Origin: Asterias amurensis
Lineage: Eukaryota > Echinodermata > Asteroidea > Forcipulatida > Asteriidae
Direction: 5' to 3'
Assembly: GCF_032118995.1 (NCBI RefSeq)
Contig: NC_092668.1
Location: forward strand, 7,047,501 to 7,111,500
Length of the DNA stretch: 64,000 bases
This document shows positions 1 to 64,000 of the stretch, one piece after another; the first letter of the stretch is position 1; every line of letters starts with the position of its first letter. The notes beneath the pieces are model-generated. The model did no database searches and was not told where the DNA came from. It worked only from the letters and a program-made list of their open reading frames with translations. The position numbers and the translations under genes are program-made.

Positions 1-339
1 CGCAACGTTCCAATATTATACTCTGTTTTGTTTCGTGGCTCCTAATTTCTTTTTGCTAGGAGTTTTCAGGAAACAATAAAAAAACATTGATGATGTCAAA
101 ACGTAGGAACACCGCATTTTGTTATATTGACAGTGTTATTGTGGGAGTAGCTTAAAAAATGCTTTATGAAGAAGAAAAAAGGGATTAAAAAAACCGGAGC
201 TTCCGATCGAAAAAAGAACAGGTAAAAGATAATTTTGTATAAAAGGTTGAAAAAAAAAAAAATTCCCTCAAAGCATAATTTTGTCAAAAAAACATTTTTT
301 AATTCTGTGAATGAAGTGTTATTTTTGAGATTGTTGAGG

Positions 340-985
340 TATTATTTGGTTACGTTCCAAGCTACGCAGCTACTCAGCTACGCTTATGTTCCTTCAAGTT
401 ACGCTATAATATAAAAAAGTACGTTTTTCAAGCCCGAGTCAAGCTACGCTTACGTTCCATATGCAGCTACGTTTACGTTCCAAGATATCCAGCTACGCTT
501 ATACCTTCCAAAATATGACGTTCCAAGCTACGCTTACATTCCAAGTTTTGCTTACGTTCCTTCTCAAGTTACGCTATATATACAAAAGGTACGCTTTCAA
601 TCCTGAGTCAAGTTACGCTTACGTTCCATACGCAGCTACGTTTACGTTCCAAGATACCCAGCTACGCTTATATTCCAAGATATGCTTACGTTCCAAAAGA
701 TAAGATTACGTTCTAAGCTACACAGCTTCTCAGCTATACTTACGATCCATACACAGCTACGTTTACGTTCCAAGATACCCAACTATGCTTACGTTCCAAG
801 ATATGCTTACGTTCCAAAAGATATGGTTACGTTCCAAGCTACGCAGCTACTCCATATCCATACAAGCCATATACATCATTTAAGTTTGTTACGCTAAAAT
901 CAAAAATTACGCTTTCAATCCCGAGTCAAGCTAGGCTTACGTTTCAAGATTTGCAGCTACGCTTACATTTCAAAATACATTCTCA
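340..985 (+). repeat. Degenerate minisatellite (GCTACGYTTACGTTCCAAG-like units)
   Basis: Short units close to AGCTACGCTTACGTTCC recur more than twenty times with variable spacing and many substitutions. A longer period is laid over them: a segment of the type TCAAGTTACGCTATA followed by an AT-rich stretch and a TCCCGAGTCAAG-like block returns near 403, 563 and 884, so the higher-order period is about 160 bp or twice that. Reading frames through it are by-products of the repeat. No gene is seen here or in the AT-rich first 340 bases. Confidence 0.75.
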
Positions 986-1018
986 CAAGGACGCTTTTGA
1001 ATCCCTCACGATTCCTTT

Positions 1019-1044
1019 CCCCCCCCCACCCCCCCCCCCCCCCC
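1019..1044. repeat. Poly-C tract
   Basis: Near-pure run of about 25 C with one A. Similar C or G runs recur at 3545, 38251, 47095, 49005 and 52307. Confidence 0.9.
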
Positions 1045-2223
1045 GAGATTATAAAATGTTTCACTGTGAATAACAGGGCCCCTCAGTTTCATCTGTTAAT
1101 CAGAAAATACTGCTCACAAAATTTCTTTACTATTCAAAAATTTAGTCGGCCACCAGCCACAAGTTCACCAGGAAGTTGGTGCCAGGAATGCTTTATTTAC
1201 TTGTCACTGTCCCATAATATTCTGGGTTAGTTTTTTGTGTTCTTCGTGACGATCTTTGGATGTACGTCCATGGAGCAATAAACTAGTTTATTGCTCCATG
1301 GTACGTCGAAGCACGACTACCTCCATCGTCGAAGGATTTGCCTGATCCGTATATGCTGGTTGTTTATACTTTATGGATAGACTGGATCCTTATGCTGCGT
1401 CGTAGTAAAACGTTGCTATAAACAAAGCACCAGTCTACTTGCAATATTGTGCGACGATGTCACGAAGACTGGACAGTTGCAACGGCTGGAAACACGTTTA
1501 CGCTGGCCTTTTACCGCTTTTGGTTTTTTAATCATTTTTCGCTAATTACGTGACATTTTGATGATTTTTTTTTACAGCAACCATCTATAAAAACATTATT
1601 TATGATTCTACAGCCCTAAACTGCGTACACTGTGAGCCGGTGTGTCCCTTTAATGTTAAATGCAGTACAATATACTTCAAAGTGAAACGATGCAAACTGG
1701 TTTAAACATGCTTATGTAGGCTAGGCGTCCACCCCAAGTAAATTTGACCGCCATTCATTTTAAGGGTGGTTACCAAATACCAATTCCCCCTTAAAACTGG
1801 ACACTGAACTGAGGTGCGTTTTCGCAACTGTAATCGATAACTCTTGCAGTCATTGGTCAGTGATTATCTAATGGTCAGTTCAACCGAAACAGTTATTGGT
1901 TGTGAACATGACCGCCAAAACGCACTCCTGAGTTGAGACCAAAACACTTGCATGATTGTGTCTATCGTTACATTTTGATTTTGTCTATTGATGCATGGTA
2001 CATAGTGGTCTAATGAGAAAACACTGATGGGTGCGATCATCCGAGAATGAAAGGAGGAAAATATTAAATCAGTCGACACGGTGTACTGAGGACATTCACA
2101 CGGTGGCCTAGTTTTAGCAAAGAGGAATTTAGACTGGTCACTGTCTTTAACCGCATGACGGGCACTGGTGGTCTAACAGGCCAAATGATTTCATTGGATA
2201 AACGTGCTGTGACGTAAGCTTTC
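1045..2223. other. Unassigned sequence with one perfect palindrome
   Basis: No convincing coding region or known repeat is recognised. The one clear structure is a perfect 34 bp palindrome at 1268-1301 (half-site CCATGGAGCAATAAACT). The same half-site reappears singly near 53043, so it is probably the terminal repeat of a dispersed element, here present as two ends fused head to head. Confidence 0.5.
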
Positions 2224-2360
2224 CGTTCGTTTAGCTTCCCTGGGTCGACTCCGGTGTGTGGCGTGTTTTTTTTTCCAGGACGAATGTGGGTAATTATCTG
2301 CACACGTTCGTCCTGGAAAAAAAACCGCCACACACCGGGGTCGACCCAGGGAAACGAACG
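2224..2360. mobile_element. Foldback element, copy 1 (left end truncated)
   Basis: Nearly complete inverted repeat: CGTTCGTTTAGCTTCC, CTGGGTCGAC and a T-rich run are followed by TTCCAGGACGAA and then by the reverse complements in reverse order. The short loop contains GGGTAATTATCTGCACAC. Compared with copy 2 the left terminus lacks the GGGTG end. It carries no coding capacity. Confidence 0.8.
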
Positions 2361-2383
2361 CACCCATTATCGAATGTGTTATT

Positions 2384-2537
2384 GGGTGCGTTCGTTTAGC
2401 TTCCCTGGGTCGACCCCGGTGTGTGACGGTTTTTGTTCCCAGGACGAACGTGTGCAGATAATTACCCACGTTCGTCTTGGAGAAAAAAAAACCGCCACAC
2501 ACCGGGGTCGACCCAGGGAAGCTAAACGAACGCACCC
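2384..2537. mobile_element. Foldback element, copy 2
   Basis: Second copy of the palindrome, 23 bp after the first, with complete termini GGGTGCGTTCGTTTAGC and their complement. A hairpin of about 70 bp per arm is possible. The tandem pair could form two adjacent cruciforms. Confidence 0.8.
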
Positions 2538-3684
2538 ATGGTGTCAGCTTGCACTTTGCATCGTCTGCATGCAGAGTGTGCCCAACCTTGCGTATACATT
2601 AGTGTTGTTTTATAAACAAGCGCTCATGATTTATTGGGGACCAAGGGCAAAACAAAAAGGATTCTAATAGTAATCATAATAATAATAGTATGTATTTGTA
2701 ATGCGCCAAATCAATCTTTACAGATACTGACTTGGTGCATTATATTTTCGAAAGGATTCTGGTGGTCTATTGGGACTATGTTGATATGTACAAAGAAAAG
2801 ACAAAATAATGCTCCACGAAGGATGCAGTTTTTAGTATGTTAGTACATAAAGGGTGAATTGACTGCGCATCTCCGTGTGAAATGAGTGCCAGATCAAAGA
2901 AACATCTGGAAAAGTGCTCCGGTCAGAAGGTATGGCTTTATTCACGAGCCTAGAAGTGTGACGTCAGATGTTCAGGCTACAGCGAAATGTTCCATTTGGT
3001 ATATCGATTCTGTAACTCAAAGTAAACCACTCATCCTAAACATAGATGTTAACTTCAAAAAAATTGTCATGGTATTTTCAAAAGAACATGATTAATCATC
3101 AACGTTTCATTTGCGAAGTGGCAGCTGGTACAACATTATCATGACAGCAGCATTTGCAAACAGTCATCAACAATAAGAATCTGAGTGTATGATTCGTGCA
3201 TGAATCGTTTCTCAGATTCGAATAAACTTCGATGAACAAGAGTCCATTTTCTTTTAAAGATTTGTTTTGCAAGTTGGGATAGACCAAGTGAGAATATAAT
3301 CGTCTTTGACAATTTACCAAATGTGTCGAGTACCTTGAAAGATAGTAGCTTCCAGGCTTATTACTTTAAGAAGCGATACTCATCGTTGATCAATCTTGTA
3401 GTTTCCAAATGGAATCTATTTGGGGATTGTGTATCAATAAGTATAGAACCAGCGATGTTTACCATAACGTGATTCAATTAGACATGACGTCCGCACTCAG
3501 CTAAAAATAACCTCACAGCAGCTTTGTGAATACTAGACGTATTACCCCCCCCCCCCCCCCCCCCGTCCACTAGGGATGCCACCACTACATAGAAATACAG
3601 CTCTATGGTATCCACTATACAATGTCTATGCAAATCCTGCAGCATATTGCCTATACGTCACTAAATATACTCTATGTAAAAAAA
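2538..3684. other. Unassigned sequence with poly-C tract
   Basis: No coding region is supported. A run of about 20 C lies at 3545-3564. Confidence 0.5.
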
Positions 3685-3872
3685 GTGACCGTTTCACTCT
3701 CTTGTCCCGAGTGGTGTAAGTTTCACTCTTTTGGGAGTGAAAGTCAATCTGTCTCAATCTTTTTGAGATACATTGGAACGATTTTCACTCTAAATCGAGT
3801 TGAATGTACCCGTAAGTATGGCTCTTTGCAAGAGTGGTACAAAACGAGTGTTTTCACTCTTTTACATTTTAG
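3685..3872. mobile_element. MITE with TTCACTCT/AGAGTGAA motifs, truncated
   Basis: Rich in TTCACTCT and its complement. It aligns along most of its length with 41488-41737, for example at GAGTGGTGT.AGTTTCACTC and CTCTTTGCAAGAGTGGTA. The right terminal repeat is cut where the satellite begins at about 3873, so the satellite border lies inside this element. Confidence 0.65.
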
Positions 3873-6800
3873 ACGGTGCAAATCGACCAAGTTGAGCATC
3901 CTGAACAACTTTCCTGTTTGGAGTCATGCAAAATTCGCAAAACCTTGGGAATTACAACTTTTAGGTGCAAAAGTGACGTCATAGTTTGACCAAAAATCGT
4001 CGATTACCGCCAAAATGTAACAGTGACGGAGTTCAAATTTGCACCGGCACACTCGGGTGGGGTATCCGCAAGAAGTAATCACGCTATTTCGGCTGTTAGG
4101 GGTGGCTCGAAAATTAAAATGTTTATTCCCCGAGGGAAAAGGGAAGAGCGGCCATCTTGTTTTTCTAATAGTCAACTCTGGCAATCGCGTTTTGACGGTA
4201 CAAATCGACCAAGTTGGGCATCCTGAACAACTTTCCTGTTTGGAGTCATGCAAAATTCGCAAAATCTTGGGAGTTACAACTTTTTGGTGCAAAAGTGACG
4301 TCATAATTTGACCAAAAATCGTCGATTACCGCCAAAATGTAACAGTGACGGAGTTCAAATTTGCACAGGAACACTCGGGTGGGGTATCCGCAAGAAGTAA
4401 TCACGCTATTTCGGCTTTTAGGGGTGGCTCGAAAACTAAAATGTTTATTCCCCGAGGGAAAAGGGAAGAGCGGCCATCTTGTTTTTCTAATAGTCAACTC
4501 TGGAATTCGCGTTTTGACGGTGCAAATCGACCAAGTTGAGCATCCTGAACAACTTTCCTGTTTGGAGTCATCCAAAATTCGCAAAACCTTGGGAATTACA
4601 ACTTTTTGGTGCAAAAGTGAAGTCATAATTTGACCAAAAATCGTCGATTACCGCCAAAATGTAACAGTGACGGAGTTCAAATTTGCAACGGCACACTCGG
4701 GTGGGGTATCCGCAAGAAGTAATCACGCTATTTCGGCTTTAAGGGGTGGCTCGAAAATTAAAAAGTTTATTCCCCAAGGGGAAAGGGAAAAGCGGCGATC
4801 TTGTTTTTCTAATAGTCAACTCTAGAAATCGCGTTTTGACGGTGTAAATCGACCAAATTGAGCATCCTGAACAACTTTCCTGTTTGGAGTCATGCAAAAT
4901 TCGCAAAACCTTGGGAATTACAACTTTTTGGTGCAAAAGTGACGTCATAGTTTGACCAAAAATCGTCGACTACCGCCAAAATGAAACAGTGACGAAGTTC
5001 AAATTTGCACCGGCACACTCGGGTGGGGTATCCGCAAGAAGTAATCACGCTATTTCGGCTTTTCGAGGTGGCTCGAAAATTAAAATGTTTATTCCCCGAG
5101 GGAAAAGGGAAGAGCGGCCATCTTGTTTTTCTAATAGTCAATTCTGGAAATCGCGTTTTGACGGTACAAATCGACCAAGTTGAGCACCCTGAACAACTTT
5201 CTTGTGTGGAGTCATGCAAAATTCGCCAAACCTTGGGAATTACAACTTTTTGGTGCAAAAGTGACGTCATAATTTTACCAAAAATAATCGATTACCGCCA
5301 AAATATAACAGTGACGGAGTTCAAATTTGCACCGGCACACTCGGGTGGGGTATCAGCAAGAAGTAATCACGCTAGTTTGGCTTTTGGAGGTGGCTCGAAA
5401 ATTAAAAAGTTTATTCCCCGAGGGAAAAGGGAAGAGCGGCCATCTTGTTTTTCTAATAGTCAACTCTGGCAATCGCGTTTTGACGGTGCGAATCGACCAA
5501 GTTGAGCATCCTGAACAACTTTCCTGTTTGGAGTCATGCAAAATTCGCAAAACCTTGGGAATTACAACTTTTTGGTGCAAAAGTGACGTCATAATTTTAC
5601 CAAAATCGTCGATTACCGCCAAAATATAACAGTGACGGAGTTCAAATTTGCACCGGCACACTCGGTGGGGTATCCGCAAGAAGTATTCACGCTATTTCGG
5701 CTTTTAGGGGTGGCTCGAAAATTAAAAAGTTTATTCCCCAAGGGAAAAGGGAAGAGCGGCGATCTTGTTTTTCTAATAGTCAACTCTAGAAATCGCGTTT
5801 TGACGGTGTAAATCGACCAAGTTGAGCATCCTGAGCAACTTTCCTGTGAGGAGTCATGCAAAATTCGCAAAACGATGAAAATTACAACTTTTAGGTGCAA
5901 AAGTGACGTCATAGTTTGACCAAAAATCGTCGATTACCGCCAAAATATAACAGTGACGGAGCTCAAATTTGCACCGGCACACTCGGGTGGGGTATCCGCA
6001 AGAAGTAATCACGCTATTTCGGCTTTTCGAGGTGGCTCGAAAATTAAAATGTTTATTCCCCGAGGGAAAAGGGAAGAGCAGCCATCTTGTTTTTCTAATA
6101 GTCAACTCTGGCAATCGCGTTTTGACGGTGCAAATCGACCAAGTTGAGCATCCTGAACAACTTTCCTGTGTGGAGTCATGCAAAATTCGCAAAACGATGA
6201 AAATTACAACTTTTAGGTGCAAAAGTGACGTCATAGTTTGACCAAAAATCGTCGATTACCGCCAACATATAACAGTGACGGAGCTCAAATTTGCACCGGC
6301 ACAGTCGGGTGGGGTATCCGCAAGAAGTAATCATGCTATTTCGGCTTTTCGAGGTGGCTCGAAAATTAAAATGTTTATTCCCCGAGGGGAAAGGGAAGAG
6401 CGGCCATCTTGTTTTTCTAATTGTCAACTCTGGAAATCGCGTTTTGACGGTACAAATCGACCAAGTTGAGCACCCTGAACAGCTTTCTTGTGTGGAGTCA
6501 TGCAAAATTCGCAAAACCTTGGGAATTACAACTTTTTGGTGCAAAAGTGACGTCATAATTTTACCAAAAATAATCGATTACCGCCAAAATATAACAGTGA
6601 CGGAGTTCAAATTTGCACCGGCACACTCGGGTGGGGTATCCGCAAGAAGTAATCACGCTAGTTCGGCTTTTGGAGGTGGCTCGAAAATTAAAAAGTTTAT
6701 TCCCCGAGGGAAAAGGGAAGAGCGGCCATCTTGTTTTTCTAATAGTCAACTCTGGAAATCGCGTTTTGACGGTGCGAATCGACCAAGTTGAGCATCCTGA

Positions 6801-9544
6801 ACAACTTTCCTGTTTGGAGTCATCCAAAATTCGCAAAACCTTGGGAATCACAACTTTTTGTTGCAAAAGTGACGTCATAATTTGACCAAAAATCATCGAT
6901 TACCGCCAAAATATAACAGTGACTGAGTTCAAATTTGCACCGGCACACTCGGGTGGGGTATCCGCAAGAAGTAATCACGCTAATTCGGCTTTTCGGGATG
7001 GCTCGAAAATTAAAAAGTTTATTCCCCAAGGGAAAAGGGAAGAGCGGCGATCTTGTTTTTCTAATAGTCAACTCTAGAAATCGCGTTTTGACGGTGTAAA
7101 TCGACCAAGTTGAGCATCCTGAACAACTTTCCTGTTTGGAGTCATGCAAAATTCGCAAAACCTTGGGAATTACAACTTTTTGGTGCAAAAGTGACGTCAT
7201 AATTTTACCAAAATCGTCGATTACCGCCAAAATGTAACAGTGACGGAGTTCAAATTTGCACCGGCACACTCGGTGGGGTATCCGCAAGAAGTATTCACGC
7301 TATTTCGGCTTTTAGGGGTGGCTCGAAAATTAAAAAGTTTATTCCCCAAGGGAAAAGGGAAGAGCGGCGATCTTGTTTTTCTAATAGTCAACTCTAGAAA
7401 TCGCGTTTTGACGGTGCAAATCGACCAAGTTGAGCATCCTGAACAACTTTCCTGTTTGGAGTCATCCAAAATTCGCAAAACCTTGGGAATTACAACTTTT
7501 TGGTGCAAAAGTGACGTCATAATTTGACCAAAAATCGTCGATTACCGCCAAAGTAAAACATTGGCGTGGTTCAAATTTGCACCGGCACACTCGGGTGGGG
7601 TATCCGCAAGAAGTAATCACGCTAATTCGGCTTTTCGGGGTGCCACGAAAATTAAAAAGGTTACTCCCCGGGCAGCAGGGAAAGGGAAGAGCGGCCATCT
7701 TGTTTTTCTAATAGTCAACTCTGGAAATCGCGTTTTGACGGTGCAAATCGACCAAGTTGAGCATTCTGAACAACTTTCCTGTGTGGAGTCATGCAAAATT
7801 CGCAAAACCTTGGGAATAACAACTTTTTTGTGCAAAAGTGACGTCATAATTTGACCAAAAATCGTCCGATTACCGCTAAAGTAAAACATTGACGGGGTTC
7901 AAATTTGCAGCGGCACACTCGGGTGGGGTATCCGCAAGAAGTAATCACGCTAATTCGGCTTTTCGGGGAGCTCGAAAATTACAAAGTTTATTCCCCGGGC
8001 AGGGAAAAGGGAAGAGCGGCCATCATGTTTTTCTAATAGTCAACTCTTGAAATCGCGTTTTGACGGTGCAAATCGACCAAGTTGAGCATCCTGAACAACT
8101 TTCCTGTGTGGAGTCATGCAAAATTCGCAAAACCTTGGGAATTACAACTTTTTGGTGCAAAAGTGACGTCATAATTTGACCATAAATCGTCGATTACCGC
8201 TAAAGTAAAACATTGACGGGGTTTAAATTTGCACCGGCACACTCGGGTGGGGTATCCGCAAGAAGTAATCATGCTAATTCGGCTTTTCGGGGTGGCTCGA
8301 AAATTAAAAAGGTTATTCCCCGGGCAGGGAAAATGGAAGAGCGGCCATCTTGTTTTTCTAATAGTCAACTCTGGAAATCGCGATTTGACGGTGCAAATCG
8401 ACCAAGTTGAGCATCCTGAACAACTTTCCTGTGTGGAGTCATGCAAAAATCGCAAAACCTTGGGAATTACAACTTTTTGGTGCAAAAGTGACGTCATAAT
8501 TTGACCAAAAATCGTTGATTTCCCTAAAAGTAAAACATTGACTTGGTTCAAATTTGCACCGGCACACTCGGGTGGGGTATCCGCAAGAAGTAATCATGCT
8601 AATTCGGCTTTTCGAGGTGCAACGAAAATTAAAAAGTTTATTCCCCGGGCAGGGAAAAGTGAAGAGCGGCCATCTTGTTTTTCTAATAGTCAACTCTGGA
8701 AATCGCGTTTTGACGGTGCAAATCGACCAAGTTGAGCATCCTGAACAACTTTCCTGTGTGGAGTCATGCAATTATTCGCAAAACCTTGGGAATTACAACT
8801 TTTTGGTGCAAAAGTGACGTCATATATTGACCAAAAATCGTCGATTACCGCCTATGTAAAACATTGGTGGGGTTCAAATTTGCACCGGCACACTCGGGTG
8901 GGGTATCCGCAAGAAGTAATCACGCTAATTCGGCTTTTCGGGGTGGCTCGAAAATAAAAAAATGTCTATCCCCGGGCAGGGAAAAGGGAAGAGCCGCCAT
9001 CTTGTTTTCTAATAGTCAACTCTGGAAATCGCGTTTTGACGGTGCAAATCGACCAAGTTGAGCATCCTGAACAACTTACCTTTGTGGAGTCATGCAAATT
9101 TCGCAAAACCTTGGGAATAACAACTTTTTTGTGCAAAAGTGACGTCATATATTGACCAAAAGTCGTCGATTACCGCCAAAGTAAAATATTGACGGGGTTC
9201 AAATTTGCACCGGCACACTCGGGTGGGGTATCCGCAAGAAGTAATCACGCTAATTCGGTTTTTCGGGGTGCCACGAAAATTAAAAAGTTTATTCCCCGGC
9301 CAGGTAAAAGGGAAGAGCGGCCATCTTGTTTTTCTAATAGTCAACTCTGGAAATCGCGTTTTGACGGTGCAAATCGACCAAGTTGAGCATCCTGAACAAC
9401 TTTCCTGTGTGGAGACATGCAAAATTCGCAAAACCTTGGGAATTACAACTTTTTTTGTGCAAAAGTGACGTCATAATTTGACCAAAAATCGTCGATTAGT
9501 AAAACATTGGCGTGGTTCAAATTTGCACCGGCACACTCGGGTGG
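3873..9544. repeat. Tandem satellite array, about 18 units of 322-326 bp
   Basis: The landmark ACTCGGGTGGGGTATCCGC recurs about 18 times at 321-326 bp spacing. Units in the left two thirds are about 322 bp and have ATTCCCCGAGGG or ATTCCCCAAGGG. Units right of about 7540 are about 325 bp, carry ATTCCCCGGGCAGGG and have GTAAAACATTG in place of ATGTAACAGTG. All but one unit keep TGACGTCA, the consensus CREB/ATF site (exception near 4619). The pattern at 5005-5505 returns at 6291-6791 (four units), and a shared one-base loss links 5663 and 7268 (five units). This indicates higher-order repeats made by unequal exchange. Open frames on both strands change phase from unit to unit and are not genes. 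Confidence 0.95.
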
Positions 9545-9582
9545 GAGGAATTTCGGCCAAATTTTCGGCCCAAATCTGATAT

Positions 9583-10299
9583 AAATGCATGACAAGATTT
9601 TTCCAATAGCCAAATTCTCTTAATTTTATTCACCGGTTTCACTGTGACTCTTATCAGATAAACACTCACCCTGGAACCCACTTCCAGTCATCCCGAACCA
9701 CCAGCCAAGTGCTGCGGTTGTTAAATAACTAAACGCTGACGACTAGAGAGAAAGTCCCACCGTTACCTTTTCGATTTCTCAAGATTTATTTTGTCAATTT
9801 GTACAATTTAAAACAGCTCCCACGATAAAAAATCTTTTCCAAACTTCACATTATAAACACCCACCTGTAATTCCGTCTATAGAGTTGCGTGTTTATTGGT
9901 TTGGTATTGAAATTTTGTTTCAATATAATATTATTTTATATAAAAAAAATAAAAAACTACAGCCAGATCGCACCGTAGCTACATGAGGTGCGAATTGGCT
10001 GGGAGCCTCGAGGCCTGGGTTCAATACCCGGTAATATTTCTTTTTTGTCTATTTTGCTTATAGTTATACGCCAGTGACTTTTAAGTAGTAATAAAAACCA
10101 GCTTCAAACACCAACGGGTACTGGCAACGGTGCACTGGATAGTTCAATTGCGGGCTTTCCAGAGCTGGGACATCCGGTTCGAATCATATTCCCGTACCAA
10201 AGGGCATGACTTTTACTGCTGGCACCAGTAAGTGATTGGGTCCGTCATGTCTCTCCCCAAACTAGGAAAGGGTGATTATTCCGGGTGGGAAAGTAAAGG
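9583..10299 (+). repeat. Dispersed 720 bp block with two tRNA-like B boxes, copy 1
   Basis: Direct repeat of 16597-17320 with scattered differences. It holds two Pol III-like B boxes, GGGTTCAATACC near 10017 and CCGGTTCGAATC near 10172. The second lies in a stretch whose ends (GGGTAC and GTACC) could pair like an acceptor stem. Possibly a composite SINE; no protein is seen. Confidence 0.6.
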
Positions 10300-10460
10300 C
10301 GGACACAACTGCATATACAAATGTGTCCGGGTGGACACAATTGCATTATGCAGCAGCGTCCGGGCGGACACGATTGCATATGCAAAACCGTCCGGCGGAC
10401 ATAATTGAACATACAATAATGTGCTCCAGATAGTATTGCATAGAGGTCAAAACATACGAC
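10300..10460. repeat. Hairpin array with TTGCATATGCAA cores, locus 1
   Basis: Several imperfect units of about 30-40 bp alternate a GC-rich element (TGTCCGG or CGGACA) with an AT-rich element (ATTGCATATGCAA, itself a 12 bp palindrome at its core). An inverted relative lies at 15780-15940 and a third at 16195-16300. Confidence 0.6.
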
Positions 10461-10641
10461 ACCGGCACATAATATTCTGGAGGTTGCGAGTTCAAATCCT
10501 GTTGCTCTGGTAATTTTGTCTTTGTACAACCCAGATTGAATAATTTCACATTAAATGAATGCATCTTACACTAATATTTACATTTCACGGTTTGCATTTC
10601 ATTGCTGCGGTAAAGGTCCTTCGTCTTCTCACTCTTTTTAA

Positions 10642-11023
10642 AGGGACACGTTGCCTGGGATCGGTCGAGTTGGTCCTTGAAAAGCGTTTATAACAGTTTG
10701 TTATAAAATGCATCTGGTTAGAAAGATGTTTTAAAAGTAGAATACAATGTTCCACACACATTTGCCTCGAAATTGTGTGGTTTTCCTTTTACTTTGCGAA
10801 CTAACACGGTCGGCCATTTATGGGAGTCAAAAATTTGACTCCCATAAATGGCCGACCGTGTTTGTCAACGAGGTAAAAAGAAAATCACGCAATTTCGAGT
10901 GATACTTGTGTGGATCATTATATTCTACTTTTAAAATATCTTTCCAATCGCATGCATTTTATAACAAACGGTTACAAACGCTTTTCAAAGACCAACTCGA
11001 CCGATCTAAGGCAACGTGTTCCT
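10642..11023. mobile_element. TTAA palindromic element, family B, copy 1
   Basis: Long imperfect palindrome with ends AAAGGGACACGTTGCC and GGCAACGTGTTCCTTT and a centre of CCATTTATGGGAGTCAAA repeats, flanked by TTAA at 10638 and 11024. The paralogous block at 20437 has a single TTAA at the same place, so this is a direct empty-site comparison. The TTAA target suggests mobilisation by a piggyBac- or Kolobok-type transposase; none is seen here. Confidence 0.9.
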
Positions 11024-11027
11024 TTAA

Positions 11028-11675
11028 GAACTCCCCGCACGGTTTTGAGTTCATGCCACTTTCGGACGACAGACGATCAAACACAGATCTTTCCCGCGCT
11101 TTTGCGACCTGTTGGTTGTCATGGTACCAAGCATTAGCCGGAATACGTGGTATGCCTTTCCTGCTGGAATCCAAATCGTTGCTATTATCTTTTCCAGAGC
11201 GCATTGATGCTTTCTTGAGTCTGTTTATCTCACGGGTCATCCATTTGTCTAAGAACAGGTCTTTCTTGACTATGCCGCTGCTCCCGTCTGGGAAGAGAGC
11301 AGGCAGTGAGATGCGTCTGGCGATTGCGTCTGCAGGCGTAGCCGGAGGGAAGCTAAATTTCCTTTTGCGCTCGCCCGTCGGCTTCAATGCCTCATCAGTT
11401 ATAGTATCTCCGTTGGCGTCTTCATTTGTCCCAACTTCTGAGAAGGAGAGCCTGCCGAGGTCACGCACGAGGTTCTTCTTGTATCTTGAGAGAGAGCAGA
11501 TCTCGATGTGAGATCTTCGAATGCACTTTTCCTGCTCCTTGTCGAGACGTCTTAGCTCCTGATCAAGACGCTCCCTCTGGATGGAGTTCCTCCGGTGCAG
11601 CTTCAGTGATGTTTCGTGTTCCCCATGACTTGACACGAGACCACGGTCCTTGGTGAGCGGGTCAGAGCTGTTCAT
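11028..11675 (-). pseudogene. Truncated duplicate of the 241-aa unknown gene (copy 1)
   Basis: Reads on the minus strand from ATG at 11675 (context AAAGATGAAC) for 216 codons, nearly identical to copy 2 at 20362-21087. A TTAA element at 10642-11023 then replaces the natural C-terminus. The frame runs on into the element and stops at about 10959, adding a tail ([11 protein letters not shown]...) encoded by the transposon. About a hundred further bases of the original 3' part are also missing beyond the element. By eye about a dozen base differences separate the copies in the shared coding part and most change an amino acid, as expected if this copy is unconstrained. Function unknown, as for copy 2. 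Confidence 0.7.
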
Positions 11676-12231
11676 CTTTGCCAATCAAAGTCCATATAAA
11701 AATATATCAACTGTCCACCGTCAGGCAGCCACAAAAATACAGTTCCTTGGCACCCTGCTTCACGCCGTTCTTCGAAATTTCCCGTTTCCAATTGGCAGTT
11801 GAATGTTACTTTCTCTTAATGAAGGTTCACTTTATTTCACATGGAATAATTATTTCCAAGAGTTATGACTTTTTGTGTATGTTCATGTTATTGTTTCATA
11901 CATTTTTGCCCTCACCACTTTGTTGAGTATCCAGAAATTCTGCGATGCAAGTAAACAACATCAAAGATCATGACGAATGCTCATATTAGGGATACACACG
12001 TTTGGAGTCCAGTATATAAAGGAGATACGACTCAATGCCCCTCTGCTACCAAATAAATTAGGGAAAGCACCGTTGAACTCCCATCTGATTCATGGCCAAA
12101 ACTTCATGGCCAACTCATCATAATTATACGGCTGCTATCTGAGTTTGAATAGAAACAAATTCCAGGTTGAACTCGTTGTTTATTTCAGGATCTGATGTTC
12201 GTTTCATTATTGTATTGGACATCGACTGAGA

Positions 12232-15200
12232 CCGGTTTATGAACCTGAAACATTTGAATACTTTTGTCAGATATGAACATTTTAAAATGGAAAATATAAA
12301 ACTAGTTAAGGAAATTATTCAATCCAAGTACTTCCTTACTACTTCCATTGACCTGAAAGATACGTACTTCGCAATCCCAATGTGTGAGATTGATCAAACT
12401 TATCTGTGCTTTTCACGGGAGAATCAGTTCTTTAGATACACCTGTTTACCTTTCGGGCTGAGCTCAGTCCCTCGAATTTTCACAAAGGTGATGAAACCAG
12501 TCATTGCATCTGCCAAATCGAATACCCTAAAAAATGAGTATGGCAATTATGATGCAAATATTGCAGTAAACCAAACTATAGGAGAAGAGACAACATGGTG
12601 GTTGGATATTCCATGCGATGATGTAAAATCGTCAATTAAAAAAACACCCATTACTATTGTTATCTGTTCAGATGCCAGTAATACCGGCTGGGGGTGCAGT
12701 CTCCGAAACGGACAACTCTTATACACACATGGTAAGTGGTCCAAAACCCAACAACAGTTGCATATCAATATGTTAGAGTTATTGGCAGCTAAAAATGCAT
12801 TGCTAACTCTCTGTGAAACTCAATAATGTTCATGTTCTGATCAAATCAGACAATAGCACAGCTGTGTCTTATATTTCGAGAATGGGGGGAACTGTTGGTC
12901 CCTTAAATGACCTCGCATCAAAAATCTGCCTTTGGTGTATCGAAAGAAATATTACTCTATCCGCAACCCATATCGCAGGAGTAGATAATACCACTGCAGA
13001 TTACCTTTCTCGTAAGAAATTGAATAAAGAATTGAGTCTCAACTCACGTATATTCTGGGATGTTGTCAACAAAACCCAAATATACCCAGATGTTGATTTG
13101 TTCGCATCTTAATAAAGATATATTGCTATGTGTCATGGAAATCAGACTCTAATGCATGGGCCATTGACGCTTTCTCAATGCAGTGGTTTGGTATAACACC
13201 TTAACATTTGTCCACCTTTCTGTTTGCTCTGTAGAACTTTGGACAAAATATCACGAGAGCAAACTCCTGTTTGCCTTCTCATCGCCCCTCTGTGGAAGGC
13301 CCAACCGTGGTTTCCACAGTTGCTACAGATGGTAATTGCAAACCCAATCAAACTACCAGAGTTTTGTCTGATGCATCAACCACTACTGCCGGTTCCAAAC
13401 CTGCACCTGGTCGCTTGGGTCATCTCAGGGAATGTTGGAAAACAAAAGGCATTTCGGCAGAAGCTTCCAACCTCATCGCAAACTCATGGCGGTCAAGTAC
13501 AAAGCTACAATATGAATCAGCTTGGAAAAGCTGGACTAGTTGGTGTAGTGGACAACAAGTTAATCCATTATGTCCCACTGTAGCAGACTTAGTAAATTTC
13601 TTAACCAAGGCTCATTCAAATTGAAAATCATATTCCACGTTAAACACTTACAGATCAGCTCTGTCTTCAGCCCTACCTAGAATTGAGGGACATGTAGCGG
13701 GACAACACCCTCTAATAGTACGTTTAATGAGGGGAGTATTTAATACAACACCCCCGAAACCGAGATACTCAAAAACATGGAAAGTTTCAATTGTTTTAGG
13801 TTATTTAAAATCTTTGCCAGTTAACAATGAACTTTCTTTATTAGTTTTAAGTCAGAAACTTTTAACTCTAATAGCTCTTGTATCAGCTCAAAGAACCCAA
13901 ACGCTGGTTAGTATAGATACTAGTCACTTGAATATTTCAGTTAATTCCTGTTATTTCCGTTTTGGATTTATTGAAAACGAACTGCCCAAAAAGAGGATTG
14001 GGACATAACAAAATAGTTATACCAAAATTTGATGAGAACCCAAAGTTATGTGTTCTCCGCACATTGAACGATTACTTGGATCGTACTGAGTCTCTTAGAA
14101 CAGTTAGTGAGGAAACTAAACTGTTCATATCAACCAAAAAGCCACATAAAAAAAGTAACCACTGGAACGTTGGCTCGGTGGATGAAAGCCGTTTTATGTG
14201 CAGCGGGAATAGATCCCTCTGTTTACACTGCTGTTACGATCCAAAAAACTCCAAACTATCCGTGAATATAAATCACTCAACAAGCCTGAATTTCCTCAGA
14301 TGCAACAAAGAAATCAAACAAGGTGACACTGATGTATAAGAACACAGAAACAAAGCGATTTAATGATAAAACTATCAACCACTTCAGTTACCGATTCGGT
14401 TTAACAAATATACAATGATTGATTAAATCAAATGTACATTAACAAATGGTTCTTATACAAAATAAGTATCTTACGGGCTAATACGTCGACAGCAACAGAA
14501 GATACGGTGAGGAACACAAACACTGGCTTTAAACGATCAGCTCCAGGGGCGATAAATAAGTTCTTTGCCGATGTGACTATGAGCTATCACGGGGTAAACT
14601 CACTCCGATAAAATGTCCAGAAGAAGACGAAACAACAACGGGTACACAATCTGACACCCGCCACAAAATATGGGGAAAAGGCCCCAAAATACCGAACTGT
14701 AGACTAAGTTCGAAAATGTCCTTTCCGGAATCTAAATACGCTCTTTAACTGCACTCGGTCAAACGCGAACTCTATCACAAGCTCCTTCAACGAGTTGTAT
14801 CACAATTACAGAAGTCGTAGCTTCCACCAGTCTTGCGTAATGTGTCCTCTCGAAAATTTCTCACAGCCCGTATTTAAAAGATTTGTGTGTGGTTTTCTAG
14901 AAAGTACTACACTAGATTATTCTAGATCCTTCATAACAGATAAGCGCCGCCCACAGTAGGTCAACGGACTTACACACATAAAATGATTGACAGCGTGTGC
15001 ACATGCATTACGCAGGGTCTCATAACACTGCTCATAGTTTTCGCAGTGCAGCTACATCGGCAGCTTTTGCGCATGGGGTAAAACTCCAAGAAATTTTGAA
15101 AACAGCCGACTGGTCAAATGCAAGTACATTTGCTAAGTTTGATAATAAGCCAACCGAGGAAGTATCCTTCGGTAAAGTAGTGCTTAGTTCTAGTACATGT

Positions 15201-15240
15201 ATGTAATACTTTGTTATAAAATATGTTAAATATAATAAAT
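12232..15240 (+). mobile_element. DIRS-type (tyrosine recombinase) retroelement, broken
   Basis: Fossil of the DIRS/Ngaro group. The left part (12239-13112) shows reverse transcriptase and RNase H features: the LPFGLSSVPRIFTK region and SDASNTGWG with a following MLELLAAKNAL. The right part (13271 to about 15206) resembles the recombinase portion, ending in a segment with HSFRSAATSAAF. It is disrupted by several breaks and by one large internal insertion, and the Gag-like and most upstream parts are not seen. Age moderate: the domains remain recognisable by eye. Confidence 0.75.
14334..14980 (-). mobile_element. LTR-like insertion inside the DIRS-type element
   Basis: About 650 bp of unrelated sequence separates two recombinase parts. 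Read on the minus strand it begins TGTGTGTAAGTCC, ends CTTATACA and has a TTTAAATA promoter-like box near 14877, so a solitary LTR is possible. No clean target duplication is visible, so the assignment is weak. Confidence 0.35.
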
Positions 15241-15779
15241 AAAGAGTTCCTCATCCGGTTTGTTGACCTGGTTTTTCATTTTTTGACCATCACAGATTAT
15301 TTATCTACTTTGAACATGCAATCCCTCTGAAGACTAGTACGAATGTTATGAAATAGAATTTAAAAATTATATGAATGAATGAAATATAATTGTAATTATA
15401 TGAATAATAATGAAGTACAAGTCGAAGAGGGTCCCGCCCGCTGCTGGGTTTTGAACCCTCCCAATACTGTTTGGTCCAAAAACTATATGACCTCAGAAAA
15501 GATGGCTCAGGACTTGTGTCCGGGCCTTTATATACGGGCATCGCCCCATGGACTTATTTGAATAACAATACAACCTTTGAATGTATTGTGTGATCCACGT
15601 GCCATCACGTAGGAAGAAATGCAATCCCTCTTCTTAGATCCAGCGATTCCATCGGATACAATGATATCATTGGATACGTGCAGCGACATAAGCGTTCCAT
15701 GCCCAAACAGTCCGCTTGTCGTCGCGAATTTCTATGTGAAATGAGGGAGGTCAAAGGTCAAACTACACGCCGGTTTTTG
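15241..15779. other. Unassigned sequence right of the DIRS-type element
   Basis: AT-rich. GCAATCCCTCT occurs twice (about 15318 and 15620), perhaps part of the element's terminal region. No gene is seen. Confidence 0.4.
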
Positions 15780-15940
15780 ATGCCGGTGTCGCATGCAATT
15801 ATGTCCTCTATGCAATACTATCCGGAGGACATTATGCAATAATGTCCGCCAGACGGTTTTGCATATGCAATCGTGTCCGCCCGGACGCTGCTGCTAATGC
15901 AATTGTGTTTTACCGCCCGGACACATTTGCATATTCCCCC
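15780..15940. repeat. Hairpin array with TTGCATATGCAA cores, locus 2 (inverted)
   Basis: Reverse-complement relative of 10300-10460: GCATAGAGG, ATAGTATTGCAT, TTTTGCATATGCAATCGTG and TGTCCGCCCGGAC occur in mirrored order. Between these loci lie one duplication copy and the DIRS-type element, so the two loci bracket them as an inverted pair. Confidence 0.6.
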
Positions 15941-16194
15941 GTTTCGCCGTGTCATGACATGTGTTTAAAATAAATCCGTCATTCTTTTTTCTCAACGCCC
16001 TTGGTCGACGAAACACGTTCGCCATTTGTTTTACAGGCTATACTAAGTACATTTCATGAATGACATGGAAAATGTTCGGCCGTTGGGTATTCGCTGCAAT
16101 CATAAAATACGTGAATATTCATGCTGTATTTACGTAGGTTCAGTGCAAGCACGCTCGCTTGCGCACACATACATGTACAGTCATGTACATGTAT

Positions 16195-16300
16195 ATGTCC
16201 ACCGGACGGTTTTGGCATAGCCCCGGACACGATTGCATATGCAAAAGTGTCCGGAGTGGACAGTATTGCATGGCGGACACAATTGCATCTGAAGAGTCTT
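16195..16300. repeat. Hairpin array with TTGCATATGCAA cores, locus 3
   Basis: Shorter third locus containing CCGGACACGATTGCATATGC, GTGTCCGG and GCGGACACAATTGCAT. Confidence 0.55.
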
Positions 16301-16596
16301 ATCGGATAAGAGAAATTCACGTTGTGAACCCCCTGCCCCCTTTCAATGTTTGTTTAAAGTGTTGTTCAGTGGGGTAATTACAGCATTTTTATCCAATTTG
16401 AGCTCCAAAATTAAAACAAAACGCAAGGGGTAAGCCTAAGTCCATCATTTTTATTTGTGCCACCATTTAAGAAAAACGAGGAAAGCACAGCAATGTGGAA
16501 AGGCTGGACTTTCCCCTTGTATTTTTTCGTTCGTCAATACCTTTCCTAAACTTGATAAGCCCCTTGTAATTTTAGCTAAAATAACACAAAACATCT

Positions 16597-17320
16597 AAAT
16601 GAATGACTGACAAGAATTTTCCAAGTAGTCAAAGTCTCTTAATTTTACTAACCGGTTTCACTGTGACTCTTATCAGATAAACATTCACCCTAGAACCCAC
16701 TTCCAGTCTTCCCGAACCACCAGCCTATAGTGCCGCGCGGTTGTACAATAACTAAACGTTGAAGAGCACAGAGAAAGTCCCACCGTTACCTTTTCGATTT
16801 CTCAAGATTTTGTCAATTTGTACAATTTAAAACCGCTTCCACGATAACAAATCGTTTCCAAACTTCACATTATAAACCCCACCTGTAATTCCGTCTATAG
16901 AGTTGCGTGTTTAATTTGGTTTGGTGTTGAAATTTGGTATCAATATAATATTATTTTATTTTAATATAATATCTTAAAGTCAGGTCGCGCCGTAGCTACA
17001 TGAGGTGCGAATTGGCTGGGAACCATGAGAACTGGGTTCAATACCCGGTAGTGTTTCTTTTTTGTCTATTTTGCTTGTAATATACGCCAGTGAATTATAT
17101 AAGTAGTATTAAAAACCAGCTTCAAACACCAACGGGCACTGGCAACGGTGCACTGGATAGTTCAATTGCGGGCTTTCCAGAACTGGGACATCCGGTTCGA
17201 ATCCTATTCCCGTACCAAAGGGACATGATTTTTACTGCTGGCACCAGTATGTGATTGGGGTCCCGTCATGTCTCTCCCCAAACTAGGAAAGGGTGATTAT
17301 TCCGGCTGGGAAAGTAAAGG
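16597..17320 (+). repeat. Dispersed 720 bp block with two tRNA-like B boxes, copy 2
   Basis: Direct repeat of 9583-10299, ending at the same GGGAAAGTAAAGG junction. Both B boxes are kept (near 17037 and 17193). The order block, gap, gene-bearing block is the same as on the left, so both may be parts of one older duplication, the gap having grown from about 140 bp to 2.8 kb by element insertion. Confidence 0.6.
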
Positions 17321-17707
17321 AGGGATCGGAAATAGCCACCTCTTATATAAAGGTTCTATAATGGGTGATCACCACGCTGGTTTCGACCAGACTTTGAGTC
17401 CCCTGAATGCCTGGTCTTCACTCCGACTAACTTTCTGCACAAATTTACCTGAATTTTAATAAACTTTTCGATCTGTATACTAAAGTATTCAGACCGGAAT
17501 TTTTTAAATACAACTTCAGGGGTAGGTACAAACATTTTATCAAATTTGAGCCCCAAATTAAAATAAACGCAAGGGTTAAGCCTAAGTCCAGCATTTTTAA
17601 TTGTGCCAACATTAATTAAAAAAAAAATTACGAAGAAAAAAGTCCAGCATTGTAATGTTACACAATAAGGGCAAACATAATTCACGAAAGAGAAGCAGTC
17701 AGTCATG

Positions 17708-18087
17708 TTAAAGGATATGGGTACTTTTTGTTACACAAAACACAATGTCCACAGATTTACATTAAACTTACACCATTTGAAGATAAAGATAGTAGAAAGC
17801 GTACCTTACAATATAAGTTGCTGAGGTACTGTAGTTTTTGAGAAATGAGTAAAACAATGTCATGAAAATACGTTTTTACATGCTAAAATAATTTTCGTCT
17901 CTTGATCACTGAGACGAAAATTATTTTCATAACATTATTTTACTCATTTCTCAAAAACTACAGCACCTCAGCAACATATTATTTTCAGTGAAGCTTTCTG
18001 CAATCATTATCTTCCAACGATGTAAGTTTAGTGTAAATCTGTAGACATTGTGTTTTTTGTCCTACAAAAAGTACATATTCCCTTTAA
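17708..18087. mobile_element. TTAA palindromic element, family D, complete copy
   Basis: Near-perfect 380 bp palindrome. Left end TTAAAGGATATGGGTACTTT, right end its complement; the centre is around GTCTCTTGATCACTGAGAC. TTAA lies at both ends. Partial relatives lie at 29427, 36880, 37735 and 57760. Confidence 0.85.
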
Positions 18088-19259
18088 AGCCTTATTTTGT
18101 AATGTTTAAAAGAAAAATTCACGCAGAAAAAAATCAGACAATCCCGGTGTCCCATTCAATGGGAAACTTTAGACTATCTGCCAATCGCCAAAAGAGGGCG
18201 CTCTTTACCAGGGCTCTGGGTAATGTCAACAACTTAGGAATAGGAGAAGCATGAGTGATGGTCACTGACAGCAAATACCTTGTGTTTTGCGTGTTTTTGA
18301 TTTTGTATTTTAGATTTAGACAAACTGAACTTTGTTTTTCATAACACATTGCCAGCATAAACCAAACTGTTCTGGAACAGGACGTACTGGACACGAGTTC
18401 CCCAAGGTTAACAAGCGGTGTGTATGAATTTTTGGGAGTGTTTCTTCTAGGGTAATTAGCAAAAATTCCAAAATGCTGACCTGTCAAAAATTGAGAAGAA
18501 ATCTGAAGTTTAGTTGTATGACAATGTATCTGATTTAATTTTCAAGAGGCTGAGAGACTTCTAAATATTTTTTGAGTATTTTTGAATTTTTAGCATTTAC
18601 CATTGTTTGCTATAGGAGTTGTGCACCCTTACCTGGTAGGTCTGCTGCCATCTAGTGGCAGAGCTTTCAAAAAGTCTCCCATTCTGTACGCCGGAAATTC
18701 GGTCCACCAATAGGAAATTAACATGGTCCGAGGAGGATGTTTCAGGTATAGGTTCAAATTTGACAAAAGTGCTGGACTCAGGCCTTCTACTGAGTGTTTT
18801 TTTTTCTTTTTTTCGGCCAAATCTTATATTGTGAAATGTTTTAAACAAAATCAACGATGAAAAATTTCAGACATTCCCGGCCAATGTCGTTGCCCCAACG
18901 TTTTAATGAACATAGTACTAGTAGGCCTATATACATCATCCATCTCCATATCAAAACCGTCAGGGCCGTGTCACATGAGACAACTTTTACAGGCAACTTA
19001 GGGCAACTAACTGCAGTGCAATGCCACAGGACCCCGTTGGTAGCACATGAGTAATTTGCAAATAATGTCTGATGATCTTAAAACAATATGTGAACATTCA
19101 AAATGTGAATGAATCTTTTCTTGGCGACTGCGTGGAACTGGTTGCCTGTAAATTGAATCTTGTGATATGCCCTAAGATTAATTGAAGTTATTATAATTAT
19201 GATCTTTTAATAAGATGAAGTTAAAAAACCTTTCTCGGCCTTCAATGGTTGTTGCTCGT
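18088..19259. other. Unassigned sequence
   Basis: No coding region, RNA gene or recognised repeat could be supported. Confidence 0.4.
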
Positions 19260-19644
19260 TTAAAGGCAGTGGACACTATTGGTAATTACTCAAAATAATT
19301 ATTAGCACAAACCTTTCTTGGTAACAAGTAATTGGGAGAGGTTGACAGTGTAAAACATTGTGAGAAACGGCTCCCTCTGAAGTAATGTAGTTTTCGAGAA
19401 AGAAGTAATTCTCCACGAATTTGATTTCGAGACCTCAGATTTAGAATTTGAGGTCTCGAAATCAAGCATCGGAAAGCACACAACTTCGTGCGACAGGGGT
19501 GTTTTTTCTTTCATTATTATTTCGCAACTTCGACGACTGATTGAGCTCAAATTTGCACAGGTTTGTTATTTTATGCATATGTCGAGATACACCAAGTGAG
19601 AAGACTGGTCTTTGACAATTACCAATAGTGTCCAATGTCTTTAA
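19260..19644. mobile_element. TTAA palindromic element, family A, complete copy
   Basis: Reference copy of the commonest family in the window. Ends are TTAAAGGCAGTGGACACTAT and, at the right, ATAGTGTCCAATGTCTTTAA. The two halves differ (TTACTCAAAATAATTATTAGC on the left, AAGACTGGTCTTTGACAATT on the right), but the core GAGACCTCAGATTTAGAATT...GAGGTCTC folds back on itself. Non-coding and non-autonomous. Confidence 0.9.
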
Positions 19645-20140
19645 AGACACTGGACACTATTCGTAATTGTCAAAGACCAGTCTTCTCACTTTCTGTATCA
19701 TAACATAATATTATGCATACAACAATAAACCTGTGAAAATTTGAGCTTTATATCGGTCATCGAAGTTGCGAGATAATAATCAAGGAAATACACCCTTGTC
19801 ACATAAGTTGTGTGCTTCAGATGCTTGATTTCGAGCCCTCAAAGTCTAAATCTGAGGTTTCGAAATCAAATTCATGGAAAGTTACTTCTTTCTCGAAAAC
19901 CATTGTAGTGTATTTCGCGTGGGATGGTAGACAATAATCCACACACTGTGCAAAGGAGCTGCCATACTGGAAAAACGTTTTACTAACTATACCTGGGAAT
20001 GCAGGTCATGGTGTGACCTTTGACATGAGCTGTATGCAAAGTAGACAGTACTTAATTATGAGCTGGGTGTAACCAAGTAGGCCAAAGCAAATATATGACA
20101 ACCATGTTTTTCAGAGGGAACCGTTTCTCACAATGTTTTA
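19641..20140. mobile_element. TTAA element, family A, inverted neighbour, interrupted
   Basis: Begins at the TTAA shared with the previous copy, in opposite orientation, so the two abut. It is recognisable to about 19912, then about 200 bp of other sequence follows, then a family A remnant (GAGGGAACCGTTTCTCACAA) at 20113-20138 that joins the duplicated block. Confidence 0.7.
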
Positions 20141-20142
20141 GT

Positions 20143-21668
20143 ATTGCATAGGATAGAGGTCATTGCATACGACACTGGCACATAATATTCTGGAGGTTGT
20201 GAGTTCAAATCCTGTTGCTCTGGTAATTTTGTCTTTGTACAACCCAGATTGAATAATTTACATTAAATGAATGCACTTGCATATCTTACACTAATATTTA
20301 CATTTCATGGTATGCATTTCACTGCAATCAGCTTTGCCCCTCTTACTGTCCAAACCAAGTTTTATTTATGTTCAGATTTCCTTGATGATTTTGGCGAAAG
20401 TGGTACGGTAAAGTTCCTTCGTTTTCTCACACTTTTTAAGAACTCCCCGCACGGTTTTGAGTTCATGCCACTTTCGGACGACAGACGATCAAACACAGAT
20501 CTTTCCCGCGCTTTTGCGACCTGTTGGTTGTCATGGTACCAAGCATTAGCCGGAATACGTGGTTTGCCTTTCCTGCTGGAATCCAAATCGTTGCTATTAT
20601 CTTTTCCAGAACGCATTGATGCTTTCTTGAGTCTGTTTATCTCACGGGTCATCCGTTTGTCTAAGAACAGGTCTTTCTTGACTATGCTGCTGCTTACGTC
20701 TGGGAAGAGAGCAGGCAGTGAGATGCGTCTGGCGATTGCGTCTGCAGACGTAGCCGGAGGGATGCTAAATTTCCTTTTGCGCTCGCCAGTCGGCTTCAAT
20801 GCCTCATCAGTTATAGTATCTCCGTTGGCGTCTTCATTTGTCTCAACTTCTGAGAAGGAGAGCCTGCCGAGGTCACTCACGAGGTTCTTCTTGTCTCTTG
20901 AGAGAGAGCAGATCTCGATGTGAGATCTTCGAATGCACTTCTCCTGCTCCTTGTCGAGACGTCTTAGCTCCTGATCAAGACGCTCCCTCTGGATGGAGTT
21001 CCTCCGGTGCAGCTTCAGTGATGTTTCGTGTTCCCCATGACTTGACACGAGACCACGGTCCTTGGTGAGCGGGTCAGAGCTGTTCATCTTTGCCAATCAA
21101 AGTCCATATAAAAATATATCAACTGGCCACCGTCAGGCAGCCACAAAAATACAGTTCCTTGGCACCCTGCTTCACGCCGTTCTTCGAAATTTCCCGTTTC
21201 CAATTGGCAGTTGAATGTTACTTTCTCTTAATGAAGGTTCACTTTATTTCACATGGAATAATTATTTCCAAGAGTTATGACTTTTTGTGTATGTTCATGT
21301 CATTGTTTCATACATTTTTGCCCTCACCATTTTGTTGAGTATCCAGAAATTCTGCGATGCGAGTAAACAACATCAAAGATCATGACGAATGCTCATATTA
21401 GGGATACACACGTTTGGAGTCCAGTATAAAGGAGATACGACTCAATGCCCCTCTGCTACCAAATAAATTAGGGAAAGCACCGTTGAACTCCCATCTGTTT
21501 CATTGTATCCTGGATCCTGGTCCTTTTCGACTTCGGACAAAACTTCATGGCCAACTCATCATAATTATATGGCTGCTATCTGAGTTTGAATAGAAACAAA
21601 TTCCAGGTTGAACTCGTTGTTTATTCAGGATCTGATGTTCGTTTCATTATTGTATTGGACATCGACTG
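20143..21668 (-). repeat. Segmental duplication, copy 2
   Basis: Partner of 10441-12229. It lacks the TTAA element and keeps about 100 bp lost in copy 1, so it is closer to the ancestral state. It includes a SINE-like B box (GAGTTCAAATCC) near 20201, downstream of the coding frame. Confidence 0.85.
20362..21087 (-). CDS. Uncharacterised 241-aa basic coiled-coil protein (copy 2)
   Basis: Intronless minus-strand frame from ATG at 21087 (AAAGATGAAC; an upstream TTG is not a likely start) to a stop at 20362. I do not recognise the family. Residues about 18-76 are charged and helix-like (RERLDQELRRLDKEQEKC), suggesting a coiled coil. A basic patch RKRK follows at 103-106, and RRIS at 120-123 and RRNS at 28-31 fit a PKA-type phosphorylation consensus. 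The C-terminus is Ser/Lys-rich. No signal peptide or membrane segment is seen. ATTGG and an AT-rich TATA-like stretch lie just upstream of the ATG. The single exon and a truncated second copy could mean a processed gene or one exon of a larger gene. A distant resemblance to small coiled-coil proteins such as CCDC190 is possible but unproven. Confidence 0.5.
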   Translation of the reverse strand: MNSSDPLTKDRGLVSSHGEHETSLKLHRRNSIQRERLDQELRRLDKEQEKCIRRSHIEICSLSRDKKNLVSDLGRLSFSEVETNEDANGDTITDEALKPTGERKRKFSIPPATSADAIARRISLPALFPDVSSSIVKKDLFLDKRMTREINRLKKASMRSGKDNSNDLDSSRKGKPRIPANAWYHDNQQVAKARERSVFDRLSSESGMNSKPCGEFLKSVRKRRNFTVPLSPKSSRKSEHK

Positions 21669-24627
21669 AAAGTTGTGGCTGGTGCACGAACTTCCATCGC
21701 AGATCACGTATATAGATCGAGTGGAGTAGAGGAATTCACGAAGTCGCACCGGGGAAAGTCAAAATCCCGCACTGGGGGATGATCACTACACTATACTACA
21801 ATCCACTTCCAGGATGCCTTTAATTAATTTCCACCATCTTTTATCGTAGGCATGGTTGGATGCTGATCGTTGGTTTCCTTGTCTGCCGCACCTCCCGACA
21901 GGAGCTCTACAAATATTCCCACTGTGTCGAGTTTTGTTGTGGTTGGCTTTTGTTGGATTAGTGAACCACAAAAAGGGCCTATTTTTGTATAATACAGTAG
22001 CCAAATCAGGCCCCGATGGCTGGACGTGGTGGGGGGTGGAAAAATAAATCAGTCCTTTCTCCACGCATGAATGAAGCTTATTGATCCCTTGTAGACTGGT
22101 AAATGTTTTATGATGAGCAAGTGTTTATATATCGATCGCCTTCTTGATCCTTGTCATAAAAATAACCTTGATGCAACGCCGACTTACACGCGAAACACAA
22201 GAGTCACATGCAAAAGTTCATTTCTATGCAATTTCTATTCCGGTCGTAGGCAGTATAGGGCCTACTCGTTGGAAGAATGTTCAGCAACTTTGACCCTGCG
22301 ATGCCCCCTGTCACATAATAATAACAAGGATACACATTCACACTGTGATTGGGAACGCAGGAAAACGAAGTCGTCCTTCCAAAAGATAACTAATCCGTAG
22401 CATTACTTAGGAGTTTTCGGCAACTTCGGTTAAGTTCATCATCGATGACTGTTTACGTACACCTCGTTCAATGTTGAATTGAACTGTGATTTGGGTCATG
22501 ATCACCGTAATGGGAAGCCAAAATGGTCGCCACGGCAACGCTGACAAGGAAATGATTGATATTGCAACTAAACAATCGAAAACTGTGTTGGTCACGAACT
22601 TTGCTGCAGTACTGTGGGGTCGATCGTGTCCCATCCGTCTGACGAAAAAAACACGTCCTGTGCCAGATTGTATTCAATCGTATAGTTCAATGTGTTCATT
22701 GTCCGTGCGAACTGGAACATTAATATGTTTTATTCTCACAGGTATTTCCCCGATGAATGGAGAAATAAATTGGTAACTTTACATTGACTGAAATGTTAGG
22801 CACACTGTCAACTTGTTTGTCAGTTAATAAAAGTACACCATGACCTCTCGCAGTAATTGCAATGGCGAGTAGGCCTACAGTGGAATGGTGTTTGAAACTT
22901 TGCATGGTGTGAAGCTAAACATTAAGTACACTTGGCCTGTGTTTTATATGCCAATACTATATATACGAGACTGTGTTGAATGAAAGAGATGTGGGCCATT
23001 GACGATTGTCACTCCTAGGCTGTTTCGAAAAGTGGTAGCAAAACATCACTCTTTAGGATATTGTATAATCTCTCAGTTAGAGTGCTACTTAGTTGACACA
23101 ACTTAAGCTCACTAAAGAGGTCTTCAAGATGTTGCCAAACATACACAAGGAGAACCATCATCACCTAGAGACCACGGGTCCTTAAAGGAATGGTTGAACA
23201 AATATAAATACATTTTCAAAGCGTTTAAGTTCAAGATTGTTTTGTAGAACTATAGGCTATGAAAACATGGGGAGACATAATACTATAAGAGGTGGTACAT
23301 ATCACTATGACTGGTTTGTAAAGTAATTACTTATGCTTATGAAGTTCCTAGCCTATTTCGACCCAAGTTCCACCATTTGTCCTTTCTCTATGCTTCCACC
23401 AAGTGTGACCCAGGCTGGTTTTTAACAAACTGAGGATATACGCTGTATCTCCTTATGGAAACTACAACGCGGCAGTAATAATAGAACTCTAAAAAGCAAA
23501 GTTCCATAATAATGCATTCAACATTGTTTCATTATATTAAATTGATTTATAATAGCGCATTTCCAAAATAGACCAACCCGCTTTAATGAAAATTGATATT
23601 AAATACAACAGAAAGCAAAAAAGCACGCACTTTATGGGAACTATAACATACAACAAACTAAACTGATATGCTAATCTGATTTTTGATAGCGAGAGCATGG
23701 ATCAGTGTGCCTTTCAGCTTTCTCTCGCTACGTAGCAAGCGTCGAAATTTAAAAAAAAAGTTGTTCCAAACAATAATTATTGCTTATAAAATAAGTATCA
23801 TGAGTTTACCATTTCCCCTCTTCTAAAATAATGAACAATGTTCTGGTTCAACAATGGAGGCTTATTTTGTACCCATCATGATTCAGCTCCTTTAAAACAT
23901 GTCAAGAAGTTTACATTGGATGAAGGGCTTGAGAGAAACACACAATGGAACGGAGAGGGCGCGATTAGCAGCAAGGCAAAGACAAACACTCGAATAGTGA
24001 GATGCAAACACACACATCGGCCCATTCAAATTTGTCTTCACACAAACTTATAATAATTGTTTCGAGTGTGGTCAGGCTGGAAAAATCAAGACTCCTGGTA
24101 TAACTCTGAAGAGGGTTGGACTAAGACCAGAGTGACTGTATAAACTGCAAGATCAGAAATAGGAGGTCTAAATAAGCCTTTTATAGAATGGAGGTCCGAG
24201 CAAAGTGGCCGTTTACTGTCTGGAACAGCACAAAACCAGAGTTGATGTTTTTTATATTATGAATTTTTATAAATAATGTTCTACTTTTTTTGCTACCGAA
24301 AATCAGATTGAACAGTTTGTGAAAATACATTGACTACTGTGCAAAAAGGTACAGTGTTCTGGTTGCATTATTTTCCCTGTACGTCAAAGTTGCCATCCTG
24401 AAAAAGTTCCTGATGGTAAATTAAGGGTTTTCTCTTTTTTTACAATCGATCTAAAAACAAAAACATTTCCATTGAAAAGTTCAACGACACTGGCAATTAT
24501 GTGGTGCACTACCCCATGTGGGAAGAGCAAGTACTACGCTACGACACTGCCAATTATTATGTCTCAGAAAGAAAAGAAAAACATTGCGTCTAGTATAGGG
24601 GTGCACTGCATCCACTCATGGGGCCGG
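21669..24627. other. Unassigned intergenic sequence
   Basis: About 3 kb without a supported gene, RNA or repeat. Short frames around 21786-22776 have no recognisable motifs and no splice-site support. A fraction may be decayed mobile DNA. Confidence 0.4.
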
Positions 24628-24957
24628 TGACAAGTAATGGGGAGAGGTTGATGGTATAAAACATTGTGAGAAACGGCTCCCTCTGAAGTGCCATAGTTTT
24701 CGAGAAAGAAGAAATTTTCCACGAATTTGATTTCGAGACCTCAGGTTTAGAACTTGAGGTCTCGAAATCAACCATCTAAACGCACACAACTTCGTGTGAC
24801 AAGGGTGTTTTTTCTTTAAGTATAGTATTATCTCACAAGTTCGATGACCGATTGAGCTCAAATTTTCACAGGTTTGTTATTTGATGCATTTGTTGAGATA
24901 CACCAACTGTGAAGGCTAGTCTTTGACAATTACCAACATAGTGTCCACTTCCTTTAA
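24628..24957. mobile_element. TTAA element, family A, left end missing
   Basis: Starts at GGTGACAAGTAATGGGGAGA and ends at the intact terminus GTGTCCACTTCCTTTAA. Confidence 0.8.
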
Positions 24958-26089
24958 AATTATTCTATAGTTACACCTTGGAGTATTCTGGATGGCCGGC
25001 TATAGCCTACCCTGAAATTGGTCCTACTTTCCACTTTAGAGGCTGGGCAGTGACATTTCGAAATTGACGGATTGGCGTATTATACACCGGTATAAGTGAG
25101 TTAGATATGGCACTTCCAAACCGAGAACCTACGACAAAAGAGAACAGTGTCAAACGCTCGGCCAAAGGTCCGCAGTTGGCAAAGAAAGCCAATGGGAGCT
25201 GTCACAAAAATAAAGGTATACATTGCAGCAGGTAGAGTGAGCGTAGGTCTAGTGAAGTGCTGCACTTGTTTGCTTTTGGCTCCAAGGGGGCGTGATCCCC
25301 ATAATATGAAATATTGAGCAGATCATTTCAAGTTTTGGAGTCACTGAATAATCTCCCATTTACTTTAAAACGAATGTGCTCAGAATATTATATGTTACGC
25401 ATTGGTCTAGATCGCTCGGAAAAGTTGTCACTTCATCAACCAATGTCAAGCGGATGCTGATCCTCGGCCTCACAAACAGACGACGCGGACAATTAATAAT
25501 TCGTTACTTTGCTGCATAGCGCCCCCACTAGTTTGACAAATTCAAGGGTGACCTATTAATTATTGCACGTAAAAATAAATATTAATCAAATTTCAAAGTA
25601 ACTAATGCGTCCTTTAAAAATTCTTAAAACTCTTTCTTGTTAATTTAAAGTAAACAAAAACACATTTTGACTAGAACTATTTATTTTTTGTGGTATTTTG
25701 TTAGTTTTAATTTAATTTTGTTTACGGACAAAGTGCGTTGAACAACCAAAACAATGTGACTTCAGATTTTGCTGTCAAAATAACAACATTGCTCCAGGTT
25801 CTGCGAAGTCATTCATTCCTTGACGAAAATGTTATCGTGGAAAAGGGAGATTTGCTAATAACAAAAAGGTATAGGAAATAACTGAGCTTAGAAGCAGACT
25901 TTAAACAACTGCTTCTTGAAACTTGGTTATTCTTCATTTTGTTTATTTTTTCGCTGGTAAACTCAACTTGAAAAGTCCATCATTCGACTGTATTCATTGT
26001 TTTGTTACTATTTTATAACAAACAAAAACAGTTACAGGTACACCGTACACGAACAAGTGCCCGATTTGTATTTAAAGTCAACTTGAGAA
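24958..26089. other. Region upstream of RNF181
   Basis: No repeat is recognised. It should contain the RNF181 promoter and 5' UTR; no TATA box is evident. An in-frame TGA at 26084 closes the frame just before the start codon. Confidence 0.4.
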
Positions 26090-29000
26090 ATGGCTTCATA
26101 TTTTGATGAACACGACTGCCAACCTACCAATGGATCAGGTCCAGATGCAAGCACGCTTCTACGATGGGCAAGGTATTAATTAAAACATATTTATAGTATA
26201 CTCAAACAAACCAAAAATCACGTTCTTTAATAATAATTTCATTTTTTTTTTAAGTTGAAAATTAATAATAACTGTAGAGTGTAGGCCCTAACTTTGGTCA
26301 AAAATTAATTAAACTAGGATTAAGTCTTGTGACTGAGACAAACATGTCAACTTAGACCTGTAGACCACTAAACTAACTGTAGCTGTGCTTCCTTTTTTTG
26401 TTTTTTATTTACAATTTTTTTGACATCAGTTGTAATTGTATAACGCCAATGACTGACGATTGCAATGTCATATATTATTATATTCAATGATCATTGTCAT
26501 TAAATTGATAATACGACCATCATAATGTAGGCTATAATTATAGGCGTTGCGACAACGTAACCCTCCCCGCCATCGGGAGGTGGGTTATGTTCGCAACTTC
26601 TTAAGATCAGAGATGAAAATCTTGAGAGACAAAAATAGGAGTACAGCTAATCTCAAGTTACTTATCGTGCTTATAAAAATGGGGGTCTACTCTATTGGTA
26701 CAAAGTTAAAACCAATGTTTGTATGAGAAAGATTGTCAGCTTGGCGTTTATATCCCCCTACTGTGTGTTCGCTTAACGGGAAGATCCTCTTAACTAACGA
26801 TCAAACAGGCAAAATAAAGTGCCATTATGAATCAGGGGAGATGGAGGGACAGAATTATCACAAGTCATGGTTTAACTGGGTAAAATCAAAATTATTATTC
26901 TTTATCCCCGATGCAAATTTAACATATATCGTTGCGGTACCCGCTGCCAAAACATAGGATTCAAACTGCCTTTAGCTACCGGGCTACTCGGTAGTCTAGT
27001 TGGTAAGACACTGCTCTAGAATTGCAAGGGTCGTGGGTTTGAATCCCACCCGATTAACATGCCTACAGGTGATATTTTTTCACAGGACCTGGGAAGTACT
27101 GAGTATGCAGTGCTAACACACATCAGTGTATGGGTAAAATCAAAATTAATATCCTTTAACTATGAAAGAGGTTTGTTCAGCTATCGTCTCATTGGAACGA
27201 ACCTTACACGTTCTAGGAGGTACATGTAGGTGTTGGGCGCGATCGGTCAATCTGCGCGATAAACCGATCGCGCTGCGCTATTGAACGATCAAATTAAGAT
27301 CAATTGGTCGCGCAGCAATTGGTCGATCGCGCAACAATCGGTCGATCGCGCAACAATCGGTCGATCGCGCAATGACATCTTTGCGCGATTGACCGATTGC
27401 GCTACGAGTATTTTTTCCCGTTATCAGTGGATCGCGCAGGAAAGGCTTTGCGCGATCTACCGATCGTGCAGGAATGGGTTTGCGCGATCGACCGATAGTG
27501 CAGGAAAAGTTTTGCGCGATCAACCGATCGTGCAGGAAAAGTTTTGCGCGATCTACCGATCGTGCAGGAATGGTTTCGCGCGTTCGACCGATCGTGCAGG
27601 TAAACTATTCCTTGGGGCGATTTTTCAAAGCAATAAAATTCATAGCAGGACAAATTTTCAGTATCACCATAGTGATTTATATAGTGACGTCACACTACGA
27701 TTGATTTGCAGTTACAATCAATGTTACATCTTTGTGAATTTGGCCCCTGAATATCAGCCGATCGCGCCAAACAATTCCTGCACAATCGGCCGATCGCGCA
27801 AAACCATTCCTGCACAATCGGCCGATCACTCATAACCATTCCTGCACAATGGGCCGATCGCGCTGAGCCATTCTCGCACGATCGGTTGATCGCGCGCATG
27901 TTCGTTGCTGAATGTTACGCGATCGACCGATTGTTGCGCGATCGACCGATTGTTGTGCGATCGACCGATTGCTGCGCGACCAATAGATATTTCAATAGCG
28001 CAGCGCGATCGGTCGATAGCGTAGCGCGATCAACCGATCGCGCAGATTGACCGATCGCGCCCAACATAGGTACATGTAGTAGTAGTGTAAAATAAAAGTC
28101 TGTTTTGAAAAATGGAACATCAGCCAACTTCTGACGGTATCCACATCTGGGTATCACTCTCAGCTAGTTGAACTCAATTAAATTCAATTTCTTTAATTCA
28201 TTACAGATTCCAAGTCAAAAGTGTAAAAAAAATTCCCTGTGTGCACTAAAAAGAATCAATTTGATATTCATTAAAAAACAAAAACATTACATTTTATATA
28301 CACTTGAATTTATTACAAAAATTTTCTTTTAAGCAATAAAAAGGCTAGTTCATATTTCAAAAAGAGAGAAACATCAAAATCTCACCATCAATGATTTAAA
28401 GGCAGTTGACTGGACACTTGGTAGTTACTCAAAATAATTATTATTATAAAACCTTACTTGGTAACGAGTAATGGGGAAGGTTAATAGTATAAAACGTTGT
28501 GAGAAACGGCTCCCTCTGAAGGGCAAAGTAGTTTTCCCCGAATTTGAGACATCAGATTTAGAACTTGCGGTGTCGAAATCAAGCATCTGAAAGCACACAA
28601 CTTTCACCCAGGGGTATAAATGGGTACCTGCGAGGGTAGAGGTTGATATTGTGAATGAAAAGCTTTCGGAGCGCCACGGCAGCTCGGGGCTGTATACTCC
28701 CTAAATGGGAGCTGAGAAATATTGAAAGGATGTTTATTGGCCCAATGACCAGGGGACTAATGTAAAGCGCATTGATACGGTTTATTGTGAAATGCGCTAT
28801 ATAAGAACTTGTTATTATTATTATTAACTTCGTGTGACAAAGTGGTTTTTTTTTTCTTTCATTATTATCTCGCAATTTCGACAACCAATTGACTCAAATT
28901 TCCACAGGTTTGTTGTCCCATGCATGTTGAGACAAAGTGACAAGACTGGTCTTTGACCATTACCAGTAGTGTCCAGAGTCTTTAAATAGAAAAACAACAA

Positions 29001-32000
29001 CTAAGTTACATTTTGAAAAGTTGTTGCGATGATTGTAACACTCCATCCTCGCGGCGGTCGTAGATGATGGAATGTTAGTTACGATCATCGCAACGTGGTC
29101 TAAGCCTAAGAGTATTCTTACAATATGGCTATGTTTTCTCATATAAATTCTCCCCATTGATCAATTTTCTAAAATAATCCCTTTCTCAACAGGTTACTAC
29201 TAAATGATGTTCGATCTTTTGCCGCTAGCTTTGAAGGGTAAGTTTTCATTCAAGGGTTTTGAAAGCTTTTGTAAATTTTTGCCATGTCATGATTCCCTAC
29301 TCACTGTGAATGAAATTGTATGCAAATTTACCTGTAGAAGTAATATATTTTCAATAGTTGTAAAGTTTTTGAGAACAAAATTGAAAATCACAGAGCACTG
29401 TTTTCAGGGGGGGGGGGCGTTATCTGTTGTACATGCTAAAATAATTTTTGTCTCACTGAGACGAAAAATTTTTTATGTGACATTTTTCTACTCATTTCTG
29501 AAAAACGTGAGCACCTCAGCAAGTAAGTTTGTCAGGAAACTTTTAACCAAGATAATCTCCAAATTGTTTAAGGTTATTATAAATCTGTGGAAGTTGTGTT
29601 TTGTGTCATACAAAAAGTACCCAAACCCTTCCGACAACATAAATGTAGAGGGCTTGTAAATGTTTGCAATTTTCAACTATAACTTGGTTGCCAGTTTGAA
29701 AGAGGATCAACAGTTGTTCATTCGTTTTCGTTCTGTTTTATTTAGATTTGATTTTTGGGGTGAGGAGAGAAAAGGTCCTCCAGCCTCTAAGGATGTGATT
29801 GCAAAGTTACAAGAAAAGGTTGTTGGTGTAAATGAAGGTATGTCAAACAGTGTCACTCCTTCCTAAACAATGTACATTCTTGATCCTTTAATCATACTTA
29901 TGGCGTGTAGTGGATGAGTGGTCTAGTGCAACGGATCCAAGCTCTGGTTGTCAGCAGCAGAGTGTGGGTTCGATTCCTACTCATGACACTTGTGCCCTTG
30001 AGCAAGGCACTTAACCTTAAAGGAACACGTTGCCTTGGATCAGTCAGGTTGGTCTTCCAAAAGCCTTTGAAACCGTTTGTTATGAAATGCAAATGGTTAG
30101 ATAGATAATTTAGAAGTAGAATATAATGATCCACACACACATGCCTCGAAATTGCATGGTTTTCGTTTTACGTTGCTCAGAAACTTGGTTGGCCATTTTG
30201 TGGAGTTAAAGTTTTTACTCCATAAAATGGCGGACCGTGTTAGGTAAAAGGAAAACTGTGCAATTTCGAGTGATACTTGTGTTCCACTTTTAAAATATCT
30301 TTCTAACCATATGCATTTCATAACACACGATTTTAAATGCCCTTCAAAGACCAACTCGACTGATCCAAGGCCCTGGTTCCTTTAATTGGTGTTTAAAATG
30401 GTGGGATGGTTTTTCATTCTGCTCTACCAGCCATGCTCCTAGTGGATGGTACCCATGCCTGCATCCTTACAGACTGTGAAGGGAGTAACCCTGTTTCAGC
30501 CCCAGGTAGGTAAGTGGCACCGTGATTTGGGTCGATAGCCCAAGTCAGTTAAGTGTAGCTCACACCTTGAAGTGGCAGTCTAGCATTTTAATGTCTGGCA
30601 TCTCACACGACGTCGGACTTAAGTGTGTCGAACTTACGACGTGTATTATGAAATGATGAATTGTTGAACTCGTCGCAGCTGTGACACGTTGCGTTCTATT
30701 GAAATTTGAAAACTGATTGACTTTGTTTTTTCACTTCCACAGATTCCAGATGTCCAATTTGTCTAGTTGAATACAGCGCCGGTGAAAAATGCAAACAGCT
30801 TCCCTGCAAACACGACTTCCATCCGACCTGCATCTTGCCGTGGCTTGGACAAACCAACACGTGTCCCGTCTGTCGACACGAACTGCCAACTGACGATGAA
30901 GGTTATGAAGAATATAGGAGAGAAAAGGTGAGATATGTTCTAAGAATAATAATAACAATAGTTAGTTTTTATGAAGCGCTTTTCATGCCCGAAGGCGTCC
31001 CAAAGCTCTTTACATTATTTCCCCTGGACACTGGGCCTTAAATCATTCCTTAAACCATCTCAGGTCTCCTGGTGGGGAATATGCAGCCTGTGCAACATTG
31101 ATATGCGCTACTCGGCTAAATCAATCACAAGAACCATCTCTGCCCTAATATAGGTACCCATTTCCCCCTGGGTGGAGAGATATCATGTAGTTAAGTGTCT
31201 TGCTCAGGGACACAAGTTCCGTGACTCCGAACCCACATTCTGCTGAACAGAACAGTTCTGTGTTCTTGTCCGCTCAGACACGACACCATACAACACACTT
31301 CTGTTATGGCCTAGCTGTTGAGAGTACTAGATTCAAACTCTTGTGTTTCTGATCAGCAGAGTGTTGGTTTGAGTCCTGCTCGTGACATGTGTTTTCTTAA
31401 GCAAGACACTTAACCATGATGCTTCATCCTTCGAATGTGACGTAAAGCCGTTGATCCAGTGTGTTGTGTAACGCACGTTAAAGCACCTAGTGCATTTTAT
31501 CCAAAAGAGAAGGGGTTCGCCTTGGTGATCCTGGTTTGCATATTTTGCCACATCACCTTGTAAAGCTTTAATGTTGCTATGTAAAAGGAGTAGATCTCAT
31601 AATTCAAACAAAGTCCCACATACTGTATGTTAAAGCGCCTTGAGCATCACTGAGTGACGAATATGTGCGCTATATAAGAATAGTATAATATCAAAGTCTT
31701 ATATAGCGGGGCAAACCCCTTCTCCTTTTCGATAAGTGCACTGAGTTTTTTGACATGCGGTACACAACAAATGCGACCAACGCCCCTTCCGAAGTGTTTT
31801 GCTTAAGGACACAGGTGGCACGGCTGACCAGACAAGTCTGTTGGCTTTGTGTTTTCAATTGAATAATTGTACTACACTGTGTAGTGACACCTTCCTTGAA
31901 CCATGGAGGAAGGAATAGAAGGAGCTCGAACGAAGGGACTTCAAAAGTCGAACCTGCGGTACCGCGGTCGTTTAACAACACCTCGTAATCACCAACATAC

Positions 32001-35000
32001 CTTATACAGACAATGGGCGACCTGGCGTATGTGAGTTTGCGCGTGCGCACTTGGTTCTTCACTCAACCATGGTGTCGTATGTCGTATGTCGTATGTGTAT
32101 AATACAGAAAAACAAGACCTGAAAAAAATTGTGTACACTTGTGCTCACCAAATCGAAAAACACAATTGAATACCAACCACCCTTGTGTGCTAATACCCAA
32201 ATTTTGAACCACCGCTAGTGACCGGAAAGTCACAAAAAATATGCCATGATGTTTCAGTGAAACACCACAAACGGTAAATGAAAACGTGTATAATTCACAA
32301 TTCTTGTCTCCAATGATTCAATTTTACATGAAGGCAACGGTACAGAGCGGCGGTGCCGCATGTTCTGTACAAAGAAATCTAATCCTGCTCGTTAATCGGC
32401 CGTCCAGCTGGAGGTCTCCTATCTTTTTCCACTGGTTAGACGGGGGCATTGTCAGGGTATTCTTTTGTTACTCTGCGGTTTTGCGGGCGTTCGAGCTCCT
32501 TCTATTCCTTCCTCCATGCTTGAACACAAGTTGAACATGAGCAAGTTGTGTTCAACCAAGTGTTGAATCTGATAAATAATTGATCCCGATCCCGAGGCTG
32601 ATAAATTATTGGGGACTCTTGGTAACACTTGGTGGCAGCAGACTTACCTGATAATTTCCATGGCTTTCAGAAACATGCGTATGCCAAGAGTTATGTATAA
32701 AGAGCAAGAGAGCACACTGGTCTTGAAAAGCGGCCTGGTGTGCTGCCATTTTGTAAGTTGAAAAAACCCGAGCATTGCATAGCGTGGTCAAACACACACA
32801 CCAAGGTGTACTTGATATTCAAGGCACGTACAACGCTCTTACAAAATGGCACGTGTCTCCTCGTGGTCTCGTCACATTTGTGCATGCAGCATCACCAGTG
32901 CGCCCTCTAGTTCTTAAATATAGCTCTATGGCGCATGCTCAGGTCTATGTAAACAATGGAGATTTACAATGTACCTGTTATGTCTGCTGCCACCTAGCGT
33001 TCCAAAGTCTCACATAACCTTTCCACTCTATTGAGTAATGGAGTATAGCCTACTTGGTCGAGCACATAAGAATAGCAAGCGATGAATTTTGATTATCAAC
33101 TGAACTGATACATGTTGTTCTGCATAATTCAAAGGAAATTGCTCATCGATCTTTGTTACAATGGGTTACACCTTACCCTTATGTACTGAGGACATACTTT
33201 AAAGGCACTGGACACTGGTAGTTATTACTCAAAATAATTGTTAGCATAAAATTTTACTTGGTCACGAGCAATGGAGAGCTGTTGATAGTATCAAACGCTG
33301 TGAGAAACAGCCCCCTCTGAAGTCATGTTGTTTTTGAGAAAGAGGTTATTTCTCACTCAAATAATAAACAACTTCAGGCCTGATGCATTTTATTAGATGT
33401 CTTAAAGCATACAATAGTGTGCGACAACGGTGTTTTTTTTGTATTTCATTACTTTCTTGCAACTTTGATGATCAATTGATTACAAGTTTTAACAGATGCA
33501 TATGTTGGAATACACCATGGAGGAAGGAATAGAAGGAGCTCAAACGACCCTCAAAACCGCAGAGTAACAAAAGAATACCCTGACAATGCCCCCGTCTAAC
33601 CAGTGGAAAAAGATAGGAGACCTCCAGCTGGATGGCCGATTAACGAGCAGGATTAGATTTCTTTGTACAGAACATGCGGTACCGCCGCTCTGCACCGTTG
33701 CCTTTGTGTAAAGTTGAATCATTGGAGACAAGAATTGTGAATACGCACGTTTTCATTTAGCATTTGTGGTGTTTCAGTGAAACATGGCATATTTTTTCAT
33801 TTTTTGTGACTTTCCGGTCACTAGCGGTGGTTCAAATTTTTTTTATAAGCACACGAGGGTGGTTGGTATTCAATTGTGTCTTTCGATTTGGTGAGAACAA
33901 GTGTACACAATTTTTATCAGGTCTCAAAAAAGTTGTTTTTCTGTATTATATCCATACGACATACGACACCATGGTTGAGTGAAGAACCAACTGGCACGCG
34001 CAAGCTCACATACTCCAGGTCGCCCATTGTCTGTATAAGGTATGTGGGTGATTACGTGGTGTTGTACAACGACCGCGGTACCGCACGTTCGACTTTTGAT
34101 GTCCCTTCGTTGGAGCTCCTTCTATTCCTTCCTCCATGGATACACCAAGTGAGAGTACTGGTCTTTGACAGTTACCAAGTGCGTTCAGTGCCTTTAAATC
34201 CATCAGACTCAAACTGCGTACATTTGCCAAACTTGTTTTAGACTAAGTTGGTGACCCCTAATATTTAAAGTTCATCCCATCTCCTGCTGAGACACTTCCT
34301 TATTGTAGTTGGAGCTGAACTCTTTGTGCTGGCAGGCTCATGCTTGCGACAAAGTTTTGGCCAGGATTTGGTGTAAGGGTGTCCAAATTTGCTGGAATTT
34401 ATGAAAACTGGATGTCTTATAAGCTTAGCGTCCAAAGTGTGTACTTACAACACATTAAAATGTAAATGACAAAAAAAAAACTGAAACTTTGCATGGTGGA
34501 AGTATAACTAAACTGCGCCAATAAAGTATCTAAACACTTACAAATTGTCAGATATATCGGAACCTGAAATAGTATGCCAAAAAATAATTATTCATTTCGA
34601 GTCACTGTTAATTTCTGCCCATTTTGACACATCTTGTGTTGCGCTACGATGTTGTTTAGTGGATTTATGGACACTTGAGTGGCTTAAGGTCGAATTTCAA
34701 AAGTTGTAAAAGCCCCTATTCAAGCTAAATCGTTGTATTGTGACGAGTAAGAACAGCGTTTCTTTTGTCCACCTTTTATAAACGATTTTTTTGTCGCTTG
34801 TTTGATAAATCGGTTGTGATGAACATCAGCAATAATTGTCAGTAACCAAGCAAAGGGGTCAAAGATGGGAGGCATACAACAATATGGGTTAAGAGCCAGA
34901 ATCCCTGATTATGATGAGACAGGGAAAGGTGGTTCAAGATAACAGGAAAGATGGCTCAAATGACCAAACAGGAAAGAGGATGGATCATTGGTTTGAAAGA

Positions 35001-36724
35001 AGCCGGTACGTCGATGCGAGCTGCAGCTCATGGTTACAACGTCACCAGCGACGGTCAGTAAATGATGAGATGGCTACAGTGTACCAAGCTCAGGGAAATG
35101 GGGACGACCTGTTAAAGGAACACGTTGCCTTGGATCGGACGAGTTGGTCTATAAAAAGCGTTTGAAACCGTTTGTTATGAAATGTATATGTTTAGAAAGA
35201 TGATTTAAAAGTAGAATATACTGATCCACACAAGTATCACTCAAAATTGCACGGTTTTCTTTTTACGTCGCGAACTATCACCGTCGGCCATTTATGGGAG
35301 TCAAAATTTTGACCCCCATAAATGGCCGACCGTGTTATTGGACGAGGTAAAAAGAAAACCACGCAATTTCGAGGCATATTTGTGTAGATCATTGTATTCT
35401 ACTTTTACATCATCTTTCTAACCATATGCATTCTATAACAAACGGTCACAAAATGCTTTTCAAAGACCAACTCGACCGATCCAAGGCAACGTGTTCCTTT
35501 AAGGAGTGGCCGTCCGAGGGTGACTACTACAGTAGAAGAAAGTGAACAAGTCCATAAAGCCTGACACCACTCTCGAGGGATTGCGACGCATCCTGATCAG
35601 GAAATGGCAGGGGATTGACCAGGTACAGATCAGAGGTCTCATTGGGAGTATGAGAAGACGACTCCTTGGCGTACAGGACAGTGATGGAGGACACACTAAG
35701 AACTGAGGACAGGATATCAGCAGTTTTAGAGTTAAAGATACGGCAATAAATTTTATGGTCAAGTAAACCAAACGAGTTTGTGTCTTTTGTCTTGATTTTG
35801 TCTGTGTGTGAGGCTTGTGTGAGTTCCCTTCTGGAATTGGGGTGAATAGGGGCTTTTGCAACTTTTGAAATTCGACCTTAAGCCACTCAAGTGCCCATAA
35901 ATCCACCCAACAACATCGTAGCGCAACACAAGATGTTTCAAAATGTGCAGAAATTAACGGTTTATAGAAATGAATAATTATTTTTTGGTATACTATTTCA
36001 GGTTCCGATAAATCTGACCATTTGTAAGTGTTTAGATACTTTATTGGCACAGTTTATAAGGGAGGTTTGCAGAGACACCATGTGAATATCTCGTTTCTAG
36101 TAGTGTTGGTTTTGAAAAGAACCTGTGGCTATAAACAACTACTCCAAATAGAGGTACTCACATTGTGTTACTGGCCTGTATGCTTCGTTTTTGGAAGGGC
36201 AAGGGCACTAAGGCATTTTCTCCTTGGTAAAGAGCACCCTATGAGGAACCTGTAAATTTCTTCCTCAAATATTTCAATGGCATCAAGGCAATGAGCAGGG
36301 GGCATAGAGGCAATCGCCTCCATTGCCTCCAGAAAACTTCTTTTAAGAATTATCCTGGTGTAGAGTTTGTTTGCTGTACCTGACAGACAAAGATAAACAG
36401 GCCTTGAATTATCCTACGGCACCCACAGTAAATAGACCGATCCATTAAGCTCCGCCCCATTGCGTATTAACCAATCACAACCCAATGCACAACCAAATTA
36501 AATGGTCCAGTGACCAGGGTACTAATGTTGGAAGCACTTTGAGACGCCCTTCAGGTGTTAAAAGTTCTATTATCTTATCGGTAGATTGACATGTGCACTG
36601 GAATAAGACTAATAAACAAATACAACTCATTACTAATATTCTCGTTCTCTTTCTTGTCCTTCAGGCCAGAGCAAAACAGAGGGAGTTTGAAAGAGAATCT
36701 CTGCACAGCGCTATGTATTCATAA
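26090..36724 (+). CDS. RNF181: E3 ubiquitin-protein ligase RNF181 homologue, five exons
   Basis: Exons: 26090-26172, 29193-29237, 29746-29837, 30743-30927 and 36665-36724, all GT/AG and in consistent phase, giving 154 aa (human protein 153). The start [10 protein letters not shown] matches vertebrate RNF181 and has an in-frame stop 6 nt upstream. A RING-H2 zinc finger spans residues 77-117 (C77, C80, C95, H97, H100, C103, C114, C117) and is followed by the family hallmark [16 protein letters not shown]. The last exon ends HSAMYS, like the human HGAMYT. RING-H2 proteins of this family recruit an E2 enzyme and transfer ubiquitin in the cytosol. The 465 bp of coding sequence occupy 10.6 kb because introns 1 and 4 are filled with mobile elements. 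AATAAA overlaps the stop region at 36723. All zinc ligands are present, so the product should be functional. Confidence 0.96.
26904..27157 (+). mobile_element. tRNA-derived SINE in RNF181 intron 1
   Basis: A tRNA-like head (GGTAGTCTAGTTGGTAAGAC as A-box region, GGGTTTGAATCCC as B box) is followed by a short body. A near-identical stretch TGGGTAAAATCAAAATTA precedes (26877) and ends (27130) the unit, either a long target duplication or two tandem copies. Loss of normal tRNA stems argues against a working tRNA gene. Confidence 0.65.
27231..28066. mobile_element. TU-like foldback element with GATCGACC-type tandem repeats
   Basis: Inverted arms of about 370 bp (27231-27605) and 320 bp (27745-28066) begin and end with TGTTGGGCGCGATCGGTCAA and its complement. 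The arms are made of tandem units of about 19-35 bp around GCGCGATCGACCGAT, itself close to a palindrome. The spacer carries ACCATAGTGATTTATATAGT, related to sequence at 58034. TAGG borders both ends, and a longer copy of AGGTACATGTAG lies just outside each end (27218, 28068), a probable target duplication. The architecture recalls the sea urchin TU foldbacks. No protein is encoded. It lies in intron 1 of RNF181. Confidence 0.85.
28396..28985. mobile_element. TTAA element, family A, split by a SINE
   Basis: Complete ends with TTAA at 28396 and 28982. The two halves are separated by the SINE at 28604-28825. Confidence 0.85.
28604..28825 (+). mobile_element. 5'-truncated SINE with LINE-like tail
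   Basis: Body with GACCAGGGGACTAATGTAAA and GCGCTATATAAGAACTTG, then a (TTA)n tail, flanked by the 5 bp duplication AACTT (28599 and 28826) inside a family A element. The tail matches CR1/L2-type 3' ends, the likely mobilising LINE. Confidence 0.8.
29427..29630. mobile_element. TTAA element, family D, partial
   Basis: Shares TACATGCTAAAATAATTTT, the GAGACGAAAA fold and TACAAAAAGTACCC with the complete copy at 17708, but lacks the left part. In RNF181 intron 2. Confidence 0.6.
29900..30016 (+). mobile_element. tRNA-derived SINE head
   Basis: GGATGAGTGGTCTAGTGCA and the B box GGGTTCGATTCC, then CACTTGTGCCCTTGAGCAAG. The element is cut at 30017 by a family B TTAA insertion. In RNF181 intron 3. 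Confidence 0.65.
30021..30381. mobile_element. TTAA palindromic element, family B, copy 2
   Basis: Complete, TTAA at 30017 and 30382, inserted right after a SINE sequence. Centre GGCCATTTTGTGGAGTTAAA and its complement. Confidence 0.85.
30386..30735. other. Intronic repeat-like sequence
   Basis: Contains CTCTACCAGCCATGCTCCTA and similar stretches that look like SINE body, but the family could not be fixed. The RNF181 branch point and acceptor for exon 4 lie at the right end. Confidence 0.3.
30945..31700. mobile_element. Two SINE or LINE-tail fragments
   Basis: 30945-31290 reads on the minus strand as a LINE/SINE 3' region ending in (TTATT)n near 30950, with AAGCGCTTTTCATGCCCGAA. 31300-31700 is a + strand tRNA-derived SINE: TTGGTTTGAGTCCTGC as B box, TTAAGCAAGACACTTAACC, and a GTGCGCTATATAAGAATAG tail. 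Confidence 0.6.
31902..32518 (+). mobile_element. 620 bp non-autonomous DNA transposon, copy 1
   Basis: Terminal inverted repeats CATGGAGGAAGGAATAGAAG with the complement at the right end. The 7 bp duplication CTTGAAC lies on both sides (31895 and 32519). Copy 2 at 33516 is inverted and highly similar. No transposase is seen. A 7 bp duplication is uncommon and would suit Dada- or P-like relatives. Confidence 0.85.
33199..34197. mobile_element. TTAA element, family A, split by the 620 bp transposon
   Basis: Ends TTAAAGGCACTGGACACTGG and CAGTGCCTTTAA, interrupted at a GATACAC site by the inserted 620 bp element. Confidence 0.8.
33516..34138 (-). mobile_element. 620 bp non-autonomous DNA transposon, copy 2 (inverted)
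   Basis: Same terminal repeats as 31902-32518 in opposite orientation. Flanks AATACAC (33509) and GATACAC (34139) are a 7 bp duplication with one later change, since uninterrupted family A copies read GATACAC. With copy 1 it makes a 620 bp inverted pair about 1 kb apart inside RNF181 intron 4. Confidence 0.85.
34511..36054 (+). mobile_element. Internally deleted Tc1/mariner transposon with long terminal repeats
   Basis: TA dinucleotides border both ends. Inverted repeats of about 215 bp (34511-34725 and 35845-36054) begin AACTGCGCCAATAAAGTATC. Near 34950-35090 the DNA reads [16 protein letters not shown], a Tc1-type helix-turn-helix start. Near 35555-35704 it reads [12 protein letters not shown] and [12 protein letters not shown], ending in GGHTKN, a Tc1-type C-terminus. 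The whole DDE catalytic core is absent. A family B TTAA element (35116-35498) sits where the core should be. The copy cannot encode a transposase. Confidence 0.8.
35116..35498. mobile_element. TTAA palindromic element, family B, copy 3
   Basis: Complete, with TTAA at 35112 and 35499; centre GGCCATTTATGGGAGTCAAA and its complement. Nested in the Tc1-type remnant. Confidence 0.9.
36171..36342. mobile_element. GCCTGTATGCTTCG-type MITE, copy 1
   Basis: Shares TGGCCTGTATGCTTCGTTTT, GGCATTTTCTCCTTGGTAAA, GCACCCTATGAGGAA and GAGGCAATCGCCTCCATTGC with copies at 49411, 53487, 57194 and 63705. SINE-like sequence follows near 36500-36560 (GTCCAGTGACCAGGGTACTA). Confidence 0.65.
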
Positions 36725-36879
36725 TAAAAGATTTTGAAGGTGTGGCTAGGAATGTCTTAATGTAGAGAAAGTTAACTCAAGGAGGAACATTGAGCTACAT
36801 CGGTAGGTGATGTATCAAAAGTATTCTTCCAAAGTTCAGTACACTGTTTGGGAGGGGGGGGGGGTTGCTAGAGAGGGTG

Positions 36880-36995
36880 ACAGGGTTTGCCCAAATCAGC
36901 ACCTCAGCAAGTAATATTTTTCAGGGAGCTTTCTACCATCATTATTTTCAAATTGTGTGGACATTGTGTTTTATGTCCTACAAAAAGTAGCCAGA
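36880..36995. mobile_element. TTAA element, family D, fragment
   Basis: CAGCACCTCAGCAAGTAATA to CTACAAAAAGTAGCC only. It lies just 3' of the RNF181 stop region and may be part of its 3' UTR. Confidence 0.5.
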
Positions 36996-37175
36996 CCCGT
37001 TGTAATTGCGAGCAATGTAAGGCAACTTTGTTTTGTAGTCAGTGACTGTTGAGTGATAAGATATCTAGAAGATCTTTGACCCTGTGACTTTTTAAAAGCC
37101 TTGCCGATCTCGTGTTCATCGGACAAATGTCAACTTACAGCAATATTGGGAATTATCAAAGGCCAGTATCTGCAC

Positions 37176-37549
37176 TTAAAGCCATTGGACACTTTCTGTA
37201 AACAGTATCGTCCAAAGGCCCACACTTCATGTATTACAAATTATATAAAATAACAAACCTGTGAAAATTTAGGCTCAATCGGTCATTGGAGTCAGGAGAA
37301 AATAACGGGAAAACCCACCCTTGTTTCTGCAAGTTTCGCTGTGTCATGACATGTGTTTAAAATAAATCCGTAATTCTCGATATCAAGAATTGATAACTGT
37401 TTTAATGTTTTCTCAAAAAGTAAAGCATTTCATGGAATAATATTTCAAGGGAAGTCTTAACCATTACCCTCTGTAAACCCTGTAAGTTATTTGTTAACCT
37501 GTGAACTTTAAAAAAAAAATTCTGTTCCGAAAATGTCCAATGGCTTTAA
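37176..37549. mobile_element. TTAA palindromic element, family C, copy 1
   Basis: Ends TTAAAGCCATTGGACACTTT and AATGTCCAATGGCTTTAA. The centre has ATTCTCGATATCAAGAATTG. Other copies at 61514 and 62425. Confidence 0.8.
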
Positions 37550-38025
37550 TTGGGAAGGTACACCTTTGGTAATTACTCAAAAAAATAAATGGCCATAAAA
37601 CTTCCCTGGTATAGAAGCACACTTGCAGCTGTTGGTAATGTGTAACAATTTGGGAAACAACTACCTATAAAGGAATGTCAAAGAGGGATTCAAAAATATT
37701 TGAAATAGGGCCGATTTCCCGGTCTTCAAGTTTGTGAGAAAAAAAAGTTAAAATCTCAGAGCAACATTTCAGACAAGTTACATATACATTGTACATGCTA
37801 AAATAATGTTTGTCTCCTGAGACAAAAGTTATTTTCCTGACATTGTTTACTCATTTCTCAAAAACTGCAGCACCTCAGTAAGTTATATTTAAAGGAAGCG
37901 TTCTACCATCATTATCTTCAAACCATGCAATTTAATGTAAATCCGTGGACATTGTGTTTTGTGTTTTGTGTCGTACAAAAAGTACCCAAACTTAAGTAAT
38001 TACTAAAAGTATACACTGCCTTTAA
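37550..38025. mobile_element. Mixed TTAA element remnants (families A and D)
   Basis: The left part resembles family A (GGTAATTACTCAAAAAAATA). From about 37735 it follows family D (TACATGCTAAAATAATGTTT, CAGCACCTCAGTAAGTTATA, GTACAAAAAGTACCC). Confidence 0.5.
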
Positions 38026-38250
38026 GTCTGTCTCTGATAGCCCACTTCTTAAAGGCGTGTCTTACGACGCATCTGGTTTATATTAGAGACCTTCTTTCAT
38101 CACAGGATGTACTGATTGTCGCATCCTGGAGACTTTGTCCGTGACCTTTGCAAACATACACTTTCACCCGTTACACCGCTGTAGAGCAAGGCTCACCCAC
38201 CCACACATTGTGTTTCACTGTGTAACCTTCACCCCTTCCTACAGAATAAC

Positions 38251-38308
38251 TACCCCTCCACCCCCCCCCACCCTCTCCACCCCACCCCACCCCCCCCCCC
38301 CCCCACCA
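38251..38308. repeat. C-rich low-complexity tract
   Basis: Runs of C broken by CA, AC and TCC. The surrounding 38026-38826 shows no supported gene. Confidence 0.8.
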
Positions 38309-38826
38309 CAGATTACACAACTTGAAGTGAAAAACATGTCTCTAATAGCTGACATTATTAGAATGTTGTTAAAAAAAGATTGCTTGGAACACTTGCCATG
38401 CCTACATTGTTAGAACTGTTGAAGATGTTTATTTTGACAAAATGTTCTGCGTAGACTGTTTCAGATCCCGCTTGTTTTTGTCATATGTATGGCTGACAAG
38501 AGCATTGTGTTGGTCCAACAAACTGGATTACGTATTTTTTTAAATAATACAAAAGTGGTTCACTGGGTCATTCTGACTGTGTTGAGTGCTCTTAGGTGTT
38601 TGGGCACGTCTTTGAAAATGTTTTTTTCTCCCCTTTCTTTCTTCCCCGTGAAATTTCTCTGAAAATGTTCTTATACATAATACTGGTACTTCCAAAGCTC
38701 AACGTTTCTTGAACCTGGTACATTGACTACGATTAGTAGATGACGTTGACATGATAAGCATTACATCATGCTGATGTCACCAGTGCCCAATTTCAGGAAC
38801 AGAAAAGGGTCAGTAAACGAAGAATT

Positions 38827-39763
38827 TTAAGGCACTGGACAGTGGACACTATTGGTAATTCCTCAACATAATTGTTAGCATACAAACATACTTGGTAATA
38901 ATATTCATTCAAACCTACTCGGTAACGAGCAATTGAGAGCTGTTGATAGTATAAACCATTGTGAGAAACCACTCCCTCTGAAGAGAAAGAAACAATTTCT
39001 CACTCAAATGTTTAAAGGCAGTGGACACTATTGGTAATTGTCAAAGACCAGTCTTCTCACTTGGTGTATCTAAACATATGCATAAAATAACAAATCTGTG
39101 AAAATTTGAGCGCAATCGGTCATCGGAGTTGCGAGATAACTATGAACCACCCTTGTCACACAAAGTTGTGTGCTTTCAAATGCTTAATTTCGAGACCTCA
39201 AGTTCTAAACTAGAGGTCTCAAAATCAATTCGTGGAAAATTACTTCTTTCTCCAAAACTACCGGTACGTCACTTCAGAGGCAGCCGTTTCTCACAATGTT
39301 TTATACTATCAACCTCTCCCCATTACTCTTTACCAAGTAAGGTTTTATGCCAATAATTATTTGAGTAATTACCAATAGTGTCCACTGCCTTTAATTGGTA
39401 ATTACTCAAAATAATTATTATCATAAAACCTTACATGATTACGATTAATGGGGAGAGGTTAATGGTATAAAACAATGTGAGAAACGGCTCCCTCTGAAGT
39501 AAGGTAGTTTTGTATTTTTGTAGATTGTATTTTTCCACGAATTTGATTTCGAGACCTCATATTTGAGGTTTGAGGTTTCGAAGTCAAGCATCTGAAAACA
39601 CACAACTCTGGTGACAAGGTGTTTTTTCTTTCATTATCTCGCAACTTCGACGACCGATTGAGCTCAAATTTTCCCAGCTTTGTTATTTTATGTATATGTT
39701 GAGATACACCAACTGTGAAGAGTAGTCTTTGACAATTACCGACATAGTGTCCACTGTCTTTAA
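38827..39763. mobile_element. Cluster of three family A TTAA elements
   Basis: 38827-39010 is a partial copy. 39012-39394 is a complete copy in inverse orientation. 39391-39763 follows directly, sharing TTAA, in forward orientation but lacking the outer 15 bp of its left end. Abutting insertions at one TTAA recall 19260-19644. Confidence 0.8.
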
Positions 39764-40118
39764 ATTGTGTTTGAGACCTCAGCTGAGGTCCTGAATTCAA
39801 AACATCTGAAATCCCTCAACAAGAGAAAGGTGTGTTGCAGCAACTAACAAATTTCAGTAAACATGGAGACGTTTATCACTTGTTTTGGAAGGGAGTTTAC
39901 CGGTAGTTCCTAAATATTGTTATGTATCCTGATCATCTGATTCTAAAAACCTGATTCCTTTCCAAACCTCAAAAGGAAATTAATTGGCATTACATTTTTA
40001 TGTATCACACTTCCCATTTGATTTGAATTATTTTTGTTCTTCAATTCATTTATCCTGGTTGTTAAAGGGTATTATGTACTTTTTCCTAACAAAAAAACAC
40101 AATTTCCACAGGTATACA
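39764..40118. other. Unassigned sequence
   Basis: AT-rich; nothing recognised. Confidence 0.4.
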
Positions 40119-40477
40119 TTAAAGGCAGTGGACACTATTGGTAATTACTCAAAATAATTATTAGCATTAAACCTCACTTGGTAAAGAGTAATGGGGGTAG
40201 GTTGGCAGTATAAAACATTGTGTGAAACGGCTCCCTCTGAAGTGGAGTAGTTTTCGAGATAGAAGTAATGTTTTCACGAACTTGATTTTGAGACCTTATA
40301 GTTAGAGTTTGAGTTCACGAAATCAAGCATCTGAAAGCAAACAACTTCGGGTGATTATTGCTTTGCAACTTCGAGGTCTAGTTCAAATTTTCACTGGTTT
40401 GTTTTGTGCATAGGTTGAGATACACCATGTGAGAAAACTGGTCTTTGACAATTGCCAAAGGTGTCCAGTGTCTTTAA
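40119..40477. mobile_element. TTAA element, family A, complete copy
   Basis: TTAA at 40119 and 40474; forward orientation. Confidence 0.85.
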
Positions 40478-40781
40478 TTTGGAACAATTTATACAGGAAA
40501 GTTGCAATTTGGACAAGTACGGACAAGGTTTATTTTTTCCACAGTAACATTGCTACACAGGCAATAATGAAATATACACTTTTTGCCTATATTGTGGTCT
40601 CCTTTAAAAAGCTTACTCACACGTCCTGTTAAAATTAGTCATAAGACTTAACCCTTGTCTTAAATCAGACACAAGGAATATGTAAAGGAATGGTATTTGG
40701 GTAACATCTCGGTTGTGCACTTTTGGTTCATCATTGACACAGCAATTGTTCTTTAATATAATTAAATAACAATTGAGATTT

Positions 40782-41345
40782 AACTGCTACACCAGTGGTT
40801 TTCAAACTGTTGGGAATAAAATGGACACCGGAAAAAAAAGGTGTGTTCATGATTGTGACTGCAGTACTGCACATATGCAAAGTATTTTTGATATCTTAAA
40901 GACACTGGACACTATTGGTTATTGTCAAAGACCAGTCTTCTCACTTTGTGTATCTCAGCATATACATAAAATAACAAACCTGTGAAAAGTTCAGCTCAAT
41001 GGGTCGTCGCAGTTGCGAGATAATAATGAAAGAAAAAAACACCCTTGTCTAACGAAAATATGTGCTTTCAGATGCTTGATTTCGAGACCTCAAATTCTAA
41101 ATCTGAGGTCTCGAAATCAAATCCGTGGAAAATTACTTCTTTCTCTAAAACTACATTACTTCAGAGGGAGCCGTTTCTCACATTGTTTTATACTATCATA
41201 TACTATTTTGTCCATTGCCTTTAATAATGACATTGCGATAACTGCTACATAACTGATTTTCAAACTGTTGGGCATAAGATGGACACAAACAAAATGTGTG
41301 CCTGTGATTGTGACTGTGCAGTACTGCACATATTATGCATTTTTT
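40782..41345. repeat. 105 bp direct repeats around a family A element
   Basis: 40782-40886 and 41240-41345 share AACTGCTACA, TTTTCAAACTGTTGGG, GATTGTGACTG and CAGTACTGCACATAT. Between them lies an inverse-orientation family A element at 40896-41224 with TTAA at both ends. The repeats are too long to be target duplications, so a tandem duplication took place before or around the insertion. Confidence 0.65.
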
Positions 41346-41487
41346 TTATGAAAACAAATCACTATAACTGTTTTAAATTGTACAATGAAATTGTTATACC
41401 AGAGATTGTAAAACCTAAATTGTGAATGGAATTTATTTATATTATTGATCAACCATTTTCTTACCTTAAACAGTATTAGATATCCCT

Positions 41488-41737
41488 TCACTCTCTTAGT
41501 GTAAAAGAGTGAAAATTTCACTCCCTTGTCCGAGTGGTGTTAGTTTCACTCTTTTGAGAGTGAAAGTCAATCTGTGTCACTCTTTTTGAGTGAAATTGGA
41601 ACAAACTTCACTCTACATCGATTTGAAAGTACCCGTCTTTCACTCTAAAAAGAGTTGTCCACCATAATTTTTATGTCTCTTTGCAAGAGTGGTATGGCGG
41701 ACAAAACGACTGGTTTTCACTCTTACATTAAGAGAGC
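41488..41737. mobile_element. MITE with TTCACTCT/AGAGTGAA motifs, complete copy
   Basis: Terminal region CTTCACTCTCTTAGTGTAAA at the left and TTTTCACTCTTACATTAAGA at the right, with several internal inverted TTCACTCT pairs. Relative of 3685-3872. Confidence 0.65.
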
Positions 41738-41762
41738 AAACTAACTCATTTTTGTGTAACAT

Positions 41763-42332
41763 TGAAGGCACTTGACAATGTACACGTTTGGTATTGTCAA
41801 AGATCAGTCTTCTCACTTGGGTTATATCCCAACATATGCATACAAAAACAAATCTGTGAACATTTAGGCTCAATTGGTCACCAAATTGCAAGAGAATAAT
41901 GAAAGAAAAACCACCCATGTTGCATTACTTTGTGCTTTCAGATGCACAGTATAAAACAATTATTTTTGGTCCGTTTATAAAGGCACTGTCAAAATAACTG
42001 TTAGCATCAAAACCTACTTGGTAAGAGCAAATAGAGAACTGTTGGGAGTATAAAACATTGTGAGAAACCGCTCCCTCTGAAGTGACCTAGTTTTTTGAGA
42101 AAGAAGTAATTACTCACGGAAATATTTGAAATGATTTCACTGTGTTCTGAAAATCAAGCATATGGATGAAAGCACACAACTTGCGCGACAAGGGTGTTTC
42201 TTTCATTAGTCACTCGCACATTCGACGACCCATTAATTGAGCTCAAATTTTCACTGGTTTGTTAGTTTATGCATATGCTGAGATTCTACCTCCATGCACC
42301 AAGATAAGAAGACTGATGTCCAGTATCTTAAA
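41763..42332. mobile_element. Two decayed family A elements
   Basis: 41763-41942 is an inverse partial copy. 41977-42332 is a forward copy ending GATGTCCAGTATCTTAAA. Both are more diverged than neighbouring copies. Confidence 0.65.
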
Positions 42333-42835
42333 ACTGAGACCTAAACTTTGTCTTTTATACAGTTGTCACATTAAATCGCTTATTTCGGACCCATTTACAA
42401 ATGATTTAGTCTGTAAATAGTTTATACTTCATTTGTTTTTATTATAATGATTTGGAATATTTTTCCTTTCATCGGAAGGTTAAAGTGTAGAGCAGCTTCA
42501 GTTTACTGCAGGGGTGGAACAAACTTTAAAGACGTTATTGGAAGATTAAACACAAGACATGTAACCAAAGGTTGACCTGTGTGTTATGATTCATAGTTTA
42601 TATTGTCACTCCCCTAAACAGGAAATGTACCCTTCCTGGCTCTTTTATTCAATTAAAGGGGGTGTCATGGGGACGATTCAAATAATGGGAGTGGTCCATA
42701 CAGAACAAGGGAGTTTTAAGCACCCTTTGCAGATACACTGGACGATGTGCATGTATTTTGTTTTTATTATTCAAATGCATGACCAATTGAGTCAACATGT
42801 TCAATTTGTTGTACCAAGTGAGAATACTGACGGCA

Positions 42836-42980
42836 ACTTCACCAAACTCTTCCTAACCTAGGATTAATCTTAGGACTCGTGAGTTAAGCTCCGTATCTGA
42901 AGACGTTAGGACGCATTGAACCAATTAGGACGAGTAACTTGTTCTGAACGGGTAGGATTAATTCTAGCGTTTGGTGAATT
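42836..42980. mobile_element. Small MITE with TTCACCAAAC termini
   Basis: Left CTTCACCAAACTCTTCCTAA and right GCGTTTGGTGAATT are inverted, with TAGGATTAAT near both ends. The rest of 42333-43813 is unassigned. Confidence 0.5.
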
Positions 42981-43813
42981 CGCAAAGTTATAATCTGCGA
43001 TATTCTGTCGGACGTTTGTTTGGAAATAATGTACCGATGAAAAGCTCTATTACCCCGCCTGTCCCTTCCCCGAACACACCACTCTCAAACAAGTTCCTCG
43101 GACATTGGTAAACGACAACAAATTATCGTCTCGCTGAGGCTAGTTAATGCACTTCCTTATTTTGTCTATTGACTTTAACCCATCATCTTTAGGTCTTGAG
43201 AAAGACCTGCATTCTTAACAAGGTGTTTCCTCAATACTGCCAACAGAAAGAGCGAAGTCATTGTTTGTAAACACTCGTGGGATTGTAACTTGTAAATTTG
43301 AAGACTGGGCATTTGAAGTTCAATTCTTGTAAATTCAATAACAGGTTACAAATTAGAGCCAAATTGGATCCACGTACGCCCCAAAGTGAGTCAAGAAACT
43401 AATTTGGTGTGCTTTGAAAAAACTCCAGATGTATCTTTTCTTTATGTGGATCTTGTTAATGAAAGACAAAAAGGCTACGTCTACGGCTAGATATGGCATG
43501 GCTGTACGGCTGGAGCCGAAGCATAGACTTCTATTGAACCAACGAACCCTTGAAGCATTAACTAAACTTGTACAAAATACCAATGAAACCAGGCACCGCC
43601 GTCCGTAGACTCGGTCACTTTTTGTGACCTTTGAAAGTCCGTTTATAGACGCGCCTTATTTGCAGAGAAAACGTTGTACTCGAGCTTTATAATCTATGGA
43701 ACGCGAACGAGGAATAAACTGCGGTTAATTCATGAAAAAGACCGAGCGATTGATGTAAAGTACTATAAGCTATACAAGTTGGTGTTTTGATAATTTATGA
43801 CTCTTTGGCATTC

Positions 43814-43820
43814 TATATAA
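43814..43820 (+). promoter_or_regulatory. Possible TATA box of the MINPP-like gene
   Basis: TATATAA lies 216 bp upstream of the start codon. It fits a 5' UTR of about 190 bp if transcription starts some 30 bp downstream. Confidence 0.3.
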
Positions 43821-44035
43821 AAAAAACTTAATCATACTGCCCCGTTCTAGTAGTTTCCTTCCTACATGGTGTGACTAATACAACCAGGGTAACGTGAGTC
43901 ATTCTCAGATGTCTGTTTAAAACACGTACCTTGATGACCGCTCCTTTTTCGCACTCGCTGTCGAGCACTTGGTCGCAACACATCCTTTTAGAGAAACTTT
44001 CCCTTCTTTAGTTGAACACTTTCAACCGCTTTAAA

Positions 44036-46868
44036 ATGACGGGATTAAGGTCGTTTCTTGGGGCGACCCTCACACTGGGATTCTTATGCACGGTTTTTGC
44101 CCAGATGCCCCTCTTCTCGACAGAGACGGGCTACGATTTAATATTCAGCACCGCCGAGTTGGCCCAGCGTCAGCTTACATGGCTGAACTTAGCGAGGCAG
44201 ATGGGGGTGGACGCACCGGAGGGTGTGGAGAACTGCTCACTCATCGGGTTATACATGGTGATCCGAGAGGGGACAACGTTCCCAAGTGAGGCTGACACCA
44301 TGGCGCTGAATTCCCTACAGCAGAGGATGCGATCGCAGCCCATCAACTCAGCCCTCAGGTATCTCAAACAAGTACCCGATAGCAGGCTGCCGATGAACAT
44401 GGCGGGAAAGCTGTCCGAGGCAGGACGACAAGAGATGAAGATGATCGCAATGCGACTCAAGTCCCGCTTCACTGAGCTCTTCTCAGGACCAGACATTGAT
44501 CTATCCCTGTTCAACTTCCAGTCCATGAACACCACTGCTAGCATCGAGAGTGCCGTGGCGTTCGTCCAGGGACTCGTTGGCGAGAACCAGATCTGTGAGA
44601 CCATATCTTCGGAGATGAACGTCACGGTCAACTGCCAGGAGAACCCCAGGACGTCCCGCGTCTCGACACCCACCTCAGCGTATATCCCCAACCAACCGAT
44701 CTCCATGGACTCCCTTCTCCGACCATATATCACCGAAAGGAACTGTCTGAGTGATGCCAACAAAGGGAGGACGAACACGGAGGTAAGAGCTTTCCAGATG
44801 GGCCGCGAGATGGCACAACTGACACAGAAGATTGTCACCAAGTTCACACCCCCTCGGGCTCAACCGTGGAACATCACCCAAAGTAAGTTAATGTTTGAAA
44901 TCCAAGTTTGGGATAAACGCAAAACAAATTACATACAATTTGTCCCATTGATTGGAGAAGCTCATTGGTTATAACTCTCTACACGATTGCGCCGATAGGC
45001 GTAGCCTGTTTCTACTCTTGTGTCCAACTCACACGCCGCAAACAATGCCATGTTTTATCAATAACTAAAATTTTCAAAATAAAGAACTGTGCGGAGTTTT
45101 TAAATGTGGCTAGCCATGCCTAAGATGTTATATAGAAAGCATTACCATCCCCGTGTTCCCTTCCAAACCTCTAACACTGATCTGTGGTTAAACGGACCCA
45201 ATGTGCTTAAAGCTCACAAACCAAAAAAGATAAGGTTTCAGCCGAAACGCAATCATTGTAGCGTGTGTGACTGTTCGGTCCTAATAATTGCTGAGATTTA
45301 TATAGGAACAATAATCTGCTTGTGAAAATCATAGTATGTAATTTTCTTAGACTCCCTGCACTAATGCCACAAGCCAAAAATAGTGCCGTCATTGAGGTAA
45401 ATAAAGACGATATATCATTGGCTGTGCACTTCTTCATTGTTTGTCATCAAAGCTGGCGGCCAAAGATCATAGGGCCCTCATAATTGCTTTAAATGGCTGA
45501 GATTTATAAAGAAATGATAATCTGCTTATGAAAATCATGTTATGTTAATCAATAGACTTTTTGCATAAGACGTCACATGCCCCCAAAAGTGTCCTCATTG
45601 ACGTCAATAAAGAACTTAGATATCATTGGCTGAAAGTCGTGCACATGTACATTTGTGTTCGTCATCAAAGATAGCGACCAATGCAATAAGCAATTCTGTG
45701 AGAAATTTCATGCAAACAACAATAACTCCCGGGGAATTTATTTCAGGCGAGGTTCAACTCCTGTCCAAGATCTGTGGGTTCCACAACGCCCTGTTCAAGG
45801 ACAACAGCACTTGGTGTCAACTCTTCGAGTACGAGGATCTCAATGTGGCCGAGTACGAACGAGAACTTCAGCACTATTGGGACGAATCGTACGGATTCCC
45901 GGTCAATTCGCGGGTAGCCTGTCCGCTGATCAACGACACCTTCGAGTATTTGGAGGGATTCACCGCAAGAAATCCCAACTCCAAGTAAGTGCATCTCTTT
46001 GGAACTCCTTGCATGCCTGGTGCCTGTTTCCCTACAGCCTACAAACTACATGTAGACTGTTTTGAGAGGAATATTAATTCCTACCTTTCACCTCCCTGAG
46101 TTCTTTCCACTTTAAATAATATATTTGTTTTCTTCTTTTTGTTGCCCCGTACCAAGACGCGATTTTTCATCAATGACCTAATTCCGTGTGGTTAACCTGC
46201 AGTTTACTTGCAATCTATTTGTTTTTTGTTTGCTTTTGTTTTTTTATAGCAGACCTCCTTGTCCAAAGGACAGGCAGGCTGTGGGAATCCGAAAATGTTG
46301 GGGTTGAGTTGAACCGTGTGTTCCCTCCGTTATTATGTGATATTGTTTTTCCCTGTACTACAGTCTCCCCGTGATGAGCATGAAGTTCACCGACGAGAAC
46401 ACTCTCCTTCGGCTCATTAGTCTCCTGGGTATCAACAGAGACCAACAACAGCTCGCGGCCAACAACTACGCACGCAACCGCAATCGTGAATTCCGCTCAG
46501 CAAAAATGGCGCCATTTGCCGGCAACCTCGCCATCAACCTCTTCCGTTGCCAGGAGGCCGGCGGCATCTTCTTCTCCGATCAGACCTACAGGGTGAACGT
46601 GATGCTGAACGAACTTCCGGTCAACGTCACCTACTGCCCGAACGGTCTGTGTGACATCAACGTCTTCAAGAATGGGTTCATGAAGCAGGCTGGACAGTGC
46701 TTGGTCGACAAAGAGTGTCACAGAGCTATACGGCTTGGACCAAATGGTGGAGGAGGACTTGGCGGTGGAAGTAGAGCAGCTGCTTCGAGCTTTGCCCAAT
46801 CACCGCTCAATGTCTTCTTTGCTTTGGCTGCAATAGTTGCGGCAAAGATTGGCTATGGTGGATTATAG
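44036..46868 (+). CDS. Secreted MINPP1-like protein lacking catalytic motifs, three exons
   Basis: Exons 44036-44882, 45747-45984 and 46364-46868 join in phase with GT/AG borders and give 529 aa (human MINPP1 487). The start has an in-frame TAG at 44009. Residues 1-23 form a signal peptide. Order and spacing follow the histidine acid phosphatase family MINPP1 (for example AGRQEMKMIAMRLKSRF, ELQHYWDESYGFPVNSR, NYARNRNREFRS). Known members remove phosphates from inositol phosphates using an RHGxRxP motif and a distal HAE. Here the first reads REGTTFP (residues 77-83) and the second TDEN (371-374), and the Arg usually found before the AAFLQGL-like stretch is also absent. Several N-glycosylation sites remain. 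The C-terminus is a Gly/Ser/Ala stretch and a hydrophobic tail without Lys/Arg at its end, typical of a GPI signal; there is no SDEL. It is probably a cell-surface pseudophosphatase; a ligand-binding role is inference. Confidence 0.93.
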
Positions 46869-48136
46869 AGGGCGCTTCTTATTCTGTTAGTCGTTTCTGC
46901 CAGTCAGTTTCAGCAACAACCAATTCAGTTTCATTAAACACCACGTGTTCAATATTCAGCATGTTTCTCTGAGCACTCAAATTAGGGTGTATGTTTAGTT
47001 ATTACTGCATTCAATTTCGTTTTCATGCACACACGATTTGATCCTCCTTTTAAACATTCATTTCTATGGAAGTTGTTCCCCGGAGATTTTGTCACCCCCC
47101 CCCCCCCCCCCCAAACTAAAAAAAAAGCTTACATGGGCTAGAGGAGGATGATTCAAGGGCATTATCTGAAGAAAAACTTGTACACCTCTTGCGTGGGGAG
47201 AAAATCTCCTGCATTATCAGTTAAATTTCTGCTTCCTAAAATATGTAACATTGAATGATTGTCGTGCCTTCAGCTGTTGGCTTTTTCAAAATCTTATGGA
47301 TCTTTGCTACCTGATGAATTTAATGATCTTAGATTCTTCTTACCTTGAATGATAGGCCCTAAACTTTTAGAATTAAATGCTTTGCCGATGCATGCAACAG
47401 AGCATTCGTTTTTGAAAGAATTTGAATGAGCTTGATTTTAAATTGAGTGAATTTTTGTTAAAACTGGCGGAAAAAATAAAACACCCAACGGCATGGATTG
47501 GGTCCTACAGCACCTTCCGAAAAAACACCGTATTTTATAACAATGTCTAAGACGTTGGTTTTTCCACAAGCATGTTTTGAAGATTTTTGTTTTGAATCGG
47601 TTATTGTTTGTATGACTTAATTTGATTCATAAGTTGTGAATAGAACCCTTTCTTATCGTATATAATACACAGTGATTAAACTAGAGTTGCAATGAGTAAA
47701 GATTCGACAACTATTTTATTCAGTATTAACATGTTTTTCGAAGTATTATGTAAATATTACTTAAAAGCAAAATATTAAGACACTAACTCTTTCAATCCAG
47801 CAGATGTCCAACGTGACCATTTTTGGCCTCAGCTATGTTGCTTTGATAATAATATAAAACGCACAAAATGATCAGGCCACAAGTTCCAGTTTCGTTTAAT
47901 TACCAAGTCGAAAGTGTTTTACTGATATTTAAGGATTAAACAAAACTTTATGGTTTTCTGTAGCTAACAATCGATGGATGGATGGTCAACCATTATTTTT
48001 TGGAAAACAACAAGCAAATTTCTGCCTGAGACGTAAGTTCGTAAGAGATATGTTACGGTTACGAATTGTTCAACAATTAATTGTTGAAGGGGCTGTGTCG
48101 CCATGATCTAATACTTTAAAGGGCGCTGTCATAAGG
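46869..48136. other. 3' region of the MINPP-like gene and unassigned sequence
   Basis: Probably starts with the 3' UTR. A run of about 18 C lies at 47095. AATAAA is present near 47475. No further gene is seen. Confidence 0.4.
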
Positions 48137-48388
48137 GAGGTTTAGCTGCCGTTCCGCGTGAACGTGAACGTGAACGTAAACGTCAGGAAATTGTATCGTT
48201 AAAATCTCACGATTTTAGCATGCGTGAAGTTACCATTAATTTTCACGTCAGGTACGAACGTGCGCGCAGACGTTATACGCAAGCATGCAATAAGCCCAAA
48301 GTGGCGACACCACCTATAGAAACAACACAATTTGTTGACGTTCACGTTTACGTTTTTGCTTGCTCGCGTAAACGTGCAGCTAAACCTC
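48137..48388. mobile_element. MITE with GAGGTTTAGCTGC termini
   Basis: Left end GAGGTTTAGCTGCCGTTC, right end GCAGCTAAACCTC. Subterminal AACGTGAACGTGAACG and, inverted, GTTCACGTTTACG. No coding capacity. Confidence 0.75.
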
Positions 48389-50912
48389 GCTATTGTTATC
48401 ATCACGCGTGCGTGAGAGTGAGATTTCACAGAATTCAATGTTTGGCCACGCATGGAGGAAGAAGGGCAATGAGACTCGTTGTGAACAAGACAACCTAGCC
48501 CCTTTAACCTTTAGTTTAGAACTCTCCATAATTATCACAAACAAAATTGTATAGGTTGTTTGTTTATTGGAAACAATGATAGATTAGTTTGCCAAAGTTC
48601 AACTGCTTATTAAAAATACTCGTATGCGGAATACAACAGGAGCATGATGACGCCAGATTAACTCTGGTATCGGAAATCTTTACTATTATTAATTAATACA
48701 ATTATTTGAATGCTCAGAAACGCTACGTTTAATGTAATAATGATAACCCAAGTGCCTTTACATTCGTCATTAAAATAAAATAAAAGTGTAGAGATTACAG
48801 AACACCATTGTTATTAGTGAATAATTTGAACCGAGTTCCCCGCCATTTTAATTGCGTGAGTAAAATTGGCGAACGCACAGCGGCCCGCGCATTGATGTTC
48901 CGAATCTGAACTGAATTATTATAGTCGACAAAGCGCCCCTTGAGGAAATATTACACCAACTATCTGTTAATAAGACAGTGAAGAAACTTCGTTTTTTAAG
49001 TTGCGGGGGGGGGGGGGGGGGGTGGGGGTCTGTAGGGACTGAAAACCCCAATCCACATCCAAGGTTCCGGTATGGGTATCGAGACCGGTGTCCACACAGA
49101 GACGAGGAGCATGGAAAAACCATTGAGCCAACCCGACTGCCGATTAACATCATTCAGTTGGCTAGCCTTTTCTGAGTTGCGGACTCTTATCTGCTGAAGG
49201 GAGGAAAGGGCATTGGCCTGTTGTCACTTGTGGAGATCAATGAGGGAGGGGGCAGGCGGGTGGGGGGGACTTGCATGGACCATCGTGGTGTATCAAGCAA
49301 GACATTCAATTAAAGTTACGTTTAATATTGTCCACGCCACGTGAAGGTTGTTCTCATCAAGGTGGTGGCGTTACCACCAGGGATATTGCAGACGTAACTG
49401 AAATGGCATGGGGAGCCAAAGCATTTTCTCCATGCACTTGTAAAAGGCACCCTATAAGGAAATGTAAGTTTCCACCAGAGGGAACAGGGAGGCAATCACC
49501 TTCGTTGCCTCCTCCGTGAAGTATCGGGCTTAGCCCGCGTTTGTCTTTAGGACCCGGTATCCGGTGAGAGATGCTGACCCCAATCACGGGCAAACTGTGT
49601 ACAAACTTCTTTTGATTGCGCCCTCTTTTGAATCATCATCCTTCAGTCCATGTTAATATTTTCCATACAGAACAAAAACATCTTTTTTGGGGGGGGGGGA
49701 CATCTGAACGTTCGGCACTACTCTCGTCACAGCAACAAGATGCAACTGGAAAGTGTCCTCTTTTTTTTCCCCTTTTTTTTATTTTTTAGAGTGGAGCATG
49801 CCTAAATTGATAAATTTAAAAGTTTGACGATTTGACGATTTCTGAGAATTCATCTCATTGGCTTTCCTATAGTGTGATAGTTCTCAATGAACCGCTATAT
49901 CCAGTTTCCATCAGTCAGACTGATTGACAGTAACCGGTTTGTATGTATACCGCCCTCTCTAGAGCCGGCCACACGTGACAATGGGTGTAGCCTGAACGTC
50001 TGACGTCATTCTTCGAGGCTCGTTGCGGATAAAGACAGAAGCCCAGTCTGCAATGGGTTGATGGGAGGGAGGGGCACTTTCATGGGCTGGCAATTGATGA
50101 TAAACGATCCACGGAGATCGCCATGATCGCTCTAAGCCAAGTTATTTTGAGTATTTTGAGCAGCCACATGAGCTGAACTATATCAAAAACGATTTAAACT
50201 TACACAACTGAGATTATTATATTAAATGCAGGGTATTATTTGTCTACATGAAGACCGGCATGTCTACTTAGTATAAACAAAACTTATTTGTAAGGAGCAA
50301 TTGAAAGAATTTAGGCTTCATGCAAGCTTTTACAGCACACAATCTATGCAACAATGATGTTTTCCTTTCGTTGTCGTAAGACTTCGAACTCGATGAGTCA
50401 CCCGGAGACCAAAATTGAGGAGCCCAATTTCTTTACAAGTATGCACTCTTGATACACCATGGTGAATTTACTCCCAGAATGTTAGGTAATTTCAGAACCC
50501 AGTTCCAAAACTTCATCCCCAAAGTTCTTTTACACCCTTCCTACATATTGAAAATCTCACTTTTGAAAATAAACAAGCAACTCCGATCGATTGGAACTTA
50601 GTTGCAAATAGAAAGTTATCGATTTTGTTGTTTGTTTTGTTTTGTTACTCAGTGTTTGTACATGTCGAACTGTTTACCCGGTTTAAGTCAACGGAAAGTC
50701 TATGAGGGAGCGACTCAGAATTAACAATTGAGATCGATCATGCAGCTATAAGTCGGCGTCCCTGACGCGACCAAAGGCAACATTGTATTGTATATTCTGG
50801 GCGCCTGTCTACACACAGAGGCAAGCAACGTGTACACATTTTCCGAACCAACGTCACTTTCACACTGTACTTTCACCAGTTTGTAGCGGACCAAACTTGT
50901 AATTCAGCAACG
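48389..50912. other. Mostly unassigned, with one MITE fragment and a poly-G run
   Basis: About 18 G at 49005-49022. 49411-49535 is a diverged member of the GCCTGTATGCTTCG-type MITE family (GCATTTTCTCCATGCACTTG, AGGCACCCTATAAGGAAA). The right part should hold the promoter of the exon at 50913. Confidence 0.45.
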
Positions 50913-50972
50913 ATGTCCTTTATAAACAGTCGTTTAAGCAGCCCGGAGCACAAGAAACAGAGGATGGAAAAT
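50913..50972 (+). CDS. Candidate first coding exon (20 aa), gene unknown
   Basis: ATG in good context (A at -3) opens MSFINSRLSSPEHKKQRMEN and runs into a consensus donor GTAAGTT at 50973, in phase 0. The following exon is not found in this window. The peptide is not recognised. It has a short basic Ser-Pro type stretch (SSPEHKKQR). It could be the start of a gene that continues past 64000, perhaps as an alternative to the exon at 59181. Confidence 0.4.
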
Positions 50973-51660
50973 GTAAGTTAATTTGTGTTGTACTTTGATA
51001 TAATTTATTCGACATTTTATTCTGCAGTTACTGAAATCGGTTCGGTTTTCAATCAGTGAATCGTCGAAAAATTGTTGAAAACTTCGGATCGCGGTGGGGA
51101 AACTTTACTTTTTACGTGTCGACACCGACCGGAAGTGACTGTCGCTGCACGGAACCACCTTGCTCGGACCAACATGGTCTACATGTACAGATCATTATTT
51201 AGACAGGTCCTAGATGACGGAAAGAAGCAGTTTCTGAACTTTGAACATTGAGTTACAAAATACATAATGTATATTTTGATATGTAAATAAACAAGTTGTC
51301 AGTGGTAGATTTGTTATCTTGTGTCATTTTTGTATTTTACAAAAGCCCAATTGTGCTCAAAAAGAAACTATGGCTCCCCTGTGAGCCTTATAGGGGTCAC
51401 ATATTTAGGGCTTTTTTAACGCTATACGTTTTTCAAATCGGCGTTGATGGGGGAAAGTTTTGCGACCGTTAGCCAGCCAGAACTGAAGTTTCCTGTGTGC
51501 AGACGTACGAGTTGGCGTGTGTAAGAGTTGACCCGCTTCCTTGTATTTATTTTAGTATTACATGAGGAAAATTTAAAATACTTGATTAACCTTGAAATTT
51601 GCGAAGCACAGGGCACCACGGCAGTTGCTGTAGGTGTTGTGGGTTATTTCAAGGCCTGCA
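50973..51660. other. Unassigned (candidate intron)
   Basis: Nothing recognised. Confidence 0.3.
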
Positions 51661-51665
51661 TAGGA

Positions 51666-52567
51666 CTAGACCCAGTGACTGGGGCGCTGGTACTCCTTTT
51701 AAACAATTTTTGACTTCATCTGTCGTACTAGCGCCCCAGGGAACGGCACAGAATTTTAACAAAAACCCTGTTTTTCGCGACCCCAGCCACAAAAAATGCC
51801 TCAAAATGACAAAAAGACCAAACAAACTAGCTCAAAAATCGCCTACTCTATCTCGATACGTCTAGGATGTAACATCAGGCATTTAATTGTACTCACGATC
51901 ATTTTTTAAACTCCAAATCGATGATTTTTAACTCCGCATCGTGGAGCGATTGACAAGTCTGCGATTTTCGGATGTGTATGTTAACGAAACATGGCGTCGC
52001 GTTGTGGGTGGATGTCCATCAACGGCTGTTTAATGCTACACTTGTTACAGGCGTTGCAGCGAATGCTATACATTGTACACGGGGATGGGTACAGGCGCTG
52101 CAGCTAGCGAGTGCCCACGTGCGTTCAATCATGGTCAACGTAACTTACACGGTGCCGGGTTGTTGGAAAAATTATCAGAAAGGGGTGAAAGGTTCTCAGA
52201 AAGGGAATATTGTCTGAAAGAGGGGATTTTTCTGGTCTGAAGTCTGCTGGATGAAGCTGGATGGTTCTGGATGAAGTCTGCTGGTCTGGTCTTTTCTGGT
52301 CATCGCCCCCCCCCCCCCCCAAAAAAAAAAGAAAAAAACGAAAACAAGGGGAAAAAAGATGATAAATAAATAAATAAAAATTCTACAGTGACACTGGCAG
52401 CACTAAACATTATAAGAAGCAATTTAACCATGCACAAAAATCGTAGGCCTAGATGAAGTACAGCGGTTTTTATTTATTTATCATATTTTTCCTCCTTTTT
52501 TTTTTTTTTTTTTTTCTTTTTTTTTTGGGGGCGATGACCAGTACAGCGCCCCAGTCACTGGGTCTAG
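51666..52567. repeat. Nested inverted repeats with homopolymer arms
   Basis: Outer arms are a perfect 24 bp inverted pair at 51666-51689 and 52544-52567 (core CCAGTGACTGGGGCGCTG). Inner arms at 52296-52380 and 52465-52541 start at CTGGTCATCGCCCC and include poly-C/poly-A against poly-T/poly-G and ATAAATAAATAAA against its complement. The inner unit looks like one foldback element; its right end directly joins the right outer arm. Confidence 0.65.
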
Positions 52568-52810
52568 CATAGGACAGGTTTCCGGTTTGCTGTTGTTGCA
52601 TTATTGGTTGTGGGTTCAGTGTTGTTAGTTTTCATCATTGATTGATCCCTATTTTCGATTATGATGGATTGGGGTCAAGAGCAACAACTGTTACAACACT
52701 GTTACTGCTGGGATTGGAGGGATTAGATTTTCAGAACTCTGGAAACTTCTCAAGAACTGTTCTGCTTTTAACTATCACTTGGCGAAAGGTAGAAAATTGC
52801 CCTTGGGTCG

Positions 52811-52915
52811 TTATGAAAGACACTGGACATTATTGGTAATTGTCAAAGGCCAGTCTTCTTATGTGGTGTACCTCAACACGCATATTTAAAAAAAACCTTT
52901 GACAATGTGCAGATG
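52811..52915. mobile_element. TTAA element, family A, fragment
   Basis: Inverse orientation; only AGACACTGGACATTATTGGT to the first 100 bp. Confidence 0.6.
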
Positions 52916-53486
52916 ATTGAACATCACTCTAGAAATGTTATACTGCCCTCATTTGCTAGCCATTATATTTGTTTGAGTTGGTTTTGTGTCATGAAAAGAC
53001 AAACAGTGACAAGACAAATCAAGGCAACTACCACCAGTAACATGGAGCAATAAACTATACCACAATGTACTACTACTACTACTACTAGGCCTACACATTG
53101 TAAAATGTCTGTGTTTAAAACAGCACATTAAACAATGAGCTGATTACAGATTGTCCTTTAATCTTAGGATTAGTGCTAATCCTGGTGGAATTATCTAACA
53201 CTAATCTCTTCTGAGACAGAAAATAGCACTTTGGGTTGGTTTTGGGATGTTTATCTCTGGATTATAGATCTTCTGCCACTGTTTACCTGAAAAAAGTTTG
53301 TTGACCTTCCCTTAAAAAAAAAAAATCTGCTGGTCACTGTTGGCATGATTTCACAGTATTCATCTCCAGATCAGTTATCAATATTGTGACTAAAATCGCA
53401 GTTAGCTTAGCACTCAATCAAGATTGATCCATAGCTTGATTCTCTTTGTGGAGTCGACCCAAGGTTGTGGACCTTCCATCTCAGGG

Positions 53487-53572
53487 AGGGAACAACAGGC
53501 CGTTTGCTTTGTTCTTGAAAGGGCACCAAGGAATGTTCTCCTTGGTATAGAGTAATGTGAGACTTTGGGACG
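53487..53572. mobile_element. GCCTGTATGCTTCG-type MITE, fragment
   Basis: AGGCCGTTTGCTTTGTTCTT and TTCTCCTTGGTATAGAG. A (CTA)n microsatellite lies near 53072. Confidence 0.5.
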
Positions 53573-53654
53573 TTAGGGGCAGCATACTTACCAGGTAAAT
53601 GTCCATTGTTTACATTGTTCTGAGCGAGTGCACATGACCGGGAACAATGGATTT

Positions 53655-56600
53655 TAATAATAATAATAAGACATTTGTAAAGCGCCTAATGCAAAAGCCT
53701 CTAAGCGCATAAAAGAAACAATAAAATAAACAATTAGAGAAAGATACAAGATACAAATAGGCAAATTACAAAAAAGAAGCTTTAAACAATCAAGTTTTCA
53801 ACAGGGACTTAAAGCATTGTAAAGTATTAGCTTGGCGAATATGCACAGGAACACTATTCCAAAGAATTGGTGCGGCGTAAAAAAAAGATCTGTGGCCATA
53901 AAAAATGGAAGAAGCACTAGTAGCAGAAAGCAATGACTGTTGAGATGATCGTAAAGTCCGAGGGGGGGAATAATGATGAACAAGTTCAGATAAATTAGCA
54001 GGAGATTGACATGTTTGAGCCTTGAAAGTTAACAGAAGAATTTTGTAAACTGTTCGAAACTTAACTGGGAGCCAATGCAATTGCATTAGTACAGGTGTAA
54101 TATGGTGAGAACGAGGCAGACAAGAAACGAGGCGAGCAGCAGTGTTCTGTACACGCTCAATTTTAGCAAGATTTTTATCGGGGAGTCCATACAGAAGTGA
54201 ATTGCAGGAATCAAGTCTAGTAGTGATGAAGGCATGAACAAGACGAAGAGTAGTTGCTTCATCCAGGTAGCGGCGAATTTGTGATATTTTCCTAATAGCC
54301 ATGAGAGCTCCTTTGGAAACATTATCAACATGTCTACTCATGCACAATGATGAATCCATAATAACACCGAGGTTACGGGCAAATTCAGATGGTTCAATGA
54401 CAGACTGGGCAATTTGTACTGTTGGTGGAGAAATCTTTTTTGCGAAACGAGATCTCAAAAATAAAATCTCAGTTTTTGAGTCATTCAAAGCAAGTTTATT
54501 TGACAACGCCCAAGATTTGACATCTTGAATGCACACTTCAACTTTTGCAATGGCAGAAGCGCGATCAGCTGGATCAAATATAATGTAAAGCTGGGTGTCG
54601 TCAGCGTAAGCAACACTAGAAATACCATGGGCAGCAATGAGGTCTTGCAAGGGTGCACTGAACAATATAAATTCAAGTGGGTGCACTGAACAATATAAAT
54701 TCAAGTGGCCCAGAGATGATGGCGATCTGATTTAACATTGTTGATGAGAACATGCTGGGTTCTGTTGTTCATATAAGAAGAGAACCAGTTAAGGGCAGTT
54801 CCAGTAATTCCATAGCGTGAAGATAAACGTTGGATGAGATGCTCATGGTTGATAGTGTCAAATGCAGCTGAAAAATCTAACAGCACAAGGATTGCTTCCT
54901 TATGGTTGTCCAGTGCACGTAAGATTTCATCCTGCACACGAACAAGAGCAGTCTCAGTACTGTGGAAAGGACGATAAGCAGACTGCATTTTAGCATGGAG
55001 GTTATTTTCATGGAGATAGTCATGAAGTTGACTAACAACAGCACGCTCAATCAATTTGGAGATGAATCTCAAGTTAGAGATAGGACGATAATTTGACAAA
55101 CACTCTGGGTCCAAATGTTGCTTTTTCAGAAGTGGCAGGATGCAAGCCTCCTTAAGAGTCCCTGCCTGTAAGAATGTACCAAATTAGGGGGGGGGGGGTG
55201 TGATTCATGGGTTCGCAGATCTTCTTCTAAAAAATTAGAGTGATACACCATCATACCAAACGAATAAATCCAAAATTTTAGTTTGCTGACGCATTCGGTT
55301 TTGGAGTTACCAGTTATCAAAGTTTCGGCCAAAAGACCCCCGAGAAACGAATAGTACATTCCCTGTAAACACAAAAATGTGCGCCAAGCTCGTCCCAACA
55401 AAAGTAAAACATTTTTTGAAACCTCCAGTTGGGCTTATAACAAAAGTAAAAAAAAAAAATTGGGATCTCGTTGGCGCATCATGTTATGCGCACCTGAACC
55501 TTTGACGAACAGTGCCCACGTGCCACTTTCAACGCCTCATAATTCAACGCGCCTATAAGATCCCATGAATTAAACAAGTTTACATGAAAGAGCTTACATC
55601 CCTTAAACAAATGTAAGTGCAAAGTGCGTGGGATCTCGTTGGCGCAGTGAGATAATAGAGGTCAAAGTTCAAATTTGACGAATATATTGCGTTTTCGCAC
55701 CTCCGTTATGTGTTGCTAAGAATCTATATAATCATAAAACGCACACAATTTAATGGGATTATATTGGCGCGTGGATTTCTAGACGACGCAAAATCGTCCG
55801 AAATAGGCAGTAGTGTAGTTTCATATGACCTTTGACCTTTAGTATATTGGTGGGCCAACATGATCCCAATTATTTTTCAATTAAAATCTGTTTAGGAACA
55901 CTCAACTTAACCAAATACAAGAAAACATTGATGGGATCTTGTTGGCACAGATACTTACAGTGATGAGAAAAGCGAATGTTGTGCCAATTTAGGCCAAAAT
56001 GTGTGGAATCAGCAATACTTTAGAAAATTTTCAAAAAATCTTTTGACATACAAGTTGCAGAGATCCCAAGGTTCTTTTTTCATTTGTCATTAGATGAAAG
56101 CTGTTCCAACACCCAGATGCCATAAAACAACTTTTTGTTGTTGGCGCGCAAGGTTACGGAGGTGCGAAAACGCAATATATTGGTTAAATTTGAACTTTGA
56201 CCTCTATTTTTTCTCTGCGCCAACGAGATCCCACGCACTTTGCACTTCAATTTGTTTTAGGGATGCAAGCTCTTTCATAGAAACTTGTTTAATTCATGGG
56301 ATCTTATAGGCGCGTTGAGTTATGAGGCGTTGAAAATGGCACGAGGGCACCTGTTTGTCAAAGGTTCAGGTACGCGTAAACATGACGCGCCAACGAGATC
56401 CCAAACTTTTTTTTTTACTTTGGTCATAAGCCCAACTGGAGGTTTCAAAAAATGTTTTACTTTTGTTGGGATGACCTTGGCGCACATTTTTGTGTTAACA
56501 GGGAATATACTATTCGTTTCACGAAGGCTTTTAGGCCGAAACTTTGATAACTGATAACTCCCAAACCGAAAGCGTCAGCAAACTAAAATTTTGGATTTAT

Positions 56601-56775
56601 TCGTTTGGTATGATAATGTGTCACTCTAATTTTTAAGAAGAAGATCTGAGAACCCATGAATCACCACTTGGTACATTCTTACAGGCAGGGACTCTTAAGA
56701 TGATCAGGGAAATGACCAAAAGACAAAGATCTATTAATAATCTCTGTGAAGACTGGCAGCAATTCATTTTACCTG
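53655..56775 (-). mobile_element. CR1/L2-group LINE, 5'-truncated, split by a foldback
   Basis: Read on the minus strand. 56775-56695 encodes ILPVFTEIINRSLSFGHFPD. After the inserted foldback, 55155-54700 encodes the reverse transcriptase palm (NYRPISNLRFISKLIERAV, LLDFSAAFDTINHEHL). 54704-53790 continues with AYADDTQLY (catalytic YADD) to the CR1/L2-type end LHWLPVKFRTVYKILLLTFK. Between the two RT parts the expected PQGSVLG stretch is missing, and a 28 bp unit is duplicated in tandem (54653-54680 and 54681-54708), shifting the frame. The 3' tail has GGCGCTTTACAAATGTC and (TTA)n at 53655. No endonuclease domain is seen. This copy is inactive. Confidence 0.88.
55156..56694. mobile_element. 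1.54 kb TTAA foldback with repeated GGGATCTCGTTGGCGC motif
   Basis: TTAA at 55152 and 56695. Arms of about 555 bp (55156-55712 and 56146-56694) start GAGTCCCTGCCTGTAAGAAT. The insertion splits a LINE at TTAA, and rejoining the flanks across one TTAA restores the LINE's FPDHLK/EACIL order. The motif GGGATCTCGTTGGCGC or close variants occurs about nine times in both orientations, in arms and spacer (near 55459, 55628, 55757, 55932, 56216, 56296, 56388). No protein is encoded. Confidence 0.88.
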
Positions 56776-56810
56776 GTAATTAGTCCCAAAAGTCTCCCAT
56801 TACTTAATGG

Positions 56811-57193
56811 TTAAAGACAGTGGACACTATTGGTAATGTCAAAGACTAGCCTTCACACTTGGTGTATCTCAACATATGCATAAAATAAACCTGTGAAAAT
56901 TTGAGCTCAATCGGTCATCGAAGTTGCGAGATAATAATGAAAGAAAACAACACCCTTGTCACACAAAGTTGTGTGCGTTTAGATGGTTGATTTCAAGACC
57001 TCAAGTTCTAAATCTGAGGTATCGAAATCAAATTCATGGAAAATTACTTCTTTCTCGAAAACTATGGCACTTCAGATGGAGCTGTTTTTCACAATGTTTT
57101 ATACCATCAACATCTCCCCATTACTCGTCACCAAGTCAGGTTTTATGCTAATAATTATTTTGAGTAATTACCAATAGTTTCCACTGCCTTTAA
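56811..57193. mobile_element. TTAA element, family A, inverse complete copy
   Basis: TTAA at 56811 and 57190. Confidence 0.85.
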
Positions 57194-57316
57194 GGCGAGG
57201 CACCTTGTGAGGGAATTGTATGTTTCTTCTGGAGCATTTTAAGGGTCAAAGGCATTGACCAGGGTCATGGAGGCAATCGCCTATGTTGTTGTTGCCTTCA
57301 TGAAGTGCCAGGCCTG
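57194..57316. mobile_element. GCCTGTATGCTTCG-type MITE, partial copy
   Basis: GAGGCAATCGCCTATGTTGT and the terminus GAAGTGCCAGGCCTG. It abuts the preceding TTAA element. Confidence 0.55.
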
Positions 57317-57759
57317 AAACAAAGATGAGGTTTAGGCAGCTTGAGTCTACTCAAAGGTCCTGCTAAGGCAATGGTCTTTGTTTTAAACTATTCGGTTGTT
57401 TCAATTATGTATAAATGTAGATTTTGTAAACAATCAAATTTACCTGTAAAAATTTAACTTCAAATAAGACGATCGCATTTTTGAGATATCGCCAAAAACT
57501 CCAGAGCGAAGTTGTCCATTTGGTTTTGTGCTTGAGAGTTCAGATTTATTTTTTCTCAACAGCCTTTCACATCCCTGATTTAAAGAGTATTGGAGCATGA
57601 AGATATTATTTACTGGTACCATCTAAACTTTAAAATTTGTACCACACGTAGACATTTTTAAGACATACACCCACTTAGCTGCTAGTGCTGCAGGATTCAG
57701 GACTGCTTAAGGCCTACTGAAAAGGGAACAGAGTTTTGATTCTACATGTACATCAAATG

Positions 57760-58120
57760 AGAAAGACAAGTCTCGAAAATATTGTTTGTCCCAGTGAGAC
57801 TAAAATTATTTTACCACGTAAAGCGTATAAATTCTGTGACATTGTTTTTTTCTCAAAAACTATCAGCACCTCAGCAAGTAATATTTTAATGAGGCCTTCT
57901 ACCATCATTATCTGTGTAAGTTTAATGTAAATCTGTGGACATGTTTTTTTGTGTTACAAAAAGGTTAAAAAATCCTTAAGTACTTGAGCCCAGTATCACA
58001 AAGCACAAAGATTCATCTTAAAGATGAGTTGTCAATATTACCATAGTGATTTGTATTGTGACATCACACTTTGCCTAGCAATTAAGATTGATACACACTT
58101 AAGATGATTAGAAGCTTAAA
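57760..58120. mobile_element. Family D fragment and an adjacent repeat
   Basis: 57760-57985 follows family D (CAGCACCTCAGCAAGTAATA). 58000-58120 has ACCATAGTGATTTGTATTGT, related to the spacer of the foldback at 27231. The rest of 57317-59180 is unassigned. Confidence 0.5.
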
Positions 58121-59180
58121 AACTCTAGTGAAACCCAGCCTTTGGTTTGTTTGCTAATGGGGTGGGTGTTGGGTGTGTTCGTTTGTATGTTTGTTCATCG
58201 GCCGTTTGTATTTGTGTTCGTGGGCACAAATACAAACTGCAAAAGGTCTTCTTTAAAAGGTGGGTTGTAGTTTACTTGTTTTTCTGTTCATTCATGTCAG
58301 TTTGTTTTCTTAATTTTTATTGTGTATTGTAGTTTTGAATATGAAGCTTAATACAACTTTTTTTTTAATAAACAAATTATTCATGTAAATGGCAGATATT
58401 CGCTGTTGGTCATTGAATTTTAATAAACAAAATTAATAAAATACCCATCTGTCCTCCATGGTGAAAGCTCTGAGCCTCGTGTTCTGAACAAGGACCAGAG
58501 ATTAAAGCAACTTTGCCCCAAAAGTTCCTCCTTAAATATTGGTTATTTGTTGAGTTCCTTCATGTACATGGATTGTTCTGGAAAGGGGAAGGTTTTTCTC
58601 TACTACATAATGTATACTATTGATGGCCCCCACCAGCCACAAAACAGCTTGGTTTATAAGTTCAGGTATTGCATGCATCATAAACCAACAGAAGAATAAA
58701 CCTCTAGGCCCTTGCATAATCCCCCATGCCATTTGGTGCTATGGTACCAGTGTGAGCCTTCCCAACCTGTGAGAGGAAAGATAAACAAAGTGCCACATCA
58801 CCACCAAACATCTGCCTGATCCACCAATCCATTGAACCATAGAGAAAGAACTGAACCAACAGGTTCGGTATTAAAACCTGCAACATATAATACAAATACC
58901 TGTACAGTATATAGCAGTAGTTGTCACTGAGGGGGCGTGTCGACTAAATCGTCCAACCTGAACAACATGTAATAAGCCAGATGTACCTGCTCACTAAATC
59001 ACAGATCAAGGGTCGAATCTAGACACTAGCACCAAAGTTCGCTCAATCTCCAAAGCAAAGCATTTATTTAATCACCGCCCACCGGTAGAGAGCTCAGCGC
59101 AGTGGAGTTGCTTTTTTTTATTTGGTCGAGGTTGTGATTTTAGTTTAGAAGTGCTTTGGTAAAATATTACTCTTGCCAAC

Positions 59181-59255
59181 ATGACGGAGCAAGTTGCAGT
59201 TAATAACAATTTGCTTAATGGTAAACCGGATCCCTATGGCATACGACAAAAAAAG
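59181..59255 (+). CDS. Candidate first coding exon (25 aa), gene unknown
   Basis: ATG with A at -3 opens a 25-residue peptide starting MTEQVAVNNNLLNGKPDPYG and ending IRQKK before donor GTTAGT at 59256, phase 0. Not recognised. It shares phase with the exon at 50913, so both could splice to one downstream acceptor outside the window; they could equally belong to different genes. Confidence 0.4.
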
Positions 59256-59530
59256 GTTAGTTTCTAGTTCGTTGTATTGTTTTAACGAAGGTTTGTACTG
59301 ATTTTTTGAGATTTCTGTGATGATGTAAAGTTTTTTCTTTGGTTTATGAAATTCAGAAAAGTGAGATTTTGTGCATGAATTTTTTTTCTTCTTAAAATTT
59401 AAGATTGAATGATGAAGATTTGGTTATTTAGCTCCTTGTGTAGTCATTTGTTGAGAAAATTTATTATGTTATGGGTTTTTAAAAAGTTTTTGAAAACTGA
59501 AACAGGTAATGGGTTCGGGAGTCATGACAC

Positions 59531-59899
59531 TTAAAGACAGTGGACACTATTGGTCATTGTCAAAGACCAGTCTTCTCACTTTGTGTATCTCAACATGTGC
59601 ATAGAATAACAAACCTGTGAAAGCTCAATTGGTCGTTGAAGTTGCGAGATAATGACAGAAAAAACACCACTGTCACACGACGTTGTGTGCTTTCAGATGC
59701 TTGATTTCAAAACCTCAAATTCTAAATCTGAGGTCTCTAAATCAAATCCGTGTAAAATTACTTCTTTCTCAAAAACAACGCCACAATGTTCTATACTATA
59801 CTATCAACCTCTCCCAATTACTCGTTACCAAATAAAGTTTTATGCTAATAAATGATAATTTTGAGTAATTACCAATAGTGTCCAGTGCCTTTGCTTTAA
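59531..59899. mobile_element. TTAA element, family A, inverse copy in a SINE
   Basis: Begins TTAAAGACAGTGGACACTAT. Its right end passes into TTTAAGCAAGACACTTAACC, the body of a SINE that continues to about 60112 (AGAGAAGGGGTTCGCC). Confidence 0.75.
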
Positions 59900-60119
59900 G
59901 CAAGACACTTAACCACTGCTTTGTCCTTCTGATGGGAAGTAAAGCTGTGGTTGTTATAACAATTATCAATGCAAGTAACAGACCACAGTACACACTTATC
60001 GCAAAGAGAAGGGGTTCGCCCCGGTGTGTCAGGCAGTGCCGTAACGCAGTGCCGTCAGGCAGTAACGAAGGCTGTACTAGAAAGGAAAGAGAAGAAATAT
60101 ATTTTGAATGAGTGAAATG

Positions 60120-60975
60120 TTAAGTTCAAACACTTTGCTAAAGTTTGCCCTTAATCTTTTTTCTGTCACTGGCCAGCCAGGACCATTTATTTAGATAATA
60201 GTCATTTCACTGGTCCGTCAGGCTACTGGCTAGTCCTTATTTCAAATGGAATGGGGATGTTTTCAAGACTTTTAAGTGTTGAAAACTAGCCGGCCTGAGT
60301 TTAAAGTGCACTTTGACTGGTGTTAAGCTAGATGTAACTACTCTAAATTGTTTTAAACATACAAACTTACCCAATAGTCAATATTAAAATATTTCAGGCC
60401 TGAAGCCTCTTATTAGGCATCTGAAAAAGCCTTTAATTAGGCATCTGAAAGCACAAACAATTATTTTGTGCAAGAAGAGATTTTGTTTCTTCATTATTTT
60501 CTTGCTTCTTAGATGACCAATTAAGTCCAAATTTTCACAGGTTAGTTATTTAGTGAGAATAGGTGGTCGGTGCTTTTAACTGACATACAGTGAGGAAGAA
60601 AATAGTAGAAAATAGTAGACCAAGGGATACTATTAAACTGCATTTGCATGAGGGGGTTGAGGGAGGAGTGGGGGCGTAAATTGAAGGAATTTCTAATTGA
60701 AGTTCTTGTGTGCACATCCTCCTTCTTTAATATAATCAGCCCCTTTACTACACCTACAGCTGATTAGTCTACCTGCAAGAAAATAGTTAGCATACAAATG
60801 TAGTGATTCATTCAAAACTATATATTTTTTTATACTGGTGGTTCGGTTACTGCACAAAGAACCATTGAAATGGAATATATGTAGGTCTAATGAATTTGTT
60901 ATAAATTGCATGAACAAAAACAACTTTTCCAACCATCTTTAACTCATTATGTTATAAACTGTGCATAATCTATAG
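60120..60975. other. Unassigned sequence
   Basis: Remnants of family A appear near 60395-60560 (AGGCATCTGAAAGCACA, CCAAATTTTCACAGGTTAGT). No gene is seen. Confidence 0.4.
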
Positions 60976-61165
60976 GAGTTTAGATAGTTTCCAGGATGGC
61001 TCAATGAACAGAGGGGTAGTGTAATGCGCTTTGGCTTAATGTATAAAAGCGCCCAATATTATTATCTTTGGGGTTGAACAAAGAATTGACTAGAGTAATA
61101 TTCGAACCAACGACCTCCGGATTAACGTGCCGGCGCTCTACCAACTGAGCTATCTAGCCCTATAT
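60976..61165 (-). mobile_element. tRNA-derived SINE, minus strand
   Basis: Minus strand reads GGGCTAGATAGCTCAGTTGG (A box) and TTGGTTCGAATATTACTC (B box), then a tail with AAGCCAAAGCGCATTACAC near 61025. The acceptor ends do not pair as in a working tRNA. Confidence 0.75.
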
Positions 61166-61513
61166 TCCCTATTTTGTCACTATCTTTGTGCGGGGGTGCC
61201 AATAATATTATCCTATTATCCTATTATTTTTCAATATTATTTATAAATTCCCTGGACAATTTATCCATTTTGATTGGTCGAGAGAATATTAAGTGACCGT
61301 GTTTAAACTTGTGAAAAAAACACATAGTGAGTGGCGCTGCATCAAGCTTACGCTTGGTACTTATTTACGCGCAACACAATCAAACATACTGGTATTATTG
61401 TAAAATCTATCAGCACACGCAGGTACACTCAACCAAAGAGCAACCCTCACTCACAAAACGGAGCCTTAAAGGATTTCAAAATTTACTTTCCAGCATTACA
61501 TGTATTATGCTGT

Positions 61514-61885
61514 TTAAAGTCATTGGACGTTTTCGTTAAACAGTATTGTCCAAGGCCCACACTTCGTATATCACAACTTCTATATAAAATAACAAACCTG
61601 TGAAAATTTAGGCTCAATTGGTCATCGGAGTTGAGAGAAAATAACAGGAAAACCCACCCTTGTTTCTGCAAGTTTTGCTGTGTCATGACATGTGTTTAAA
61701 ATAAATCCGTAATTCTCGATATCAATCAAGAATTGATATTGTTATAATGTTTTCTCAAAAAGTAAAGCATTTCATGGGATGATATTTCAATAGAAGTCTT
61801 TCACCTTCTGTAAACCCTGTAAGTTATTTGTAAATCTGTGAACTCTTTTTTTTTTTTCAGTACCGAAATTGTCCAATGGCTTTAA
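61514..61885. mobile_element. TTAA palindromic element, family C, copy 2
   Basis: TTAA at 61514 and 61882. Very close to 37176-37549, including CAGGAAAACCCACCCTTGTT. Confidence 0.85.
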
Positions 61886-62424
61886 CAAACCCGGCATTAT
61901 GAATGAGAAATAAGGGCTGTGACCGGATCAAAACTTTGCAGAGTCATGACTGTGTGACAAACGACCTCATGAAACATAGATTTTTCAAGTTCATGTTCGA
62001 CACAATAAACTTAACACTGAGTGCACATGACACAATCCATTTATAAATGAAAATATCATGTAGTGCATGTGTACAGTTCATTCTTAACAAAGTATATATT
62101 TACAAATACATGCAGTGTAGGTTCAATAAGCGCATACAAACATTTCACTTTACAGTTGGTCAGTTGCTTTTGTGTTCAATTGTTGAGAATTGATACGGTT
62201 TGCTGGTCAAGACCCTAAGGCAATCAGGGGTGTTTAAACCCCTTGTCTGGTGGGTGTGTCCACTAGACTTACATGTAACTATGATTTATACAGGCACAAA
62301 TACACTGCCCCTTGCTTTGGGCCTGTACTAAGGTAGTCCAGTGTACATTATATTTCAAGTAATTGGACTGTGCTATTTTATTGAGTTAATGAGTGGTAGT
62401 TAACATGATTAGTTTTTTTTTGCT
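61886..62424. other. Unassigned sequence
   Basis: Nothing recognised. Confidence 0.4.
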
Positions 62425-62800
62425 TTAAAGCCATTATACACTTTCGGAACAGAAACAAAAATAAAAGTTCACAGATTTACAAATAACTTACAGGGTTTAC
62501 AGAAGGTAACGGTGAAAGACTTCTCTTGAAATATTATTCCATGAAATGCTTTACTTTTTGAGAAAACATTAAAACAATTATCACTTCTCGATATCGAGAA
62601 TTGCGGATTTATTTTAAACGCATGTCATGACGTGGCGAAGATGCGGAAACAAGGGTGGGTTTTCCCGTTTTTTTTTCCTCTCGACTCGATGACCGATTGT
62701 GCCTAAATTTTCACAAGTTTGTTATTTTAATATAGATGTTGTGATACACGAAGTGTTGGCCTTGGATAATACTGTTTACCAAAAGTGTCCAATGGCGTTG
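62425..62800. mobile_element. TTAA palindromic element, family C, inverse copy
   Basis: TTAA at 62425. The right terminus is altered (CCAATGGCGTTGAG), so its second TTAA is lost. With copy 2 it forms an inverted pair separated by 540 bp. Confidence 0.8.
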
Positions 62801-63189
62801 AGCTTTTTGTGAAGTGTAGAGTTTATCTGTGTGTTTTACTTTGTCGCGAGTAAGTTTAAGTCGCCCAGATTTTAAGCATGTATTATATTAGCATGTATTG
62901 TCATCAGCATGCATTGTCGTATACATTTTACATGTAACTCTTAATGTATATTTCTGATGTATTTTATGGGTAGTCTGTGACAGGTGTTTGATTCCTATGC
63001 GATTGGCGATTTGCTTTTTCTTTTGATCATGATTGACTCTACGTGAAGGGAAACTTTCGTAATCTTTGAACAAAATACGTCAGAAATATCATTGTTTTAA
63101 CTCTTCACGGAGGTGAGCATAGTTAAATACTTAATTTATGCCGTTTTATGCTGTCTTAATAGAAGTTTCATAAGGATTCAGACAAAACA

Positions 63190-63400
63190 TTCATATCAGT
63201 TGTCGCCCGACGTCCGCGGATATTCGGATATTAAAAGAATATCCGGTTACTTGGTTGTAATTACAGAACTATCCGGTTTATAAATAGCTATTCGGGCCCT
63301 ATGCGGATATCCGGTTAAGAAAAAAAAGGCATTCGCGGTTACGGATAGGAAAACCTATTCGCCATTAACCGGATATTCGAATAATTCGCCCAGGCCTAAT
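63190..63400. repeat. Region of repeated ATATCCGGTTA / GATATTCG motifs
   Basis: About nine short, mutually inverted motifs (GGATATTCGGATATT, ATATCCGGTTAC, TATCCGGTTTAT, GGATATCCGGTTAAG, TTAACCGGATATTCG) within 200 bp, bordered by GTCGCCCGACG and TTCGCCCAGG. Likely a small DNA element; family unknown. Confidence 0.5.
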
Positions 63401-63454
63401 ACCTTGAGGTATATAGGGCAGTTAGACTTTAGGTCTTACTTATAAAAACATGTA

Positions 63455-63538
63455 GCTCTTATTATCACCGAATTCAAATTCTGGTGTTTCCGATCAGCAG
63501 AGTGTGGGTTCGAATCCCCAGCAGTGACACTTGTGTCC
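63455..63538 (+). mobile_element. tRNA-derived SINE fragment
   Basis: CGATCAGCAGAGTGTGGGTT with B box GGGTTCGAATCCC and GTGACACTTGTGTCCTTAA, cut at that TTAA by the next element. Confidence 0.65.
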
Positions 63539-64000
63539 TTAAAGGCCGTGGACACTACTGGTTATTGTCAAAGACCAGTCTTCTCACTTGGTGTATTTGC
63601 ATAAAATAACAAACCTGTGAAAATTTGAGCTCAATTGGTCGTCAAAGTTACGAGATAATAATGAAAGAAAAAACACCCTTGTCACACGAAGTTGTGTGCG
63701 TTTGCAGGCCTGATACTTCTTGCCATTGCCTTGGTGCCCTTGAAATGCTCCAGTAGAAATTTACAATTTCCTCATAGGGTGCCCTTTGCCAAGGAGAAAA
63801 TGCCTTGGTGCCCTTGCCCTTTCAAAAACGAAGCATACAGGCCTGCGTTTCGATGGTTGATTTCGAGACCTCAAATTCTAAACTTAAGGTTTCGAAATCA
63901 AATTCGTGGAAAATTACTTCTTTCTCGAAAACTATGTCACTTCAAAGGGAGCCGTTTCTCACAATGCATTATACCATCAACCTCTCCCCATTACTCGTCA
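63539..64000. mobile_element. TTAA element, family A, inverse, runs off the window
   Basis: TTAA at 63539. Contains a nested GCCTGTATGCTTCG-type MITE. The right end lies beyond 64000. Confidence 0.85.
63705..63845. mobile_element. CAGGCCTG-ended MITE nested in a TTAA element
   Basis: Ends CAGGCCTGATACTTC and GAAGCATACAGGCCTG. CGTTT flanks both sides. hAT-like in its ends, but the duplication is shorter than the usual 8 bp. Confidence 0.7.

Follow-up and report, generated by a model that had tools for sequence, protein, structure and literature searches.

We find that the gene at positions 44036-46868 (+) of the window, the whole 64,000-nucleotide stretch of Asterias amurensis DNA analysed here, encodes a MINPP-family protein that has lost the catalytic set but kept its fold-level residues and reading frame, and that, judged by its sequence, appears to be a pseudophosphatase. 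It is likely that the product is a secreted, probably membrane-anchored pseudophosphatase which derives from a MINPP1 duplicate and acts by binding, and the gene has probably been retained for some function apart from the ancestral chemistry. A paralogue with a complete catalytic set lies on the same chromosome; with one copy complete and the other catalytically stripped, this starfish chromosome offers a clean pair for studying the role of the MINPP fold without catalysis.

The window gene consists of three exons, which upon splicing give an open reading frame of 529 codons with a stop codon ending at 46868, and both introns are bounded by GT-AG. The exon coordinates, frame and splice sites put forward in the original prediction were confirmed in this way. 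The features of the gene and its product are as follows.

44036-44882 (+), exon 1: residues 1-282 plus 1 base, with the putative signal peptide, the N-terminal half and the altered RHG motif
44036-44101 (+), likely signal peptide, residues 1-22, by eye and hydropathy, with cleavage near A22|Q23
44123-44125 (+), E30, aligned with paralogue K56 and BtMinpp A31 (PMC3969271)
44264-44284 (+), REGTTFP at residues 77-83 where RHGxRxP is expected: the nucleophile His is Glu78, Arg is Thr81, and Arg77 is kept
44537-44539 (+), A168 in place of the third active-centre arginine: R194 in the paralogue, Arg in 58/58 aligned bacterial MINPPs
44720-44722 (+), R229, kept, aligned with BtMinpp R183 (PMC3969271)
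44883-45746 (+), intron 1, GT-AG, phase 1
45747-45984 (+), exon 2, by splicing and open reading frame
45884-45886 (+), E329 in place of a conserved lysine: K352 in the paralogue, Lys in 47/58 bacterial sequences
45985-46363 (+), intron 2, GT-AG, phase 2
46364-46868 (+), exon 3: carries the altered distal motif, the C-terminal region with its hydrophobic tail, and the stop codon
46392-46400 (+), DEN, residues 372-374, in place of HAE (HSE in the paralogue): proton donor Glu to Asn374, His to Asp372
46803-46865 (+), hydrophobic C-terminal tail, residues 509-529, by hydropathy only: possible GPI or membrane anchor

The protein contains 13 cysteines and 7 N-glycosylation sequons between a signal-peptide-like N-terminus (best 12-residue hydropathy mean 1.92) and a hydrophobic C-terminus. 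By hydropathy alone a GPI tail is plausible both here and in the paralogue, and the signal in the window protein is made uncertain by a lysine in the tail and its GYGGL end; surface anchoring is plausible. The sole Pfam family recognised is PF00328, histidine phosphatase branch 2 (E 1.2e-20; 74.7 bits against a curated cut-off of 23.6), and the match runs from residue 74 to 442 and covers positions 7-352 of the 354 in the model. The protein thus resembles the MINPP1/MINPP family in its branch-2 profile from end to end and in its secretory-type N-terminus. NCBIfam returned no match for the translation of exon 1 or exon 3. Antisense to exon 1 we observed a 229-codon open reading frame (window 44173-44859 (-)), which is perhaps a by-product of high third-position GC.

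The known branch-2 histidine phosphatases use the histidine of the RHG motif. The active centre of BlMINPP is described as His45 with Arg44, Arg48 and Arg142, the three arginines coordinating the scissile phosphate, plus an HAE motif with the proton donor Glu401 (PMC7762957). Just one of these three arginines is kept in the window protein (R77), the other two corresponding to T81 and A168, and both catalytic histidines are now acidic (E78 and D372). Neither an RHGxR signature with its nucleophilic histidine nor an HAE-type proton-donor motif is present, the respective stretches reading REGTT and DEN. Compared with the paralogue, BtMinpp and BlMINPP, the window protein therefore differs in the nucleophile histidine, the second and third arginines and both the histidine and the glutamate of HAE. 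The altered residues E78 and T81 in REGTTFP, DEN at 372-374 and the missing third arginine, now seen to be Ala168, had all been called beforehand and stand in the translation, and the accompanying statement that every catalytic signature was replaced is right in that the motifs are altered and slightly too strong in that R77 and R229 are kept. The acidic residue E30 occupies a position which in BtMinpp belongs to pocket S5 and is often lysine in other MINPPs (PMC3969271); lysine stands there in the paralogue and in 31 of the 58 bacterial sequences, with an alignment that is less sure at E30 than elsewhere. With this set of replacements, the protein would be expected to lack catalytic activity.

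The bacterial sequences used in these comparisons were gathered with a degenerate DNA pattern (FAHAET), because a protein query for bacterial relatives found no match. The pattern yielded at least 119 loci, and among those listed R[HE]GxR stood upstream of HAE in 89 open reading frames and was missing there in 30; a redundancy filter at 70% identity kept 58 of the 89 MINPP-like frames. Inspection of 10 of the 30 dropped loci revealed that 8 start right at the border of the retrieved sequence (L054, L062, L064, L076, L081, L086, L133 and L136), while L115 starts 107 nt in and L049 starts well inside its stretch and is without the motif. We then considered the 26 columns that are at least 80% conserved in the 58 bacterial sequences and identical in the paralogue, a conservation which is partly there by construction because the sequences had first been picked out by FAHAET and then filtered for R[HE]GxR. 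In the window copy, 5 of the 6 catalytic columns are lost, as against 2 of the 20 others, namely K329E and P378R (Fisher p 0.0018). Once the five columns that the DNA pattern itself determines are excluded, the loss amounts to 3/4 catalytic against 1/17 other columns (p 0.012), a figure on which the R[HE]GxR filter still bears. Together with the PF00328 match, the 18 of 20 non-catalytic conserved columns that are kept uphold the proposal of a MINPP-family pseudophosphatase with its fold kept.

The paralogue is located ~6.4 Mb from the window gene on the opposite strand (G000:C21:641893-646516 (-)) and has three exons encoding 534 aa. It carries RHGTR, the third arginine and HSE, and with these residues it should be an active enzyme. 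The two proteins are identical at 196 of 506 aligned residues (39%); intron 1 falls at the same aligned codon and in the same phase in both genes, and intron 2 falls in the same phase and within one aligned codon. This identity and the common gene structure speak for the MINPP descent of the window protein. All 13 of its cysteines align with cysteines of the paralogue, in agreement with their earlier description as intact. The same description of the glycosylation sites holds less well: the seven sequons are present, but only two of them align with one of the ten in the paralogue. At the places of the PMAAN and LYNE stretches, which have been reported as MINPP-specific (PMC9432691), the window protein reads PFAGN and MLNE and the paralogue PFAGN and LLNE, with P, N and N-E kept and M and Y in neither. 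In a tree of both copies and the 58 bacterial MINPPs, which holds no further animal MINPP, the two copies are nearest to each other. Protein searches of the genome in both directions recovered the six exons of this pair, three per gene, and no further copy. The window gene is not among the nine exon-level matches of a Pfam family search of the genome, so that a third copy of similar divergence might be missed. We conclude that the window gene and the paralogue are an old duplicate pair.

The existence of such a pair bears on the main rival to the ligand-binding reading, a regulatory role on the paralogue, in which the dead copy would form a complex with the MINPP1 paralogue, or compete with it for anchoring sites or partners, and tune its activity. 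Consistent with this idea, a paralogue with the full catalytic set is present in the same genome, has the same exon plan and possesses a similar secretory start and a comparable C-terminal tail, and activators that are dead paralogues are documented in other enzyme families (PMC5201418, PMC3663545). However, no functional MINPP dimers were found in the literature consulted, the absence of the word "dimer" from PMC3969271 being weak evidence in the same direction, and the two proteins have diverged to 39% similarity and to mature net charges of -2 (window protein) and -24.5 (paralogue). We therefore regard a regulatory partnership as rather unlikely and return to the reading in which the window protein itself binds a ligand.

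The original prediction had suggested phosphorylated inositols as such a ligand. In BtMinpp, most of the active-site lining is described as basic (PMC3969271), whereas the mapped cleft positions of the window protein are net acidic. Taking nine literature-named positions as the cleft and counting only K, R, D and E as charged, the paralogue (K56, R104, H105, R108, R194, R252, H393, S394, E395) has a net charge of +4 and the window protein (E30, R77, E78, T81, A168, R229, D372, E373, N374) one of -2. Outside the cleft, the 476 remaining aligned positions (after paralogue residue 47) shift in the opposite direction, from -28 to 0. When sets of nine positions were drawn at random, a shift as extreme as that of the cleft occurred in 32 of 200,000 draws, the cleft set itself comprising only 9 positions. 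A narrower test of basic residues (histidine included) turned acidic gave 3/7 in the cleft set and 4/48 outside it (p 0.037), which is weaker. E329 points the same way; it was found by conservation and was kept out of the nine-position set. Because the cleft has gone from +4 to -2 and the remainder of the protein has moved the other way, binding of inositol polyphosphates in the old way appears unlikely.

These observations also weigh on the possibility that the protein sits at the surface as a receptor or sink and continues to bind inositol polyphosphates although it no longer cuts them. R77 and R229 do remain, and the proton-donor glutamate is changed to asparagine as in the BtMINPP variant E325N, for which the title of PDB entry 9qz0 reports a complex with InsP6; the same Glu to Asn change occurs in 9qz2 (A324D/E325N). 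Going by their titles, however, these mutants alter only HAE, so that RHGxR and the third arginine should remain in them, and the window protein changes those too. BlMINPP coordinates the scissile phosphate through three arginines (PMC7762957), two of which are gone here; both catalytic histidines have become acidic, and residues 30 and 329 are glutamate. For these reasons kept inositol-phosphate binding was set aside and the corresponding part of the original prediction is not sustained; we judge such a receptor improbable. A binding role for the window protein with another kind of ligand is favoured instead: since the former phosphate cleft is net negative, the ligand would more likely be a protein, a basic peptide or a cation.

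Another alternative is that the gene is a pseudogene which has begun to decay or on which selection is fully relaxed. At the five codons whose catalytic residue is lost, a minimum of 8 substitutions in 15 nt is required, or 0.53 per site. When the gene was left to drift neutrally in simulations, the frame stayed open in 26/400 runs at 0.05 per site, in 1/400 at 0.1 and in 0/400 at 0.2, 0.3 or 0.5 per site, and at 0.5 a mean of 4/12 mature cysteines was left; in a separate simulation of drift to 64% identity, 0/300 frames were open. The GC3 of the window gene is 0.68 against 0.38-0.40 GC in its introns (paralogue GC3 0.46), and the codon-position identities between the paralogues are 51/64/30%. 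On the other side, the branch of the window copy is about twice as long as that of the paralogue (1.01 versus 0.51), which is what relaxed constraint would also give. dN/dS between the paralogues had to be abandoned as unmeasurable because synonymous sites are saturated (four-fold identity 0.16 at 93 sites, against 0.23 from composition alone). Constraint on the window copy may have ended recently, if the catalytic changes came earlier, because drift at 0.05 per site leaves 26/400 frames open and at 0.1 still 1/400. Positive selection at the catalytic sites could have sped the changes there, and this would also be a form of selection. Overall, with catalytic columns lost while cysteines, other conserved columns, splice sites and frame were kept, and given the drift simulations, the gene looks like a constrained pseudophosphatase; the earlier verdict that it is not a decaying copy is borne out, and a decaying pseudogene is very improbable. 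Codon bias was also considered as a proxy for expression of the window gene and is a weak one, as actin exons calibrate GC3 poorly: the three best-scoring actin 3' exons have a GC3 of 0.65-0.79 and others among 20 actin loci range down to 0.37, several wrong-strand values being discounted.

Least probable of all, and very improbable, is an enzyme with a new mechanism using E78 or D372 in the altered active site. The acidic residues at the aligned cleft positions E30, E78, E329, D372 and E373 would make metal binding possible in principle, but the known enzymes of branch 2 use the RHG histidine. An amoebic relative does have an unexpected Mg-dependent pyrophosphatase activity, but that protein is described as having Arg41, His42, Arg45, Arg152, His334 and Asp335 at its site (PMC7926622), and the window protein keeps only the first arginine at the six matching catalytic positions.

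To look at the fold of the window protein, we modelled exon 1 and exon 3 separately together with bacterial relatives (47/58 fragments in the exon 1 alignment and 45/52 in that of exon 3) and obtained models of moderate confidence, with a mean pLDDT of 67.2 and 72.5, respectively. In Foldseek, the top 32 matches of exon 1 are all MINPPs, phytases or acid phosphatases (best E 1.7e-3; TM-scores 0.23-0.43 by query length), and the top 17 of exon 3 are histidine acid phosphatases and MINPPs, including human lysophosphatidic acid phosphatase type 6 and the A. niger pH 2.5 acid phosphatase (best E 1.3e-2; TM-scores 0.26-0.38 by query length). With both exon models no Foldseek match reaches E 0.001, and the TM-scores are low, as would be expected of fragments. 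The models support, without proving, a histidine phosphatase fold for the window protein.

Inactive enzymes kept by selection are already known as a kind, and pseudophosphatases are best known from tyrosine phosphatases. For the histidine acid phosphatase branch we found one described inactive case, the Dictyostelium counting factor component Cf60, a secreted protein of the same fold which is reported to be without acid phosphatase activity and to regulate the size of multicellular structures (PMC7926622). Cf60 is described as HAP/phytase-like and is the nearest functional precedent, likened to the window protein by description only; its control of group size has no known counterpart in the window protein. 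Human MINPP1 and Drosophila Mipp1 are named here as relatives, the sequence comparison having covered the paralogue and bacterial MINPPs only. According to a citing statement, Mipp1 is tethered to the plasma membrane on its extracellular side (PMC7705663), so a MINPP at the surface would not be unusual in invertebrates. A literature search, mostly of titles and abstracts and with few subscription journals, found neither a report of a naturally occurring, catalytically dead MINPP nor any paper on the MINPPs of echinoderms.

Taken together, we propose that MINPP1 underwent an old duplication on the same chromosome, after which one copy would have kept the catalytic residues and the window copy would have lost them and kept the cysteine-rich fold. 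The product would be secreted, probably become anchored in the membrane, reside at the cell surface and act there by binding instead of hydrolysis; by analogy with Cf60, it may work outside the cell as a binding protein for a ligand other than a polyphosphate. More tentatively, and as one possibility among several, the acidic cleft might serve as a recognition site, making the protein a surface receptor on the histidine phosphatase fold for a cationic ligand such as a basic peptide, a polyamine or calcium, with a Cf60-like role in extracellular signalling or recognition.

Several further elements were observed in the window. The same dispersed repeat with an open frame occurs at window 35502-36053 (-) and just behind the MINPP1 paralogue. 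Two open reading frames of ~240 aa (window 20365-21096 (-) and 10962-11684 (-)) appear almost the same by eye for the greater part, diverge near the end and have no Pfam match; they are apparently a duplicate pair. At window 12230-14336 (+), a reverse-transcriptase fragment (PF00078, E 9.8e-8) is followed by open reading frames similar by eye to a tyrosine recombinase, an arrangement known from DIRS-like elements; two of these frames were scanned and gave no Pfam match. Reverse-transcriptase-like frames at window 53793-55183 (-) represent a probable LINE, the one at 53793-54731 by a weak PF00078 match below the curated cut-off and the other by eye. In the list of open reading frames, several similar ones are repeated along window 3900-9500 (-). 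Rfam identified two tRNA genes or tRNA-derived sequences, at window 26985-27057 (+) and 61087-61159 (-).
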